48,096 nt of DNA from an uncultured Bacilli bacterium (GTDB taxonomy: Bacteria; Bacillota_I; Bacilli_A; RF39; UBA660). The position numbers were made by a program, and so were the translations under genes. Positions within the stretch are counted from its first letter, which is position 1. Each line of letters begins with the position of its first letter. The DNA lies in NCBI GenBank assembly GCA_944355255.1, contig CALVQD010000021.1, forward strand, positions 1 to 48,096, written 5' to 3'. Of the stretch, positions 1 to 48,096 are shown piece by piece. The notes under the pieces are model-generated. The model was not told where the DNA came from. It did not search any database and was given only the letters and a program-made list of their open reading frames with translations.

Positions 1-150
1 CTTGACAGAGATAAAAGTGATACAATTTAAAACCAAATAAAGTTCAGTTTTATTTGTTATCAACATTAGATCATATTTAAAATTGCATTTAACTTTTCAA
101 AGTTGCGTTTACTTTTTCATCTCAGCATTACATAAAAATTAGACAAAATA

Positions 151-180
151 TTGCAAAAAAAGACACGATTGTGATATAGT
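151..180 (+). promoter_or_regulatory. sigma-A-type promoter of ezrA
   Basis: TTGCAA at 151-156 and TATAGT at 175-180 are separated by 18 bases, about 20 bases before the ezrA start. The first 150 bases hold no gene that I can recognise. Confidence 0.5.
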
Positions 181-201
181 TATACTAACGAGGTGGTACA
201 A

Positions 202-1920
202 GTGAATAGTCTTACTTTAATGATTTTGACAATATATGTAATAACTATTATACTTGTTGTTTTCGTACTGAATTTCATTCAAAATAAGAAAAACAAAAAG
301 TTTAAACACCAATTAGAATTGTTAGAAATAGAAAAAAATGAGATCGATTCAACACCAATTGCTCCAGAACTATCAAAAGTAGAAACTTTTTTAAAAAATG
401 AAAGTGTTGAAGCGATGTATGAAAAATGGAAAGAACGTTTAGATGATATTAAGAAACATCAAATTCCTAAAATTACGGACATGCTATTAGAAGCTGATTA
501 TTCACTTTCTAAAATGGATTATAAAAGTACACTTTATAAAATTGCAAAGTTAGAGATGGAGTTATATAAAGTAAAAGCCAATTCTGAGTTCTTATTAGGA
601 GAGATTCGCTCTATTACGACAAGTGAAGAAAAAAATCGTGGTATTATCACAAAATTAAAGACAAAATATCGTGAATTATATGAAAAATTTGTCGCAACGC
701 GTAGTGAATTTGGAGAAGCAGAAGCCGTTGTACAAAATCAATTTGCGACGATTGCTAAAATGTTTGAAAAATTTGAATTAGTGATGGATAAAAATCAATA
801 TACGGAAGTAACACAGGTTATGAAAGTAATTGATAATTCTTTAAAGCATATGGAAATTGTAGTGGAAGAAGTACCTAGTATTGAATTACTTGCAACGAGT
901 ATTTTGCCAAAGAAGATGGCAGAATCTATGGAGATATATAAGAATATGGTAAGTATGGGATATCCACTTGATTATTTAAATGTAGAATACAATATCGAAG
1001 AAGCCAATAAAAAAATTGCAGATATTAGAAAACGTGTTCAAAAATTAAACTTAGAGGATAGTCTATTTGAATTAAAAATTTTATTAGAGTATTTTGAACA
1101 ATTATATCAAGATTTCGAAAAAGAAAAACAAGAGCGTAGTATTTTTGAAAATGCAAGTAATACTTTCAAAAATAAATTAAACCGTATGAATCGTTTGGTA
1201 GAAGATATTTTCGCAAAGTTTGATGATATTAAAAGCACATATCATTTATCGAATGATGATATCATGGTACTAAATGAAGTAAGAGAAAAATTAGGTGTTT
1301 TGAATCATGATTTTGAAGTATTTCAAGAACATACTGGAAATCATACATTTGCTTATTCAAAGTTAACACATGAAGTAGAATTGTTGACTAATCGTTTGGT
1401 CGCACTACAAGAACGTTTAGATGAAACACTAGAAGTAATTGGTGGCATGAAAGCAGATGAAGTGAGAGCACGTGAACAATTAGATGAAGTTAGAAGTATT
1501 TTAAAGGAATCAAAATTAAAAATTCGCGATTATAATTTACCAGTGATTCCAAATACGTATTTTGTAGAATTGAAAGAAGCAGGAGCTGCTATTAAAGAAA
1601 TTGTAAAAGAATTAGATAAAAAGCCAATTACCATTACTACATTAAATACGAGAGTAGATACGGCACGCGATCTAGTTTTAAAACTATATATGACAACCAA
1701 AGAATTATTAAAAACAGCTATGTTTGCAGAAATGGCAATTGTCTATGGAAATCGCTATCGTAGTTCAGTAGAAGGCTTGGATAAGAAGTTAACATATTCA
1801 GAAGTTCTATTTTATAAGGGAGAATACCATAAATCATTAGAATTAACAATTAACTGTTTGAACCGTGTAGAGCCAGGAATTTACGATAAGTTATTAAAAC
1901 TATATGGAGATGAGAAGTAG
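202..1920 (+). CDS. ezrA: Septation ring formation regulator EzrA
   Basis: EzrA is a membrane-anchored negative regulator of FtsZ ring assembly and a divisome scaffold in Bacillota. The 572-residue product has one N-terminal membrane segment (about residues 4-27), then almost unbroken Lys/Glu-rich heptad-like helix, the spectrin-like architecture of the family and its usual length. The start is taken as GTG at 202 because the AGGTGG ribosome site at 191-196 overlaps the alternative GTG at 193. A terminator hairpin begins inside the last codons, so the gene is probably monocistronic. Assignment rests on topology and coiled-coil composition together with length; no catalytic motif exists to check. 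Confidence 0.88.
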   Translation: MNSLTLMILTIYVITIILVVFVLNFIQNKKNKKFKHQLELLEIEKNEIDSTPIAPELSKVETFLKNESVEAMYEKWKERLDDIKKHQIPKITDMLLEADYSLSKMDYKSTLYKIAKLEMELYKVKANSEFLLGEIRSITTSEEKNRGIITKLKTKYRELYEKFVATRSEFGEAEAVVQNQFATIAKMFEKFELVMDKNQYTEVTQVMKVIDNSLKHMEIVVEEVPSIELLATSILPKKMAESMEIYKNMVSMGYPLDYLNVEYNIEEANKKIADIRKRVQKLNLEDSLFELKILLEYFEQLYQDFEKEKQERSIFENASNTFKNKLNRMNRLVEDIFAKFDDIKSTYHLSNDDIMVLNEVREKLGVLNHDFEVFQEHTGNHTFAYSKLTHEVELLTNRLVALQERLDETLEVIGGMKADEVRAREQLDEVRSILKESKLKIRDYNLPVIPNTYFVELKEAGAAIKEIVKELDKKPITITTLNTRVDTARDLVLKLYMTTKELLKTAMFAEMAIVYGNRYRSSVEGLDKKLTYSEVLFYKGEYHKSLELTINCLNRVEPGIYDKLLKLYGDEK

Positions 1921-1940
1921 TGAAAACGCTACTTTTTTTA
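1915..1940 (+). terminator. Intrinsic terminator after ezrA
   Basis: An 8-bp stem (1915-1922 with 1927-1934, one G-T pair) closes an AAAA loop and runs into seven T. The ezrA stop codon lies in the left arm. Confidence 0.8.
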
Positions 1941-1960
1941 AAAGAATAGAGGGATATATT

Positions 1961-2173
1961 ATGAATGATTCATATGATAAAACAATAGAAGAAGCATCTG
2001 ATAGAAATATATTAAATGATATTGAAACACCAGAAAATAAATTGTTATTAGAAACATTAGAACAATTAGAAGAAAAAGACTATTTAGAACGTTTTGTGGA
2101 AGAAACTGATTATGATAATTTTCAAAACAAATGCGATCATTATGTTGACAGTGATTTCGGTGATAGGAAGTAA
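1961..2173 (+). CDS. Small acidic hypothetical protein, 70 aa
   Basis: I do not recognise this protein. It is highly acidic (many Glu and Asp), predicted helical, has two Cys, and has no signal peptide or membrane segment. ATG at 1961 is chosen because AGAGGGA lies 6-8 bases upstream. The longer reading frame would start inside ezrA and run through its terminator. It sits alone between two hairpin terminators, so it would need its own promoter or read-through. The ribosome site and the downstream terminator support a real gene; its function is unknown. Confidence 0.55.
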   Translation: MNDSYDKTIEEASDRNILNDIETPENKLLLETLEQLEEKDYLERFVEETDYDNFQNKCDHYVDSDFGDRK

Positions 2174-2190
2174 TGTACTTCCTATTTCTT
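2163..2190 (+). terminator. Intrinsic terminator after the small acidic ORF
   Basis: A perfect 10-bp inverted repeat (2163-2172 with 2176-2185) with a 3-base loop is followed by a T-rich stretch. The stop codon of the upstream ORF lies in the stem. Confidence 0.75.
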
Positions 2191-2226
2191 ATCAATTCCG
2201 GTATACTATAAAGTAGGTGATTCTAA

Positions 2227-3099
2227 GTGTCAAAGAAAAGAAAAGTTGATACAAAACGACTATCACGTGTTGAACGTATGAAAAAGAAAAAGAGAAAAAA
2301 GATGTTATCTATGGGAATTTTCTGTCTTTCTGTAGTTGTTTTTTCTGTTTCTATATTTTTGCTATGGAATTGGTTTCAAGATAATCAAAAAATTGATAAA
2401 TTAGCAAAAGAAACTTCAGAAACAGTCGAAAAGAAAGAGAAGGAAGATAATCAGAATACAGAATTAATTAATCCTCCTGAAGCAAGTTTAAAAGACGATT
2501 ACTGGGATTATATTAAAATGAATTTATTAGAAGTAGATTTTAATGAATTATTGAGTAAAAATTCTGATACAGTTGGTTGGATTGAAGTAAAAGGAACAAA
2601 TATCAATTATCCAATTGTACAGACAACAAATAACGAATACTATTTAAATCATGCGTTTGATAAAACAAAGAATGATGCAGGATGGGTATTTATGGATTAC
2701 CGTAATGATGCTAAAAATTTTGATCAAAATACGATTATTTATGCTCATAGTCGTTATAATCAAACAATGTTTGGAAGTCTGAAAAATATTTTATCTAGTT
2801 CTTGGTATAACAACAAAAATAATCATATTATACGTATGTCAACACCAACAGAAAATACGATGTGGCAAGTGTTTAGTGTTTACACAATTGCTGCTGAAAG
2901 TTATTATATTACACCTAGTTTTTCTGATACAAATAGTTATCAAACCTTTTTAAGTACGTTGAAAGGTAGAAGTGAAGTAGAGTTTTCTGCAAATTTAAAT
3001 GTAAATGATAAAATTTTAACACTTTCTACATGTCAAGATAATTTTGGACATCGCGTTGTAATGCATGCGAAATTAATCAAAAGAGAGGTAAGAACTTGA
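2227..3099 (+). CDS. srtB: Class B sortase
   Basis: A membrane-anchored transpeptidase that cleaves an NPxT-type sorting signal and joins the surface protein to the cell wall. The 290 residues show a basic N-terminus, one membrane segment (about 27-50), a charged linker and the sortase domain from about 90. The catalytic triad is visible: His174 (in YAHSR), Cys269 (in TLSTC) and Arg276. The stretch GTNINYPIVQ and the long insertion before Cys are typical of class B. The start is GTG at 2227 after AGGTG at 2214-2218. The next gene encodes a protein with an NPETS sorting signal, the likely substrate. Confidence 0.9.
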   Translation: MSKKRKVDTKRLSRVERMKKKKRKKMLSMGIFCLSVVVFSVSIFLLWNWFQDNQKIDKLAKETSETVEKKEKEDNQNTELINPPEASLKDDYWDYIKMNLLEVDFNELLSKNSDTVGWIEVKGTNINYPIVQTTNNEYYLNHAFDKTKNDAGWVFMDYRNDAKNFDQNTIIYAHSRYNQTMFGSLKNILSSSWYNNKNNHIIRMSTPTENTMWQVFSVYTIAAESYYITPSFSDTNSYQTFLSTLKGRSEVEFSANLNVNDKILTLSTCQDNFGHRVVMHAKLIKREVRT

Positions 3100-3199
3100 C
3101 AGTTAATGAGAAAATATGATTAACTTTTTCCAAAACCTCTAGTATGCTTAAAGTAGGTAAACAATAGGGTTTATCTTGGAAAGGTAAAGGAGGAAAAAA

Positions 3200-4153
3200 A
3201 TGGGAAAGATGAAGTATATTGTATCATTTTGTGCTGTAGGATTATGTGCATTACTTCCAATGGTACATGCAGATGCCAAAGAAGTAAAAGTAAGTGATGG
3301 AGCTGCTTTACAAAATGCCATTGCAACTGCAGAAAATGGAGACGTGATTACACTAGAACAAAGTATTACATTGGATGGTAAAGTAGAACTTACAAGTGGT
3401 GTAGAAGTTACAATTGATGGTGCAAACCATACAATTACTGGTAATCGTGCTGCTACAGGTAGTGTAACAGATAACATTACTTTAATTACTGCATCATTAA
3501 ATGGTTCTAAAATCAAATTAAAAAATGTTACTTTAAAAGATAGTCCAAAATATGGTGTACAAGCTTATAATGGTGGATATGTTAGTCTTCAAAATGTAAC
3601 AATTGACAATTGTAAATATGGAGCTGTATTAGTAAATGGTGGAACAGTAGAAGTTATTTCATTAAACTTAGGTTACAATGGTGAAAATTCAAATAATGGA
3701 ATTGAACTTTCTAAATCAAAAAATATCGTAAGTTCACCAAATCAACCAACAGTAGTAATGAATGGAACTTTAACTTCTACAGAAACTGAAAATGTAATTC
3801 GTTTCGCAGAAGATGAAAATGATGCTACAACAGAAGTTGTTATTGAAAATGCTGAAACTACTACAGATAAAGTATTTGTAAATGATAGCAAACTTGTTGT
3901 AACAGATAATGCTGGAGAAGTAAAATACGAAAGTAATGAAGCTCCTGACATTACTGTAGATGGTGATGAATATGTTGAACCATCAGAACCAACTACACCT
4001 ACAACTCCAGAAGAAACACCATCAACAGGTGATACAACTGAAGAAGTAACAAACCCAGAAACTTCTGATTCTGTATTATTAATTGTTGCTGGATTAATTA
4101 TTTCTGCAGCTGCAGGAACATTTGCTATGAAACAATTAAAAAATCATGCTTAA
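3200..4153 (+). CDS. NPETS-anchored surface protein with beta-helix-like repeats
   Basis: A secreted, wall-anchored protein of 317 residues. A signal peptide (about 1-25, ending near VHADA) is followed by a region resembling a right-handed parallel beta-helix with repeated V-x-I-x-N/D-x turns (about 30-240), then a Thr/Pro/Glu-rich spacer. The C-terminus is a sorting signal: NPETS at 285-289, a hydrophobic segment to about 310, and a short tail with two Lys. NPETS resembles the NPQTN motif of sortase B, and the gene directly follows a class B sortase. A strong AAAGGAGG ribosome site precedes ATG 3200. The ligand or polysaccharide target is unknown; no catalytic residues are claimed. Confidence 0.8.
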   Translation: MGKMKYIVSFCAVGLCALLPMVHADAKEVKVSDGAALQNAIATAENGDVITLEQSITLDGKVELTSGVEVTIDGANHTITGNRAATGSVTDNITLITASLNGSKIKLKNVTLKDSPKYGVQAYNGGYVSLQNVTIDNCKYGAVLVNGGTVEVISLNLGYNGENSNNGIELSKSKNIVSSPNQPTVVMNGTLTSTETENVIRFAEDENDATTEVVIENAETTTDKVFVNDSKLVVTDNAGEVKYESNEAPDITVDGDEYVEPSEPTTPTTPEETPSTGDTTEEVTNPETSDSVLLIVAGLIISAAAGTFAMKQLKNHA

Positions 4154-4156
4154 TTG

Positions 4157-4184
4157 AAAGACAAGGTTGAAACCTTGTCTTTTT
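4157..4184 (+). terminator. Intrinsic terminator after the surface protein gene
   Basis: A 12-bp perfect stem (4157-4168 with 4171-4182) is followed by a T run. Confidence 0.85.
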
Positions 4185-4196
4185 GTTTGCTATAAT
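4167..4196 (+). promoter_or_regulatory. sigma-A-type promoter of thiI
   Basis: TTGAAA (4167-4172), an 18-base spacer and TATAAT (4191-4196). The -35 box lies inside the preceding terminator stem. Confidence 0.6.
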
Positions 4197-4215
4197 ATAC
4201 GTCGGAGGAAGAACT

Positions 4216-5397
4216 ATGGAGAAATTAATATTAATTAAGTATGGAGAACTTACTACAAAAAAAGGAAATCGAAATTTGTTTATTAAAATTTTGACGAAAA
4301 ATATAGAAGAGATGTTACAAAATTACGATGTCAATATTATAAAAAATAGAGTACGTATGTTTATTGAAGTAAAAGATCAAAAATTTGATGAAGTCGTAAA
4401 ACAGCTTCAAAAAGTATTTGGATTACATAGTATAGTCATTTGTGAAAAAGTAAATACTAAAGATATAGAAGAATTAAAAAAGATTGCTTTTAAAATGTTA
4501 GAACAAGGAACATTTGATACATTTAAAGTAGTAACAGATCGTGCTGATAAAACTTATCCAATTAAGAGTATGGAAGTCAGTAGACAAGTTGGTGGTTATT
4601 TATTAAAGTATTTACAAAATAAAAAAGTAGATATCCATCATCCACAACTTACACTACATATTGAAATTAGAACAGATGGTACGTATTTTTATACAAAAGA
4701 AGTAGAAGGCATTGGTGGTTATCCAGTTGGTATTCAAGGAAAAGGAATGCTTATGCTAAGTGGGGGAATCGATAGTCCAGTAGCTGGATATCTTGCTTTA
4801 AAGCGTGGTGTTCAAATCGAATGTATTTATTTTGATTCACCACCTCATACAAGTATAGAGGCAAAAAATAAAGTTCTAACATTAGCTTCTATTTTAAATG
4901 AATATTCAGGTCATATTAAAGTACATGTTATTCCATTTACAAAATTACAGGAAGCAATCTTTAAAAATTGTGATCCTACTTATATGATAACCATTATGCG
5001 TAGAATGATGTATCGTATTACAGAACGACTTGCCAAAAAAAGAAATTGTAAAATCATCGTTAATGGTGAAAGCATTGGCCAAGTAGCAAGTCAAACATTA
5101 ACGAGTATGAATGTTATTAACGAAGTAACAAACATGCCTGTAATACGTCCTGTTGCATGTATGGATAAATTAGAAATCATTCGTATGAGTGAAAAAATTG
5201 GTACTTATGAAACAAGTATTTTACCATTTGAGGATTGTTGTACTATCTTTGTACCAAAACATCCAGTCATTCATCCAGATTTAAAAAAAGCAAGAGAAAT
5301 GGAAACTACGTTTGATTATGAGTCATTGATTCAAGAATGTTTAAAAAATGTCGTAACAATTTCCAACTTTGAAGAAGAAACAAGTGATCTATTATAA
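4216..5397 (+). CDS. thiI: tRNA 4-thiouridine synthase ThiI
   Basis: ThiI adenylates U8 of tRNA and transfers sulfur to make 4-thiouridine; in some bacteria it also feeds thiazole synthesis. The 393-residue protein has an N-terminal ferredoxin-like and THUMP region (about 1-165) and a PP-loop ATPase with SGGIDS at 182-187. The DCC-x-x-F-x-P segment near the end matches the C-terminal part of the family. There is no rhodanese domain, as in other Bacillota forms. ATG at 4216 follows GGAGG at 4204-4208. No cysteine desulfurase gene is adjacent. Confidence 0.93.
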   Translation: MEKLILIKYGELTTKKGNRNLFIKILTKNIEEMLQNYDVNIIKNRVRMFIEVKDQKFDEVVKQLQKVFGLHSIVICEKVNTKDIEELKKIAFKMLEQGTFDTFKVVTDRADKTYPIKSMEVSRQVGGYLLKYLQNKKVDIHHPQLTLHIEIRTDGTYFYTKEVEGIGGYPVGIQGKGMLMLSGGIDSPVAGYLALKRGVQIECIYFDSPPHTSIEAKNKVLTLASILNEYSGHIKVHVIPFTKLQEAIFKNCDPTYMITIMRRMMYRITERLAKKRNCKIIVNGESIGQVASQTLTSMNVINEVTNMPVIRPVACMDKLEIIRMSEKIGTYETSILPFEDCCTIFVPKHPVIHPDLKKAREMETTFDYESLIQECLKNVVTISNFEEETSDLL

Positions 5398-5421
5398 CCC
5401 AAAAATTACCATAACATTTTT

Positions 5422-5451
5422 TGTATGAAACCTCAAAATGTACACATTCTA
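5422..5451 (+). promoter_or_regulatory. Candidate sigma-G/sigma-F promoter of the SASP gene
   Basis: TGTATG (5422-5427), 17 bases, then CATTCTA (5445-5451) resembles the forespore sigma-factor consensus (TGhATA and CATnnTA). No good sigma-A promoter is seen. This fits forespore-specific SASP expression. Confidence 0.5.
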
Positions 5452-5476
5452 TTAGTGTACAGGAGGTGAAACTGAT

Positions 5477-5689
5477 ATGAAAAACAGTACAACAAGTAAA
5501 TTAGTTGTTCCTGGAGCTAAACAAGCAATTGAACAAATGAAATACGAAATTGCTAACGAATTAGGTGTTAATTTAGGTCCAGATGCTACTTCACGTGCTA
5601 ATGGTTCAGTTGGTGGAGAAATCACTAAGAGATTAGTACAAATGGGTGAACAACACCTAGGAAGTACATCTACTTACCAAGGAAAATAG
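5477..5689 (+). CDS. Alpha/beta-type small acid-soluble spore protein
   Basis: A 70-residue spore DNA-binding protein that coats DNA in the dormant spore, switching it to an A-like form and protecting it from UV and heat. [10 protein letters not shown] (22-31) matches the segment containing the cleavage site of the germination protease GPR, and the C-terminal [14 protein letters not shown] matches the second conserved DNA-contacting helix. The ribosome site AGGAGGTGA precedes ATG 5477, and a hairpin terminator follows. It is direct evidence that the organism makes spores. Confidence 0.95.
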
Positions 5690-5699
5690 TTTTTAAAAG

Positions 5700-5720
5700 C
5701 GCACCATAGGTGCGTTTTTT
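5700..5720 (+). terminator. Intrinsic terminator after the SASP gene
   Basis: CGCACC and GGTGCG arms around a 3-base loop, followed by seven T. Confidence 0.85.
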
Positions 5721-5735
5721 TAAGAGGTGAGAAAG

Positions 5736-5825
5736 ATGAAAGAGAAAATAGAAAGAGAATATCACATGGGAGTTCCATATTTTAAAAAAGTAGAGGAACA
5801 AATAGAACAAAAAAAGAAGAGTTAG
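5736..5825 (+). CDS. Very small hypothetical ORF, 29 aa
   Basis: A 29-residue, highly charged peptide with a good ribosome site (AAGAGGTGAG at 5722-5731) before ATG 5736 and a hairpin overlapping its stop. I recognise no family. It follows the SASP terminator by about 15 bases, so it may be read through with that gene. It could equally be a chance ORF. Confidence 0.35.
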   Translation: MKEKIEREYHMGVPYFKKVEEQIEQKKKS

Positions 5826-5838
5826 TCTCTTCTTTATT
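5814..5838. terminator. Bidirectional terminator between convergent genes
   Basis: AAGAAGAG (5814-5821) pairs with CTCTTCTT (5827-5834) over a 5-base loop. T-rich tracts follow on both strands, serving the small + strand ORF and the - strand membrane protein gene. Confidence 0.7.
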
Positions 5839-6130
5839 CTGTTAAATCACTTGGATTTGGATCAGCACTACATTTTACAAACTTAAAATATTGTTCTTTT
5901 GTACATAGATAATAAGTACAAGTATTATCTGGACAATCAGGAGCAGGTTCTAATTTATATCTTCCGCCTCCTAAGTCTTTTACTTTAGAAAACAATGCTT
6001 CTTTTGGATGAGAAAACAATATTTCTCTTCTAATTGCTCCACTAGGGAACCAAATCGCATAAATAAATATAATAATGATAATTGTTACAAATACAATTGG
6101 AACTTTTGATGATACTTTTCTTGGCATCAT
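5834..6130 (-). CDS. Small membrane-anchored hypothetical protein
   Basis: A 98-residue protein with one N-terminal hydrophobic segment (about 10-28) and a C-terminal domain predicted outside the membrane. That domain carries four Cys (CPDNTC, then a Cys in YYLC and one in VKC), which could form disulfides. The start ATG 6130 has AGGAGTG upstream on the minus strand. It lies downstream of clpP on the same strand with a gap of about 40 bases and may be co-transcribed. No family recognised. Confidence 0.6.
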   Translation of the reverse strand: MMPRKVSSKVPIVFVTIIIIIFIYAIWFPSGAIRREILFSHPKEALFSKVKDLGGGRYKLEPAPDCPDNTCTYYLCTKEQYFKFVKCSADPNPSDLTE

Positions 6131-6172
6131 ATATAATCACTCCTAGTATTAATATAACATAGAAATAGAAAA

Positions 6173-6739
6173 TTACAAAATTTTATCGACAATGCCATAA
6201 TCAAGTGCTTCTTTAGCACTTAAGAAGTGATCTCTTTCAGTATCTTGTTCAACTTTTTCTAGCTTTTGTCCTGTATTTTTCGCTAAAATTTTATTTAATT
6301 TATCTTTTAGTTTTAAAATTCTTTCAGCGACAATTTTAATTTCTGTAGCTTGCCCTTCAGCACCTCCTAATGGTTGATGAATCATCACTTCGCTATTGGG
6401 TAAGCAACATCTTTTTCCTTTCGTGCCACTAGAAAGTAAGAAAGCTCCCATACTTGCAGCCATACCGACACAAATTGTAGAAACGTCACTTTTAATAAAG
6501 TTCATCGTATCAAAAATTGCCATCCCTGCAGTAATACTTCCTCCTGGAGAATTAATATATAAACTAATATCATCGTGATTTAAACTATCTAAATAGAGTA
6601 GTTCTCCAACTACAATATTAGCACTGGCATCTGTTATTTCTCCACTTAAAATAATGATACGATCTTTCAATAATCTAGAATAAATATCATATGCTCTTTC
6701 TCCATTACTACTTTTTTCAATCACTGTTGGTATTAACAA
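6173..6739 (-). CDS. clpP: ATP-dependent Clp protease proteolytic subunit
   Basis: The serine peptidase chamber that works with Clp ATPases such as ClpX or ClpC to degrade proteins in the cytoplasm. The 188 residues include the catalytic Ser96 (GMAASMG), His121 (MIHQP) and Asp170 (ERD), plus the conserved YINSPGG. Length is slightly short at both ends but normal for the family. No CtsR-type heptamer repeats were recognised upstream. It is divergent from the kinase-like gene at 6856, with the promoters sharing about 115 bases. Confidence 0.96.
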
Positions 6740-6797
6740 AATATCACCCTCTCATTTATATATAGTTCAAAATAAATAAACTTATACACAGAATAGT

Positions 6798-6826
6798 GTG
6801 ACAAAATGTATGTTTTTTGATAAAAT
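6798..6826 (+). promoter_or_regulatory. sigma-A-type promoter before the uridine-kinase-like gene
   Basis: GTGACA (6798-6803), 17 bases, TAAAAT (6821-6826), about 30 bases before the start codon. Confidence 0.5.
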
Positions 6827-6855
6827 GATTATGAATAGAATATGAGGGAAAAATT

Positions 6856-8532
6856 ATGAGAATGATAAAAGTGAATTATAGAAATATTGAAACCAAAGAA
6901 TTTTTAGAAGATTCATCACTTTTGGAAATAAGTGATAGTTTTAAGAAGTACTATAATTATCCTATCTTAGTTGCAAAGGTGGATAATGATATCATGCCTC
7001 TTTCTGAAAAAATAACAAAGAAGTGTGATATTGACTTTTATGATCGTTCGAGTGATGTTGGAAATGAAATATATGGTCGTAGTTTACAATTTGTTCTTAT
7101 TTTAGCTGTGAAACGATTGTTTGGACGTGATGCAGATATTGTAGTGGAACATTCTATTGATAAAGGTGTTTACTGTGAATTACATGGTGCTTCCCTAGAT
7201 AAACCAATTGTTAGAAAACTTGCATCTGAAATGAAGAAAATTGTGGATGAGAATTTGATTTTTACGAAAGTAAGTGTATCGCGCATCGATGCAATTAAGT
7301 ATTTTAAAGCAAAAAAGAAAATGGATAAAGTACATGTCTTAAAATATATCAGTAATACTTATATTAACTTGTATCGATTAGATGATCTATACGATTATTT
7401 CTATGGTGATCTAGTATATAATACCCAAGTATTAGATGATTTTAAACTAACGTATATCAAAGGAAATGGGTTTGTATTAAGCTATCCAGATGTTTATAAT
7501 CCAGAATGTACACTAGACTATAAACATCATCCAAAATTATTTGATGCTTTCCTAGACTATACCAATTGGGGTAGAACATTAGGAATTAATAATGCCGCAG
7601 ATTTGAACGAACAAGTTTCAACTGGTCGTTATGGTGATCTAATTCGTGTTGCCGAAGCATATTACGATGGACAATTATCTAATATTGCTGAAGAAATATA
7701 CAACAAGAAAAATAATATTCGTTTAATCTTACTTGCTGGACCATCTTCAAGTGGTAAGACAACAACAAGTAAAAAATTACAGATATATTTACAAAGTAAA
7801 GGAATTAAAACTCACCAAATATCGATTGATGATTATTACTTAAACCGTGATAAAACACCATTAGATAAAGATGGAAATCCTGATTTTGAAAGTATTCGTG
7901 CCGTTGATTTAGAACTGTTCAATAAACATCTGATGAAATTATTAGAAGGAGAAAAAGTATTACTTCCGGAATTTAATTTTATCACTGGAAAAAGAGAATT
8001 TAAAAAGAAATGGTTACAACTAGGAGAAGACGATATGATTGTGATAGAAGGATTACATGCCTTAAATGATGAACTTACTATGAGTATTGAAAGAAAGCGT
8101 AAATATCGTATTTATATGAGTCCATTAACACAATTAAATATCGATAATCATAATCGTATTCATACGAGTGATACCAGAAAATTAAGAAGAATCATTCGCG
8201 ATAATAAATACCGTGGTTACTCGGCAGCAGATACACTAGCTATGTGGCCAAAAATTCGTGCTGGAGAAGAAAAAAATATTTTTCCATATCAAGAAGATGT
8301 AGATAAAATAATTAATTCTGCACTCCTTTATGAACTCGGTGTATTAAAAACATATGCAGAGCCACTTCTATTTAGTGTGAAAGAAAGCGATCCAATTTAT
8401 CCCGAAGCGTTGCGTTTAATTAACTTCTTAAGAAACTTTTTACCAATTCCTTCAGAGGAAGTACCAAAAGACAGTGTACTTCGTGAATTTATAGGAAATA
8501 GTTGTTTTGGGGAAAATAATCATTTGTCATGA
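6856..8532 (+). CDS. TGS-domain nucleoside (uridine) kinase family protein
   Basis: A cytoplasmic 558-residue protein. The N-terminal part (about 1-200) resembles the TGS and second additional domains of threonyl-tRNA synthetase. The C-terminal half is a uridine-kinase-like P-loop NTPase with GPSSSGKTT at 295-303 and the downstream IDDYY and EGLHALN segments. This fusion is known in many Bacillota and usually annotated as nucleoside kinase; the natural substrate is not certain. ATG 6856 follows GAGGGA. Its stop overlaps the next start (ATGA), so it is translationally coupled to the truncated GAPDH-like gene. Confidence 0.85.
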   Translation: MRMIKVNYRNIETKEFLEDSSLLEISDSFKKYYNYPILVAKVDNDIMPLSEKITKKCDIDFYDRSSDVGNEIYGRSLQFVLILAVKRLFGRDADIVVEHSIDKGVYCELHGASLDKPIVRKLASEMKKIVDENLIFTKVSVSRIDAIKYFKAKKKMDKVHVLKYISNTYINLYRLDDLYDYFYGDLVYNTQVLDDFKLTYIKGNGFVLSYPDVYNPECTLDYKHHPKLFDAFLDYTNWGRTLGINNAADLNEQVSTGRYGDLIRVAEAYYDGQLSNIAEEIYNKKNNIRLILLAGPSSSGKTTTSKKLQIYLQSKGIKTHQISIDDYYLNRDKTPLDKDGNPDFESIRAVDLELFNKHLMKLLEGEKVLLPEFNFITGKREFKKKWLQLGEDDMIVIEGLHALNDELTMSIERKRKYRIYMSPLTQLNIDNHNRIHTSDTRKLRRIIRDNKYRGYSAADTLAMWPKIRAGEEKNIFPYQEDVDKIINSALLYELGVLKTYAEPLLFSVKESDPIYPEALRLINFLRNFLPIPSEEVPKDSVLREFIGNSCFGENNHLS

Positions 8533-8933
8533 TTAAAGTTGCAATCAACGGTTTTGGAAGAATAGGAAAGTTTGCTTATGATCAACTTCATAATGCTGAA
8601 GGTTATCAAATAGTCGCAATCAATGATTTAAGTAGAATATATCATTTAAAAGATGATTCTGCTGTAATTCTTCATGATAAAGAATTTACATCTCCACTAT
8701 GGAGTGAACTTTCAATTGACGTTTTAATCGATACAACTGGAATCACTACAGAAGAAAAAAAACACAAATATTTAGATATAGGAATCAAACATACTGTATT
8801 TGTACCAGATAAAATGGAGCCAACTTTCATTTGGCAGTCAGTTCCTATAATGAATGAAAAAAACTATGCATCAATAGGAAAAGATAGTATTAAAAAATTA
8901 GAAAAAGTCAAAAAAATAGAAAGAGGAAGATAA
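8529..8933 (+). CDS. Stand-alone GAPDH N-terminal (NAD-binding) domain protein
   Basis: A 134-residue paralogue of the N-terminal part of GAPDH. It keeps NGFGRIG (8-14) and AIND (30-33) of the Rossmann fold and the following beta-alpha units, but lacks a loop of about 20-25 residues, the catalytic Cys and the whole catalytic domain. It cannot be a working GAPDH alone. The frame is intact and coupled on both sides: ATGA overlap with the upstream kinase gene and one base before gap. It could be a decayed duplicate, a regulator, or a binding partner of Gap. Confidence 0.75.
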   Translation: MIKVAINGFGRIGKFAYDQLHNAEGYQIVAINDLSRIYHLKDDSAVILHDKEFTSPLWSELSIDVLIDTTGITTEEKKHKYLDIGIKHTVFVPDKMEPTFIWQSVPIMNEKNYASIGKDSIKKLEKVKKIERGR

Positions 8934-8934
8934 A

Positions 8935-9942
8935 ATGATAAAAGTAGCAATTAATGGATTTGGAAGAATAGGAAGATTAGTATTTCGTTTAATGGAAGAC
9001 GATGCAAACTTTGAAGTAGTCGCAATCAATGATATTACAGAACCAGAACAACTTGCATATTTATTAAAATACGATACTTCTCATAAGAATTATCGTGTTG
9101 ATGAAATTACATATGGAGAAGATTATATCCAAGTAGGAGATCATAAAATTAAAATCTGTAAAGAATTAGATCCTATCAATTTACCATGGAAAGAATTAGA
9201 AATAGATGAAGTATTTGAATGTACTGGTAAATTTGTAAAATACGAAGATGCTCATAAACATATCGAAGCAGGAGCAAAAAAAGTAATTATCTCTGCTCCA
9301 GGTAAAGGAGATATGAAAACAATTGTATACAATGTCAATAGTGATATATTAGATGGTAGTGAAGAAATCATCAGTGCTGCAAGTTGTACAACAAACTGTT
9401 TAGCACCTGTTGCCAAAGTATTAGATGAAGTATTTGGTATTGAAAAAGGATTCATGACAACTGTTCATGCTTATACCAATGATCAAACTATCTTAGATGT
9501 TGCTCATAAAAAAGGAATCAAAGCACGTCGTGGTAGAGCAGGAGCTGCAAACATTATTCCTGCTAGTACAGGAGCAGCAGTAGCTGTTGGAAAAGTACTT
9601 CCAAACTTACTTGGTAAATTAGATGGAATGGCATTCCGTGTACCAGTAACAGATGGATCTGTTGTCGATCTTACAGTAGAATTAAAAAGAGATGTAACTG
9701 TAGAAGAAGTTAATAATGCATTAAAGAATGCTAGCAATGAAACATTAGGATTCACCATGGATCCAATTGTATCAAGTGATATTATCGGTTCTCACTACGG
9801 AAGTTTAGTAGATGGACTTTGTACTACATTAATTGAAGTAGATGGAAAACAAATGGTAAAAGTAGTTGCTTGGTATGACAACGAAATGAGTTACTCAACA
9901 CAAATGGTTAGAACAGCTAAATTATTAGGAACAATGCTATAA
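8935..9942 (+). CDS. gap: Glyceraldehyde-3-phosphate dehydrogenase
   Basis: A cytoplasmic glycolytic enzyme that converts glyceraldehyde 3-phosphate to 1,3-bisphosphoglycerate. The 335 residues carry NGFGRIGR, Asp33 in AIND (points to NAD rather than NADP), catalytic Cys151 in SAASCTTNC and the TVHAYTNDQ segment. It is the third gene of a tightly packed set and is followed by a strong terminator. pgk and tpiA lie 6-10 kb downstream, separated by the peptide-modification island. Confidence 0.97.
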   Translation: MIKVAINGFGRIGRLVFRLMEDDANFEVVAINDITEPEQLAYLLKYDTSHKNYRVDEITYGEDYIQVGDHKIKICKELDPINLPWKELEIDEVFECTGKFVKYEDAHKHIEAGAKKVIISAPGKGDMKTIVYNVNSDILDGSEEIISAASCTTNCLAPVAKVLDEVFGIEKGFMTTVHAYTNDQTILDVAHKKGIKARRGRAGAANIIPASTGAAVAVGKVLPNLLGKLDGMAFRVPVTDGSVVDLTVELKRDVTVEEVNNALKNASNETLGFTMDPIVSSDIIGSHYGSLVDGLCTTLIEVDGKQMVKVVAWYDNEMSYSTQMVRTAKLLGTML

Positions 9943-9954
9943 GCATTGTTTTTT
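9931..9954 (+). terminator. Intrinsic terminator after gap
   Basis: ACAATGCT (9931-9938) pairs with AGCATTGT (9942-9949) and is followed by a T run. It separates gap from the island. Confidence 0.85.
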
Positions 9955-9967
9955 GATATATAAATAC

Positions 9968-9996
9968 TTGTGAAAGAGGAAACAATATGTTATACT
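9968..9996 (+). promoter_or_regulatory. sigma-A-type promoter of the peptide island
   Basis: TTGTGA (9968-9973), 17 bases, TATACT (9991-9996), just 22 bases before the GTG start of the first island gene. Confidence 0.65.
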
Positions 9997-10018
9997 TTCA
10001 GTAAAGAAGGTGAGTAAT

Positions 10019-11665
10019 GTGACTATTTCTGAATTTAAAAAATTTTCAGATAAACTATCACAGTTTTGTACAGCTCCGACCGATACTTGGAAAAAAAGAA
10101 TTTTATTGAAATCTATTTATGACAATCAATTTATGAATATGGTAAATGATATATTAAATCACATTGATAAAATGACAGGTTTAGAGCTTGATCAATTATT
10201 TGAAAAACTAAGAAATTTATCCAATGATGCATTTAAAAAATTTGACGACTCAAAAGACCCGATACAAAAATATAAAAATTATTTGGAAATTGAAGTATAT
10301 TTTGGAGTCATTGAACAGATAGACGAATTATCTAGCTTTTCCGATCGTATTGGTAAAGAAATGTATGAAAAATATGGAAATGAAACAGTTGCGATGATTG
10401 ATAAAGAAAATCCATCCGTATTGACGAGTTTCCAATTTGAAAAATCAAACATGAATTTTGATGATGAATTAATAAAAAAATATTTAGTATTAAAAAAGTG
10501 GCAGGATTTACAGTATATCTATTGTAATGAAGTCTTAGATGGAATTTGCCATTCAGAGCAATTAGAAGAAGAAGTAATTGATTTACTATCTAAAAAATTG
10601 GAAGTGAAAGATAACGCAATTAATTTGTTAGCATTAGATAATCTTCTTTCAGAGTCAATATTAGATATTGATTTAGTTAGTAAATACTATTTAGCGGGAA
10701 TTCAAAAACAATTGGTTCCTATAATTGGAGGGAAAGGCTACGGCCTTGCCATTTTAAATATTTATAGTTCCATACCTAAGACTTATGTAATACCTATTAA
10801 TCATGAATTTCCAACGGATTTTATTTATAATCTTCCTTCTAATATTAAATATTCTGTACGTAGTTCTGCCGATGTAGAAGATGGAAGAGAAAATTCTTTT
10901 GCTGGAATGTTTTCATCATATTTAGATGTCAATCATAAAGACTTAAAAAAATATTACGATAAAGTGAAAGATTCAGTAAACTCAGATAGGGTTCAATCTT
11001 ATATCCAAAGAAAAAAAGCACAACTACCTAAAATGGCAGTAATTATAGAAGAATTTGTAGAACCACAATATTCAGGTGTTTGGCTAGGCCATGATTTAAA
11101 TGACGGTGTTTATGAAATGGTTTTAGGAAATGGCGAGAAATTAGTAAGTGGAGAAGCTACACCATTTCATTTGAGTGGAGATGATGGTAAAAAAATCAAG
11201 AATTATTTCATTGAACTACAAAATACTTTAGAAAAGGTTGCTGATTTTGAATGGTGTGTAATAGATAATAAGATCGTTATGTTACAGTACCGACCTGTCA
11301 CTTCTAAAATTAAATTAAATCCCTCAAAGATGGATGGATATGGTGTAAGTAGTGGTATTGTAAGTGGAGAAATATGTTTTTTGGAATCTTTAGATGATGT
11401 ACAAAATTTTGAAGAAGATAAAATTTTATTAACTTATTTAACTGATCCTGATTGGACTCCCTATATTATGAAATCAAAGGGAGTAGTCACTGCAATAGGT
11501 GGTTATTTATGTCATACTGCTATTATTACACGAGAACTTGGTATTCCATGTGTGACAAATATTGGAATAGAAAAATTGAACCAGTTAAGAAAAGAAAAAG
11601 AAATTACGATAGATGGTGATTTAGGTACAGTGGAATCAAAAAAAAAAGTAAAAGTATTCAAATAA
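10019..11665 (+). CDS. PEP-synthase-like phosphotransferase (ATP-binding plus phosphohistidine domain)
   Basis: A 548-residue member of the PEP synthase/pyruvate phosphate dikinase superfamily. Residues 1-225 match nothing I know. An ATP-grasp nucleotide-binding part follows (about 232-427, with GGKGYGL and SVRSSADVEDG), then the swivelling phosphohistidine domain with catalytic His499 in GGYLCHTAIITRELGIP. The PEP/pyruvate-binding barrel is absent, so it is not a true PEP synthase. Rifampin phosphotransferase is built from the same two domain types. It may phosphorylate a peptide or a small molecule. Start GTG 10019 follows AAGGTGAG. Its last codons contain ten A in a row, and a second frame continues beyond its stop. 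Confidence 0.8.
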   Translation: MTISEFKKFSDKLSQFCTAPTDTWKKRILLKSIYDNQFMNMVNDILNHIDKMTGLELDQLFEKLRNLSNDAFKKFDDSKDPIQKYKNYLEIEVYFGVIEQIDELSSFSDRIGKEMYEKYGNETVAMIDKENPSVLTSFQFEKSNMNFDDELIKKYLVLKKWQDLQYIYCNEVLDGICHSEQLEEEVIDLLSKKLEVKDNAINLLALDNLLSESILDIDLVSKYYLAGIQKQLVPIIGGKGYGLAILNIYSSIPKTYVIPINHEFPTDFIYNLPSNIKYSVRSSADVEDGRENSFAGMFSSYLDVNHKDLKKYYDKVKDSVNSDRVQSYIQRKKAQLPKMAVIIEEFVEPQYSGVWLGHDLNDGVYEMVLGNGEKLVSGEATPFHLSGDDGKKIKNYFIELQNTLEKVADFEWCVIDNKIVMLQYRPVTSKIKLNPSKMDGYGVSSGIVSGEICFLESLDDVQNFEEDKILLTYLTDPDWTPYIMKSKGVVTAIGGYLCHTAIITRELGIPCVTNIGIEKLNQLRKEKEITIDGDLGTVESKKKVKVFK

Positions 11666-11844
11666 GAACTGCTAAAAATAAAGGTTACTATGAGGTGTGG
11701 AATTCGGAAAACGGATTACTTTTGGGGATTACAAAAAAAGTGAAGGATATTTTAGATAAGTGGTTGAATGATGAAAAATTAAACGATAGCGAATTTCTGA
11801 TATTGAATGAGTTTATGAGAATATATATGGAGGAAACAAAATGA
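11620..11844 (+). pseudogene. Open frame in -1 phase to the phosphotransferase gene: frameshift extension or gene remnant
   Basis: An open frame without a convincing start runs from 11620 to a TGA at 11842-11844. It overlaps the end of the phosphotransferase gene in the -1 phase and its stop overlaps the next ATG (11841). From about 11674 it encodes a plausible protein segment (GYYEVWNSENGLLLG..., then a helix ending MRIYMEETK). The A10 run at 11638-11647 would join the two frames by -1 slippage or by one extra A in the mRNA. Either the phosphotransferase carries a C-terminal extension of about 65 residues made by slippage, or this is a former gene or a recent indel. Confidence 0.45.
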
Positions 11845-12101
11845 TATATTATATAATAAATCCGCAAATTGTATTTATGAAAAAAAATGATACATATATT
11901 GTTGATTTGAAAGACGAATATTATTACATTAATGAAATTAGTTATTATATTTTACAGTTTTGCAAACAAAAACATACACTTCAAGAAATTATAGAATATA
12001 TTGTTAATAGCTATGACGCTGATGTCAATCTTGTTGCCAAAGATATGAAAAAAATAGTACAAGAGTTTGCAAATTGTGGTATACTTATCTATAAGAGGTG
12101 A
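11841..12101 (+). CDS. PqqD-like RiPP precursor recognition protein
   Basis: An 86-residue PqqD-family protein. Stand-alone PqqD proteins fold as a RiPP recognition element (RRE) that binds the leader peptide and presents it to a radical SAM enzyme. The sequence shows the winged-helix pattern: short N-terminal strands, DLKDEYYYINEISYYILQFC, then helices with IIEYIVNSYDADVNLVAKDM and a terminal strand GILIYKR. ATG 11841 follows GGAGG at 11829-11833. The candidate precursor peptide begins three bases after its stop, and a SPASM radical SAM gene follows. Confidence 0.82.
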   Translation: MIYYIINPQIVFMKKNDTYIVDLKDEYYYINEISYYILQFCKQKHTLQEIIEYIVNSYDADVNLVAKDMKKIVQEFANCGILIYKR

Positions 12102-12103
12102 TA

Positions 12104-12211
12104 ATGATGAAAAAATATGAAAAACCACTCTTATTTAAATTAGATAAGTCCTTGGGTGGTATGGCTTCTTCTTTCAGTAAATCATACTGTTATGGTGGAG
12201 AGAGTAAATAA
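12104..12211 (+). CDS. Candidate RiPP precursor peptide, 35 aa
   Basis: ATG at 12104 (or the next codon, 12107) follows the ribosome site AAGAGGTG at 12093-12100. The 35-residue peptide has a charged N-terminal half with KYEKP (4-8), typical of leader peptides read by PqqD/RRE proteins. A possible double-glycine site is LGG (17-19). The C-terminal half is rich in Ser, Gly and Tyr, with a single Cys29 in SYCYGG. Its place between the PqqD gene and the radical SAM gene, plus the hairpin directly after its stop, is the classical arrangement for a precursor. With only one Cys it could form at most one intramolecular thioether; Tyr, Ser, Lys and Met side chains are other possible sites. No known class was recognised. 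Confidence 0.78.
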   Translation: MMKKYEKPLLFKLDKSLGGMASSFSKSYCYGGESK

Positions 12212-12240
12212 AAATTCCATTTGATGGAATTTTTATATTA
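12209..12240 (+). terminator. Partial terminator or mRNA-stabilising hairpin after the precursor gene
   Basis: AAAAATTCCA (12210-12219) pairs perfectly with TGGAATTTTT (12225-12234) over a 5-base loop; T12209 and A12235 extend the stem to 11 bp. It lies between the precursor stop and the radical SAM ribosome site. The stem is A/T-rich, so read-through is likely. That would give more precursor than enzyme mRNA. Confidence 0.7.
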
Positions 12241-12253
12241 TAAAGGTGAATTT

Positions 12254-13198
12254 ATGAAAGAAATTTTTGTTTTAAATAGGAATGTAGCGATGGATAATAT
12301 TATATGGGGAAATGTTAGTGGACCAACTTATTGTTATTTAGAAATCACAAGAAGATGCAATTGTCGTTGTCAGTATTGTCAAGTGGGTGACCAAGTTGCT
12401 AAAGATATAGATATACATTTATTTAGAAATATTATTGATAAATTGCATTTAAGCAATACATTTGAAATTCGTTTAGGTGGAGGAGAACCACTATTGTGTC
12501 CAAATATTTCAAGTTTATTAAAGTATATTTATAGTAAAAAAATGTCTGTATGGATATGTACAAATGGTACATTGCTTACAAGGACAATGTGCGAAATGTT
12601 ATTGGCTAATCATGTGGTGGGGGTTCGTATTAGTATTGATTCTTTAGATCATAAAATTCATAACAAAGTTAGAGGGATGCATAATTGTTTGGAACTGGCT
12701 TTAAAAGGTGCTAGCATTGCCACAAAAACCGGATTGCAAGTTGCTATATGTATGACTATAGGAACCCATAATATTGATGAAGTTAAACAAGTGAAAAAAT
12801 ATGCTCATGATAATGGATATCAATTTTATTCACATTATATTATGCCGGTGGGAAAAGGTAAAACATATTTGCAAAATAATAGTTTACCTTCAAACAGTAT
12901 CGTTCAGCAGTTAAATGATATATATGGTGAAAAGAATTGTGTGGCAGTCAATCAATCAATTTCTATTGATATAGACGGATATGTAAGCCCATGTACTTTT
13001 ATAAAGCCAATTATTCATATTAGTAATATTAAAACAAAAAATATACTAATGGATAAATCGTTACAAAAATATACTTATCCAGTCCCTGAAAATCATTGCT
13101 TTGATTGCCAATTTAATAGTACAAAGAGAAATCATAAATGCATTCTGTCATCGATTTGCAAAGGGGGTTGCTGGGCAATTTATGAACAAGATAAATAA
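12254..13198 (+). CDS. SPASM-domain radical SAM peptide maturase
   Basis: A 314-residue radical SAM enzyme. The CxxxCxxC cluster motif is Cys35, Cys39 and Cys42, with an extra Cys37 inside the motif. The SAM-contacting GGGEP is at 75-79. The C-terminal SPASM-type region carries Cys247, Cys282, Cys285, Cys296, Cys302 and Cys306 (CKGGC at the end) for auxiliary clusters. Such enzymes act on RiPP precursors, for example by thioether or carbon-carbon bond formation. ATG 12254 follows AAAGGTGA; earlier in-frame starts lie within the hairpin. It overlaps the next gene by 17 bases. Confidence 0.88.
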   Translation: MKEIFVLNRNVAMDNIIWGNVSGPTYCYLEITRRCNCRCQYCQVGDQVAKDIDIHLFRNIIDKLHLSNTFEIRLGGGEPLLCPNISSLLKYIYSKKMSVWICTNGTLLTRTMCEMLLANHVVGVRISIDSLDHKIHNKVRGMHNCLELALKGASIATKTGLQVAICMTIGTHNIDEVKQVKKYAHDNGYQFYSHYIMPVGKGKTYLQNNSLPSNSIVQQLNDIYGEKNCVAVNQSISIDIDGYVSPCTFIKPIIHISNIKTKNILMDKSLQKYTYPVPENHCFDCQFNSTKRNHKCILSSICKGGCWAIYEQDK

Positions 13199-14633
13199 AA
13201 TATTATTAGTTTATGCAATTAATCATAATCATAATGATTATAGAAAAATCCAAATGCTGGGTATTTCATATTTACAAAGTGCTTTGCATAAAGAAGGGTT
13301 TGATTGTGATTGTTATGACGGAAATATTGGTACTTTGACAGAAGATGAATTAGTAAAATATATAATAGATAAAGCATATGATTTTATAGGTTTTAGTATT
13401 TTGTTTTCTAATACAAAATTATCCTTAAGAATCGCTGAAAGTATAAAAAACATTAATCCTAAAGTAGTTGTTGCGTTTGGCGGAACAAATGCTACTGTCA
13501 TACATAAAGAATTGATTGATAATTATCCATTCATTGATGTTGTTATGAGAGGTGCGGGTGAGGAGATGATAGTTTCTCTTATAAAGGATTATAATAAGCA
13601 CGGGAAGTTTTTGGCGCTATTAAAAAGTTGTAGTTATCAAAATATTAATAACAAAAGAATATATGCGACAGAGATTGCGGAAATAGAAAATTTAGATTCT
13701 TTAGTATATCCTAATAGAGAGCATGCGTTTGAATACTCATATACTATCATTGGAAATGAAAAATATCATAATATTGATATTTCAACAAGTAGAGGATGTC
13801 CATATCAATGTGTGTTTTGTTCTGTTCCCATGTTTCGTTTGAAATGGAAATCACGAAGTGCAAAAAATGTTTTATCCGAAATACAACAGATTTATAATAA
13901 GAAACACAATATATACATTATTTTTATCGATGATAATTTTTTGATTAATGTTGATCGTGCTTTAGAAATAACTAAAGGTATATATTATATGGGTTTAAAA
14001 GATCGTGTAAGGATTCCATTTGTATTTGCAACACGTGCTGATCAATTGTTAAGGTTGTCTAAAGAAACACTACTAAAGTTTAAACAGTATGGATGTTATT
14101 CTATTGAAATTGGAATTGAAAATGGTTCTAATACTGTGTTAAAAAGAATGAAAAAAAATATAACAGTTGAACAAAATGAGCAAATCATAAGTAATTTAGC
14201 GGAAATAGGAATGAATATTGGGATTGACTTTATTTTATTTGATAACAAAACAACTATAAATGAATTGAAAGAAAATTATGATTTTTTTAAAAGAAATGGT
14301 TTGATTGGATATTATCCAGCATTAATTTATAATCAAATGTATCCTTATCCTGGAACAGAATATGCAGAAAAGAATATTGATATGAACCATTATTTCGAAA
14401 ATAAAGATGTAGAATTTGTATATAAGCAGATTGAATTATTTTCAATAGAAATTCAACCGTTTATTGATAAACTTTTGATAAGTCAGAAATTAGATATAAT
14501 AGATGAGATCTGGTTAAAGACATTACCTTATTTTGCATTTGAAAAGTTTTTATTTCATCATTATAGTTTTGAACAATATGAAAAAGAAAATAATATAAAA
14601 GAAAAAATTAGGATAATGGAGGAGAGTGTATGA
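13182..14633 (+). CDS. B12-binding-domain radical SAM protein
   Basis: A 483-residue protein with an N-terminal cobalamin-binding-like Rossmann region (about 5-130, with FGGTNA and GAGEEMI) and a radical SAM core with Cys206, Cys210 and Cys213 in RGCPYQCVFC. A C-terminal helical region follows. B12-radical SAM enzymes commonly methylate unactivated carbons or rearrange rings. The classical DxHxxG B12 ligand motif is not visible, so base-off binding by that route is doubtful. ATG 13182 overlaps the end of the SPASM enzyme gene, and its TGA overlaps the next ATG. It is probably a second tailoring enzyme for the same peptide. Confidence 0.85.
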   Translation: MNKINKILLVYAINHNHNDYRKIQMLGISYLQSALHKEGFDCDCYDGNIGTLTEDELVKYIIDKAYDFIGFSILFSNTKLSLRIAESIKNINPKVVVAFGGTNATVIHKELIDNYPFIDVVMRGAGEEMIVSLIKDYNKHGKFLALLKSCSYQNINNKRIYATEIAEIENLDSLVYPNREHAFEYSYTIIGNEKYHNIDISTSRGCPYQCVFCSVPMFRLKWKSRSAKNVLSEIQQIYNKKHNIYIIFIDDNFLINVDRALEITKGIYYMGLKDRVRIPFVFATRADQLLRLSKETLLKFKQYGCYSIEIGIENGSNTVLKRMKKNITVEQNEQIISNLAEIGMNIGIDFILFDNKTTINELKENYDFFKRNGLIGYYPALIYNQMYPYPGTEYAEKNIDMNHYFENKDVEFVYKQIELFSIEIQPFIDKLLISQKLDIIDEIWLKTLPYFAFEKFLFHHYSFEQYEKENNIKEKIRIMEESV

Positions 14634-15604
14634 CACAATTAGGACAGTGTATTGCGGTGCATAGAGATTGTTGGGAAATTTTATCATCTGGTAAAAAATA
14701 TCGAGCAATTATAAATAATAAGTATGAAAATATAGTATATCCTGTAGTAGGGGATGTTGTTTCTATTAATATTGATTTAAAGAATCAGTCCTGTATTATT
14801 TTGGATATACAACCTCGTACAACAGAATTGTATAGAAATAAAGATGGACATAAAAAAACAATCGCTGCAAATATAGATATTGTTTTTATTACAACCAGTA
14901 TGAATAAAGAATTCAATGTTGGAAAGCTAGAACGACTTTTAATAATGGTAAATCAAAGTGGTGCAAAACCTTGCTTTGTTTTAACAAAAGCGGATATCTG
15001 TACAAATCCAAATATTTATATTGAACAAATAAAAAGACATTTTTCGACAGTTCCATATGTTGTTACATCTTCTTTAAATGAACAAAGTATTGAGTTATTA
15101 AAAACAATGTGGAATCCTGGAGAAACTGCAATTTTTGTGGGAAGTTCTGGAGTAGGAAAAACGACATTAATTAATACTTTGTTGGGATATCAAGTTGGAA
15201 AAGTATATGAAGTTAGGGAAAAGGATGATAAGGGGCGTCACACGACTACTAGTTCTATATATTTAGAATTACCAGATGGACGAAAATTGATAGATTCTCC
15301 TGGAATAAGAAGTGTAGGTCTTCTCAATCTTGATTTTAAAGATATTAATGAAGTTTTTTCATTCATTAGTGAAAATGAAAAAATGTGTCAATATAAAAAT
15401 TGTACGCATACAAATGAAAATGGTTGTAGAATTATCGAGTTATTAAATGAAGGAATAATTGACGAGAATGATTATCGTCGTTACTTAAAAATGAAACGAC
15501 AAATATTATATGATGCACAAAAAAGTGGAATTGATAATCGTGCAGATTGGGAAAAGAGGAGAGATTTACTACAAAAGAAAAAAAAGTATCGCAAAAGAAG
15601 ATAA
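14630..15604 (+). CDS. rsgA: RsgA-like circularly permuted GTPase
   Basis: RsgA (YjeQ/YloQ) is a GTPase that matures and checks the small ribosomal subunit. The 324 residues show an OB-fold-like N-terminus (1-65) and permuted G motifs: G4 TKAD at 119-122 before G1 GSSGVGKT at 171-178 and G3 DSPG at 222-225. A zinc knuckle follows with Cys253, Cys258, His260 and Cys266. The basic C-terminus resembles a ribosome-binding tail. All key motifs are intact. Housekeeping rsgA usually sits elsewhere; here it is coupled by an ATGA overlap to a peptide-modification gene. It may be a second copy used for immunity, or simply the only copy relocated. Confidence 0.9.
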   Translation: MTQLGQCIAVHRDCWEILSSGKKYRAIINNKYENIVYPVVGDVVSINIDLKNQSCIILDIQPRTTELYRNKDGHKKTIAANIDIVFITTSMNKEFNVGKLERLLIMVNQSGAKPCFVLTKADICTNPNIYIEQIKRHFSTVPYVVTSSLNEQSIELLKTMWNPGETAIFVGSSGVGKTTLINTLLGYQVGKVYEVREKDDKGRHTTTSSIYLELPDGRKLIDSPGIRSVGLLNLDFKDINEVFSFISENEKMCQYKNCTHTNENGCRIIELLNEGIIDENDYRRYLKMKRQILYDAQKSGIDNRADWEKRRDLLQKKKKYRKRR

Positions 15605-15656
15605 CAGTATCGACATAGTATATGTTCTGTTGTTGTAAATAGTCTATACATTTTAG

Positions 15657-15842
15657 CCTTTTGAATTTCTAGTAAAAGATCATACTGTTATTATTGTTGC
15701 ACATCGTCTATCTACCATTGTAGATGCTGACGAAATTCATGTTATTCAACAGGGAAATGATGTTGCATGTGGCACTCATGAAGAACTTTTGAAAACAAGT
15801 GATGTATATCAAAAGTTATATGAAACAGAATCTTCAAACTAA
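15657..15842 (+). pseudogene. Remnant of an ABC exporter (end of the nucleotide-binding domain)
   Basis: An open frame after TAG at 15654 encodes the last 61 residues of an ABC exporter. It contains HTVIIVAHRLSTI (H-loop), then VDADEIHVIQQG and a normal C-terminus. The membrane domain, Walker A, signature and Walker B parts are missing, and there is no start codon or ribosome site. A good terminator follows directly. It is the 3' end of a deleted gene, possibly the former exporter of the peptide or a former neighbour of pgk. Confidence 0.85.
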
Positions 15843-15865
15843 GGAAAGTTTTCTTTCCTTTTTTC
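15841..15865 (+). terminator. Intrinsic terminator at the end of the island
   Basis: AAGGAAAG and CTTTCCTT arms (15841-15848, 15853-15860) around TTTT, with a T-rich tail. Confidence 0.8.
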
Positions 15866-15895
15866 TTACAATTTTGTCATCTGAATCGATTTTCT

Positions 15896-15923
15896 TTGTA
15901 AAAAGATAGAAACATGGTAAAAT
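15896..15923 (+). promoter_or_regulatory. sigma-A-type promoter of pgk
   Basis: TTGTAA (15896-15901), 16 bases, TAAAAT (15918-15923). Confidence 0.5.
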
Positions 15924-15964
15924 AGTAATGTATGAATATGGAAATATAGAATTGGAGTGATACA

Positions 15965-17143
15965 ATGAAAAAGACGATTCGAGATTATGACTTATTTGAG
16001 AAAAGAGTGTTAATTCGTTGTGATTTTAATGTGCCAATGAAAGATGGTGTGATTACTGATGATTATCGTATTCAATCTAGTTTAGATACAATTCGATATG
16101 CATTAGATCATCATGCGAAAGTAATATTACTTTCACATTTAGGAAGAATAAAAGAAGAAAGTGATAAAAAGAAGAATGATTTAAAACCAGTAGCAGTTCG
16201 TCTTAGCGAATTGTTAGGTAAAACAGTAACATTTATACCAGAAACAAGAGGACAACAGTTGGAACAAGCTGTTATGGAAATGAATTCAGGAGATGTTATT
16301 TTAATTCAAAATACAAGATATGAAGATTTAGATGGTAAAAAAGAAAGTAAGAATGATCCTGAATTAGGACGTTATTGGGCCTCTTTGGGAGATATTTATA
16401 TTAATGATGCCTTTGGTACTTGTCATCGTGAACATGCTTCTAATGTTGGAATTGCGACTCATTTACCAAGTGGAATTGGCTTTTTAGTAGAAAAAGAAAT
16501 AGAAAATATAGAAAATGTGGTAGCTCATCCAGAAAGACCATTTACAGTGATTTTAGGGGGAGCAAAAGTTAGTGATAAAATAAAAGTCATAGAAAACTTA
16601 GTGACAAAAGCAGATCATATTTTGATTGGTGGTGGAATGGCTTATACATTTTTAAAAGCCCAAGGCTTTGAAATTGGAAAGTCATTGTTAGATGAAGAGT
16701 CTATTGCATTTTGTCAATCCATGTTATCTAAGTATCCAGATAAGATTGTATTACCAAAAGATCATTATGTATCTGAGTCAACAGATGGACAAGGATTATT
16801 AAAAACAGTTTCAGAAACAGACGCAAAAGATATGGGATTAGATATTGGAGATGAAACGATTCAAATGTTTTCAGAAATATTAAAACAAAGTCATACTGTG
16901 ATTTGGAATGGACCGGTTGGTTTATTTGAAAATCCATCATTTCAAAAAGGAACAGTTGCACTTTGTGAAGCAATGAAAGAAGTTTCTGGTAAGACAATTG
17001 TCGGTGGTGGAGATACTGCTAGTGCAGTAAAAAAACTAGGATATGAAGATGTTTTTACTCATATTTCAACTGGAGGAGGAGCCTCTTTAGAATTATTGGA
17101 AGGAAAGATATTACCAGGAATTGCTTGTATTTCAGATAAATAG
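15965..17143 (+). CDS. pgk: Phosphoglycerate kinase
   Basis: A cytoplasmic glycolytic kinase that makes ATP and 3-phosphoglycerate from 1,3-bisphosphoglycerate. The 392 residues hold the substrate loop RCDFNVP (about 19-25), the hinge-region GGAKVSDKI, GGGMAYTFLKAQG and the C-terminal GGGDTASAVKKLG. Length is normal. It starts a four-gene run with a flippase-like protein, a glycosyltransferase and tpiA. Its usual upstream partner gap lies on the far side of the peptide island. Confidence 0.97.
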   Translation: MKKTIRDYDLFEKRVLIRCDFNVPMKDGVITDDYRIQSSLDTIRYALDHHAKVILLSHLGRIKEESDKKKNDLKPVAVRLSELLGKTVTFIPETRGQQLEQAVMEMNSGDVILIQNTRYEDLDGKKESKNDPELGRYWASLGDIYINDAFGTCHREHASNVGIATHLPSGIGFLVEKEIENIENVVAHPERPFTVILGGAKVSDKIKVIENLVTKADHILIGGGMAYTFLKAQGFEIGKSLLDEESIAFCQSMLSKYPDKIVLPKDHYVSESTDGQGLLKTVSETDAKDMGLDIGDETIQMFSEILKQSHTVIWNGPVGLFENPSFQKGTVALCEAMKEVSGKTIVGGGDTASAVKKLGYEDVFTHISTGGGASLELLEGKILPGIACISDK

Positions 17144-17162
17144 AAAGTAGGTGTCACATAAA

Positions 17163-18185
17163 TTGAAAACAGAAAAGAAAAAGGTCAGTAGTGCACTTAA
17201 CATTATTCTATTAGTACTTGTTACAGGAATTGTTCTTTATTTTTCACTAAAAGATGACTATCAAATGATTTTACATGAAATATTTACAATGAATCTTTGG
17301 TGGTTACTAATTGGTGTTTTATTAGTACTTGGGTGTTATTATTTAAGAAGTATATCACTTCATATACTAATTCGTAAATTTACTGATAAATACAGTTTTA
17401 AAAAAGCATTTAAATTAACTCTTACTACACAGTTTTTAAATGGTGTAACTCCCTTTGCAACTGGTGGACAACCATTTCAAGTTTATATTTTAAAAAAAGA
17501 TGGAATTCGTATTGGAGATGGGACCAATATTATTATGCAGAATTTCATCGTATATCAAATTGCTTTAGTACTACTTGGTGTACTTGCTATTAGTTACAAT
17601 TTTTTCTTTCACATATTTGAAGAATCAGGAATTCTTCGTGATTTAACAACAGTTGGATTTATTATTAATACGCTCGTAACGGTCGGGTTATTTGTTATCG
17701 CATTTGCAAAAAACTTTAATCGTTTTATCATTCGTAAGACTGTATCTTTGATGTATCGTTTACATATTATTAAAAATAAAGAGACAGTAATGGATAAGAT
17801 GAGTGATTCGATTGAAAATTTTCACGATGGAGCAAAATTACTCATGAAAGATAAAAAAAGTTTTATCTATAATATTTTCTTAAATTTCTTATCCCTTGTT
17901 TGTCTTTATTTAGTACCACTTACTATTATTTATGGAATGGGGGTCACAGATGCCTTTACTGGGGTAGAATCTGTTGTCGCAAGTGCCTATGTAATGTTAA
18001 TTGGTGCTTTCGTTCCAATTCCTGGTGGTACGGGGGGATTAGAATATAGTTATATGGCTTTCTATGGTAATTTTATCAAAGGAAGTGTATTGAATGCCAG
18101 TATGATTATGTGGAGATTTTTAACTTATTATCTCGGTATGATTGTTGGTGGTATTACATTAAATTTAAAAGGAAGGAAGAAGTAA
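17163..18185 (+). CDS. Flippase-like membrane protein (LPG synthase TM-domain family)
   Basis: A 340-residue integral membrane protein with about eight hydrophobic segments. The conserved NGVTPFATGGQPFQVYIL and PIPGGTGGLEYSY stretches are typical of the lysylphosphatidylglycerol-synthase transmembrane (MprF N-terminal, flippase-like) family. It lacks the aminoacyl-transferase domain of MprF. Start TTG 17163 is preferred because AGGTG of the ribosome site overlaps the alternative GTG 17151. The next gene, two bases away, is a glycolipid-type glycosyltransferase, so it probably moves or handles a membrane lipid made nearby. Confidence 0.82.
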   Translation: MKTEKKKVSSALNIILLVLVTGIVLYFSLKDDYQMILHEIFTMNLWWLLIGVLLVLGCYYLRSISLHILIRKFTDKYSFKKAFKLTLTTQFLNGVTPFATGGQPFQVYILKKDGIRIGDGTNIIMQNFIVYQIALVLLGVLAISYNFFFHIFEESGILRDLTTVGFIINTLVTVGLFVIAFAKNFNRFIIRKTVSLMYRLHIIKNKETVMDKMSDSIENFHDGAKLLMKDKKSFIYNIFLNFLSLVCLYLVPLTIIYGMGVTDAFTGVESVVASAYVMLIGAFVPIPGGTGGLEYSYMAFYGNFIKGSVLNASMIMWRFLTYYLGMIVGGITLNLKGRKK

Positions 18186-18186
18186 T

Positions 18187-19428
18187 ATGAGAATCGGAAT
18201 TTTTACAGATACTTATCCACCATATATTAATGGAGTATCTACAAGTATTGTCATGTTACAACATGCATTAGAAAAATTAGGACACGAAGTATTTGTCGTT
18301 ACTGTAAATCCTGAAAATATGAAATATCAATTTGATAATGACAACAAAATTATTCGTATTCCTGGTGTACCAATTGGTATTTATGATTATCGTTTAACTG
18401 GAATTTATCCATTAAGAGCAATTGAAACTATAAAAAAATGGAATTTGGATATTATTCATTCTCATACAGAATTTGGAATTGGAACATTTGCTAGAATTAT
18501 GGCAAAACAATTAGATATTCCTTTAGTTCATACTTATCATACGATGTATGAAGATTATGTTCATTATATAACTAAAGGTTATTTCCAACGTTCTAGTAAG
18601 AAGATTGTAGAATATTTGACAAAATTTTACTGTGATAAAACTGCAACGGAATTAATTGTTCCAACCAAAAAAACTTATGATTTATTTAAACAAAAATATA
18701 AGTATGATCGTAATGTACATATTGTTCCAACAGGAATTGAAGTAGAACGTTTTTATGCTGAACAATTTAAAGAAAAAGAAATTCAGGATTTAAGAAAGAA
18801 ATTAGGAATTCGCTCGAATGAAGATGTGATATTGTTTGTAGGAAGATTAGGTGAAGAGAAAAGTGTAAATACTTTGATTGAAGCCCATGTTAGTATCACA
18901 AGAACGCATCCCCATACAAAATTATTAATTGTTGGAACTGGACCCGATTTAGATAAGTTCAAAGAATTAGCGCGTAAATATGGTGTTACCAAAGATGTCA
19001 TCTTTGCAGGACGTGTTCCTTGGGAAGAAGTTCCAAAATATTATCAAGTTGCAACATTGTTTGCTACTGCTTCTAAAACAGAAACACAAGGTCTTACTGT
19101 TATTGAAGCAATGGCAGCAAGTTTACCAGTTGTCGCATATGATGATGAAGCATTTCGTGATGTCGTTGTAGATGGATTAAATGGTCATTTATTTCAAACA
19201 AAGAAAGCATATAAAGATGCAGTTAGAGATATTCTGGATCATCCAGAAACTTATGAGAAAATGTGTAGACAAGCTAGAATTACAGCAGATCAACACTCTT
19301 CAAAATATTTTGCTGAACAAGTTTTAGATGTATATAATACAGCACTGAAAGGAAATCCAGTACCAAAAGATCGAACATTTTTAGGAAAAATGAAAGATGT
19401 TGCCAAGAAGGGATTTTATGGGAAATAA
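18187..19428 (+). CDS. GT4 glycosyltransferase, probably diacylglycerol glucosyltransferase type
   Basis: A 413-residue GT-B-fold retaining glycosyltransferase. It begins with the GT4 N-terminus MRIGIFTDTYPPYINGVST, has an HTYHTMYEDYVHY segment and the donor-site E-x7-E motif in ETQGLTVIEAMA. The pattern resembles bacterial 1,2-diacylglycerol 3-glucosyltransferases that make membrane glycolipids and lipoteichoic-acid anchors. The exact sugar and acceptor cannot be read from the sequence. It follows a flippase-like gene and overlaps tpiA by 11 bases. Confidence 0.85.
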   Translation: MRIGIFTDTYPPYINGVSTSIVMLQHALEKLGHEVFVVTVNPENMKYQFDNDNKIIRIPGVPIGIYDYRLTGIYPLRAIETIKKWNLDIIHSHTEFGIGTFARIMAKQLDIPLVHTYHTMYEDYVHYITKGYFQRSSKKIVEYLTKFYCDKTATELIVPTKKTYDLFKQKYKYDRNVHIVPTGIEVERFYAEQFKEKEIQDLRKKLGIRSNEDVILFVGRLGEEKSVNTLIEAHVSITRTHPHTKLLIVGTGPDLDKFKELARKYGVTKDVIFAGRVPWEEVPKYYQVATLFATASKTETQGLTVIEAMAASLPVVAYDDEAFRDVVVDGLNGHLFQTKKAYKDAVRDILDHPETYEKMCRQARITADQHSSKYFAEQVLDVYNTALKGNPVPKDRTFLGKMKDVAKKGFYGK

Positions 19429-20140
19429 AAAAATCTTTGCAAATCAAAAAATGTATATGACCAAACAAGATGTAGAAACATTTATAAAAGCATCTGAAGA
19501 AAAAGAATATGAACAACTTGTAATTTGTCCATCTATTCTTTATTTACCACTTTTTCAAGATAGTAAATTTCATCTTGGTGTACAAAATATATTTTATGAG
19601 AAAAAGGGTGCTTATACGGGAGAAATCTCTCCTTTACAAGTAAAAGAATATGGGGTAGAATATGCGATCATAGGACACTCTGAAAGAAGAACAATTCTCC
19701 ATGAGACAAATGAAATGTTTCAAAAGAAAATAGATGCTTGTAAAGATCAAGATATCATACCAATCTTTTGTATTGGAGAAACAAAAGAACAATATGAAAT
19801 GCATAAAACGAATCAAGTATTAAAAAGACAATTATTTGATGTTCTGAAGAACGTGAAAAAAGAAGCATTAGAACATATTATCATTGCTTATGAACCACTT
19901 TGGGCAATTGGAACAGGAATGATTCCTACTAATGAAGAAATAGAACGTATTACACAGTATATAAAGAGTATAATAAATCAAGTATTTCACGTATCTGTTC
20001 CAGTATTATATGGTGGTAGTGTCAATGAGAGAAATATTTCAAAACTAAATCAAATTTCTAACATTGATGGTTTCTTAGTTGGTGGTGCTTCTAAAAGTAT
20101 CAGTGAGCTTTTAAAGATGTATGAAGTCGTTGTATCCTAG
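19418..20140 (+). CDS. tpiA: Triosephosphate isomerase
   Basis: It interconverts dihydroxyacetone phosphate and glyceraldehyde 3-phosphate in the cytoplasm. The 240 residues keep Asn9 and Lys11 of the active site, His87 in GHSERR, Glu159 in AYEPLWAIGTG, and the phosphate-binding GGS and GGA turns. It is somewhat divergent: the usual NWKMN is NQKMY here, and the protein is slightly short. ATG 19418 follows AAGAAGGG and overlaps the glycosyltransferase gene. It is the last gene of the pgk unit, with a terminator behind it. Confidence 0.93.
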   Translation: MGNKKIFANQKMYMTKQDVETFIKASEEKEYEQLVICPSILYLPLFQDSKFHLGVQNIFYEKKGAYTGEISPLQVKEYGVEYAIIGHSERRTILHETNEMFQKKIDACKDQDIIPIFCIGETKEQYEMHKTNQVLKRQLFDVLKNVKKEALEHIIIAYEPLWAIGTGMIPTNEEIERITQYIKSIINQVFHVSVPVLYGGSVNERNISKLNQISNIDGFLVGGASKSISELLKMYEVVVS

Positions 20141-20150
20141 CGACTTTTTT
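20124..20150 (+). terminator. Intrinsic terminator after tpiA
   Basis: AAGTCG (20124-20129) pairs with CGACTT (20141-20146), with a G-T pair extending the stem and a T run behind it. Confidence 0.7.
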
Positions 20151-20158
20151 CGTTATTT

Positions 20159-20225
20159 TTCGACATAGTACGACAAAACTAGAATATTCTCGCTCTAGCG
20201 TTAAAATTGCTGTCTGGTGTATAAT
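20159..20225 (+). promoter_or_regulatory. spo0A control region with two 0A boxes
   Basis: TTCGACA (20159-20165) is an exact reverse-orientation match to the 0A box TGTCGAA. TACGACA (20169-20175) is a one-mismatch copy exactly 10 bases further on. TATAAT follows at 20220-20225 without a good -35 box, which suggests an activated promoter. This fits autoregulation by Spo0A~P. Confidence 0.65.
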
Positions 20226-20274
20226 AAAATCATGAAAATAAGCAGTACGAAAAAGAGTAGAAAGAGGGATTATA

Positions 20275-21048
20275 ATGAAAGAAATAAAAATATTAATGAT
20301 TGATGATAATAAAAATTTAGTAGAAATGATTCGAGAATATTTTAAGGAGCATGAAACAATTCATTTAGTAGATGTTGCTTATGACGGAAAAGAAGGATTT
20401 GACAAAATTAAAAACAACAAGGATGCCTATGATGTTATTTTACTTGATTTAATTATGCCAAATAAAGATGGAATGTATGTATTAGAAGAGATGAAAAAGC
20501 ATGATATTCATAAAAATGTGATTGTAGAAACAAGTTATAATGCAAGTGAAACAATTCGCCAGGTATCTGAATATGGTGTGAATTATTTTTTACTAAAACC
20601 ATTTGATTTAAAGGATTTAGAAAAAAGAATTATGAACTTCTGTACAGATAAATCATTAGAAAGTAAAAACATTGATTTTTATCACAATAACTTACAAATA
20701 TCAATTACCAAAATATTACATGAGTTAGGGATTCCATCTCATATTAAAGGATATCAATATATTCGTGAAGCAATTGGAATCATCTATGAACATCCAGAAG
20801 TAATTGGTGGAATTACAAAAGAACTATATCCAGAACTAGCAAGTAAATTTGATACAACTGTTTCACGTGTCGAAAGAGCCATTCGTCATGCGATTGAAGT
20901 GAGTTGGAATCGTGCAAATTGGTCGCTGATGGAAGAAATATTTGGAAATAGTGTAGACATTGATAAAGCAAAACCAACGAACAGTGAATTTATTGTAACG
21001 GTTGCTGATAAATTAAGATTAGAGTCAAAAAAGATAGGGATTGCGTAA
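20275..21048 (+). CDS. spo0A: Sporulation master regulator Spo0A
   Basis: A phosphorelay response regulator that commits the cell to sporulation. The 257 residues include a receiver domain with Asp10, Asp11, phospho-acceptor Asp58 (ILLDLIMP) and LLKPF. The diagnostic Spo0A effector domain carries [15 protein letters not shown] and the DNA-recognition helix [15 protein letters not shown]. Start ATG 20275 follows AGAGGG. spoIVB, a frequent upstream neighbour in other spore formers, is not here. Two 0A boxes lie in its own control region. Confidence 0.97.
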
Positions 21049-21063
21049 TCTCTATTTTTTTTT
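21034..21063 (+). terminator. Intrinsic terminator after spo0A
   Basis: ATAGGGATT (21034-21042) pairs with AATCTCTAT (21047-21055), one G-T pair, followed by a long T run. Confidence 0.8.
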
Positions 21064-21084
21064 ATAATAAAATGGGTGGGATAA

Positions 21085-21729
21085 ATGAAGAAAGAACTAA
21101 CAGATATTACTATTCATTATCACGAATGTGATTTGACTTATATAGATAATATTATAAGAAAATTAGATGAAAAAGGAAACGAGATCATTCAATTTTTTAA
21201 TCTGGAGCATTTAGAAAATCATTTAAATATTTATCTTTGGAATGATGTAAAACAGTTTGAAGAAAATGTTCATCCACAACATTCATATACTATTGGAAAA
21301 ACAAATTTCAAAAATCATAGAATAGATATTCTCTCCTATCAAGAAATTTTAAAACGAGAAGGACATGACCATGATTCGATTGATTCTATTCCATATTTAA
21401 TATTACATGAATTTGTTCATATTTGCCATCTACAATATGCGGGCCTAGAGTATGGATGCTGGGTGAGTGAGGCTTTAGCAACTACAATTTCTGGACAATA
21501 TGATCAGGAGCCACTTAATATGAATTGTAACTTAGAACATCTTTTGAATGGAACATGGTATATTTGTTATGCAACAATTGGAAAATATATTTTAGAACAG
21601 TATGGTAGAGAATATTTTTTGAAACTTGCTAAAGATCAATTGTTTGCTATCCAAGAGACAGAACATTTATATGAAGAAACAAAATCTTGGGTTATGGAAA
21701 AGAATATCCAGTTAGATAAAAATATATAA
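21085..21729 (+). CDS. Cytosolic HExxH metallopeptidase-like protein
   Basis: A 214-residue protein with no signal peptide or membrane segment. It has HEFVH at 108-112 and a downstream Glu129 in WVSEALATT, spaced as the third zinc ligand of gluzincin peptidases. The upstream part is a mixed alpha/beta region rich in His. I cannot place it in a named family. The ribosome site GGGTGGG precedes ATG 21085. It follows the spo0A terminator, so joint regulation is not shown. Confidence 0.7.
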   Translation: MKKELTDITIHYHECDLTYIDNIIRKLDEKGNEIIQFFNLEHLENHLNIYLWNDVKQFEENVHPQHSYTIGKTNFKNHRIDILSYQEILKREGHDHDSIDSIPYLILHEFVHICHLQYAGLEYGCWVSEALATTISGQYDQEPLNMNCNLEHLLNGTWYICYATIGKYILEQYGREYFLKLAKDQLFAIQETEHLYEETKSWVMEKNIQLDKNI

Positions 21730-21866
21730 CTTTTATTTATTTGGTTCTGCTATAAATTAGTAATAAACATATTTTTGATTAGAGTACTTGTTTAATGACT
21801 TTTTCGGTTTTTACTGATTCCAAAATTTATTTATTCAGATTCTCTTTTTTTATGTCATTTAAATTT

Positions 21867-21898
21867 TGTCGAAAAAATGCGTCAATGTATGGTATAAT
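21867..21898 (+). promoter_or_regulatory. Promoter with an overlapping 0A box
   Basis: TGTCGAA (21867-21873), an exact 0A box, overlaps the expected -35 position of TATAAT at 21893-21898, ahead of the surface protein gene at 21931. Otherwise the 200-base gap from 21730 shows nothing I recognise. Confidence 0.45.
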
Positions 21899-21930
21899 GA
21901 TTAAGATTATACAGTATTAGGATGTGAAGT

Positions 21931-23307
21931 ATGAAAGATAAAAGGGTTAGAAATAAAAAAATCATTTATAATTCAATTATTATTTTTAATATATTATTTA
22001 TCGTTGTGTTGATTGCATATTATGGGTATCGTTTGGTTTATTATTATCAGTTAGAGCATCAACCAGCAAAAGAAATTAAATATTTATCAGAAAAGATTAC
22101 ATCTCAAAATGAATTAGTAAATGAAGGTGATGGACTTTATTTTGATGAAGATGAAGAGATGTTTTATTTCAAAGGAAATGTAACAAACAATTATTTATCT
22201 TATTCTAATCAGTTATGGAGAATTATGAAGATCAATAAAGATGGTAGCATTGTACTTATTTTAGATGAGCCAATTACTGCCATGACTTATGGAACAACGA
22301 ATGAGTATCAGACTTCGTTTGTACGTAATTATTTAAATCAAATAGAAAGCGAAATATATACTGGAATATTTGAGCGAGTTTTAATTCAACCAGAAATATA
22401 TTTAACAAATACATCTATTTGTACGGACACAATTACAAATATTGGGGATATTCATTGTAATCAAAAAGCCAATGAAAATTTGATTGGTTTGTTAAATTTA
22501 AGTGATTATGATTTATCTGGTGGTAAGAATGGTTATTTAAATAGTAATATTTCTTATTATACTGCGACAAAAGGAAATAACAATCAGCTCTATTATGTTC
22601 ATGCACAGGGTGGTGTTACATTGACTTCTGATTTTAGTGAACATAATTATGGAATAAGACCTACGATTACTTTAAAATCAGAAATAGATTATTTATCTGG
22701 AGATGGTAGTGAATCTAATCCGTATGTGATCGAACCATCTTCTGATACAAAGACGATTCAAGTTGGAAATTATGTAAGCTATAGTGGATATACATGGAAA
22801 GTAATTTCTAAAGATACAAATACTTATAAGTTAGCAACTACATCGCTACTAACAGATACGACGGGACAGACATACACACGTAATTATAGTTCTAGGACAA
22901 ATATTTTTACTCCAACTAGTTATGGTTCATTAGCATATTATTTAAATCGTACTTGGTATCGTACTTTAGATACAAGTCTTATTGTTGATGGTACTTGGTA
23001 TATTGGAAATTATCAACAAAATGGTGTGACAAATTATCAAAATATTTATACAGATTCAGTCACTGCCAAAGTTGGTTTATTATCGGTTGGAGAATTTTAT
23101 TCATTAGAGGTTCCTAATACTTGGTTGATGACATCATTAAATGAGGACGATGATATGATTTATACTGTCCAAGAGGGTAGTAAATATTATTCTGATGTAA
23201 TTGATGGAACTCATGGTATTCGTCCTGCAATTTATATTACAAGTCAAATTCAAGTTGTCTCTGGTACAGGTACTGTAAATGATCCATATGTAATAGGAGG
23301 AATGTAG
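21931..23307 (+). CDS. Membrane-anchored protein with two DUF6273-like repeats
   Basis: A 458-residue protein with one N-terminal membrane anchor (about 15-37) and a large extracytoplasmic part. Two tandem copies of the same module are visible. Each starts with YLSYSNQLWRI or YVSYSGYTWKV and ends with YGIRPTITL or HGIRPAIYI, then SGxGTxxxPYVI. This pattern matches DUF6273-type repeats found in surface proteins of gut Bacillota; function unknown. Its stop abuts the start of the phosphodiester glycosidase-like gene with no gap, so the two are made together. Confidence 0.7.
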   Translation: MKDKRVRNKKIIYNSIIIFNILFIVVLIAYYGYRLVYYYQLEHQPAKEIKYLSEKITSQNELVNEGDGLYFDEDEEMFYFKGNVTNNYLSYSNQLWRIMKINKDGSIVLILDEPITAMTYGTTNEYQTSFVRNYLNQIESEIYTGIFERVLIQPEIYLTNTSICTDTITNIGDIHCNQKANENLIGLLNLSDYDLSGGKNGYLNSNISYYTATKGNNNQLYYVHAQGGVTLTSDFSEHNYGIRPTITLKSEIDYLSGDGSESNPYVIEPSSDTKTIQVGNYVSYSGYTWKVISKDTNTYKLATTSLLTDTTGQTYTRNYSSRTNIFTPTSYGSLAYYLNRTWYRTLDTSLIVDGTWYIGNYQQNGVTNYQNIYTDSVTAKVGLLSVGEFYSLEVPNTWLMTSLNEDDDMIYTVQEGSKYYSDVIDGTHGIRPAIYITSQIQVVSGTGTVNDPYVIGGM

Positions 23308-24321
23308 ATGAAGAAGAAAAAGAAAACAGCAATTGTTTTACTCATTATAGATGTATGTATTGTCATTTGTTTCTTTCTTGCATATGGTCCCTTTTCATAC
23401 TTGAGAGAACTTTATATTACAACTGCAATGACAACAATGAATCATAAGTATTTAGCACGTACTATCTATACAGAGGACATTATTAACGATGTATTAGATT
23501 CCAATTATGTAAAAGAATCTGGAGAAAGTACAGATGTTAGTGATATTGTTATTGGAAATATCGATGATAGTGGTGATTATGATTCTATCTATGAAGAACA
23601 AATTCTAACTAGAGATCCTGAACATCCTGACTATAAATTAATCCCATTAAAGGGAAGTAATTATCAAGGATATATGGTTGCAGTTTATGATCCAAGTCGT
23701 ATCGAACTTGTCATGACAAATAAACTAGGAACAGTAGGACAATTTTTAAGAGAATTAGTTGTAGATAATAATGCTGTATTAGGAATTAATGCCAGTGGAT
23801 TTGTCGATACCAATGAAATGGGTAACGGAGGCGATCCGACAGGAATTGTGATTCAAGATGGAAAAGTCATTTGGGATTCTACAAAAACTGGATATTCTGG
23901 AGGAATTGCAGGGTTCACAAAAGATAATAAGTTAGTACTTACTAAGGGTACAGCTGAGGAAGCAATTCAAGCTGGTGTGGAAGATGCAGTAGAGTTTGGA
24001 CCATTTTTAATTGTGAATGGTGAAGCTGCTGAAATAAAAGGAAATGGTGGTTGGGGTATTGCTCCAAGAACTGTGTTAGCACAACGTAAAGATGGTATTG
24101 TATTGTTTGTCGTGATAGATGGTAGACAGCCTGGATATAGTTTAGGAATTAGTATGACAGAGCTTACGAAGTTGTTGCAAAGATATAAAGCACATAATGC
24201 AGTAAATTTAGATGGTGGAGCTTCTAGTAGTCTAGCAATTGGTAATGAAACAATTACAAAACCATGTGGATATAGTGCTACCGGAGAAAGAAGAATACCA
24301 AATGCTTGGGTATTCAAATAA
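23308..24321 (+). CDS. Phosphodiester glycosidase family protein (NAGPA-like)
   Basis: A 337-residue protein with an N-terminal membrane segment (about 8-27) and a C-terminal domain of the NAGPA/phosphodiester glycosidase type. Typical parts are LGINASGF, PRTVLAQRKDG, VVIDGRQPGYSLGISMTEL and AVNLDGGASSSL. Relatives uncover N-acetylglucosamine linked through phosphodiester bonds or act on wall and exopolysaccharides. ATG 23308 directly follows the TAG of the upstream gene, with GGAGGA as ribosome site. It is likely to act outside the membrane on cell-surface glycopolymers. Confidence 0.85.
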   Translation: MKKKKKTAIVLLIIDVCIVICFFLAYGPFSYLRELYITTAMTTMNHKYLARTIYTEDIINDVLDSNYVKESGESTDVSDIVIGNIDDSGDYDSIYEEQILTRDPEHPDYKLIPLKGSNYQGYMVAVYDPSRIELVMTNKLGTVGQFLRELVVDNNAVLGINASGFVDTNEMGNGGDPTGIVIQDGKVIWDSTKTGYSGGIAGFTKDNKLVLTKGTAEEAIQAGVEDAVEFGPFLIVNGEAAEIKGNGGWGIAPRTVLAQRKDGIVLFVVIDGRQPGYSLGISMTELTKLLQRYKAHNAVNLDGGASSSLAIGNETITKPCGYSATGERRIPNAWVFK

Positions 24322-24347
24322 AAACGAGTTTTACACTCGTTTTTTTA
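24322..24347. terminator. Bidirectional terminator
   Basis: AAACGAGT (24322-24329) pairs with ACTCGTTT (24335-24342) with T runs on the + side. It lies between convergent genes and overlaps the 3' end of the minus-strand gene. Confidence 0.75.
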
Positions 24348-25125
24348 CTTTTTCTTCTCTTTTATATTGTTTACTAATATCTCTTGTGATATTAAGAATT
24401 GGTTGAAAACGTTCTCTGTTATATATTGCATCCGCAATTGGTTTTACATAGAACAATTGATCATCTAATAAATTATTTTCTTGAAGAGAACGATAGATAG
24501 TTTGGTAAAAATTTCTGTACTCTAAATCAGAATGTCGATTTGGAATACGTAGCTCTTTTTTACGACGAGCTAATCTTTTTTCTAACTCCGTTTCTGAACA
24601 TGAAAGAATGAAAAAATATTCATCTTCATTTTGATGGATTCTTTCTCCACATATTTTTGTTTGTATAGAATGTGGTAAATCTAAGATAAAGTCATTTGAA
24701 AAGACATCTTGATCTCTATCTTTTGCAGATATTCCTTTTTGAATTAAATAACGAACGGCAGTTGATTTACCAACTCCTTTAGGACCTTCTATTACAACAC
24801 GATATGGTAAGATGTGTCTCATAATAGATTCTGTATCTTGATAGTATTCGTGATTTGTTACATCTACTAATCCTTTTTTGTTATGATTTCTTCCTTTTTT
24901 AGGAATAAAATTTTTTAAATCATTGGTTTCACTTTCTACATTTAATATAATTAATTTATGTCCTACTTTATAAAAATCAACTGTAATGTATTTATCTTCA
25001 TCTACAAAATAATAACGAAGTAGATTGTCATCTTCTTCCATTCCTAAATATGGTAGATTTTTTAAATACTGTTCAATTCCTCCACGTTCTCCAGTTCTGG
25101 TTGCAACGAATTTTTTTTGATACAT
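24331..25125 (-). CDS. P-loop kinase-like protein
   Basis: A 264-residue cytoplasmic protein. The N-terminal 100 residues are an unrecognised alpha/beta domain. The C-terminal half is a nucleoside/nucleotide-kinase-like P-loop NTPase with EGPKGVGKST (P-loop at 114-121), a DRDQD segment and an arginine-rich lid-like region ETELEKRLARRKKELR. It resembles thymidylate or deoxynucleoside kinases, but the substrate is not evident. ATG 25125 follows AAGGGGG; an earlier ATG at 25149 has no ribosome site. Confidence 0.65.
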   Translation of the reverse strand: MYQKKFVATRTGERGGIEQYLKNLPYLGMEEDDNLLRYYFVDEDKYITVDFYKVGHKLIILNVESETNDLKNFIPKKGRNHNKKGLVDVTNHEYYQDTESIMRHILPYRVVIEGPKGVGKSTAVRYLIQKGISAKDRDQDVFSNDFILDLPHSIQTKICGERIHQNEDEYFFILSCSETELEKRLARRKKELRIPNRHSDLEYRNFYQTIYRSLQENNLLDDQLFYVKPIADAIYNRERFQPILNITRDISKQYKREEKVKKRV

Positions 25126-25211
25126 GTGCAATTCCCCCTTTTTGTACATAGTATTCTAATAAAAAGTGTCTTTTTTGTCAAATTGAGATATAATGAGTTT
25201 GAGGTGATTGT

Positions 25212-25769
25212 GTGAAAAAGATTGTATTTGCAACTACGAATCAGTTAAAATTGGATATGGCAAGATATGTATTAGAGCCACTTGGTTTTGAAGTAATCGG
25301 ACAGAAGATGAAGAACTTACCAGAAATTCAAGCAGAATCAATTGAAGAAGTAGCGATTTATTCATCTCAATATGCGCATCGTGAATTAAAGTGTGCGGTT
25401 TTAAAGAATGATTCTGGATTGGTCATTCCAGCTTTGAATGGATTTCCATCTCTTTATAGTAATTATGTGGAAAAAACTTTAGGAGAAGATGGTATTTTAA
25501 GATTAATGGAAGGAATAGATGATCGAAGAGCTTATTTTTTAGATGTATTAGCTTATACAGATGAAGAAGGTAATACAAAAACATTTGAATCAAAGTCATG
25601 GGGAACGATATCTAAAAATAAAGAAGGTAATATGGGAATAGGTTATGATTTTATTTTTATTCCTGATGGACAAGAACATACTTTAGCTTGTTTTACAGAT
25701 GAGGAGAAATTACCACTCTTTAATTGTGATGCATATTCTAAATTAGGAGAATGGTTAAAAGAGAAATAA
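25212..25769 (+). CDS. Ham1/RdgB-type non-canonical purine NTP pyrophosphatase
   Basis: This family removes ITP, XTP and dITP from nucleotide pools. The 185-residue protein has the N-terminal FATTNQLKLDMARYVL (usual form TxNxxK), NDSGLVIPALNGFPS in place of the family's DDSGL and GIGYDFIFIP. It is more divergent than typical RdgB (KNDSG, no RYAG), so the substrate range may differ. Start GTG 25212 after GAGGTG, with TATAAT at 25189-25194. A long bidirectional terminator follows. Confidence 0.82.
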   Translation: MKKIVFATTNQLKLDMARYVLEPLGFEVIGQKMKNLPEIQAESIEEVAIYSSQYAHRELKCAVLKNDSGLVIPALNGFPSLYSNYVEKTLGEDGILRLMEGIDDRRAYFLDVLAYTDEEGNTKTFESKSWGTISKNKEGNMGIGYDFIFIPDGQEHTLACFTDEEKLPLFNCDAYSKLGEWLKEK

Positions 25770-25793
25770 CAATGTCTGTTATTTCTCTTTTTG
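25758..25793. terminator. Bidirectional terminator with 14-bp stem
   Basis: A perfect 14-bp inverted repeat (25758-25771 with 25777-25790) closes a 5-base loop between two convergent genes. Confidence 0.85.
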
Positions 25794-26120
25794 TATCCAT
25801 GTCATAATGATATTTATAATATATTCTTGTTCTTGTGGTGTTAATAAATGTCCTTTTTTGATATGATGCCATTTTTCTAAACACCCTCTACAACATGTTG
25901 CAGTAGCATGCTGGGCAATAAATACAGGATGTCCTTTCATGGGTGTTTGTTTGCCATCGTTTGGAATGATGGCTGGAGCAAGTCTTTTTTTAATAAAGTC
26001 TCTGGCATGACTTTCAATGGTATCCAATCCTTTTTCTTGGATATATATTTTTTCTTTCTCATGGAGATGCCATTTACTACGAAATTTTGATTTTCCTAAT
26101 CGATACCAAATATCGTTCAT
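25779..26120 (-). CDS. DUF4186 family protein
   Basis: A 113-residue cytoplasmic protein. The conserved core IIPNDGKQTPMKGHPVFIAQHATATCCRGCLEKWH matches DUF4186 in composition and spacing. The CCxxC and several His could bind a metal. Function is unknown. It is convergent with the Ham1-type gene and divergent from dusB. Confidence 0.8.
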   Translation of the reverse strand: MNDIWYRLGKSKFRSKWHLHEKEKIYIQEKGLDTIESHARDFIKKRLAPAIIPNDGKQTPMKGHPVFIAQHATATCCRGCLEKWHHIKKGHLLTPQEQEYIINIIMTWIQKEK

Positions 26121-26148
26121 ATTACCCCTTTTTTATTATAACATTTTC

Positions 26149-26178
26149 TTGGTAATTTTCCCCAATTTATGGTATGAT
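26149..26178 (+). promoter_or_regulatory. sigma-A-type promoter of dusB
   Basis: TTGGTA (26149-26154), 18 bases, TATGAT (26173-26178). Confidence 0.5.
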
Positions 26179-26237
26179 ATAACGTACTTTTATTGATATC
26201 CAATGGAATTTATATTATAATGAAAAGAGGTGGTTTT

Positions 26238-27210
26238 ATGTGGCAGATTGGTGATGTGAAGATACAAAATCAAGTTGTACTTGCTCCTATGGCAGGAGTA
26301 TGTAATAGTGCTTATCGGAAAATTGTCAAAGAAATGGGTTGTGGATTAATCTATGCGGAAATGGTTAGCGATAAAGCCATTACTTATGGAAGTAAAAAGA
26401 CCCGTGAGATGCTATTTATGGAAGAAGTAGAAAGACCAATTACCCAACAGATTTTTGGAAGTGATAAAGAATCTTTTGTTACTGCTGCCAAGTATATTTA
26501 TGAAACCATGAAACCAGATATTATCGATATTAATATGGGATGTCCTGTTCCTAAAGTTGCGGTAAAAGCACAAGCAGGAAGTGCTCTTTTGAAACACCCT
26601 GAAAAAGTAAAAGAGATTGTTAAAGCAGTAGTGGATAGTGTACCAATTCCAGTAACGGTAAAAATACGTAGTGGTTGGGATAGTGAACATATCAATGCAG
26701 TAGAAATTGCAAAAATATGTGAAGAAGCTGGTGCTAAAGCAATTGCTGTACATGGTAGAACAAGAAGCCAAGGATATTCGGGATTGGCTGATTGGAATAT
26801 TATTAAACAGGTAAAAGAAGCTGTTTCTATTCCTGTGATTGGGAATGGAGATATTAAAACTTGTTATGATGCGAAAAAGATGTTAGAAGAAACTGGTTGT
26901 GATGCAGTAATGATTGGTCGTGGTTGTCTTGGTAATCCATGGTTGATGAGAGACTGTGTGAATTATTTAGAACATGGTACAGAACCAATACCAGTTACGA
27001 TAGAAGAACGTTTTCAAATGATTGAAAAACATATGAATTATTTACTGCAAATAAAACCGGAAAATGTTGCAATCTTAGAACTTCGTACCCATGCTGCATG
27101 GTATTTAAAATATGTACCACACAGTAATCAATTAAAACAGGCATTGTTTGGGGCGAAAACAAAAGAAGAAGTATTAACATTATTAAAAGAATTTAAAAAG
27201 GAGAATGGCT

Positions 27211-27227
<17 letters not shown>
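26238..27227 (+). CDS. dusB: tRNA-dihydrouridine synthase
   Basis: An FMN-dependent enzyme that reduces uridine to dihydrouridine in tRNA. The 329 residues show [13 protein letters not shown], catalytic Cys in [25 protein letters not shown] and [11 protein letters not shown], all on the TIM barrel, then a small helical tRNA-binding domain. ATG 26238 after GAGGTGG is chosen over an upstream start. The 3' end overlaps the RDD gene by 17 bases, and lysS follows, so the set is probably one operon with a translation theme. Confidence 0.94.
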
Positions 27228-29297
<2,070 letters not shown>

Positions 29298-29311
29298 AAA
29301 GAAGGAAAATT

Positions 29312-30490
29312 ATGAAAATATTATCAGTAAACTGTGGTAGTTCATCTTTAAAGTTTCAAGCTTATGAAATGCCTGAAGAAAAAGTATTAATTCAAGGTAC
29401 ATTTGAACGTATTGGAATTGACGGAGGATTTTATACATTAAAATTAAATGGTGAAAAGATTAAAAAAGAAGTAGATTTACCAAATCATGAAGTAGCTGTA
29501 CAAATTTTAGTACAAGAATTATTAGATCGTCATATTGTAGAATCTCTAGATGAGATTAAAGGAATTGGACATCGTACAGTACATGGTGGAGATAAATTTA
29601 ATTCAAGTGTATTAATCGATGAAGAAGTGATGGAAAAATTACAAGAATTAATTCCACTTGCACCACTTCATAACCCGGCTGGAATTACAGGAATTCGTGC
29701 TTTTGAAAAAATGATTCCAAATGCAAAGGCAGTAGCTGTATTTGATACGGCATTCCATCAAACAATGCCAAAAGAAAATTATTTATATTCAGTACCAGTG
29801 GAATGGTATGAGAAATACGGAGTACGTAAATATGGATTCCATGGAACAAGTCATAAGTATGTATCACAACGTATGAATGAAATTTTAGGTAGAACAGATA
29901 CAAAGATTATTACTTGTCATATTGGTAGTGGAGGAAGTATTAGTGCTGTATTAAATGGAAAATGTATTGATACTTCTATGGGATTTACACCAAATGCTGG
30001 TATTATGATGGGAACACGTTCTGGAGATATTGATTATTCAATGATTCCATATGTTATGGAAAAATCTGGAATGTCTTTACAAGAAGTAGATAATATTTTA
30101 AATAAACAAAGTGGACTTTGTGGAATTAGTAAAGGAAAAAGCGATGCAAGAGATATTGAAGCTGGTATGGAAGCTGGAGATGAATTATGTCTTCTTGCGC
30201 AAAAAATGTATGTAAAACGTGTTGTTGAATATATCGCAAAATACTATGTATTATTAGATGGATGTGATGCGATTGTATTTACTGCAGGACTTGGTGAAAA
30301 CTCTAGTTTAACAAGAAAACAAATTATGGATTCTCTACATGCACTTGGTGTAAAAGTAGATGAAAAAGAAAATGATATGCGTGGAGAAGAAAAGATGGTA
30401 AGTGCACCTGATTCTAGTATTCCATGTTATGTGATTCCAACTGATGAAGAAGTTATGATTGCTAGAGATACTTATGAATTAATTAAATAA
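29312..30490 (+). CDS. ackA: Acetate kinase
   Basis: It makes ATP and acetate from acetyl phosphate and ADP, the last step of acetate fermentation. The 392 residues show VNCGSSSLKF at the N-terminus, GHRTVHGG, FDTAFHQTMP, YGFHGTSHKYV, and GSGGSISAV of the ASKHA fold. No pta lies next to it. It ends at a strong terminator. Confidence 0.97.
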   Translation: MKILSVNCGSSSLKFQAYEMPEEKVLIQGTFERIGIDGGFYTLKLNGEKIKKEVDLPNHEVAVQILVQELLDRHIVESLDEIKGIGHRTVHGGDKFNSSVLIDEEVMEKLQELIPLAPLHNPAGITGIRAFEKMIPNAKAVAVFDTAFHQTMPKENYLYSVPVEWYEKYGVRKYGFHGTSHKYVSQRMNEILGRTDTKIITCHIGSGGSISAVLNGKCIDTSMGFTPNAGIMMGTRSGDIDYSMIPYVMEKSGMSLQEVDNILNKQSGLCGISKGKSDARDIEAGMEAGDELCLLAQKMYVKRVVEYIAKYYVLLDGCDAIVFTAGLGENSSLTRKQIMDSLHALGVKVDEKENDMRGEEKMVSAPDSSIPCYVIPTDEEVMIARDTYELIK

Positions 30491-30513
30491 AGACTTGTAA
30501 TACAAGTCTTTTC
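30489..30513 (+). terminator. Intrinsic terminator after ackA
   Basis: AAAGACTTG and CAAGTCTTT arms around a 5-base loop with a short T tail. Confidence 0.8.
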
Positions 30514-30542
30514 TTGACACTAAAAATAATATCATTTAAAAT
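30514..30542 (+). promoter_or_regulatory. sigma-A-type promoter of the DHH phosphoesterase gene
   Basis: TTGACA (30514-30519), 17 bases, TAAAAT (30537-30542); a near-consensus promoter directly behind the ackA terminator. Confidence 0.75.
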
Positions 30543-30565
30543 GGGATATAGAGAAGAGTGAAATT

Positions 30566-31534
30566 ATGTTTAAGAGGTCTATTTATCAAAAAATATATAA
30601 GAAAATTAAGAAATATCAAACGATTGTAATTGCTAGACATGTAGGACCAGACCCTGATGCATTAGGTTCTTCTTTGGGCTTAAAACAAGCAATATTAAAT
30701 ACATTTCCTAATAAAAACGTATATACAGTTGGATGCCCTGCAAGTAAATTTCGTTATCTAGGAACATTAGATAATTTTTCTGAAGAAATGTATCAAAATA
30801 GTTTACTGATAGTATTAGATACTCCTGATGCGAAACGAGTAGATGGAGTAAATCCACATAAGTTTCAAGATAGTATTAAAATCGATCATCATCCATATGT
30901 CGAAACATTTTGTCAGTTAGAATGGATAGATGAGAATTATAGTAGTGCATCAGAAATGATTATGGAACTTATATTTTACTCTAAATTAAAAATGAGTTTA
31001 GATGTTGCAGAAAAGTTATATGTTGGACTTGTTGCTGATACAGATCGTTTTATGTTTAAAACTTCAACAGCACGTACTTTTCAAAATGTATCTAAACTAT
31101 TAACAGAAACTCATTTAGATATAACAAAATTATATCCATATTTATATACAAGACCATTAAAGGAGATTCAATTTCAAGGATATTTGGCAAGGCATTTAAC
31201 AGTTACTGAAAATGGTTTTGGATATGTAAAATTGCCACAAGAAATATTAGATGAAGAACATGTCGATGCTGCAACTGCTGGTAATGCAATTAATAATTTC
31301 AATTTTATTGATGAGATTGTAGCTTGGGGATTTTTCTCTTTTGATAAGACAACTGGGTTAATACGTGGAAGTCTACGTTCAAGGGGACCTGTGATTAACG
31401 AAGTTGCCCAAGAATTCGGTGGTGGTGGACATGCTATGGCGAGTGGATGTCGATTACAGAGTTTTGAAGAAGTAGATGATATGGTTCAAAAATTAGATGC
31501 TGTGTGTAAAGAATATAAAGAAACTGGTAAATAG
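30566..31534 (+). CDS. nrnA: DHH/DHHA1 phosphoesterase, NrnA type
   Basis: A 322-residue cytoplasmic phosphoesterase of the oligoribonuclease/pAp-phosphatase type. The metal-binding motifs are visible: RHVGPDPDALGSS (34-46), DTPD, DHH in KIDHHPY, and VADTDRF. The C-terminal DHHA1 domain ends with GGGGHAMASGC. NrnA-type enzymes degrade short RNAs and 3',5'-pAp; related DHH proteins cleave cyclic dinucleotides. No membrane or PAS domain is present, which argues against GdpP. Confidence 0.88.
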   Translation: MFKRSIYQKIYKKIKKYQTIVIARHVGPDPDALGSSLGLKQAILNTFPNKNVYTVGCPASKFRYLGTLDNFSEEMYQNSLLIVLDTPDAKRVDGVNPHKFQDSIKIDHHPYVETFCQLEWIDENYSSASEMIMELIFYSKLKMSLDVAEKLYVGLVADTDRFMFKTSTARTFQNVSKLLTETHLDITKLYPYLYTRPLKEIQFQGYLARHLTVTENGFGYVKLPQEILDEEHVDAATAGNAINNFNFIDEIVAWGFFSFDKTTGLIRGSLRSRGPVINEVAQEFGGGGHAMASGCRLQSFEEVDDMVQKLDAVCKEYKETGK

Positions 31535-31545
31535 TTTCTTTTTTA
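31517..31545 (+). terminator. Intrinsic terminator after the DHH gene
   Basis: AAAGAAACT and AGTTTCTTT arms (31517-31525, 31533-31541) with a T run. Confidence 0.75.
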
Positions 31546-31591
31546 ATACTTTGTTTTATAGATCTAAAATGTTATAAATAACGATTATGAC

Positions 31592-31620
31592 TTGCAAAAC
31601 AATGATAAATCCGTTATAAT
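31592..31620 (+). promoter_or_regulatory. sigma-A-type promoter
   Basis: TTGCAA (31592-31597), 17 bases, TATAAT (31615-31620), before the hypothetical gene at 31643. Confidence 0.6.
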
Positions 31621-31642
31621 AACCTGTTAAGAGGTGGCTTAT

Positions 31643-32116
31643 ATGAACGAGAAAGAAAAGAAAGCAATGATTCGTGAACCAAAAGTTGTTGTAGAGAAGG
31701 TATCTGAAAGTGCAATCCGAGAAAAAGTAACATCTCCTGTTATGGCGGAGCAGGCTCTTTCTTATATGACAAAAATCACACAACAACAATTACAAGATTT
31801 TGGGTATTATTTTGTAAAAAAATATGAAAAAAAAGATGGTTATACGAAAGTTGTGTCAAAAATCGAGTTAAAGCAATATCATCCAGAAACAATTCAATAT
31901 GGAAAAAATGGGAGAAAATATATTCCTCTTCCTGATGAATTTTTATTAACGGAAGAGGAAGCAGTGAGAGGAGAAGGGAACCCAAGATTATATCAAAGTG
32001 ATTCTTTTCAAAAAGCTGCTACTTATATTTTATATCAAATTTACTACGGAAATATTACTCCATATGGATATACTTATGATAAAGCAAAACAACGTGTAAA
32101 AAAATTAGAAATGTAA
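31643..32116 (+). CDS. Hypothetical cytoplasmic protein, 157 aa
   Basis: I do not recognise this protein. It is soluble and charged. A helical N-terminal part (Glu/Lys-rich, 1-60) precedes an alpha/beta part with several Tyr-rich stretches (YITPYGYTYDKAKQ near the end). No metal or nucleotide motif is visible. It has its own promoter, a good ribosome site (AAGAGGTGG) before ATG 31643 and a terminator behind it, so it is very likely a real single-gene unit. Confidence 0.7.
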   Translation: MNEKEKKAMIREPKVVVEKVSESAIREKVTSPVMAEQALSYMTKITQQQLQDFGYYFVKKYEKKDGYTKVVSKIELKQYHPETIQYGKNGRKYIPLPDEFLLTEEEAVRGEGNPRLYQSDSFQKAATYILYQIYYGNITPYGYTYDKAKQRVKKLEM

Positions 32117-32120
32117 AAGA

Positions 32121-32157
32121 AAACTAGGAAATTATTTTTCGTTTCCTAGTTTTTATA
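32121..32157. terminator. Bidirectional terminator
   Basis: An 11-bp perfect stem (32121-32131 with 32142-32152) with T on the + side, between convergent genes. Confidence 0.8.
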
Positions 32158-33012
32158 TGCACTTACATGTAATGTGTCCAAATCTACAATGATTGTTTCT
32201 TTTTCTGTAGAATAGATTTTCGCATCATTTTTGAATTTTTTGATTCGACTTAAATATGTAGAGGTATTTCTAATATAATCTTCGGAATTGGTAGTGATTG
32301 TAATTTGTGGTAGTAGTTCTTTTAGTGTTTGATCTGTATTACAATTATCTAATCCATGATGTGCTGATTTATAAATATCAACATTTTGAATTTGTTTCGC
32401 TATCTCATAATTACAACACACTAAATCTTTCTCTTCTATTTCATAATCCGTTAGATCACTTGCTAGATATATTTTTTTATCTTGATAAGTGAGTAAGATT
32501 CCACAACTATTATAATTTTCGCTAATTTTATATTGGTGATAATAGGGGTGGGTCGCATCATCAAAAATTGTTTTTAATTTATTATCAGTATTATATAAAT
32601 GAAGTTCTATTTGATTCCAAGAAATAGTTTTGAATGTCTTAGTAATCTCTACGAGGTTACTTTTTTCTTGTATTTTTTTACAAATTTTATGATAGTAATT
32701 CATCTCATTGGCACGATAATTCTCATCTGAAATTTGTCCGGTTGCGGTTTTACCGTCCAAACCACTATATGGTTTTATATATACAGTTTGAATTGGAATA
32801 AAATTTAATAATTCTTCTAAACTTCCATAGTGATCACGATGAAAATGAGTAATGACAATGAAATCTAATGATGAGATACTCCTTTCTTTTAAGTATGTTT
32901 TAATTTCTTCTTTTTGGTTTTCATATCCAGTATCAATGAGTGCGAATGATTGGTCTTGTTCTAATAAAATGATGTCACTCCATACTGTTTTTAAAAAATG
33001 GATTCGTTTCAT
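32146..33012 (-). CDS. Metallo-beta-lactamase-fold hydrolase
   Basis: A 288-residue cytoplasmic hydrolase. It shows the metal-binding HFHRDH at about 56-61, ALIDTGY before it, ASDLTDYE and a later SAHHG, the order seen in ComEC-like/competence-type MBL domains. There are no membrane segments, so it is not a full ComEC. The substrate is unknown. It is a minus-strand single gene that ends at the shared terminator. Confidence 0.8.
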   Translation of the reverse strand: MKRIHFLKTVWSDIILLEQDQSFALIDTGYENQKEEIKTYLKERSISSLDFIVITHFHRDHYGSLEELLNFIPIQTVYIKPYSGLDGKTATGQISDENYRANEMNYYHKICKKIQEKSNLVEITKTFKTISWNQIELHLYNTDNKLKTIFDDATHPYYHQYKISENYNSCGILLTYQDKKIYLASDLTDYEIEEKDLVCCNYEIAKQIQNVDIYKSAHHGLDNCNTDQTLKELLPQITITTNSEDYIRNTSTYLSRIKKFKNDAKIYSTEKETIIVDLDTLHVSAYKN

Positions 33013-33199
33013 ATCTTTATTCTAACATGTTTTTTTGAACTAATATTGCTTACTTTAAAAAATTTACTTTTTATTGACAATAACTAAAAGAAATATTTGG
33101 TAACAGAGAGTGATTCATTCGCTTTATAATGACGAAATTGGTGCTTTTTCTTTTCATAAAAACATGTTATAATGATATATGAATGATAGGAGCGATGTT

Positions 33200-34301
33200 A
33201 TGGAAATTTATGAAATCACAAATTACTATCAGGATTTTAAAAAGAGAATATTAGATTTATGGAGGTCGCTTTGAAGCAAATCATACGATTGATAGAATAA
33301 AAGCATTAGAAGAAAAAACAATGGAACCTCATTTTTGGGATGACCGAAAGAAGAGCCAAGCTGTTTTTGATGAATTGAATACTTTGAAAAAAAATGATCA
33401 AGCAGTATCTCAACTAAAAAAAGAAATCGAAGATAATATAGAAATGATTCAATTATTAAAAGAGAATCCGGATACTGAGTTGCAAGAAATGTTAAGTACT
33501 TCTGTATTAGAGATGAAAGAACAACTTGAATCATTAGAAATTACTTTATTATTAGATGGAAAATATGATAGTTTGGGGGCAATTTTAGAAATTCATTCAG
33601 GTGCAGGTGGAACAGAAGCCTGTGATTGGGCGAATATGCTTTACCGCATGTATACAAGATGGTGTGAACAACATGGCTTTCATTTGGAAGAAGTGGACTT
33701 GGAACACGGAGATGAAGCTGGTATTAAAAGTGTAACTGCTTTGATTACGGGAATGAATGTCTTTGGATATTTAAAAAGCGAACGTGGTGTTCATCGTTTG
33801 GTCCGTATTTCTCCTTTTGATTCTAATAGTAGGCGTCATACGTCTTTTGCTTCTGTAGAAGTTACTCCGTTATTCGATGGAAATGATGTAGATATTGAAA
33901 TCAAAGATTCTGATTTAAAAATTGATGTGTATCGTTCTAGTGGTGCAGGTGGACAACATGTTAATAAAACAGAAAGTGCAGTTAGAATTACACATCTTCC
34001 AACTGGAATCGTTGTTACTTGTCAAAACGAAAGAAGTCAGATACAAAATCGTGAACGGGCAATGGAAGTATTAAAGAATAAACTATATCAATTAGAACTT
34101 GCAAAAAGGGAAGAACAAATGCAAGAGATGAAGGGTGATATGAAAAAGATTGATTTTGGTAGTCAAATCCGAAGTTATGTCATGCATCCATATAGTTTAG
34201 TAAAAGATCATCGAACGAATGTAGAAAATACAAATGTAGAAGCAGTATTAGATGGAAGTTTAGATTTATTTATTAATGCTTACTTGAAGAAAGGGGAATA
34301 A
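33200..34301 (+). CDS. prfB: Peptide chain release factor 2, with programmed +1 frameshift
   Basis: RF2 ends translation at UGA and UAA. The gene is split in two frames. ATG 33200 opens 24 codons that end CTT TGA (TGA at 33272-33274), with GGAGG at 33261-33265 placed to drive +1 slippage. Translation resumes at GAA 33273 and runs to 34301, giving 366 residues. The stop-reading motif SPF is in RISPFDSN and the catalytic GGQ in GAGGQHVNKTES. This is the known autoregulatory RF2 switch: low RF2 favours frameshifting. yitT-type and ftsEX genes follow closely. Confidence 0.96.
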
Positions 34302-34304
34302 ATT

Positions 34305-35186
34305 ATGTTGTTTCACAAAAAGAAATTATTTGATGAAAACATTATTAAAAATATTTATAAGAAAGACCGATTTGTACGATATGTACAATTTCTAGTTGGT
34401 TCCCTTTTGGTAGCACTGGCATTTAATCTTTTCATTTTACCAAATCAAATTACTTATGGAATGAGTGGAATTGGAGTTATTTTAAATTCCTTATTTGGAT
34501 TAGATCCATCTATGGTAATTTTGATTGGATCTGGTATCTTATTAGTTATGAGTTATTTCTTGTTGGGAAAAGAAAAGACAATGAATTCTATATTAGGTTC
34601 TATTGTGGTTCCTATTTTAATGAAGATAACAGAGTTTGTTCCAGAGTATATTGTAATAGAAACGACAGATCCTTTTGTATTAGTGTTATTTGGTGCTGTA
34701 ATTACTGGATTTGGTATGGGGCTTGTTTTTAAAGCTGGATATACTACTGGTGGAACAGATATATTAAATCAGATCGTTGCTAAATATGCACATATGTCTG
34801 TTGGAAATGCAATGTATTTTACAGATGGATTAATTGTTTGTAGTTCGTTCTTCTTCTTTGGAGCGAGTACGATGCTTTATTCAATGATTTCTCTTTATAT
34901 TATTAGTATTATGACAGATAAAGTTGTTCTTGGTATTTCTAATGCCAAAGCATTTTATATTATTACCGAGCATGAAACTGCTGTGAAGAAGTTTATTATG
35001 GAGCATTTATCTCATGGTGTAACTGTTTTAGATGGTAGAGGTGGTTTTACTGGAAATCATCAAAAAGTAATTATGTGTATTATTCCTACCAAAGAATATT
35101 TTGTAGCGAAAGAAGGAATTCGTGAAATTGATAGTAATGCTTTTTTCCTTGTAACAGATGCTTATGAAGTAAATGGAGGAGAATAG
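34305..35186 (+). CDS. YitT family membrane protein (DUF161/DUF2179)
   Basis: A 293-residue protein with about five to six membrane segments and the family pattern NQITYGMSGIGVI and GFGMGLVFKAGYTTGGTDIL. It ends in a soluble DUF2179-type domain (about 210-293, GVTVLDGRGGFTG...). The physiological role of this family is unsettled. It starts four bases after the prfB stop and is probably co-transcribed with it. Confidence 0.87.
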   Translation: MLFHKKKLFDENIIKNIYKKDRFVRYVQFLVGSLLVALAFNLFILPNQITYGMSGIGVILNSLFGLDPSMVILIGSGILLVMSYFLLGKEKTMNSILGSIVVPILMKITEFVPEYIVIETTDPFVLVLFGAVITGFGMGLVFKAGYTTGGTDILNQIVAKYAHMSVGNAMYFTDGLIVCSSFFFFGASTMLYSMISLYIISIMTDKVVLGISNAKAFYIITEHETAVKKFIMEHLSHGVTVLDGRGGFTGNHQKVIMCIIPTKEYFVAKEGIREIDSNAFFLVTDAYEVNGGE

Positions 35187-35245
35187 AAAATTTTGGAAGT
35201 AAGAAATTTCCAAAAGGATAGTATAATGAAAGATGGGTGGTTATG

Positions 35246-35941
35246 ATGGATTTAATTCGTATGAAGAATGTAAAAAAGAAGTATCGTAATGGTGTGACTG
35301 CTATCTATGACTTGAATCTAAAAATTAAAAAGGGTGAATTTGTCTTTGTAATTGGATCTACAGGTTGTGGAAAGTCAACACTAATTAAAATGCTTTATCG
35401 TGAAGAAAAACCAACAAGTGGACAAATTATTGTTGGAGGATTGGATGTAGGAAAGTTAAGAAATAGTAAGGTATATAAATTACGTCGTAAACTGGGAGTT
35501 GTATTCCAAGACTTTAAATTATTACCAAAGAAAACAGTATATGAAAATGTTGCTTTCTCTTTAGAAATATTTGGACTTCCAAAAGATGAGATTTATTCGA
35601 AAGTAGTAAAAGTACTTGATTTAGTTGGATTAAAGAATAAAGCAAAGAATTATCCAAATCAATTATCAGGTGGAGAACAACAACGTGTAGCTATTGCTAG
35701 AGCAATTGTAAATGGCCCTAAGCTATTGATCTGTGATGAGCCAACAGGTAACTTAGATGAGGCAACAAGTATGGAAATTATGAATGTATTAGATGCGATT
35801 AATAAAATGGGAACAACGATTATTATGGTAACACATGATACAGAAATCGTAAATAAAATGAAGAAAAGAGTCATTTTATTGGATGCAGGTCGTGTTTTGA
35901 AAGACTATAAGGAGGGAACATATACACATGAAGGCGTTTAG
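35246..35941 (+). CDS. ftsE: Cell division ATP-binding protein FtsE
   Basis: The ATPase of the FtsEX complex that controls peptidoglycan hydrolases from inside the cell. The 231 residues show Walker A GSTGCGKST, Q-loop VFQDFKLL, signature LSGGEQQRVAIARA, Walker B LLICDEPTGNLD and the H-loop THD. Two starts are possible (35243 and 35246). It overlaps ftsX by 14 bases. TATAAT at 35222-35227 lies just upstream. Confidence 0.95.
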   Translation: MDLIRMKNVKKKYRNGVTAIYDLNLKIKKGEFVFVIGSTGCGKSTLIKMLYREEKPTSGQIIVGGLDVGKLRNSKVYKLRRKLGVVFQDFKLLPKKTVYENVAFSLEIFGLPKDEIYSKVVKVLDLVGLKNKAKNYPNQLSGGEQQRVAIARAIVNGPKLLICDEPTGNLDEATSMEIMNVLDAINKMGTTIIMVTHDTEIVNKMKKRVILLDAGRVLKDYKEGTYTHEGV

Positions 35942-36827
35942 AATATTAAGTAGAAATATTAGAGATTCATTTCAAAGTGTATTCCGTAATTTCTCTCTAT
36001 CCCTTGCTAGTATTTCTTGTATTACTATTACATTATTAGTCGTTTCTATTTCTATGATTTTATCTGTTAATGTAAATAATTTCGCAACTCTTGTTGAAAA
36101 AGATGTAACAATTGTTACATTCTTAGATGCAGATATCACAGAAGAAGATATTAAAATTGTAGAGCAAGAAATAAAAAGATTAGATAATATTGAAAGTATT
36201 ACATTTCAATCAAAAGGTGAAATTACTGAAGAAATGAAAGAATCTTCTGATACATTTAAAGCAATTATGGAACAGTGGACAGATGATGAAAATCCACTTC
36301 AAGATACATATTTAGTAAAAGTAGAAGATATTAATAAGATTGCAAGTACTGCAAAACAAATTAGAGCGATTGATGGCGTTGATGTTATTAAATATGGAGA
36401 AGGTATGGTTGAACAATTAGTTGCTGTATTTGATGTTGTTCGCAAAATTTGTCTAGGAATGGTAGTTGCACTTATTATCGTAACAGCATTCTTGATTTCT
36501 AACACGATTAAAATTACAATTTTCTCGCGTAAACGTGAAATTGAAATTATGCGTCTTGTTGGTGCAAGTAACTTAAATATTAAAATACCATTTATTTTCG
36601 AAGGATTATTCCTTGGAGTAATTGGTTCTATTATTCCAATTATCGCAACAGTCTATGGTTATACAGTATTATATGATAACTTTAATGGACAACTATTTTC
36701 ACCATTTATTAAATTAGTAGAACCACAACCATTTATTTTCTTATTATCTGGTATCTTAGTTGTAATTGGTATTTTAGTTGGTATGTTTGGTAGTTGGCGT
36801 GCTGTTAGAAAATATTTGAAAATTTAG
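35928..36827 (+). CDS. ftsX: Cell division protein FtsX
   Basis: The membrane partner of FtsE. The 299 residues have an N-terminal membrane segment (about 21-43), an extracellular domain (about 45-170) and three further membrane segments at about 180-203, 225-247 and 263-285. The intracellular stretch SRKREIEIMRLVGASNLNIKIPF is typical of FtsX/MacB-type permeases. In Bacilli it transmits ATP hydrolysis to wall hydrolases. A terminator follows at once. Confidence 0.94.
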   Translation: MKAFRILSRNIRDSFQSVFRNFSLSLASISCITITLLVVSISMILSVNVNNFATLVEKDVTIVTFLDADITEEDIKIVEQEIKRLDNIESITFQSKGEITEEMKESSDTFKAIMEQWTDDENPLQDTYLVKVEDINKIASTAKQIRAIDGVDVIKYGEGMVEQLVAVFDVVRKICLGMVVALIIVTAFLISNTIKITIFSRKREIEIMRLVGASNLNIKIPFIFEGLFLGVIGSIIPIIATVYGYTVLYDNFNGQLFSPFIKLVEPQPFIFLLSGILVVIGILVGMFGSWRAVRKYLKI

Positions 36828-36848
36828 AAGCTTCGGCTTCTTTTTTTG
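36825..36848 (+). terminator. Intrinsic terminator after ftsX
   Basis: AGAAGC and GCTTCT arms around a TTCG tetraloop, followed by seven T. Confidence 0.85.
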
Positions 36849-36892
36849 TTCTAAAATTTTTTTTCTTTCATATTTTGAAATGGGGGTATGTT

Positions 36893-37681
36893 ATGGAACT
36901 TTCAGTAAATGATTTAGTGACGAGAATTTCATATAATCACGATATGGTATTTCGTATTATACGAATTACAGAAGATGGAAATTATATTTTAAAAGGGGTT
37001 AATATTCGTTTAATTGCAGATAGTCCAAGAGAAGATTTAGTATTATATGATCGGGAAGAAGATATTGAAGAAGAAAGAGAATTCTTAAATCGAGTAAAGC
37101 CAGAATTCCATTTAAATCGCAATGATTATTTTTATTTGCCTGGCAAAATATTACACATAGATGCTGATCAGGACTATTTACAGAGATGTATAGACTACTA
37201 TCATGATGCTTCTTTAAAAGTAGTAGGAGTACATATGGATGAAGAGGAAGTGCCACATCAAATTAGAACATTATTAGAGGAGACTAATCCTAGTATTGTC
37301 ATTATTACTGGTCATGATGCTTATTATAAGAGAAAAGGAAATAAAAATGAGATTGCTTCTTATAAGAATAGTAAATATTTTGTAGAGGCTGTAAAAGAAG
37401 CGAGAAAATATGAGAAAAGCCATGATAAATTAGTGATTATTGCTGGTGCATGTCAATCGGATTATGAAGATTTAATTCAAGCGGGTGCTAATTTCGCATC
37501 AAGTCCAAAACGAGTAAATATTCATGCTTTAGATCCAGCAATTATTGCAACGAGAGTTAGTTTAACAGAGTCTAGTGAAGATATTGACTTAAAGGGAATT
37601 TTAGAAAAAACAAAATATGGTTCTTCGGGGATAGGGGGAATTAAAACAAAAGGTATGATGTACTTAGGATATCCTAGATAG
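36893..37681 (+). CDS. yabG: Sporulation-specific protease YabG
   Basis: YabG is a cysteine-type protease of the mother cell that processes spore coat and cortex proteins. The 262 residues match the family over the full length, with LPGKILHIDADQDYL, VIITGHDAYY, IIAGACQSDYEDLIQAGANFASSPKR and the terminal TKYGSSGIGGIKTKGMMYLGYPR. ATG 36893 follows GGGGG. CATATTTTG at 36869-36877 might be a mother-cell sigma -10 element, but its -35 is poor. veg follows 8 bases later, as in Bacillus. Confidence 0.93.
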   Translation: MELSVNDLVTRISYNHDMVFRIIRITEDGNYILKGVNIRLIADSPREDLVLYDREEDIEEEREFLNRVKPEFHLNRNDYFYLPGKILHIDADQDYLQRCIDYYHDASLKVVGVHMDEEEVPHQIRTLLEETNPSIVIITGHDAYYKRKGNKNEIASYKNSKYFVEAVKEARKYEKSHDKLVIIAGACQSDYEDLIQAGANFASSPKRVNIHALDPAIIATRVSLTESSEDIDLKGILEKTKYGSSGIGGIKTKGMMYLGYPR

Positions 37682-37689
37682 GAGAAAAA

Positions 37690-37908
37690 ATGATTGGAAA
37701 AGTAAAAGAAGAATTAGAAAAACATATTGGGGAAGAGGTTTTTATTCAGTATCATTTAGGTCGTAATAAATATGAGTCATATCAATGTGTAATACGAGAA
37801 CTTTATAACAATGTGTTTTTAGTAGAGATGAAAGAAAATGAAGGATTACCAGTCAAATCTTTTTCTTATACAGATATTATTACAAAAAATATTCGAATTC
37901 ATTTTTAA
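37690..37908 (+). CDS. veg: Veg family protein
   Basis: A 72-residue protein with EEVFIQYHLGRNKYESYQCVIRELYNNVFLVEM, close to the Veg pattern. In Bacillus subtilis Veg affects biofilm formation by way of SinR. The position directly after yabG is the same as in Bacillus. It starts at ATG 37690 after GGAG and ends without a clear terminator, ahead of the spoVG promoter. Confidence 0.85.
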   Translation: MIGKVKEELEKHIGEEVFIQYHLGRNKYESYQCVIRELYNNVFLVEMKENEGLPVKSFSYTDIITKNIRIHF

Positions 37909-37910
37909 AC

Positions 37911-37939
37911 TTGCAAAAAGAAAATCTTTATTATATAAT
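37911..37939 (+). promoter_or_regulatory. sigma-A-type promoter of spoVG
   Basis: TTGCAA (37911-37916), 17 bases, TATAAT (37934-37939). The sigma-H-type promoter known for Bacillus spoVG was not recognised. Confidence 0.65.
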
Positions 37940-37976
37940 GTAAGTGTATCAGAGTATACCGAAGGGAGAGATTTAC

Positions 37977-38309
37977 GTGGAAGTAACATCTGTTAGAGTA
38001 AAACTTGCTCATAACAAAAATGGAAAGGTTAATCCAAAAGCTTTTGTAACGATCGTGATTGATAATTGGTTAGCAATTCGCGATATGAGAATTATTCAAG
38101 GAAAAGAAAGATTATTTGTAGCTATGCCAAACCGTAAAAAAGGTGGGGATGCGAAAGTAGTTACAGAAGAGGTTGCTACAGCACCAGAAACTGTAGAAGA
38201 AGAAAGATTAGACATTGTATATCCAATCAATAAAGAAGGAAGAAAAATGATTGAAGATGCAGTGTTAGCTGAATATGAAAAAGTATTAGAAGAAGGTTCT
38301 GAAGAATAG
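37977..38309 (+). CDS. spoVG: SpoVG family regulator
   Basis: A small nucleic-acid-binding regulator that affects sporulation, septation and virulence genes in Bacillota. The 110 residues start MEVTSVRVKL and carry KAFVTIVIDNWLAIRDMRIIQG and LFVAMPNRKK, the core of the family. The C-terminus is acidic. GTG 37977 is chosen after GAAGGGAGAG, as the family begins at this point; the longer frame would add residues before the conserved start. Confidence 0.96.
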   Translation: MEVTSVRVKLAHNKNGKVNPKAFVTIVIDNWLAIRDMRIIQGKERLFVAMPNRKKGGDAKVVTEEVATAPETVEEERLDIVYPINKEGRKMIEDAVLAEYEKVLEEGSEE

Positions 38310-38320
38310 GACCTTTTTTT
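38293..38320 (+). terminator. Intrinsic terminator after spoVG
   Basis: AAGGTTC (38293-38299) pairs with GGACCTT (38309-38315), one G-T pair, followed by a T run. Confidence 0.7.
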
Positions 38321-38348
38321 CATATTTTTTTAACTTTGTTCATATAAT
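38320..38348 (+). promoter_or_regulatory. Candidate sigma-E promoter of yabPQ
   Basis: TCATATT (38320-38326), 14 bases, CATATAAT (38341-38348) is close to the sigma-E consensus (kTCATATT and CATACAAT). yabP and yabQ are sigma-E genes in Bacillus subtilis. Confidence 0.55.
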
Positions 38349-38366
38349 TTAACAGGAGGCATGAAT

Positions 38367-38666
38367 ATGGACAAGGATCATTCAAATATTATAGGAACAG
38401 TGGTAGGAAATCATAATGTAACAATTAGTGATAGAAAAACATTAGTAATTACAGGAGTAAAGAAAATAGAGAGTTTTGACAATGAAGAGTTTTTAATGGA
38501 AACAACCATGGGATATATTATGATTAAAGGGGAAGGGTTAGAAATTATTAAATTAGATACATATCAGGGAAATGTATCGATTAAAGGAAAAGTGAATAGT
38601 TTAAATTATATGGAAACAGCGAAAAAGGAAAAAGAAGATAGTATGTTTAGTAAGTTATTTAAATAA
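38367..38666 (+). CDS. yabP: Sporulation protein YabP
   Basis: A 99-residue protein of the YabP/YqfC family, needed for spore cortex or coat formation under sigma-E. It has the family pattern NVTISDRKTLVITGVKKIESFDNEEFLMET and GYIMIKGEGLEIIKLD. ATG 38367 lies 7 bases after AGGAGG; ATG 38361 is too close. Its stop overlaps the yabQ start. Confidence 0.93.
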   Translation: MDKDHSNIIGTVVGNHNVTISDRKTLVITGVKKIESFDNEEFLMETTMGYIMIKGEGLEIIKLDTYQGNVSIKGKVNSLNYMETAKKEKEDSMFSKLFK

Positions 38667-38968
38667 TGACTCTAAGAATTCAAATTATTACTTTGCTATT
38701 TTCTTTTTTCTATGGAGCACTTTTTTCCTTTGTATTAACAATTCAATATCGTTTTTTATATGCTAAAGAAAAATGGTTTCAATACAGTTTTACAATTCTT
38801 TTTGTATTAGTTATGACTTTTTTATATTTTTTAATATTGAGAAAAATTAATTATGGAATTCTTCATCCTTACTCTTTTCTTAGTATGATGGTAGGATATT
38901 CGATAGAACATCTAATTCATTTACATTTATTATCTGTAAAGAATATTGTCAAGAAAAAAGAAACATGA
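38666..38968 (+). CDS. yabQ: Sporulation membrane protein YabQ
   Basis: A 100-residue integral membrane protein with three hydrophobic segments (about 7-27, 42-61 and 68-86). It is the usual partner of YabP and is required for cortex formation. The start overlaps the yabP stop (TAATG). The order yabP-yabQ-divIC is the same as in Bacillus. Confidence 0.9.
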   Translation: MTLRIQIITLLFSFFYGALFSFVLTIQYRFLYAKEKWFQYSFTILFVLVMTFLYFLILRKINYGILHPYSFLSMMVGYSIEHLIHLHLLSVKNIVKKKET

Positions 38969-38974
38969 TACACT
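38946..38974 (+). promoter_or_regulatory. sigma-A-type promoter of divIC
   Basis: TTGTCA (38946-38951), 17 bases, TACACT (38969-38974), inside the end of yabQ. It would give vegetative expression independent of the sporulation genes. Confidence 0.5.
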
Positions 38975-38995
38975 ATAAAATAGTAGGTGATAAAG

Positions 38996-39415
38996 ATGGC
39001 AAAGAAGAAAAAAGTAAGTAAAAGTGCGAAAAAAAGACTTTTAGTGTTTGGAACATTATCTTTTGCTATGATTATTTATTTCTTTATTACACTTACTACT
39101 TATACGTTAAATATTATTGATTTAAATCATGAAAAGAAGGAATTAAACAATCAATTGTTAGTTTTAAAAGAAGATGAAGAAAATTTAAATATCGAGTTAA
39201 AGAAATTACAAGATCCTGATTATATTGCTCGTTTTGCGCGTGAGAACTATTTGTATTCAAAAAATGGGGAATATATTATTAAAATTCAAGGAAATGATAA
39301 AACAACAGAGACAACGGATATTGATCATGAAAAGAGTATTCGTTATATTGTCATCGGTGTTGGCTCTTTTCTGACTATTTTAGGAATTTATGTATTACGT
39401 CATATGACAAAATAA
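38996..39415 (+). CDS. divIC: Cell division protein DivIC (FtsB family) with an extra C-terminal membrane segment
   Basis: A divisome protein that forms a complex with FtsL and DivIB. The 139 residues have a basic N-terminus, a membrane segment (about 16-38), a coiled coil (about 43-75) and the conserved LQDPDYIARFARENYLYSKNGEYI. Unusually, after a short charged linker it has a second hydrophobic segment (about 116-133, VIGVGSFLTILGIYVL). Classical DivIC ends before this. ATG 38996 follows TAGGTGA. Confidence 0.88.
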   Translation: MAKKKKVSKSAKKRLLVFGTLSFAMIIYFFITLTTYTLNIIDLNHEKKELNNQLLVLKEDEENLNIELKKLQDPDYIARFARENYLYSKNGEYIIKIQGNDKTTETTDIDHEKSIRYIVIGVGSFLTILGIYVLRHMTK

Positions 39416-39441
39416 GTCTACATGTTTGTAGGCTTGCTTTT
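39414..39441 (+). terminator. Probable terminator after divIC
   Basis: AAGTCTACA (39414-39422) pairs with TGTAGGCTT (39427-39435), one G-T pair. The T tract behind it is interrupted. Confidence 0.55.
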
Positions 39442-39492
39442 GTATCATCAAGTTGTTTTCGTTGTTTGTATTAGAAAGTAGGGAAAATCATG

Positions 39493-40335
39493 ATGAAAGA
39501 AATTCAAGTAGAAGATGTAAAACCATATTTTCAAGAAAGAGAAGCAGAAGTAAATAAAGGTAATTTTGGAAAAGTGGGAATGCTTGGTGGTTCTAAAAAC
39601 TATATAGGTGCATTAAAGTTAGCAACTTTTAGCTATTCTGCACTAAGAAGTGGTTGTGGAATTGCTAGAGTGATTATTCCTGAAGATTTAGCAATCTTTT
39701 TAACTCCACATATTATGGAACCAACGATGTTTTTCTATCATAATTTAGCGGAACTTAGAATCGCGATTCGTGATTTAAAGTCTTTAGTCATTGGAATTGG
39801 ATGGGGAATCGATGGAAGTCATTTGGAAATATTACAAGAAGTATTTCGCACCTTTTCTGGGAGTATTGTGCTTGATGCAGACGGATTAAATATATTGGCT
39901 GGTCATTTAGATATACTTCCTAAAAATCAGGTTGTTTTAACTCCACATTTAAAAGAATTTTCAAGATTAACAAAGATTTCGGTAGAGAAACTTAAAAAGA
40001 ATAAAATTGAAATTGCGAAAGAGTTTGCTAAAAAATATCAAGTTATATTATTACTAAAAGGACATACAACAATTATTACTGATGGAAATGATGTATATTT
40101 CATAAAACGCGGAGGTCCAGGAATGGCTACAGCTGGTAGTGGGGATGTGTTGTCTGGTATTTTAGCTGGTTTATTGGGATATCAGGAATATAGTTTATTG
40201 ACAGTTGCTGCTGGTGCTTATTTAGCCGGACTTGCTGGAGAACTTGCTGAAAAAGATAAAACAGATATCGCTATGATTGCAAGTGATACGGTAGAACATA
40301 TTCCAGATGCAATTCAGTTGATTAGAGAGCAATAG
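39493..40335 (+). CDS. nnrD: ADP-dependent NAD(P)H-hydrate dehydratase
   Basis: It repairs damaged NADH and NADPH by dehydrating their hydrates. The 280 residues form a ribokinase-like domain with KGNFGKVGMLGGSKNYIGA, VLDADGLNIL, TPHLKEFSRL, LLKGHTTII and the nucleotide-site GMATAGSGDVLSGILAGLL. The N-terminal epimerase domain (NnrE, YjeF-N) found fused in many bacteria is absent. The second of two adjacent ATG codons gives a better ribosome-site distance. Confidence 0.94.
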   Translation: MKEIQVEDVKPYFQEREAEVNKGNFGKVGMLGGSKNYIGALKLATFSYSALRSGCGIARVIIPEDLAIFLTPHIMEPTMFFYHNLAELRIAIRDLKSLVIGIGWGIDGSHLEILQEVFRTFSGSIVLDADGLNILAGHLDILPKNQVVLTPHLKEFSRLTKISVEKLKKNKIEIAKEFAKKYQVILLLKGHTTIITDGNDVYFIKRGGPGMATAGSGDVLSGILAGLLGYQEYSLLTVAAGAYLAGLAGELAEKDKTDIAMIASDTVEHIPDAIQLIREQ

Positions 40336-40370
40336 AAAAGTTCATATCACATGATATGAACTTTTTTTTA
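40336..40370. terminator. Bidirectional terminator between nnrD and the PBP gene
   Basis: A 14-bp perfect inverted repeat (40336-40349 with 40352-40365), T run on the + side. Confidence 0.85.
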
Positions 40371-43300
40371 TTCTGTTGGTTGTTCTGTAGATGAATCTAC
40401 AACGGTTACTTTACGTGTAATTGTTTTACTATAATCTTCATAAGTGATGGTATATGTAATAGTGTATACACCAGCAGTAGAAGTAAAGTTATCTAAGGAA
40501 GCAGGAATTCCAGCAGCATTAGTAATACTTATTTCTACTTCTGCATCAGAAGTAACATCTTTACCATCTTCTTTAACAACAACACCTTGATCACGGTAAG
40601 TACTGTTTAAATTAACTGTCATATTTGCACTTCCAACTAAGCTTACTGACATTTCTCCTTGAACGTTAGAAACATTTACAGTTGTTTCAACACCCGGAGC
40701 CTCTGCTGCAGTAAAGTTAGAATAACATGATTTTACAACATAAGTACCACTATCTGTAGATCTTGCAGTAAAGGTAATACTTGTATTATTTGTAAATTGG
40801 ATCAGTCTTAAAGTACCATCTTTTTGTTTTGCATAAATATTATAACCAACACTACCAAGCATACTTTGATTCTGTCCTAATCTAGATTGTAAATAACTGT
40901 TTTTATAACCACTATCTGTAAATACTTTTCCAATCCAGCTTGATAAACTATTAGAGTCTAACTCTTCTGGAGTTTTAATTCCAGTCCATGAAATAGATAC
41001 TGAGTTTCCACTAATACTACTTTTTACATTAGAAACATCACTTAGTTGTGCAAATCTACTTGATACTTCAGTTGGTTCCGTTCCTTTTTTAAATAGTTCT
41101 GTAATACGCATATTAGATGGTGTATTTGCACTAGGTAATTTGACTGGATAAGTTTCTTTTTCTACTTCAACAGCTACAACACCATCCGGTTTTGTAAATT
41201 CTGCTTTATCAGTAAAGAAATTTCCAGCAATTGCTTTAAATAGATTTCTATGTCCACCAGTATTTGTTGTACTTACATATTTATCATCTTGTTTGTCATA
41301 TCCATACCATACAGAAATCGCATATTGTGTATTAATACCATCTACCCATAAATCGTTAACTGCATTTGATGGATAACCTTTTTTCTTAATTAAGTCTTCA
41401 GTAAAGTTAGAAGTACCTGTCTTAGCTCCAAAATGAACACCGTTTAAATAAGATGTACCAATTCCATAATCAGCAGCATTATATAATACATTACTAATCA
41501 TATAAGCTGTTTCTGGACTCATTACTTTTGTTCTTTCAGTTTCTATCTCTTCTGTTTTATCATCTTCACGATATACAATTTTTGTATATGTATATGGTTT
41601 TGTGTAGTAACCTCCATTCGCAAATGCAGCATAGGCACCAGCCATAGTAAGTGGAGATTCTCCATCATAACCACCTAAAGCGTGTGATTCATATACAACG
41701 CCATTTTCAACTTGTGGATTTAATCCTAAACTTTCTGCAAAGTTTTTAATATTTTCGTTATCATTTTGTTGGAATGCTTTTAATGCTGGAATATTTCTAG
41801 ACTCTGCTAAAGCTGTACGTAATGTCATCCATCCTTGATAAGTTCTATTCCAGTTTTCAATACCACCATCATCATCGTCTGTTCCAGAATATGAGTGTGG
41901 TTCGTCGGCAAATGGAGTTGCAGTAGACCATCCTAGATATTCAAAACCTGGACCGTAATCATAAATTGGTTTCGCAGTAGATCCAATTTGTCGTTTTACT
42001 TTTGTAGCACGACCTAATTGGTTAGCTCCACTTATATTTCTACCATTACTAATTGCTGTTAGTGCTCCAGTATTGACATCGACTACAGCAACTGCACCTT
42101 GTACAACATCATTTTCCCAGTTAAATGTTTTTCCATTCATAATATCTTCTACAGCTTCTTGTTTATCTTTATCCATTGTTGTATATATCTGCATAGAAAC
42201 ATTATATGGGTTATTTCCTGTTCTTTCTGTTACATCTGCAACGACTGCATCAATAAATGATTGATACTTGAAACGGTCTGTATCACCACCATCTTCTGTA
42301 GATACAGATTTTACGATTTTATCAACACTTAAATTGAGAGCAGTTTCATATTCTTTTTTATCGATATAATTATGACGTCTCATAAGATATAAAACAGTTT
42401 GACGACGTTTTTCTGTTAAATCTGGATTAATGTTTGGATCATATGTATTTGGTGCTTGGAACATACCTGCAATCATAGCTGCTTCAGCGAGATTGATATC
42501 TTTGGCACTTTTTCCAAAGTAAGTAAGACAAGCTTGTTCTACACCCCATGCACCACTACCTAGATATGGGGCATTTACATAGAATTCCATAATTTCTTCT
42601 TTGGTATAATGTTTTTCAATTTGGAAAATCGACATATAAATATCGGTAAACTTACGTGTTATACTACGATTTGTCGATGTGAAGTGGTTTTTTGCAATTT
42701 GCATAGTAAGGGTAGAAGCACCACCTGCGTTCTGTCCAAGTAAAGTACCGATTCCAGCACGTATGAAACGTGGTAAGTCAAATCCGTTATGTTGGAAGAA
42801 CCTAGAGTCTTCTGTTGCAACAATCGCATCTACTAACACTTCAGGCAATTGATCATAAGAAATTGTCTCACGGTTTTCACTACCGAGTTTTTTGATGATT
42901 GTACCATCAGAACTATACAAAATAGAAGCTTCCTGATGATACAATTTGTCAGGACTAAATTCTGGAGCATCTTTAATAATAAAGAACATAAAGATACCAA
43001 AAGCCACTAAACAAACAATTCCTAAAATAAGACATACCATCAAGATTTTTTTCCCTATTTTTTTCTTCTTTGTTTTATCTTTTACCTTTCCTTTTTTATT
43101 TTTTGACATGCGAGTAGTACGTGCAGAACGTGTACTTGCAACATTTGCTCCTTTTGTATAATCTGTTTTTTGAGCATGACCAGTACGTGCATGTCTTGCT
43201 TCTGTTCTTTTCTTTTCCATCGTAACCTCCATATTCTTTTTACTTATATTGTTAATGAAATTTAATAAATTTGGACTAAATAAGATTCCATCTAAAATTA

Positions 43301-43442
43301 AAATAATTAGAAATGCTTTTAAGAATCCTATTGCAAATATTCCTACAATCAGTGCTAGAATACTGACGAGCCCAATTGCAATTTCATATTGATGTTCATT
43401 GATATATTGAATGATTTTATGATACTTTTTCAGAAGCTTCAC
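40368..43442 (-). CDS. pbp1A: Class A penicillin-binding protein (PBP1A type)
   Basis: A bifunctional peptidoglycan glycosyltransferase and transpeptidase. In the 1024-residue frame, 1-70 hold two extra hydrophobic segments (about 20-55), then a basic tail and the usual anchor (about 132-156). The GT51 domain has Glu211 in ATEDSRFF. The transpeptidase has Ser488 and Lys491 (STAK), SRN 548-550 and KTG 674-676. The C-terminus adds a fibronectin-like part and a DUF5011-like Ig domain. The GTG start overlaps recU by 26 bases. A second start, ATG 43220 (Met75), has its own GGAGG and would give a normal 950-residue PBP. Confidence 0.93.
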   Translation of the reverse strand: MKLLKKYHKIIQYINEHQYEIAIGLVSILALIVGIFAIGFLKAFLIILILDGILFSPNLLNFINNISKKNMEVTMEKKRTEARHARTGHAQKTDYTKGANVASTRSARTTRMSKNKKGKVKDKTKKKKIGKKILMVCLILGIVCLVAFGIFMFFIIKDAPEFSPDKLYHQEASILYSSDGTIIKKLGSENRETISYDQLPEVLVDAIVATEDSRFFQHNGFDLPRFIRAGIGTLLGQNAGGASTLTMQIAKNHFTSTNRSITRKFTDIYMSIFQIEKHYTKEEIMEFYVNAPYLGSGAWGVEQACLTYFGKSAKDINLAEAAMIAGMFQAPNTYDPNINPDLTEKRRQTVLYLMRRHNYIDKKEYETALNLSVDKIVKSVSTEDGGDTDRFKYQSFIDAVVADVTERTGNNPYNVSMQIYTTMDKDKQEAVEDIMNGKTFNWENDVVQGAVAVVDVNTGALTAISNGRNISGANQLGRATKVKRQIGSTAKPIYDYGPGFEYLGWSTATPFADEPHSYSGTDDDDGGIENWNRTYQGWMTLRTALAESRNIPALKAFQQNDNENIKNFAESLGLNPQVENGVVYESHALGGYDGESPLTMAGAYAAFANGGYYTKPYTYTKIVYREDDKTEEIETERTKVMSPETAYMISNVLYNAADYGIGTSYLNGVHFGAKTGTSNFTEDLIKKKGYPSNAVNDLWVDGINTQYAISVWYGYDKQDDKYVSTTNTGGHRNLFKAIAGNFFTDKAEFTKPDGVVAVEVEKETYPVKLPSANTPSNMRITELFKKGTEPTEVSSRFAQLSDVSNVKSSISGNSVSISWTGIKTPEELDSNSLSSWIGKVFTDSGYKNSYLQSRLGQNQSMLGSVGYNIYAKQKDGTLRLIQFTNNTSITFTARSTDSGTYVVKSCYSNFTAAEAPGVETTVNVSNVQGEMSVSLVGSANMTVNLNSTYRDQGVVVKEDGKDVTSDAEVEISITNAAGIPASLDNFTSTAGVYTITYTITYEDYSKTITRKVTVVDSSTEQPTE

Positions 43443-44001
43443 CTTCTTTCTCCATATCGTCTATCATTTTTAAATAGTCGAGTCGTGGTGCATACTTTGT
43501 TTCAATTAATTTCCCTTCTTTTTGAAAATAAGAAATGGGAATCGACTTCCTTTTGTTGCTTTCAATGAATGATATCAATTTACTACCATCTAAAAAATAT
43601 GTCAAATTATAGTGGGTAAAACGAATAATTAAAAATCCGATTCCACCATGTTCTATAATCTTCTTAATATGTTCAATTTGATGGCTATGAATGTTTGCGA
43701 GTGGGAAAAAACTTTTATTTCTCGTTTCTTTTGCTTCAAAATCAATATATTTTCCCTTGTATACACCATTGTAGTCTGTAGTAGATGGTGTTTTATAATA
43801 TGCTTCTTTAATCACAGCATCCATACGTGACTTAAAATCTACTTTAACTACTGTAATTGGCGTTGGTTTTTTGTAAATGACTGCAATATTATGTACTAGA
43901 TAATAAGTATTTGTCTCATTAATATCATGTTCTAAACTCATCCCACGGTTACCGTGTAATACGTAAGATTGTTTTACTTTTGTTCCGTTTGGATAATTCA
44001 C
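43417..44001 (-). CDS. recU: Holliday junction resolvase RecU
   Basis: An endonuclease that cuts four-way junctions in recombination and chromosome segregation. The 194 residues contain NRGMSLEHDINETN, STTDYNGVYKGKYIDFEAKET (catalytic Asp, Glu and Lys of the restriction-nuclease-like fold) and FFPLANIHSHQIEHI. GTG 44001 has a better ribosome-site distance than ATG 44007. The recU-pbp1A pair is conserved in Bacilli, and the genes overlap here. Confidence 0.95.
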   Translation of the reverse strand: MNYPNGTKVKQSYVLHGNRGMSLEHDINETNTYYLVHNIAVIYKKPTPITVVKVDFKSRMDAVIKEAYYKTPSTTDYNGVYKGKYIDFEAKETRNKSFFPLANIHSHQIEHIKKIIEHGGIGFLIIRFTHYNLTYFLDGSKLISFIESNKRKSIPISYFQKEGKLIETKYAPRLDYLKMIDDMEKEGEASEKVS

Positions 44002-44113
44002 AAGCATTCACCATTAATATTATACTATAAAGTATTCAATTTTTCTACTAGATTTTCTTATCTTTGCCATCATTGACAAAGAAGTGTGATACAATAAGAG
44101 AAGGTGATTATTT

Positions 44114-44962
44114 ATGGAGATTTTAAATGGAAAAGAATTAAAGAAAAAGAAATTATTAGAATTAAAAGAACAAGTCTTAAAATTATCTCAACCATTAGGT
44201 TTTGCAGTGGTACAAGTTGGACATAATGAGGCAAGTAATGTTTATATTAGACAAAAAGAAAAAATGGCAGAACAATTAGGGTATGAATTTTATCACATTT
44301 CTTTAGAAGAAGATATTTTAGAAGATGAGTTAATTCAGACGATTCAAGAATTAAACGAAGATGAAAAAGTTCATGGAATTTTAGTTCAAATGCCATTACC
44401 ATCACATATTGATGCGAAAAAAGTACAAGATGCAGTAAACCCTGAAAAGGATGTAGATGGGTTAAATGCTCTTAATAGTGGAAAACTCTTAAAACAAGAA
44501 GAGGGGTTACTACCATGTACTCCATCTGGGATTATTACGTTATTACATGCATATCAAATTCCTCTTTGTGGACGCCATGCAGTCGTTGTAGGACGTAGTG
44601 AATTGGTTGGAAAACCACTTGCTTTACTTTTATTAAATGAAGATGCTACCGTTACAATTTGTCATTCTAAAACAGAACACTTAGAACAATATACAAAAAT
44701 GGCAGATATTTTAATTAGTGCTGTTGGAAAAAAAGATTTCATTCGTGCTGATATGGTAAAAGAAGGAGCTGTTGTAATCGATGTTGGTATGAATCGTGTG
44801 GATGGAAAATTATATGGAGATGTAAAATATGATGAAGTTGCTCCATATTGTAGTTATATTACTCCAGTTCCAGGAGGAGTAGGTCCAATGACTGTTTTAG
44901 AATTAGGGGAAAATGTATACCGTGCTCATCAAAAGCAATTAAAGAAGACTTTTGACAGATAA
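44114..44962 (+). CDS. folD: Bifunctional methylenetetrahydrofolate dehydrogenase/cyclohydrolase FolD
   Basis: It interconverts 5,10-methylene-THF and 10-formyl-THF for purine and fMet synthesis. The 282 residues show VYIRQKEKMAEQLG (catalytic Lys region), GILVQMPLPSHI, KDVDGLN, PCTPSGI, the NAD(P)-binding VVGRSELVGKPLA, and ITPVPGGVGPMT. Length is normal. The promoter of the next gene lies at its end. Confidence 0.96.
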   Translation: MEILNGKELKKKKLLELKEQVLKLSQPLGFAVVQVGHNEASNVYIRQKEKMAEQLGYEFYHISLEEDILEDELIQTIQELNEDEKVHGILVQMPLPSHIDAKKVQDAVNPEKDVDGLNALNSGKLLKQEEGLLPCTPSGIITLLHAYQIPLCGRHAVVVGRSELVGKPLALLLLNEDATVTICHSKTEHLEQYTKMADILISAVGKKDFIRADMVKEGAVVIDVGMNRVDGKLYGDVKYDEVAPYCSYITPVPGGVGPMTVLELGENVYRAHQKQLKKTFDR

Positions 44963-44981
44963 AAGCGATACGTGTTATAAT
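44952..44981 (+). promoter_or_regulatory. sigma-A-type promoter of ysxC
   Basis: TTGACA (44952-44957), 18 bases, TATAAT (44976-44981). The -35 box lies within the end of folD. Confidence 0.75.
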
Positions 44982-45006
44982 GAGTCTATGAAATTTAGGT
45001 GATATC

Positions 45007-45594
45007 ATGAAAATTAATCGTGTTAACTTAGAAATATCAGCAGTAAGACGCAGTCAATATCCAACCGATAATAAACCGGAATTTTTATTGGTAGGACGTT
45101 CTAATGTCGGTAAAAGTAGTTTTATTAATACTTTAATCCATCGTAAAAACTATGCTAGAACATCCTCACAACCTGGAAAAACACAAACGATTAATTTTTA
45201 TCTAGTAAATGATGAGTTTTATTTAGTAGATGCTCCAGGATATGGGTTTGCTAATGTCAGTAAACCAATGCGTAAAAAGTTTGGTTTAATGATGGAAGAC
45301 TACTTAATCAATCGTCCGAATTTAAAAAATGTATTTATGTTAATTGATTTTCGTCATAAACCAACAAGTGATGATCTGATGATGTATCAATTTTTAAAAT
45401 ACTATGATATTCCAGTTACCATTGTCGCAACGAAAGTGGACAAAGTAGGAATTACCAATCGTCAAAAACAGCGTAATTTAATTTTAGATCAATTAGATCT
45501 TGTCGTAGGAGATGATTTTGTAATGTTTTCTAGTGTAACAAAACTAGGAAAAGAAGAAATCTATGATCGAATTGAACGAACAACAGAAATATAA
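45007..45594 (+). CDS. ysxC: Ribosome biogenesis GTPase YsxC/EngB
   Basis: An essential GTPase for late assembly of the large ribosomal subunit. The 195 residues show G1 GRSNVGKSS, G2 around SSQPGKTQTINFY, G3 DAPGYGFA and G4 TKVDK. In this window it is close to der, another 50S assembly GTPase. No clear terminator of its own is seen; the inverted repeat that begins 8 bases after it may serve. Confidence 0.95.
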   Translation: MKINRVNLEISAVRRSQYPTDNKPEFLLVGRSNVGKSSFINTLIHRKNYARTSSQPGKTQTINFYLVNDEFYLVDAPGYGFANVSKPMRKKFGLMMEDYLINRPNLKNVFMLIDFRHKPTSDDLMMYQFLKYYDIPVTIVATKVDKVGITNRQKQRNLILDQLDLVVGDDFVMFSSVTKLGKEEIYDRIERTTEI

Positions 45595-45601
45595 GGAACA
45601 A

Positions 45602-45686
45602 AAGCATATTCTTAAAATAGACTAATACTAGGTGATCTATTTTGAAACTAGTATTTCTAGATAAGGAGAATATGCTTCTTTTTTTA
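45602..45686 (+). promoter_or_regulatory. Nested inverted repeat with T run over a start codon (possible attenuator)
   Basis: AAGCATATTCT (45602-45612) pairs with AGAATATGCTT (45667-45677), followed by a T-rich tract to 45685. Inside, AATACTAG (45624-45631) pairs with CTAGTATT (45648-45655). The ribosome site GGTGAT and the TTG start at 45642 lie in the inner loop. It could end ysxC transcripts and control the next gene. Confidence 0.5.
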
Positions 45687-46139
45687 AATCGGGTACAAAG
45701 CCATCAATTGTCATTTGAACAAAGAGAAAAGCTAGAACCACAACTCAAATCATTGTTATTAAAGTTAAAACAGATTTATCACATTTCCTTTTTTGGATAT
45801 TATACAATTCACGTATATCAAGATAAACTGTATGGAACAATTTTAAAAATACATCGAGAAGATCTTGATGATTTTGATTGTTTTCATGATGAAATTGAAT
45901 TATGTTTACATATTGAAAAAGAAAGTGAGATATTGTATCAAGTAAATGATCCACTATATCTTTCCAAAAGAAAATGGCGTAAAAAAACGAAGTTGTATTA
46001 TTATGATCATCAATTTTATTTTCGCATTATAGAAGATATATCCCAACAAGAGCTGGGGCAATTTTTAGAATTTACAGAACCTTGTTTTCAACAAAGTCAT
46101 GAAGTATTAACTTATGGAAAAGAATTAGAGTGTTGGTAG
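45642..46139 (+). CDS. Hypothetical protein, 165 aa
   Basis: I do not recognise this protein. It is soluble, rich in Leu, Glu, Lys and aromatic residues, with a beta-rich middle (ISFFGYYTIHVYQDKLYGTIL) and many acidic residues around DDFDCFHDEIE. The start is uncertain: TTG 45642 after AGGTGATC, or ATG 45672 after AAGGAG, which would remove ten residues. It lies between two ribosome-assembly GTPase genes, but nothing in the sequence links it to that process. Confidence 0.65.
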   Translation: MKLVFLDKENMLLFLNRVQSHQLSFEQREKLEPQLKSLLLKLKQIYHISFFGYYTIHVYQDKLYGTILKIHREDLDDFDCFHDEIELCLHIEKESEILYQVNDPLYLSKRKWRKKTKLYYYDHQFYFRIIEDISQQELGQFLEFTEPCFQQSHEVLTYGKELECW

Positions 46140-46161
46140 AATATTAAAAATATGTTATAAT
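46133..46161 (+). promoter_or_regulatory. sigma-A-type promoter of der
   Basis: TTGGTA (46133-46138), 17 bases, TATAAT (46156-46161). Confidence 0.65.
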
Positions 46162-46186
46162 ACCGGAAGAAAACGAGGGGATAATT

Positions 46187-47500
46187 ATGAGAAAACCAGT
46201 TGTCGCATTACTTGGAAGACCAAACGTTGGAAAAAGTACATTGTTTAATCGTATGGTTGGAAAGAAAATTTCAATTATAGAAGATACGCCTGGTGTTACA
46301 AGAGATCGTATCTATGGAAATGTAAAATTTAAAGATTATACTTTTCATTTGATTGATACTGGAGGAATCGACCTTGCGGATGAACACTTCAATGACTCTA
46401 TTAAAATGCAAGCTGAACTTGCCATTGATGAAGCAGATTTAATTTTATTTGTAGTAGATGGGAAAGAAGGACTTACTTCTAATGACTATGCGGTAAGAGA
46501 TATGTTGTTAAAATCACAAAAGAAAGTGATTGTAGTCATCAATAAAATGGATTCTAAATTTGCAAAAGAAAATATGTATGATTTCTACGAACTTGGATTA
46601 GATACTTATATGCCAGTTAGTGGGGAACAAAATGAAGGAATTTATGATCTATTAGAAGAAATTACCAAAGATTTTCCAGAAATAGAAGAAGAATATGAAG
46701 ACGGTATTGTAAAGTTTTGTGTGATTGGAAGACCAAACGTGGGGAAGAGTAGTTTAGTAAATGCAATCGTAGGAGAAGATCGTGTGATTGTATCAGATGT
46801 TGCTGGAACAACAAGAGATGCGATTGATACCACATTCCGCTATCATGATCATGATTACGTTGTTATTGATACTGCCGGAATGAGAAAACGTGGAAAAGTA
46901 TATGAAGCAGTTGAAAAATATAGTTTACTTCGCTCTTTAAAGGCAATTGATCGTAGTGATGTATGTTTGATTGTAATCAATGCCGAAGAAGGAATTGTTG
47001 AACACGACAAACATATTGCAGGATATGCTTTAGATGCTGGAAAAGCAGTAATTCTAGTTGTTAATAAATGGGATACAATTGAGGATAAAGATACCAAAAT
47101 GAAAGAATTTAAAGAGTTGTTAAAATATGAATTTCAATTTATGACATTCGCACCGATTGTGTTTTTAAGTGCCAAAACAAAAAAAAGAATTCACACTTTA
47201 ATGCCAGAAATTTTGAAAGTATATGAAAATAGTAGAAGAGAAGTAAAAACAAGTGTATTGAATGATGTTATTCGTGATGCTTATGCATTAAATTTACCAC
47301 CAAGTTATAAAGGAAAGAGACTAAAAATATATTTTTCTAATCAAGCATCAACGCAACCACCAACATTTAATATTCAAGTAAATAGTAAGGGATTAATTCA
47401 TTTTTCCTATGAAAGATATTTAGAAAATAAATTACGTGAAGCTTTTGATTTTGAAGGAACACCAATTATTTTACAATTCAAAAACAAAGGAGAGCAGTAA
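46187..47500 (+). CDS. der: Ribosome biogenesis GTPase Der (EngA)
   Basis: A double-GTPase needed for 50S subunit assembly. The 437 residues have two G domains in tandem: GRPNVGKST at about 10-18 with DTGGID and NKMD, then GRPNVGKSS at about 182-190 with DTAGMRKRG and NKWD. A C-terminal KH-like domain (about 355-437) ends with FEGTPIILQFKNKG. Length and order are typical. Confidence 0.97.
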   Translation: MRKPVVALLGRPNVGKSTLFNRMVGKKISIIEDTPGVTRDRIYGNVKFKDYTFHLIDTGGIDLADEHFNDSIKMQAELAIDEADLILFVVDGKEGLTSNDYAVRDMLLKSQKKVIVVINKMDSKFAKENMYDFYELGLDTYMPVSGEQNEGIYDLLEEITKDFPEIEEEYEDGIVKFCVIGRPNVGKSSLVNAIVGEDRVIVSDVAGTTRDAIDTTFRYHDHDYVVIDTAGMRKRGKVYEAVEKYSLLRSLKAIDRSDVCLIVINAEEGIVEHDKHIAGYALDAGKAVILVVNKWDTIEDKDTKMKEFKELLKYEFQFMTFAPIVFLSAKTKKRIHTLMPEILKVYENSRREVKTSVLNDVIRDAYALNLPPSYKGKRLKIYFSNQASTQPPTFNIQVNSKGLIHFSYERYLENKLREAFDFEGTPIILQFKNKGEQ

Positions 47501-47548
47501 ATCTATTTACAAAATAAAATAATTTACATATTGTAAGAAGGATACTTA

Positions 47549-47600
47549 CTAAGTGTCCATCTATATGTGGTGCACTTAGCTTATGCTAGATGTTTTTAAT
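47549..47600 (+). terminator. Weak hairpin region after der
   Basis: CTAAGTG (47549-47555) pairs with CACTTAG (47573-47579), and a T-rich stretch follows at about 47593. Low-confidence terminator. The rest of 47501-47670 shows no gene. Confidence 0.35.
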
Positions 47601-47670
47601 TTCATAAACTATCAACTGAAATAGAATGTGTAGTTGTCAATGATGTGAGACCAAAAAGTCGTAAAAAATA

Positions 47671-48096
47671 TTAATTAGGAAGCTGTGCATTAGCACAAGC
47701 TTCTTTTAAAATATTTCTTTTTTCAATAGGAGAAATCCAACCTAATACTTGCATTGGAATGTTATTAGAACGGTTTAAATAACTTTTCATTTGTTTTAAT
47801 AAATCATCATAAGAATAAAACTTTAAATAATTATAAAATCTATTTTGATCATTTCTATGACTTCGCTCAACCTTACCATTATGTCTTGGAGTTCTTGGTC
47901 TAATTAATTGATGCTTAATATTTAACTCATTGAGTAATACATCAAGTGGGTGAATTCTATCTGTCTTTTGAGTATGAGTAAACTCCTGACCATTGTCAGT
48001 TTGAATAGTTAATGGCTTATACCCAAAATAAAGTATGGCACGTTTTACAAAATCTACAGTTGAATATGAAGATTGTTCTTTATAAGGATAAATAAA
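47671..48096 (-). mobile_element. DDE (rve-type) transposase, C-terminal part, runs off the window
   Basis: The minus strand is open from the window end to TAA at 47671-47673, giving the last 141 residues of an integrase-core transposase. LTIQTDNGQEFT carries the second catalytic Asp, and RPRTPRHNGKVERSHRNDQNRF the catalytic Glu. The tail GWISPIEKRN is typical of IS481/IS3-like elements. The first catalytic Asp lies outside the window. The element end may lie near 47628, but no terminal repeat can be checked with only one side present. It was not listed as an intact ORF because it has no start here. Confidence 0.82.

Follow-up and report, generated by a model that had tools for sequence, protein, structure and literature searches.

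A horizontally acquired island in a gut Bacilli bacterium that may encode a radical SAM RiPP pathway with a phosphohistidine dikinase

What might be made by a compact set of genes that places a PqqD-family protein and two radical SAM enzymes beside a phosphotransferase and a second ribosomal GTPase, and do these genes belong together at all? The question is raised by an island in a 48,096-nucleotide stretch of DNA (the window) from an uncultured Bacilli bacterium that lives in the gut and has a small genome. The original prediction had described six genes here as one RiPP-type unit of an unfamiliar kind. Our best reading of the sequence is that this would be a radical SAM RiPP locus with a phosphohistidine dikinase as a maturation enzyme, and we consider it reasonably probable that the island is a horizontally acquired RiPP biosynthesis operon. 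All features below lie on the forward strand.

DNA homology to the same-genus loci L110 and L112 ends at 9954-9955 and restarts at 15672. The block between these break points (9956-15671, ~5.7 kb) lies between gap and pgk, where it took the place of all but the tail of a resident ABC exporter; it is absent at this position in same-genus genomes, and four congeners lack the dikinase. The island is thus a single horizontally acquired block with seven coding segments. It is not a chance assembly, since the whole set falls within a single block that same-genus genomes lack at this place, and codon usage backs every reading frame, both small ones included. The unit therefore stands as proposed, with clear bounds, but with seven coding segments and not six; the five large genes and the 35-codon peptide ORF were all found where they had been placed. 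The short gaps and overlaps reported between genes are likewise present, as ATGA overlaps at 11841 and 14630, a 17-bp overlap of the SPASM and B12 genes, and a 2-bp gap between PqqD and the peptide.

The signals said to frame the unit fared less well. A promoter-like site (TTGTGA-17-TATACT, the second hexamer preceded by TG) does lie at 9968-9996 and is the earliest feature of the block, but matches of this kind are not enriched over shuffled sequence (54 versus 45.5 +/- 7.9). The terminator at 15841-15860, before which no strong terminator had been seen, belongs to a remnant of the resident ABC gene that it directly follows, and an A/T-rich stem-loop (12204-12241) lies within the island. This remnant (15672-15842), the last 56 codons of a gene cut by the acquisition, lies outside the island and shares 90% DNA identity with the end of the full 594-amino-acid (aa) ABC gene in L110. 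A frame at 15657-15842 was considered as an island exporter and rejected, as it is the tail of the resident ABC gene, of which L110 and L112 retain intact copies. The Pfam matches within the block boundaries include neither an exporter nor a peptidase, and no membrane protein for immunity.

The first gene (10010-11665, GTG start) encodes a 551-aa phosphotransferase of the PPDK/rifampin phosphotransferase (RPH) type, beginning with MSNV as do its L044 and L046 relatives. Both PPDK_N (PF01326) and the PEP-utilizers mobile domain (PF00391) score over cut-off, and the structural model (pLDDT 87) matches PPDK and RPH in Foldseek. From the Pfam matches, family alignment, model, and Foldseek, we distinguish a helical N-terminal domain (residues 1-230), an ATP-grasp domain (235-435), and a phosphohistidine swivel domain (440-545) carrying His502, which is invariant in an alignment of 20 family sequences. 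The protein thus has what marks a phosphohistidine dikinase, an ATP-grasp domain and a swivel domain with the catalytic His. Its helical N-terminal domain (~230 aa) has no PDB sequence match, and by sequence the dikinase belongs to a rare family with this unmatched domain. The label "PEP-synthase-like" had to be given up: we rejected PEP synthase as a function because no PEP-binding domain was found and the PEP synthase equivalog scored 120.9 bits against a cut-off of 739.75. The nearest solved relatives by sequence are rifampin phosphotransferases, phosphohistidine dikinases that act on a small molecule (PMC4844700). A related enzyme, HpeHI, transfers phosphate to phenolic hydroxyls (PMC12167813), which we count in favor of a Tyr-type hydroxyl as the dikinase target.

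An open frame (11620-11844) fills the 175-bp gap between the dikinase and PqqD, its stop overlapping the PqqD start as ATGA. We rejected a chance frame on the basis of its codon score (0.0 versus -1.27 and -1.24 in the other frames) and an open-frame chance of 0.0025. The model (pLDDT 84) has a beta-beta-beta-alpha-alpha order of three strands and two helices, the first strand of which would be removed by a start at GTG 11695. Its top PDB matches in Foldseek, weak at E about 0.2, are the RREs of TbiB1, CteB, and 6jx3; by sequence, there is no match to PqqD. This seventh coding segment is, as modeled, probably a second RRE. The coding character changes frame from the dikinase to this segment at an A10 run (11638-11647), the window's longest homopolymer, at the 3' end of the dikinase gene. 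A dikinase-RRE fusion by slippage at A10 is likely, but unproven. The run could also be phase-variable or a mistake of the assembly, with a single 617-aa dikinase-RRE fusion whose tract length switches it on or off. We hold this as a tentative possibility: coding character does pass smoothly between the frames at this homopolymer, but the relatives of the dikinase lack such an extension, and its own end falls at most a few residues from theirs.

PqqD itself (11841-12101, 86 aa) is a PqqD-family peptide chaperone, or discrete RRE (PF05402, 40.7 bits against a cut-off of 23.4), and occurs once in the genome. It is followed by the candidate precursor, a 35-aa peptide, MMKKYEKPLLFKLDKSLGGMASSFSKSYCYGGESK (12104-12211, from ATG 12104 or 12107). 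Its ORF is preceded by a near-perfect Shine-Dalgarno sequence, AGAGGTGAT, and has a codon score of 0.16, compared to -0.8 and -1.7 in the other frames. The putative leader carries YxxP and the putative core LGG...SYC. Overlapping the peptide stop is the stem-loop, with a 13-bp perfect core at 12208-12236 (-12.2 kcal/mol, z -2.9) and too A/T-rich for the terminator scan; it is likely an attenuator or 3' stabilizer.

Two radical SAM genes follow. The SPASM enzyme (12254-13198, 314 aa; PF04055 and PF13186 over cut-off), preceded by the ribosome-binding site AAAGGTGA, has a CX3CX2C motif and seven C-terminal Cys residues. The B12-binding enzyme (13182-14633, 483 aa; PF02310 and PF04055 over cut-off) carries CPYQCVFC. 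It matches the NCBIfam BchE, HpnJ, and RiPP C-methyltransferase families below their cut-offs; for the C-methyltransferase TIGR03975 (rSAM_ocin_1), the island reaches 116.2 of the required 281.85 bits. Its best relatives (32-34%) sit in a different locus type with an inorganic pyrophosphatase, and close kinship to the B12 enzyme of the YcaO cassette described below was rejected on this basis; neither radical SAM enzyme of the island is especially close to its cassette counterpart.

The last gene encodes a second RsgA GTPase (RsgA2; 14630-15604, 324 aa), its start overlapping the B12 gene as ATGA. It matches RsgA_GTPase in Pfam and TIGR00157 (157.1 bits, cut-off 100), with intact GSSGVGKTT, TKAD, DSPG, and CX4CXHX5C motifs. 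RsgA2 is 27% identical to the housekeeping RsgA encoded elsewhere in the genome (on C2) and 32-34% identical to plasmid RsgA paralogs. Its most likely role, we infer, is tolerance to a ribosome-acting product.

We looked for the same set in other DNA. The genome, plasmid, and phage/viral searches yielded no second copy of the exact peptide and enzyme set, and no second island came from genome and viral scans with the B12 protein or from queries with the SPASM enzyme (395 genomes of the class), the B12 enzyme (392 of the phylum), or RsgA2 (278 of the order). Conservation of the precursor beside homologous enzymes was not seen in other genomes; the one likeness is an LGG...[NS]YC resemblance limited to peptides of L046, L047, L048, and L136, at a post hoc shuffle frequency of about 0.002. 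The check set with the original prediction came out only half in its favor: no other genome searched had this peptide with these enzymes, but in about a dozen MAGs the dikinase family does occur beside PqqD-like domains, radical SAM enzymes, and other short Cys peptides, in a cassette with a YcaO gene, an aminotransferase gene, and three radical SAM genes. The short peptides there contain TQCRI or end in GGNYCSDxC.

That the family recurs with PqqD-like domains, SPASM enzymes, YcaO, and short peptides argues for the dikinase as a RiPP enzyme, and most of the genomes that carry it have it with a RiPP-like locus. It may also have another use, since in several cases (L043, L045, L055, L058, and L060) no RiPP gene is visible around it, and in L063 it has decayed.

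Taken together, the RiPP assignment stands, with a PqqD-family RRE, a SPASM radical SAM enzyme, a short ORF with coding evidence and a YxxP leader, the stem-loop, and the probable second RRE; the clean single acquisition and tight coupling also support it. The leader, MKKYEKPLLFKLDKSLGG, would be bound by PqqD and by the second RRE-like domain, the latter fused to the dikinase by slippage at the A10 run. The SPASM enzyme would oxidize or cross-link the core, MASSFSKSYCYGGESK, with the Tyr-Cys region as the likeliest site, and the cobalamin radical SAM enzyme may alkylate the core or make a second radical change. The product may thus carry two kinds of modification, as the original prediction proposed. 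The dikinase would pass a phosphate from ATP via phosphohistidine (His502) to a peptide hydroxyl, that of Tyr or Ser, where the phosphate could stay in the finished product or serve for activation. RsgA2, which duplicates a small-subunit GTPase, would most likely confer tolerance to the product, and leader removal and export, if any, would fall to proteins encoded elsewhere. The full form of this proposal, a new RiPP class in which an RRE-recruited dikinase phosphorylates core Tyr/Ser alongside radical cross-linking and cobalamin alkylation while an RsgA duplicate protects the 30S subunit, we regard as doubtful.

Other accounts of the island share much of the same evidence. RsgA2, and perhaps the dikinase, could be passengers in a real RiPP locus whose functional unit is the peptide, PqqD, and the radical SAM enzymes; RsgA paralogs are common plasmid accessory genes in unrelated contexts, and stand-alone dikinases occur. 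Yet RsgA2 overlaps the B12 gene and arrived with it in one block, and the dikinase keeps company with other RiPP-like loci and is followed by the RRE-like segment, which leaves this account somewhat unlikely. Less likely still is an intracellular peptide-derived cofactor of the PQQ or mycofactocin kind, rather than a secreted antimicrobial, with RsgA2 unrelated to immunity. PqqD with a SPASM enzyme is a cofactor signature too, a Tyr lies near the core C terminus, and genes for an exporter, a peptidase, or an immunity protein of the membrane are missing from the block; but the block also holds no dehydrogenase or other cofactor user, a second ribosomal GTPase would be odd in a cofactor locus, and the sporadic distribution better suits warfare or a niche function. 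Finally, the frame change at A10, the missing exporter, and the decayed relative in L063 could mark an island in decay with no present function. This is improbable given that all the large ORFs run their full length, keep their catalytic motifs, and use codons much as the rest of the genome does.

If the dikinase does modify peptides, RiPP chemistry gains a reaction and a dikinase family with an unmatched N-terminal domain is explained; in the papers searched, we found no description of a PPDK/RPH-type dikinase as a RiPP tailoring enzyme. The family, spread over gut Bacilli and Clostridia, offers a genome-mining handle for this island type and for the larger YcaO locus, and a second RsgA within such a locus would suggest the ribosomal small subunit as target.

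No described peptide-modification system with the island's combination of parts was found in the papers and families searched, consistent with its reported unfamiliarity. Pfam matches of the block include no lasso cyclase, leader peptidase, or Lan synthetase; a DUF5972 match fell below cut-off (E 0.017, 15.1 versus 22.6 bits), and the sactisynthase equivalogs were not reached (AlbA 70.8 versus 850 bits, SkfB 61.8 versus 300). Like PQQ, mycofactocin, and other PqqD-plus-SPASM loci, the island has a discrete PqqD-family RRE, a SPASM enzyme, and an adjoining short precursor; unlike them, it adds a B12 radical SAM enzyme, a dikinase, and RsgA, and their NCBIfam equivalogs score far under cut-off (PqqE 54.7 versus 381 bits, mycofactocin maturase 81.7 versus 265, PqqD 21.7 versus 46). 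RsgA2 has the full domain set of the small-subunit GTPase RsgA/YjeQ (OB fold, permuted GTPase, zinc motif) but differs from that of the host in being a diverged second copy within a RiPP-like block. With RPH-Lm (5FBS, 5HV1) and PPDK/PEP synthase, the dikinase shares its two catalytic domains and three catalytic residues, a Lys, an Arg, and a His, which here correspond to K242, R284, and H502 (equivalence by motif); in contrast to them, its swivel domain directly follows ATP-grasp with no RIF- or PEP-binding domain, and it has its own helical N-terminal domain, an RRE-like segment behind it, and a RiPP context. The YcaO/aminotransferase/three-radical-SAM cassette (L046-L059, L136) differs in having YcaO and a PLP aminotransferase, a PqqD-like domain fused to a second SPASM enzyme rather than discrete, other peptides, and no RsgA. 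Cassette and island nonetheless share the same dikinase family, at about 40% full-length identity, together with a PqqD-like domain, a SPASM enzyme, a further radical SAM enzyme, and short Cys peptides.

The island lies on contig C21 of a 1.19-Mb source genome (102 contigs, 91% completeness), between gap (8935-9942) and pgk (15965-17143). All six genes that the original prediction placed in this interval are present: a dikinase-like phosphotransferase, a PqqD, a 35-codon open reading frame (ORF), a SPASM radical SAM enzyme, a B12-binding radical SAM enzyme, and an RsgA GTPase. The source genome has a single PqqD and two full-scoring RsgA copies, of which the housekeeping one is on another contig (C2). 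Immediately 5' of gap lies a truncated GAPDH-like ORF of 134 amino acids (aa) (8529-8933); in two same-genus genomes (L110 and L112), the same spot holds a diverging short ORF (38-45% identity).

In L110 and L112, the gap-pgk interval carries a full ABC exporter (582-594 aa) and a small gene (111-121 aa). DNA identity of 90-93% to these genomes ends at 9955, immediately after the gap terminator, and restarts at 15672, within the final 56 codons of the ABC gene; thus, the block at 9956-15671 took the place of most of the ABC exporter. This comparison sets the limits of the unit more firmly than did the promoter and terminator guesses made originally. The single unit stands, with a promoter-like site only just within the left edge and 67 bp between the end of RsgA and the right one, but the terminator at 15841 is not its end; together with the ABC tail, it is a leftover of the replaced exporter. 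The dikinase was found in none of four congeners, and a RiPP-type operon acquired as one unit is well supported. Because the block contains no exporter or protease genes, an intracellular product is a serious rival explanation. The resident ABC exporter has a leader region (L110:4283-4445 and L112:8497-8708) in which a short ORF (MIQRLYEKQF...) is accompanied by a terminator-like hairpin, an arrangement that resembles attenuation-controlled genes and was lost in the window.

Codon usage and a fold model point to a seventh coding segment in the 175-bp gap between the dikinase and PqqD, an open frame at 11620-11844. Its codon usage is genome-like (0.0, whereas the other frames score -1.27 and -1.24; large island genes score 0.0 to 0.24), the probability of its opening by chance is ~0.0025, and an ATGA overlap links its stop to the PqqD start. 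When 11641-11841 was modelled with AlphaFold from the single sequence, the model (pLDDT 84) had the order beta-beta-beta-alpha-alpha. Its top Foldseek match among 350,542 PDB chains was the lasso RRE TbiB1, and the next matches include CteB, an RRE-bearing sactipeptide enzyme, and 6jx3, a lasso B1 protein (E values of 0.2-0.9 each). A strict RRE would have three helices in its order (PMC12710340) and the model has two, so we call the segment no more than RRE-like. The sole usual start (GTG, 11695) comes after its first strand, which immediately follows a run of ten A (11638-11647). No homopolymer in the window is longer, and here the coding character changes from the dikinase frame to the RRE-like frame. 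The simplest reading is a -1 slippage at this run that would join the dikinase and the RRE-like segment (617 aa); alternatively, the frame change may reflect an assembly error or phase variation.

The candidate precursor ORF is preceded by a near-perfect Shine-Dalgarno sequence, AGAGGTGAT, has a codon score of 0.16 (versus -0.8 and -1.7), and has its stop covered by a stem-loop with a perfect core of 13 bp. Its leader contains YxxP, a pattern seen in leaders bound by RREs, followed by LGG, and in the core, MASSFSKSYCYGGESK, a single Cys lies between two Tyr. A DUF5972 match of the peptide fell under the cut-off.

The island-borne RsgA (RsgA2) is full length with intact motifs, sharing 27% identity with the host's own RsgA and 32-34% with plasmid RsgA paralogues, which occur in unrelated settings; no match at its level was found in other genomes among 278 of the order. 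RsgA2 overlaps the B12 gene as ATGA and lies within the block, and we therefore regard it as an operon member. A role in target protection or immunity is our guess. The nearest relatives of the B12 radical SAM enzyme (loci L035-L039 and L042, the latter on Enterococcus plasmid NZ_CP040462.1) adjoin another radical SAM gene and an inorganic pyrophosphatase, a set seen in several gut Bacilli and accompanied on the plasmid by an AMP-binding enzyme.

The dikinase alignment, run against 84,980 species genomes, found 21 relatives in which the N-terminal domain specific to this family is matched as well; the named ones are for the most part uncultured gut Bacilli and Clostridia. About 12 of the 21 sit in a different locus type, in which the dikinase is accompanied by a YcaO protein (PF02624 in the three loci scanned), a PLP aminotransferase, a radical SAM enzyme, and two SPASM enzymes, one of them carrying a PqqD-like domain at its N terminus (hhalign E of 5.5e-5 to the window PqqD). 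This combination of YcaO, aminotransferase, three radical SAM enzymes, and dikinase is apparently undescribed. It is conserved in L046, L047/L062, L049, L050, L052, L053, L056, L057, L059, and L136, and partly in L048 and L051, together with a peptide containing ELKPEMTQCRIVQVD; a short peptide with [KR]EL[KR]P[ED][MI]TQCR occurs in ten such loci. A second peptide, ending in GGNYCSDxC or GGNYCQD, is found in L046, L047, L062, L048, and L136. The window peptide has LGG...SYC, and GG..[NS]YC, a pattern picked post hoc, arises in 0.16% of its shuffles. Close to the L136 dikinase locus, a class II bacteriocin-like peptide (10460-10648; MLVERKDKVDKLNNNQLNNIVGGSISLTG...) adjoins an ABC transporter-like gene. 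Several other dikinases stand alone (L043, L045, L055, L058, and L060). The one closest to the window's (55-80% identity in best pieces) is a pseudogene in another Bacilli genome (L063:8829-10049), decayed and without the rest of the island. L033 and L034 encode a different dikinase (646-651 aa), related only in its C-terminal half, and about five genes, the dikinase among them, form a conserved set there.

The recurrence of the window dikinase's family with other RiPP-like loci, along with the RRE-like segment, supports the dikinase as a candidate maturation enzyme. Its model (pLDDT 87) has a helical N-terminal domain of ~230 aa, for which no PDB match was found by sequence. It scores far under the cut-off for PEP synthase equivalogs, and by sequence its best solved relatives are rifampin phosphotransferases (RPHs). 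The GGK lysine, RSSA arginine, and swivel histidine (H502), invariant in a 20-sequence family alignment, are by motif the counterparts of Lys22, Arg117, and His825, which matter in RPH (PMC4844700). Since a related dikinase, HpeHI, phosphorylates phenolic hydroxyls (PMC12167813), Tyr is by analogy a fair candidate for the phosphate acceptor, with Ser as the alternative.
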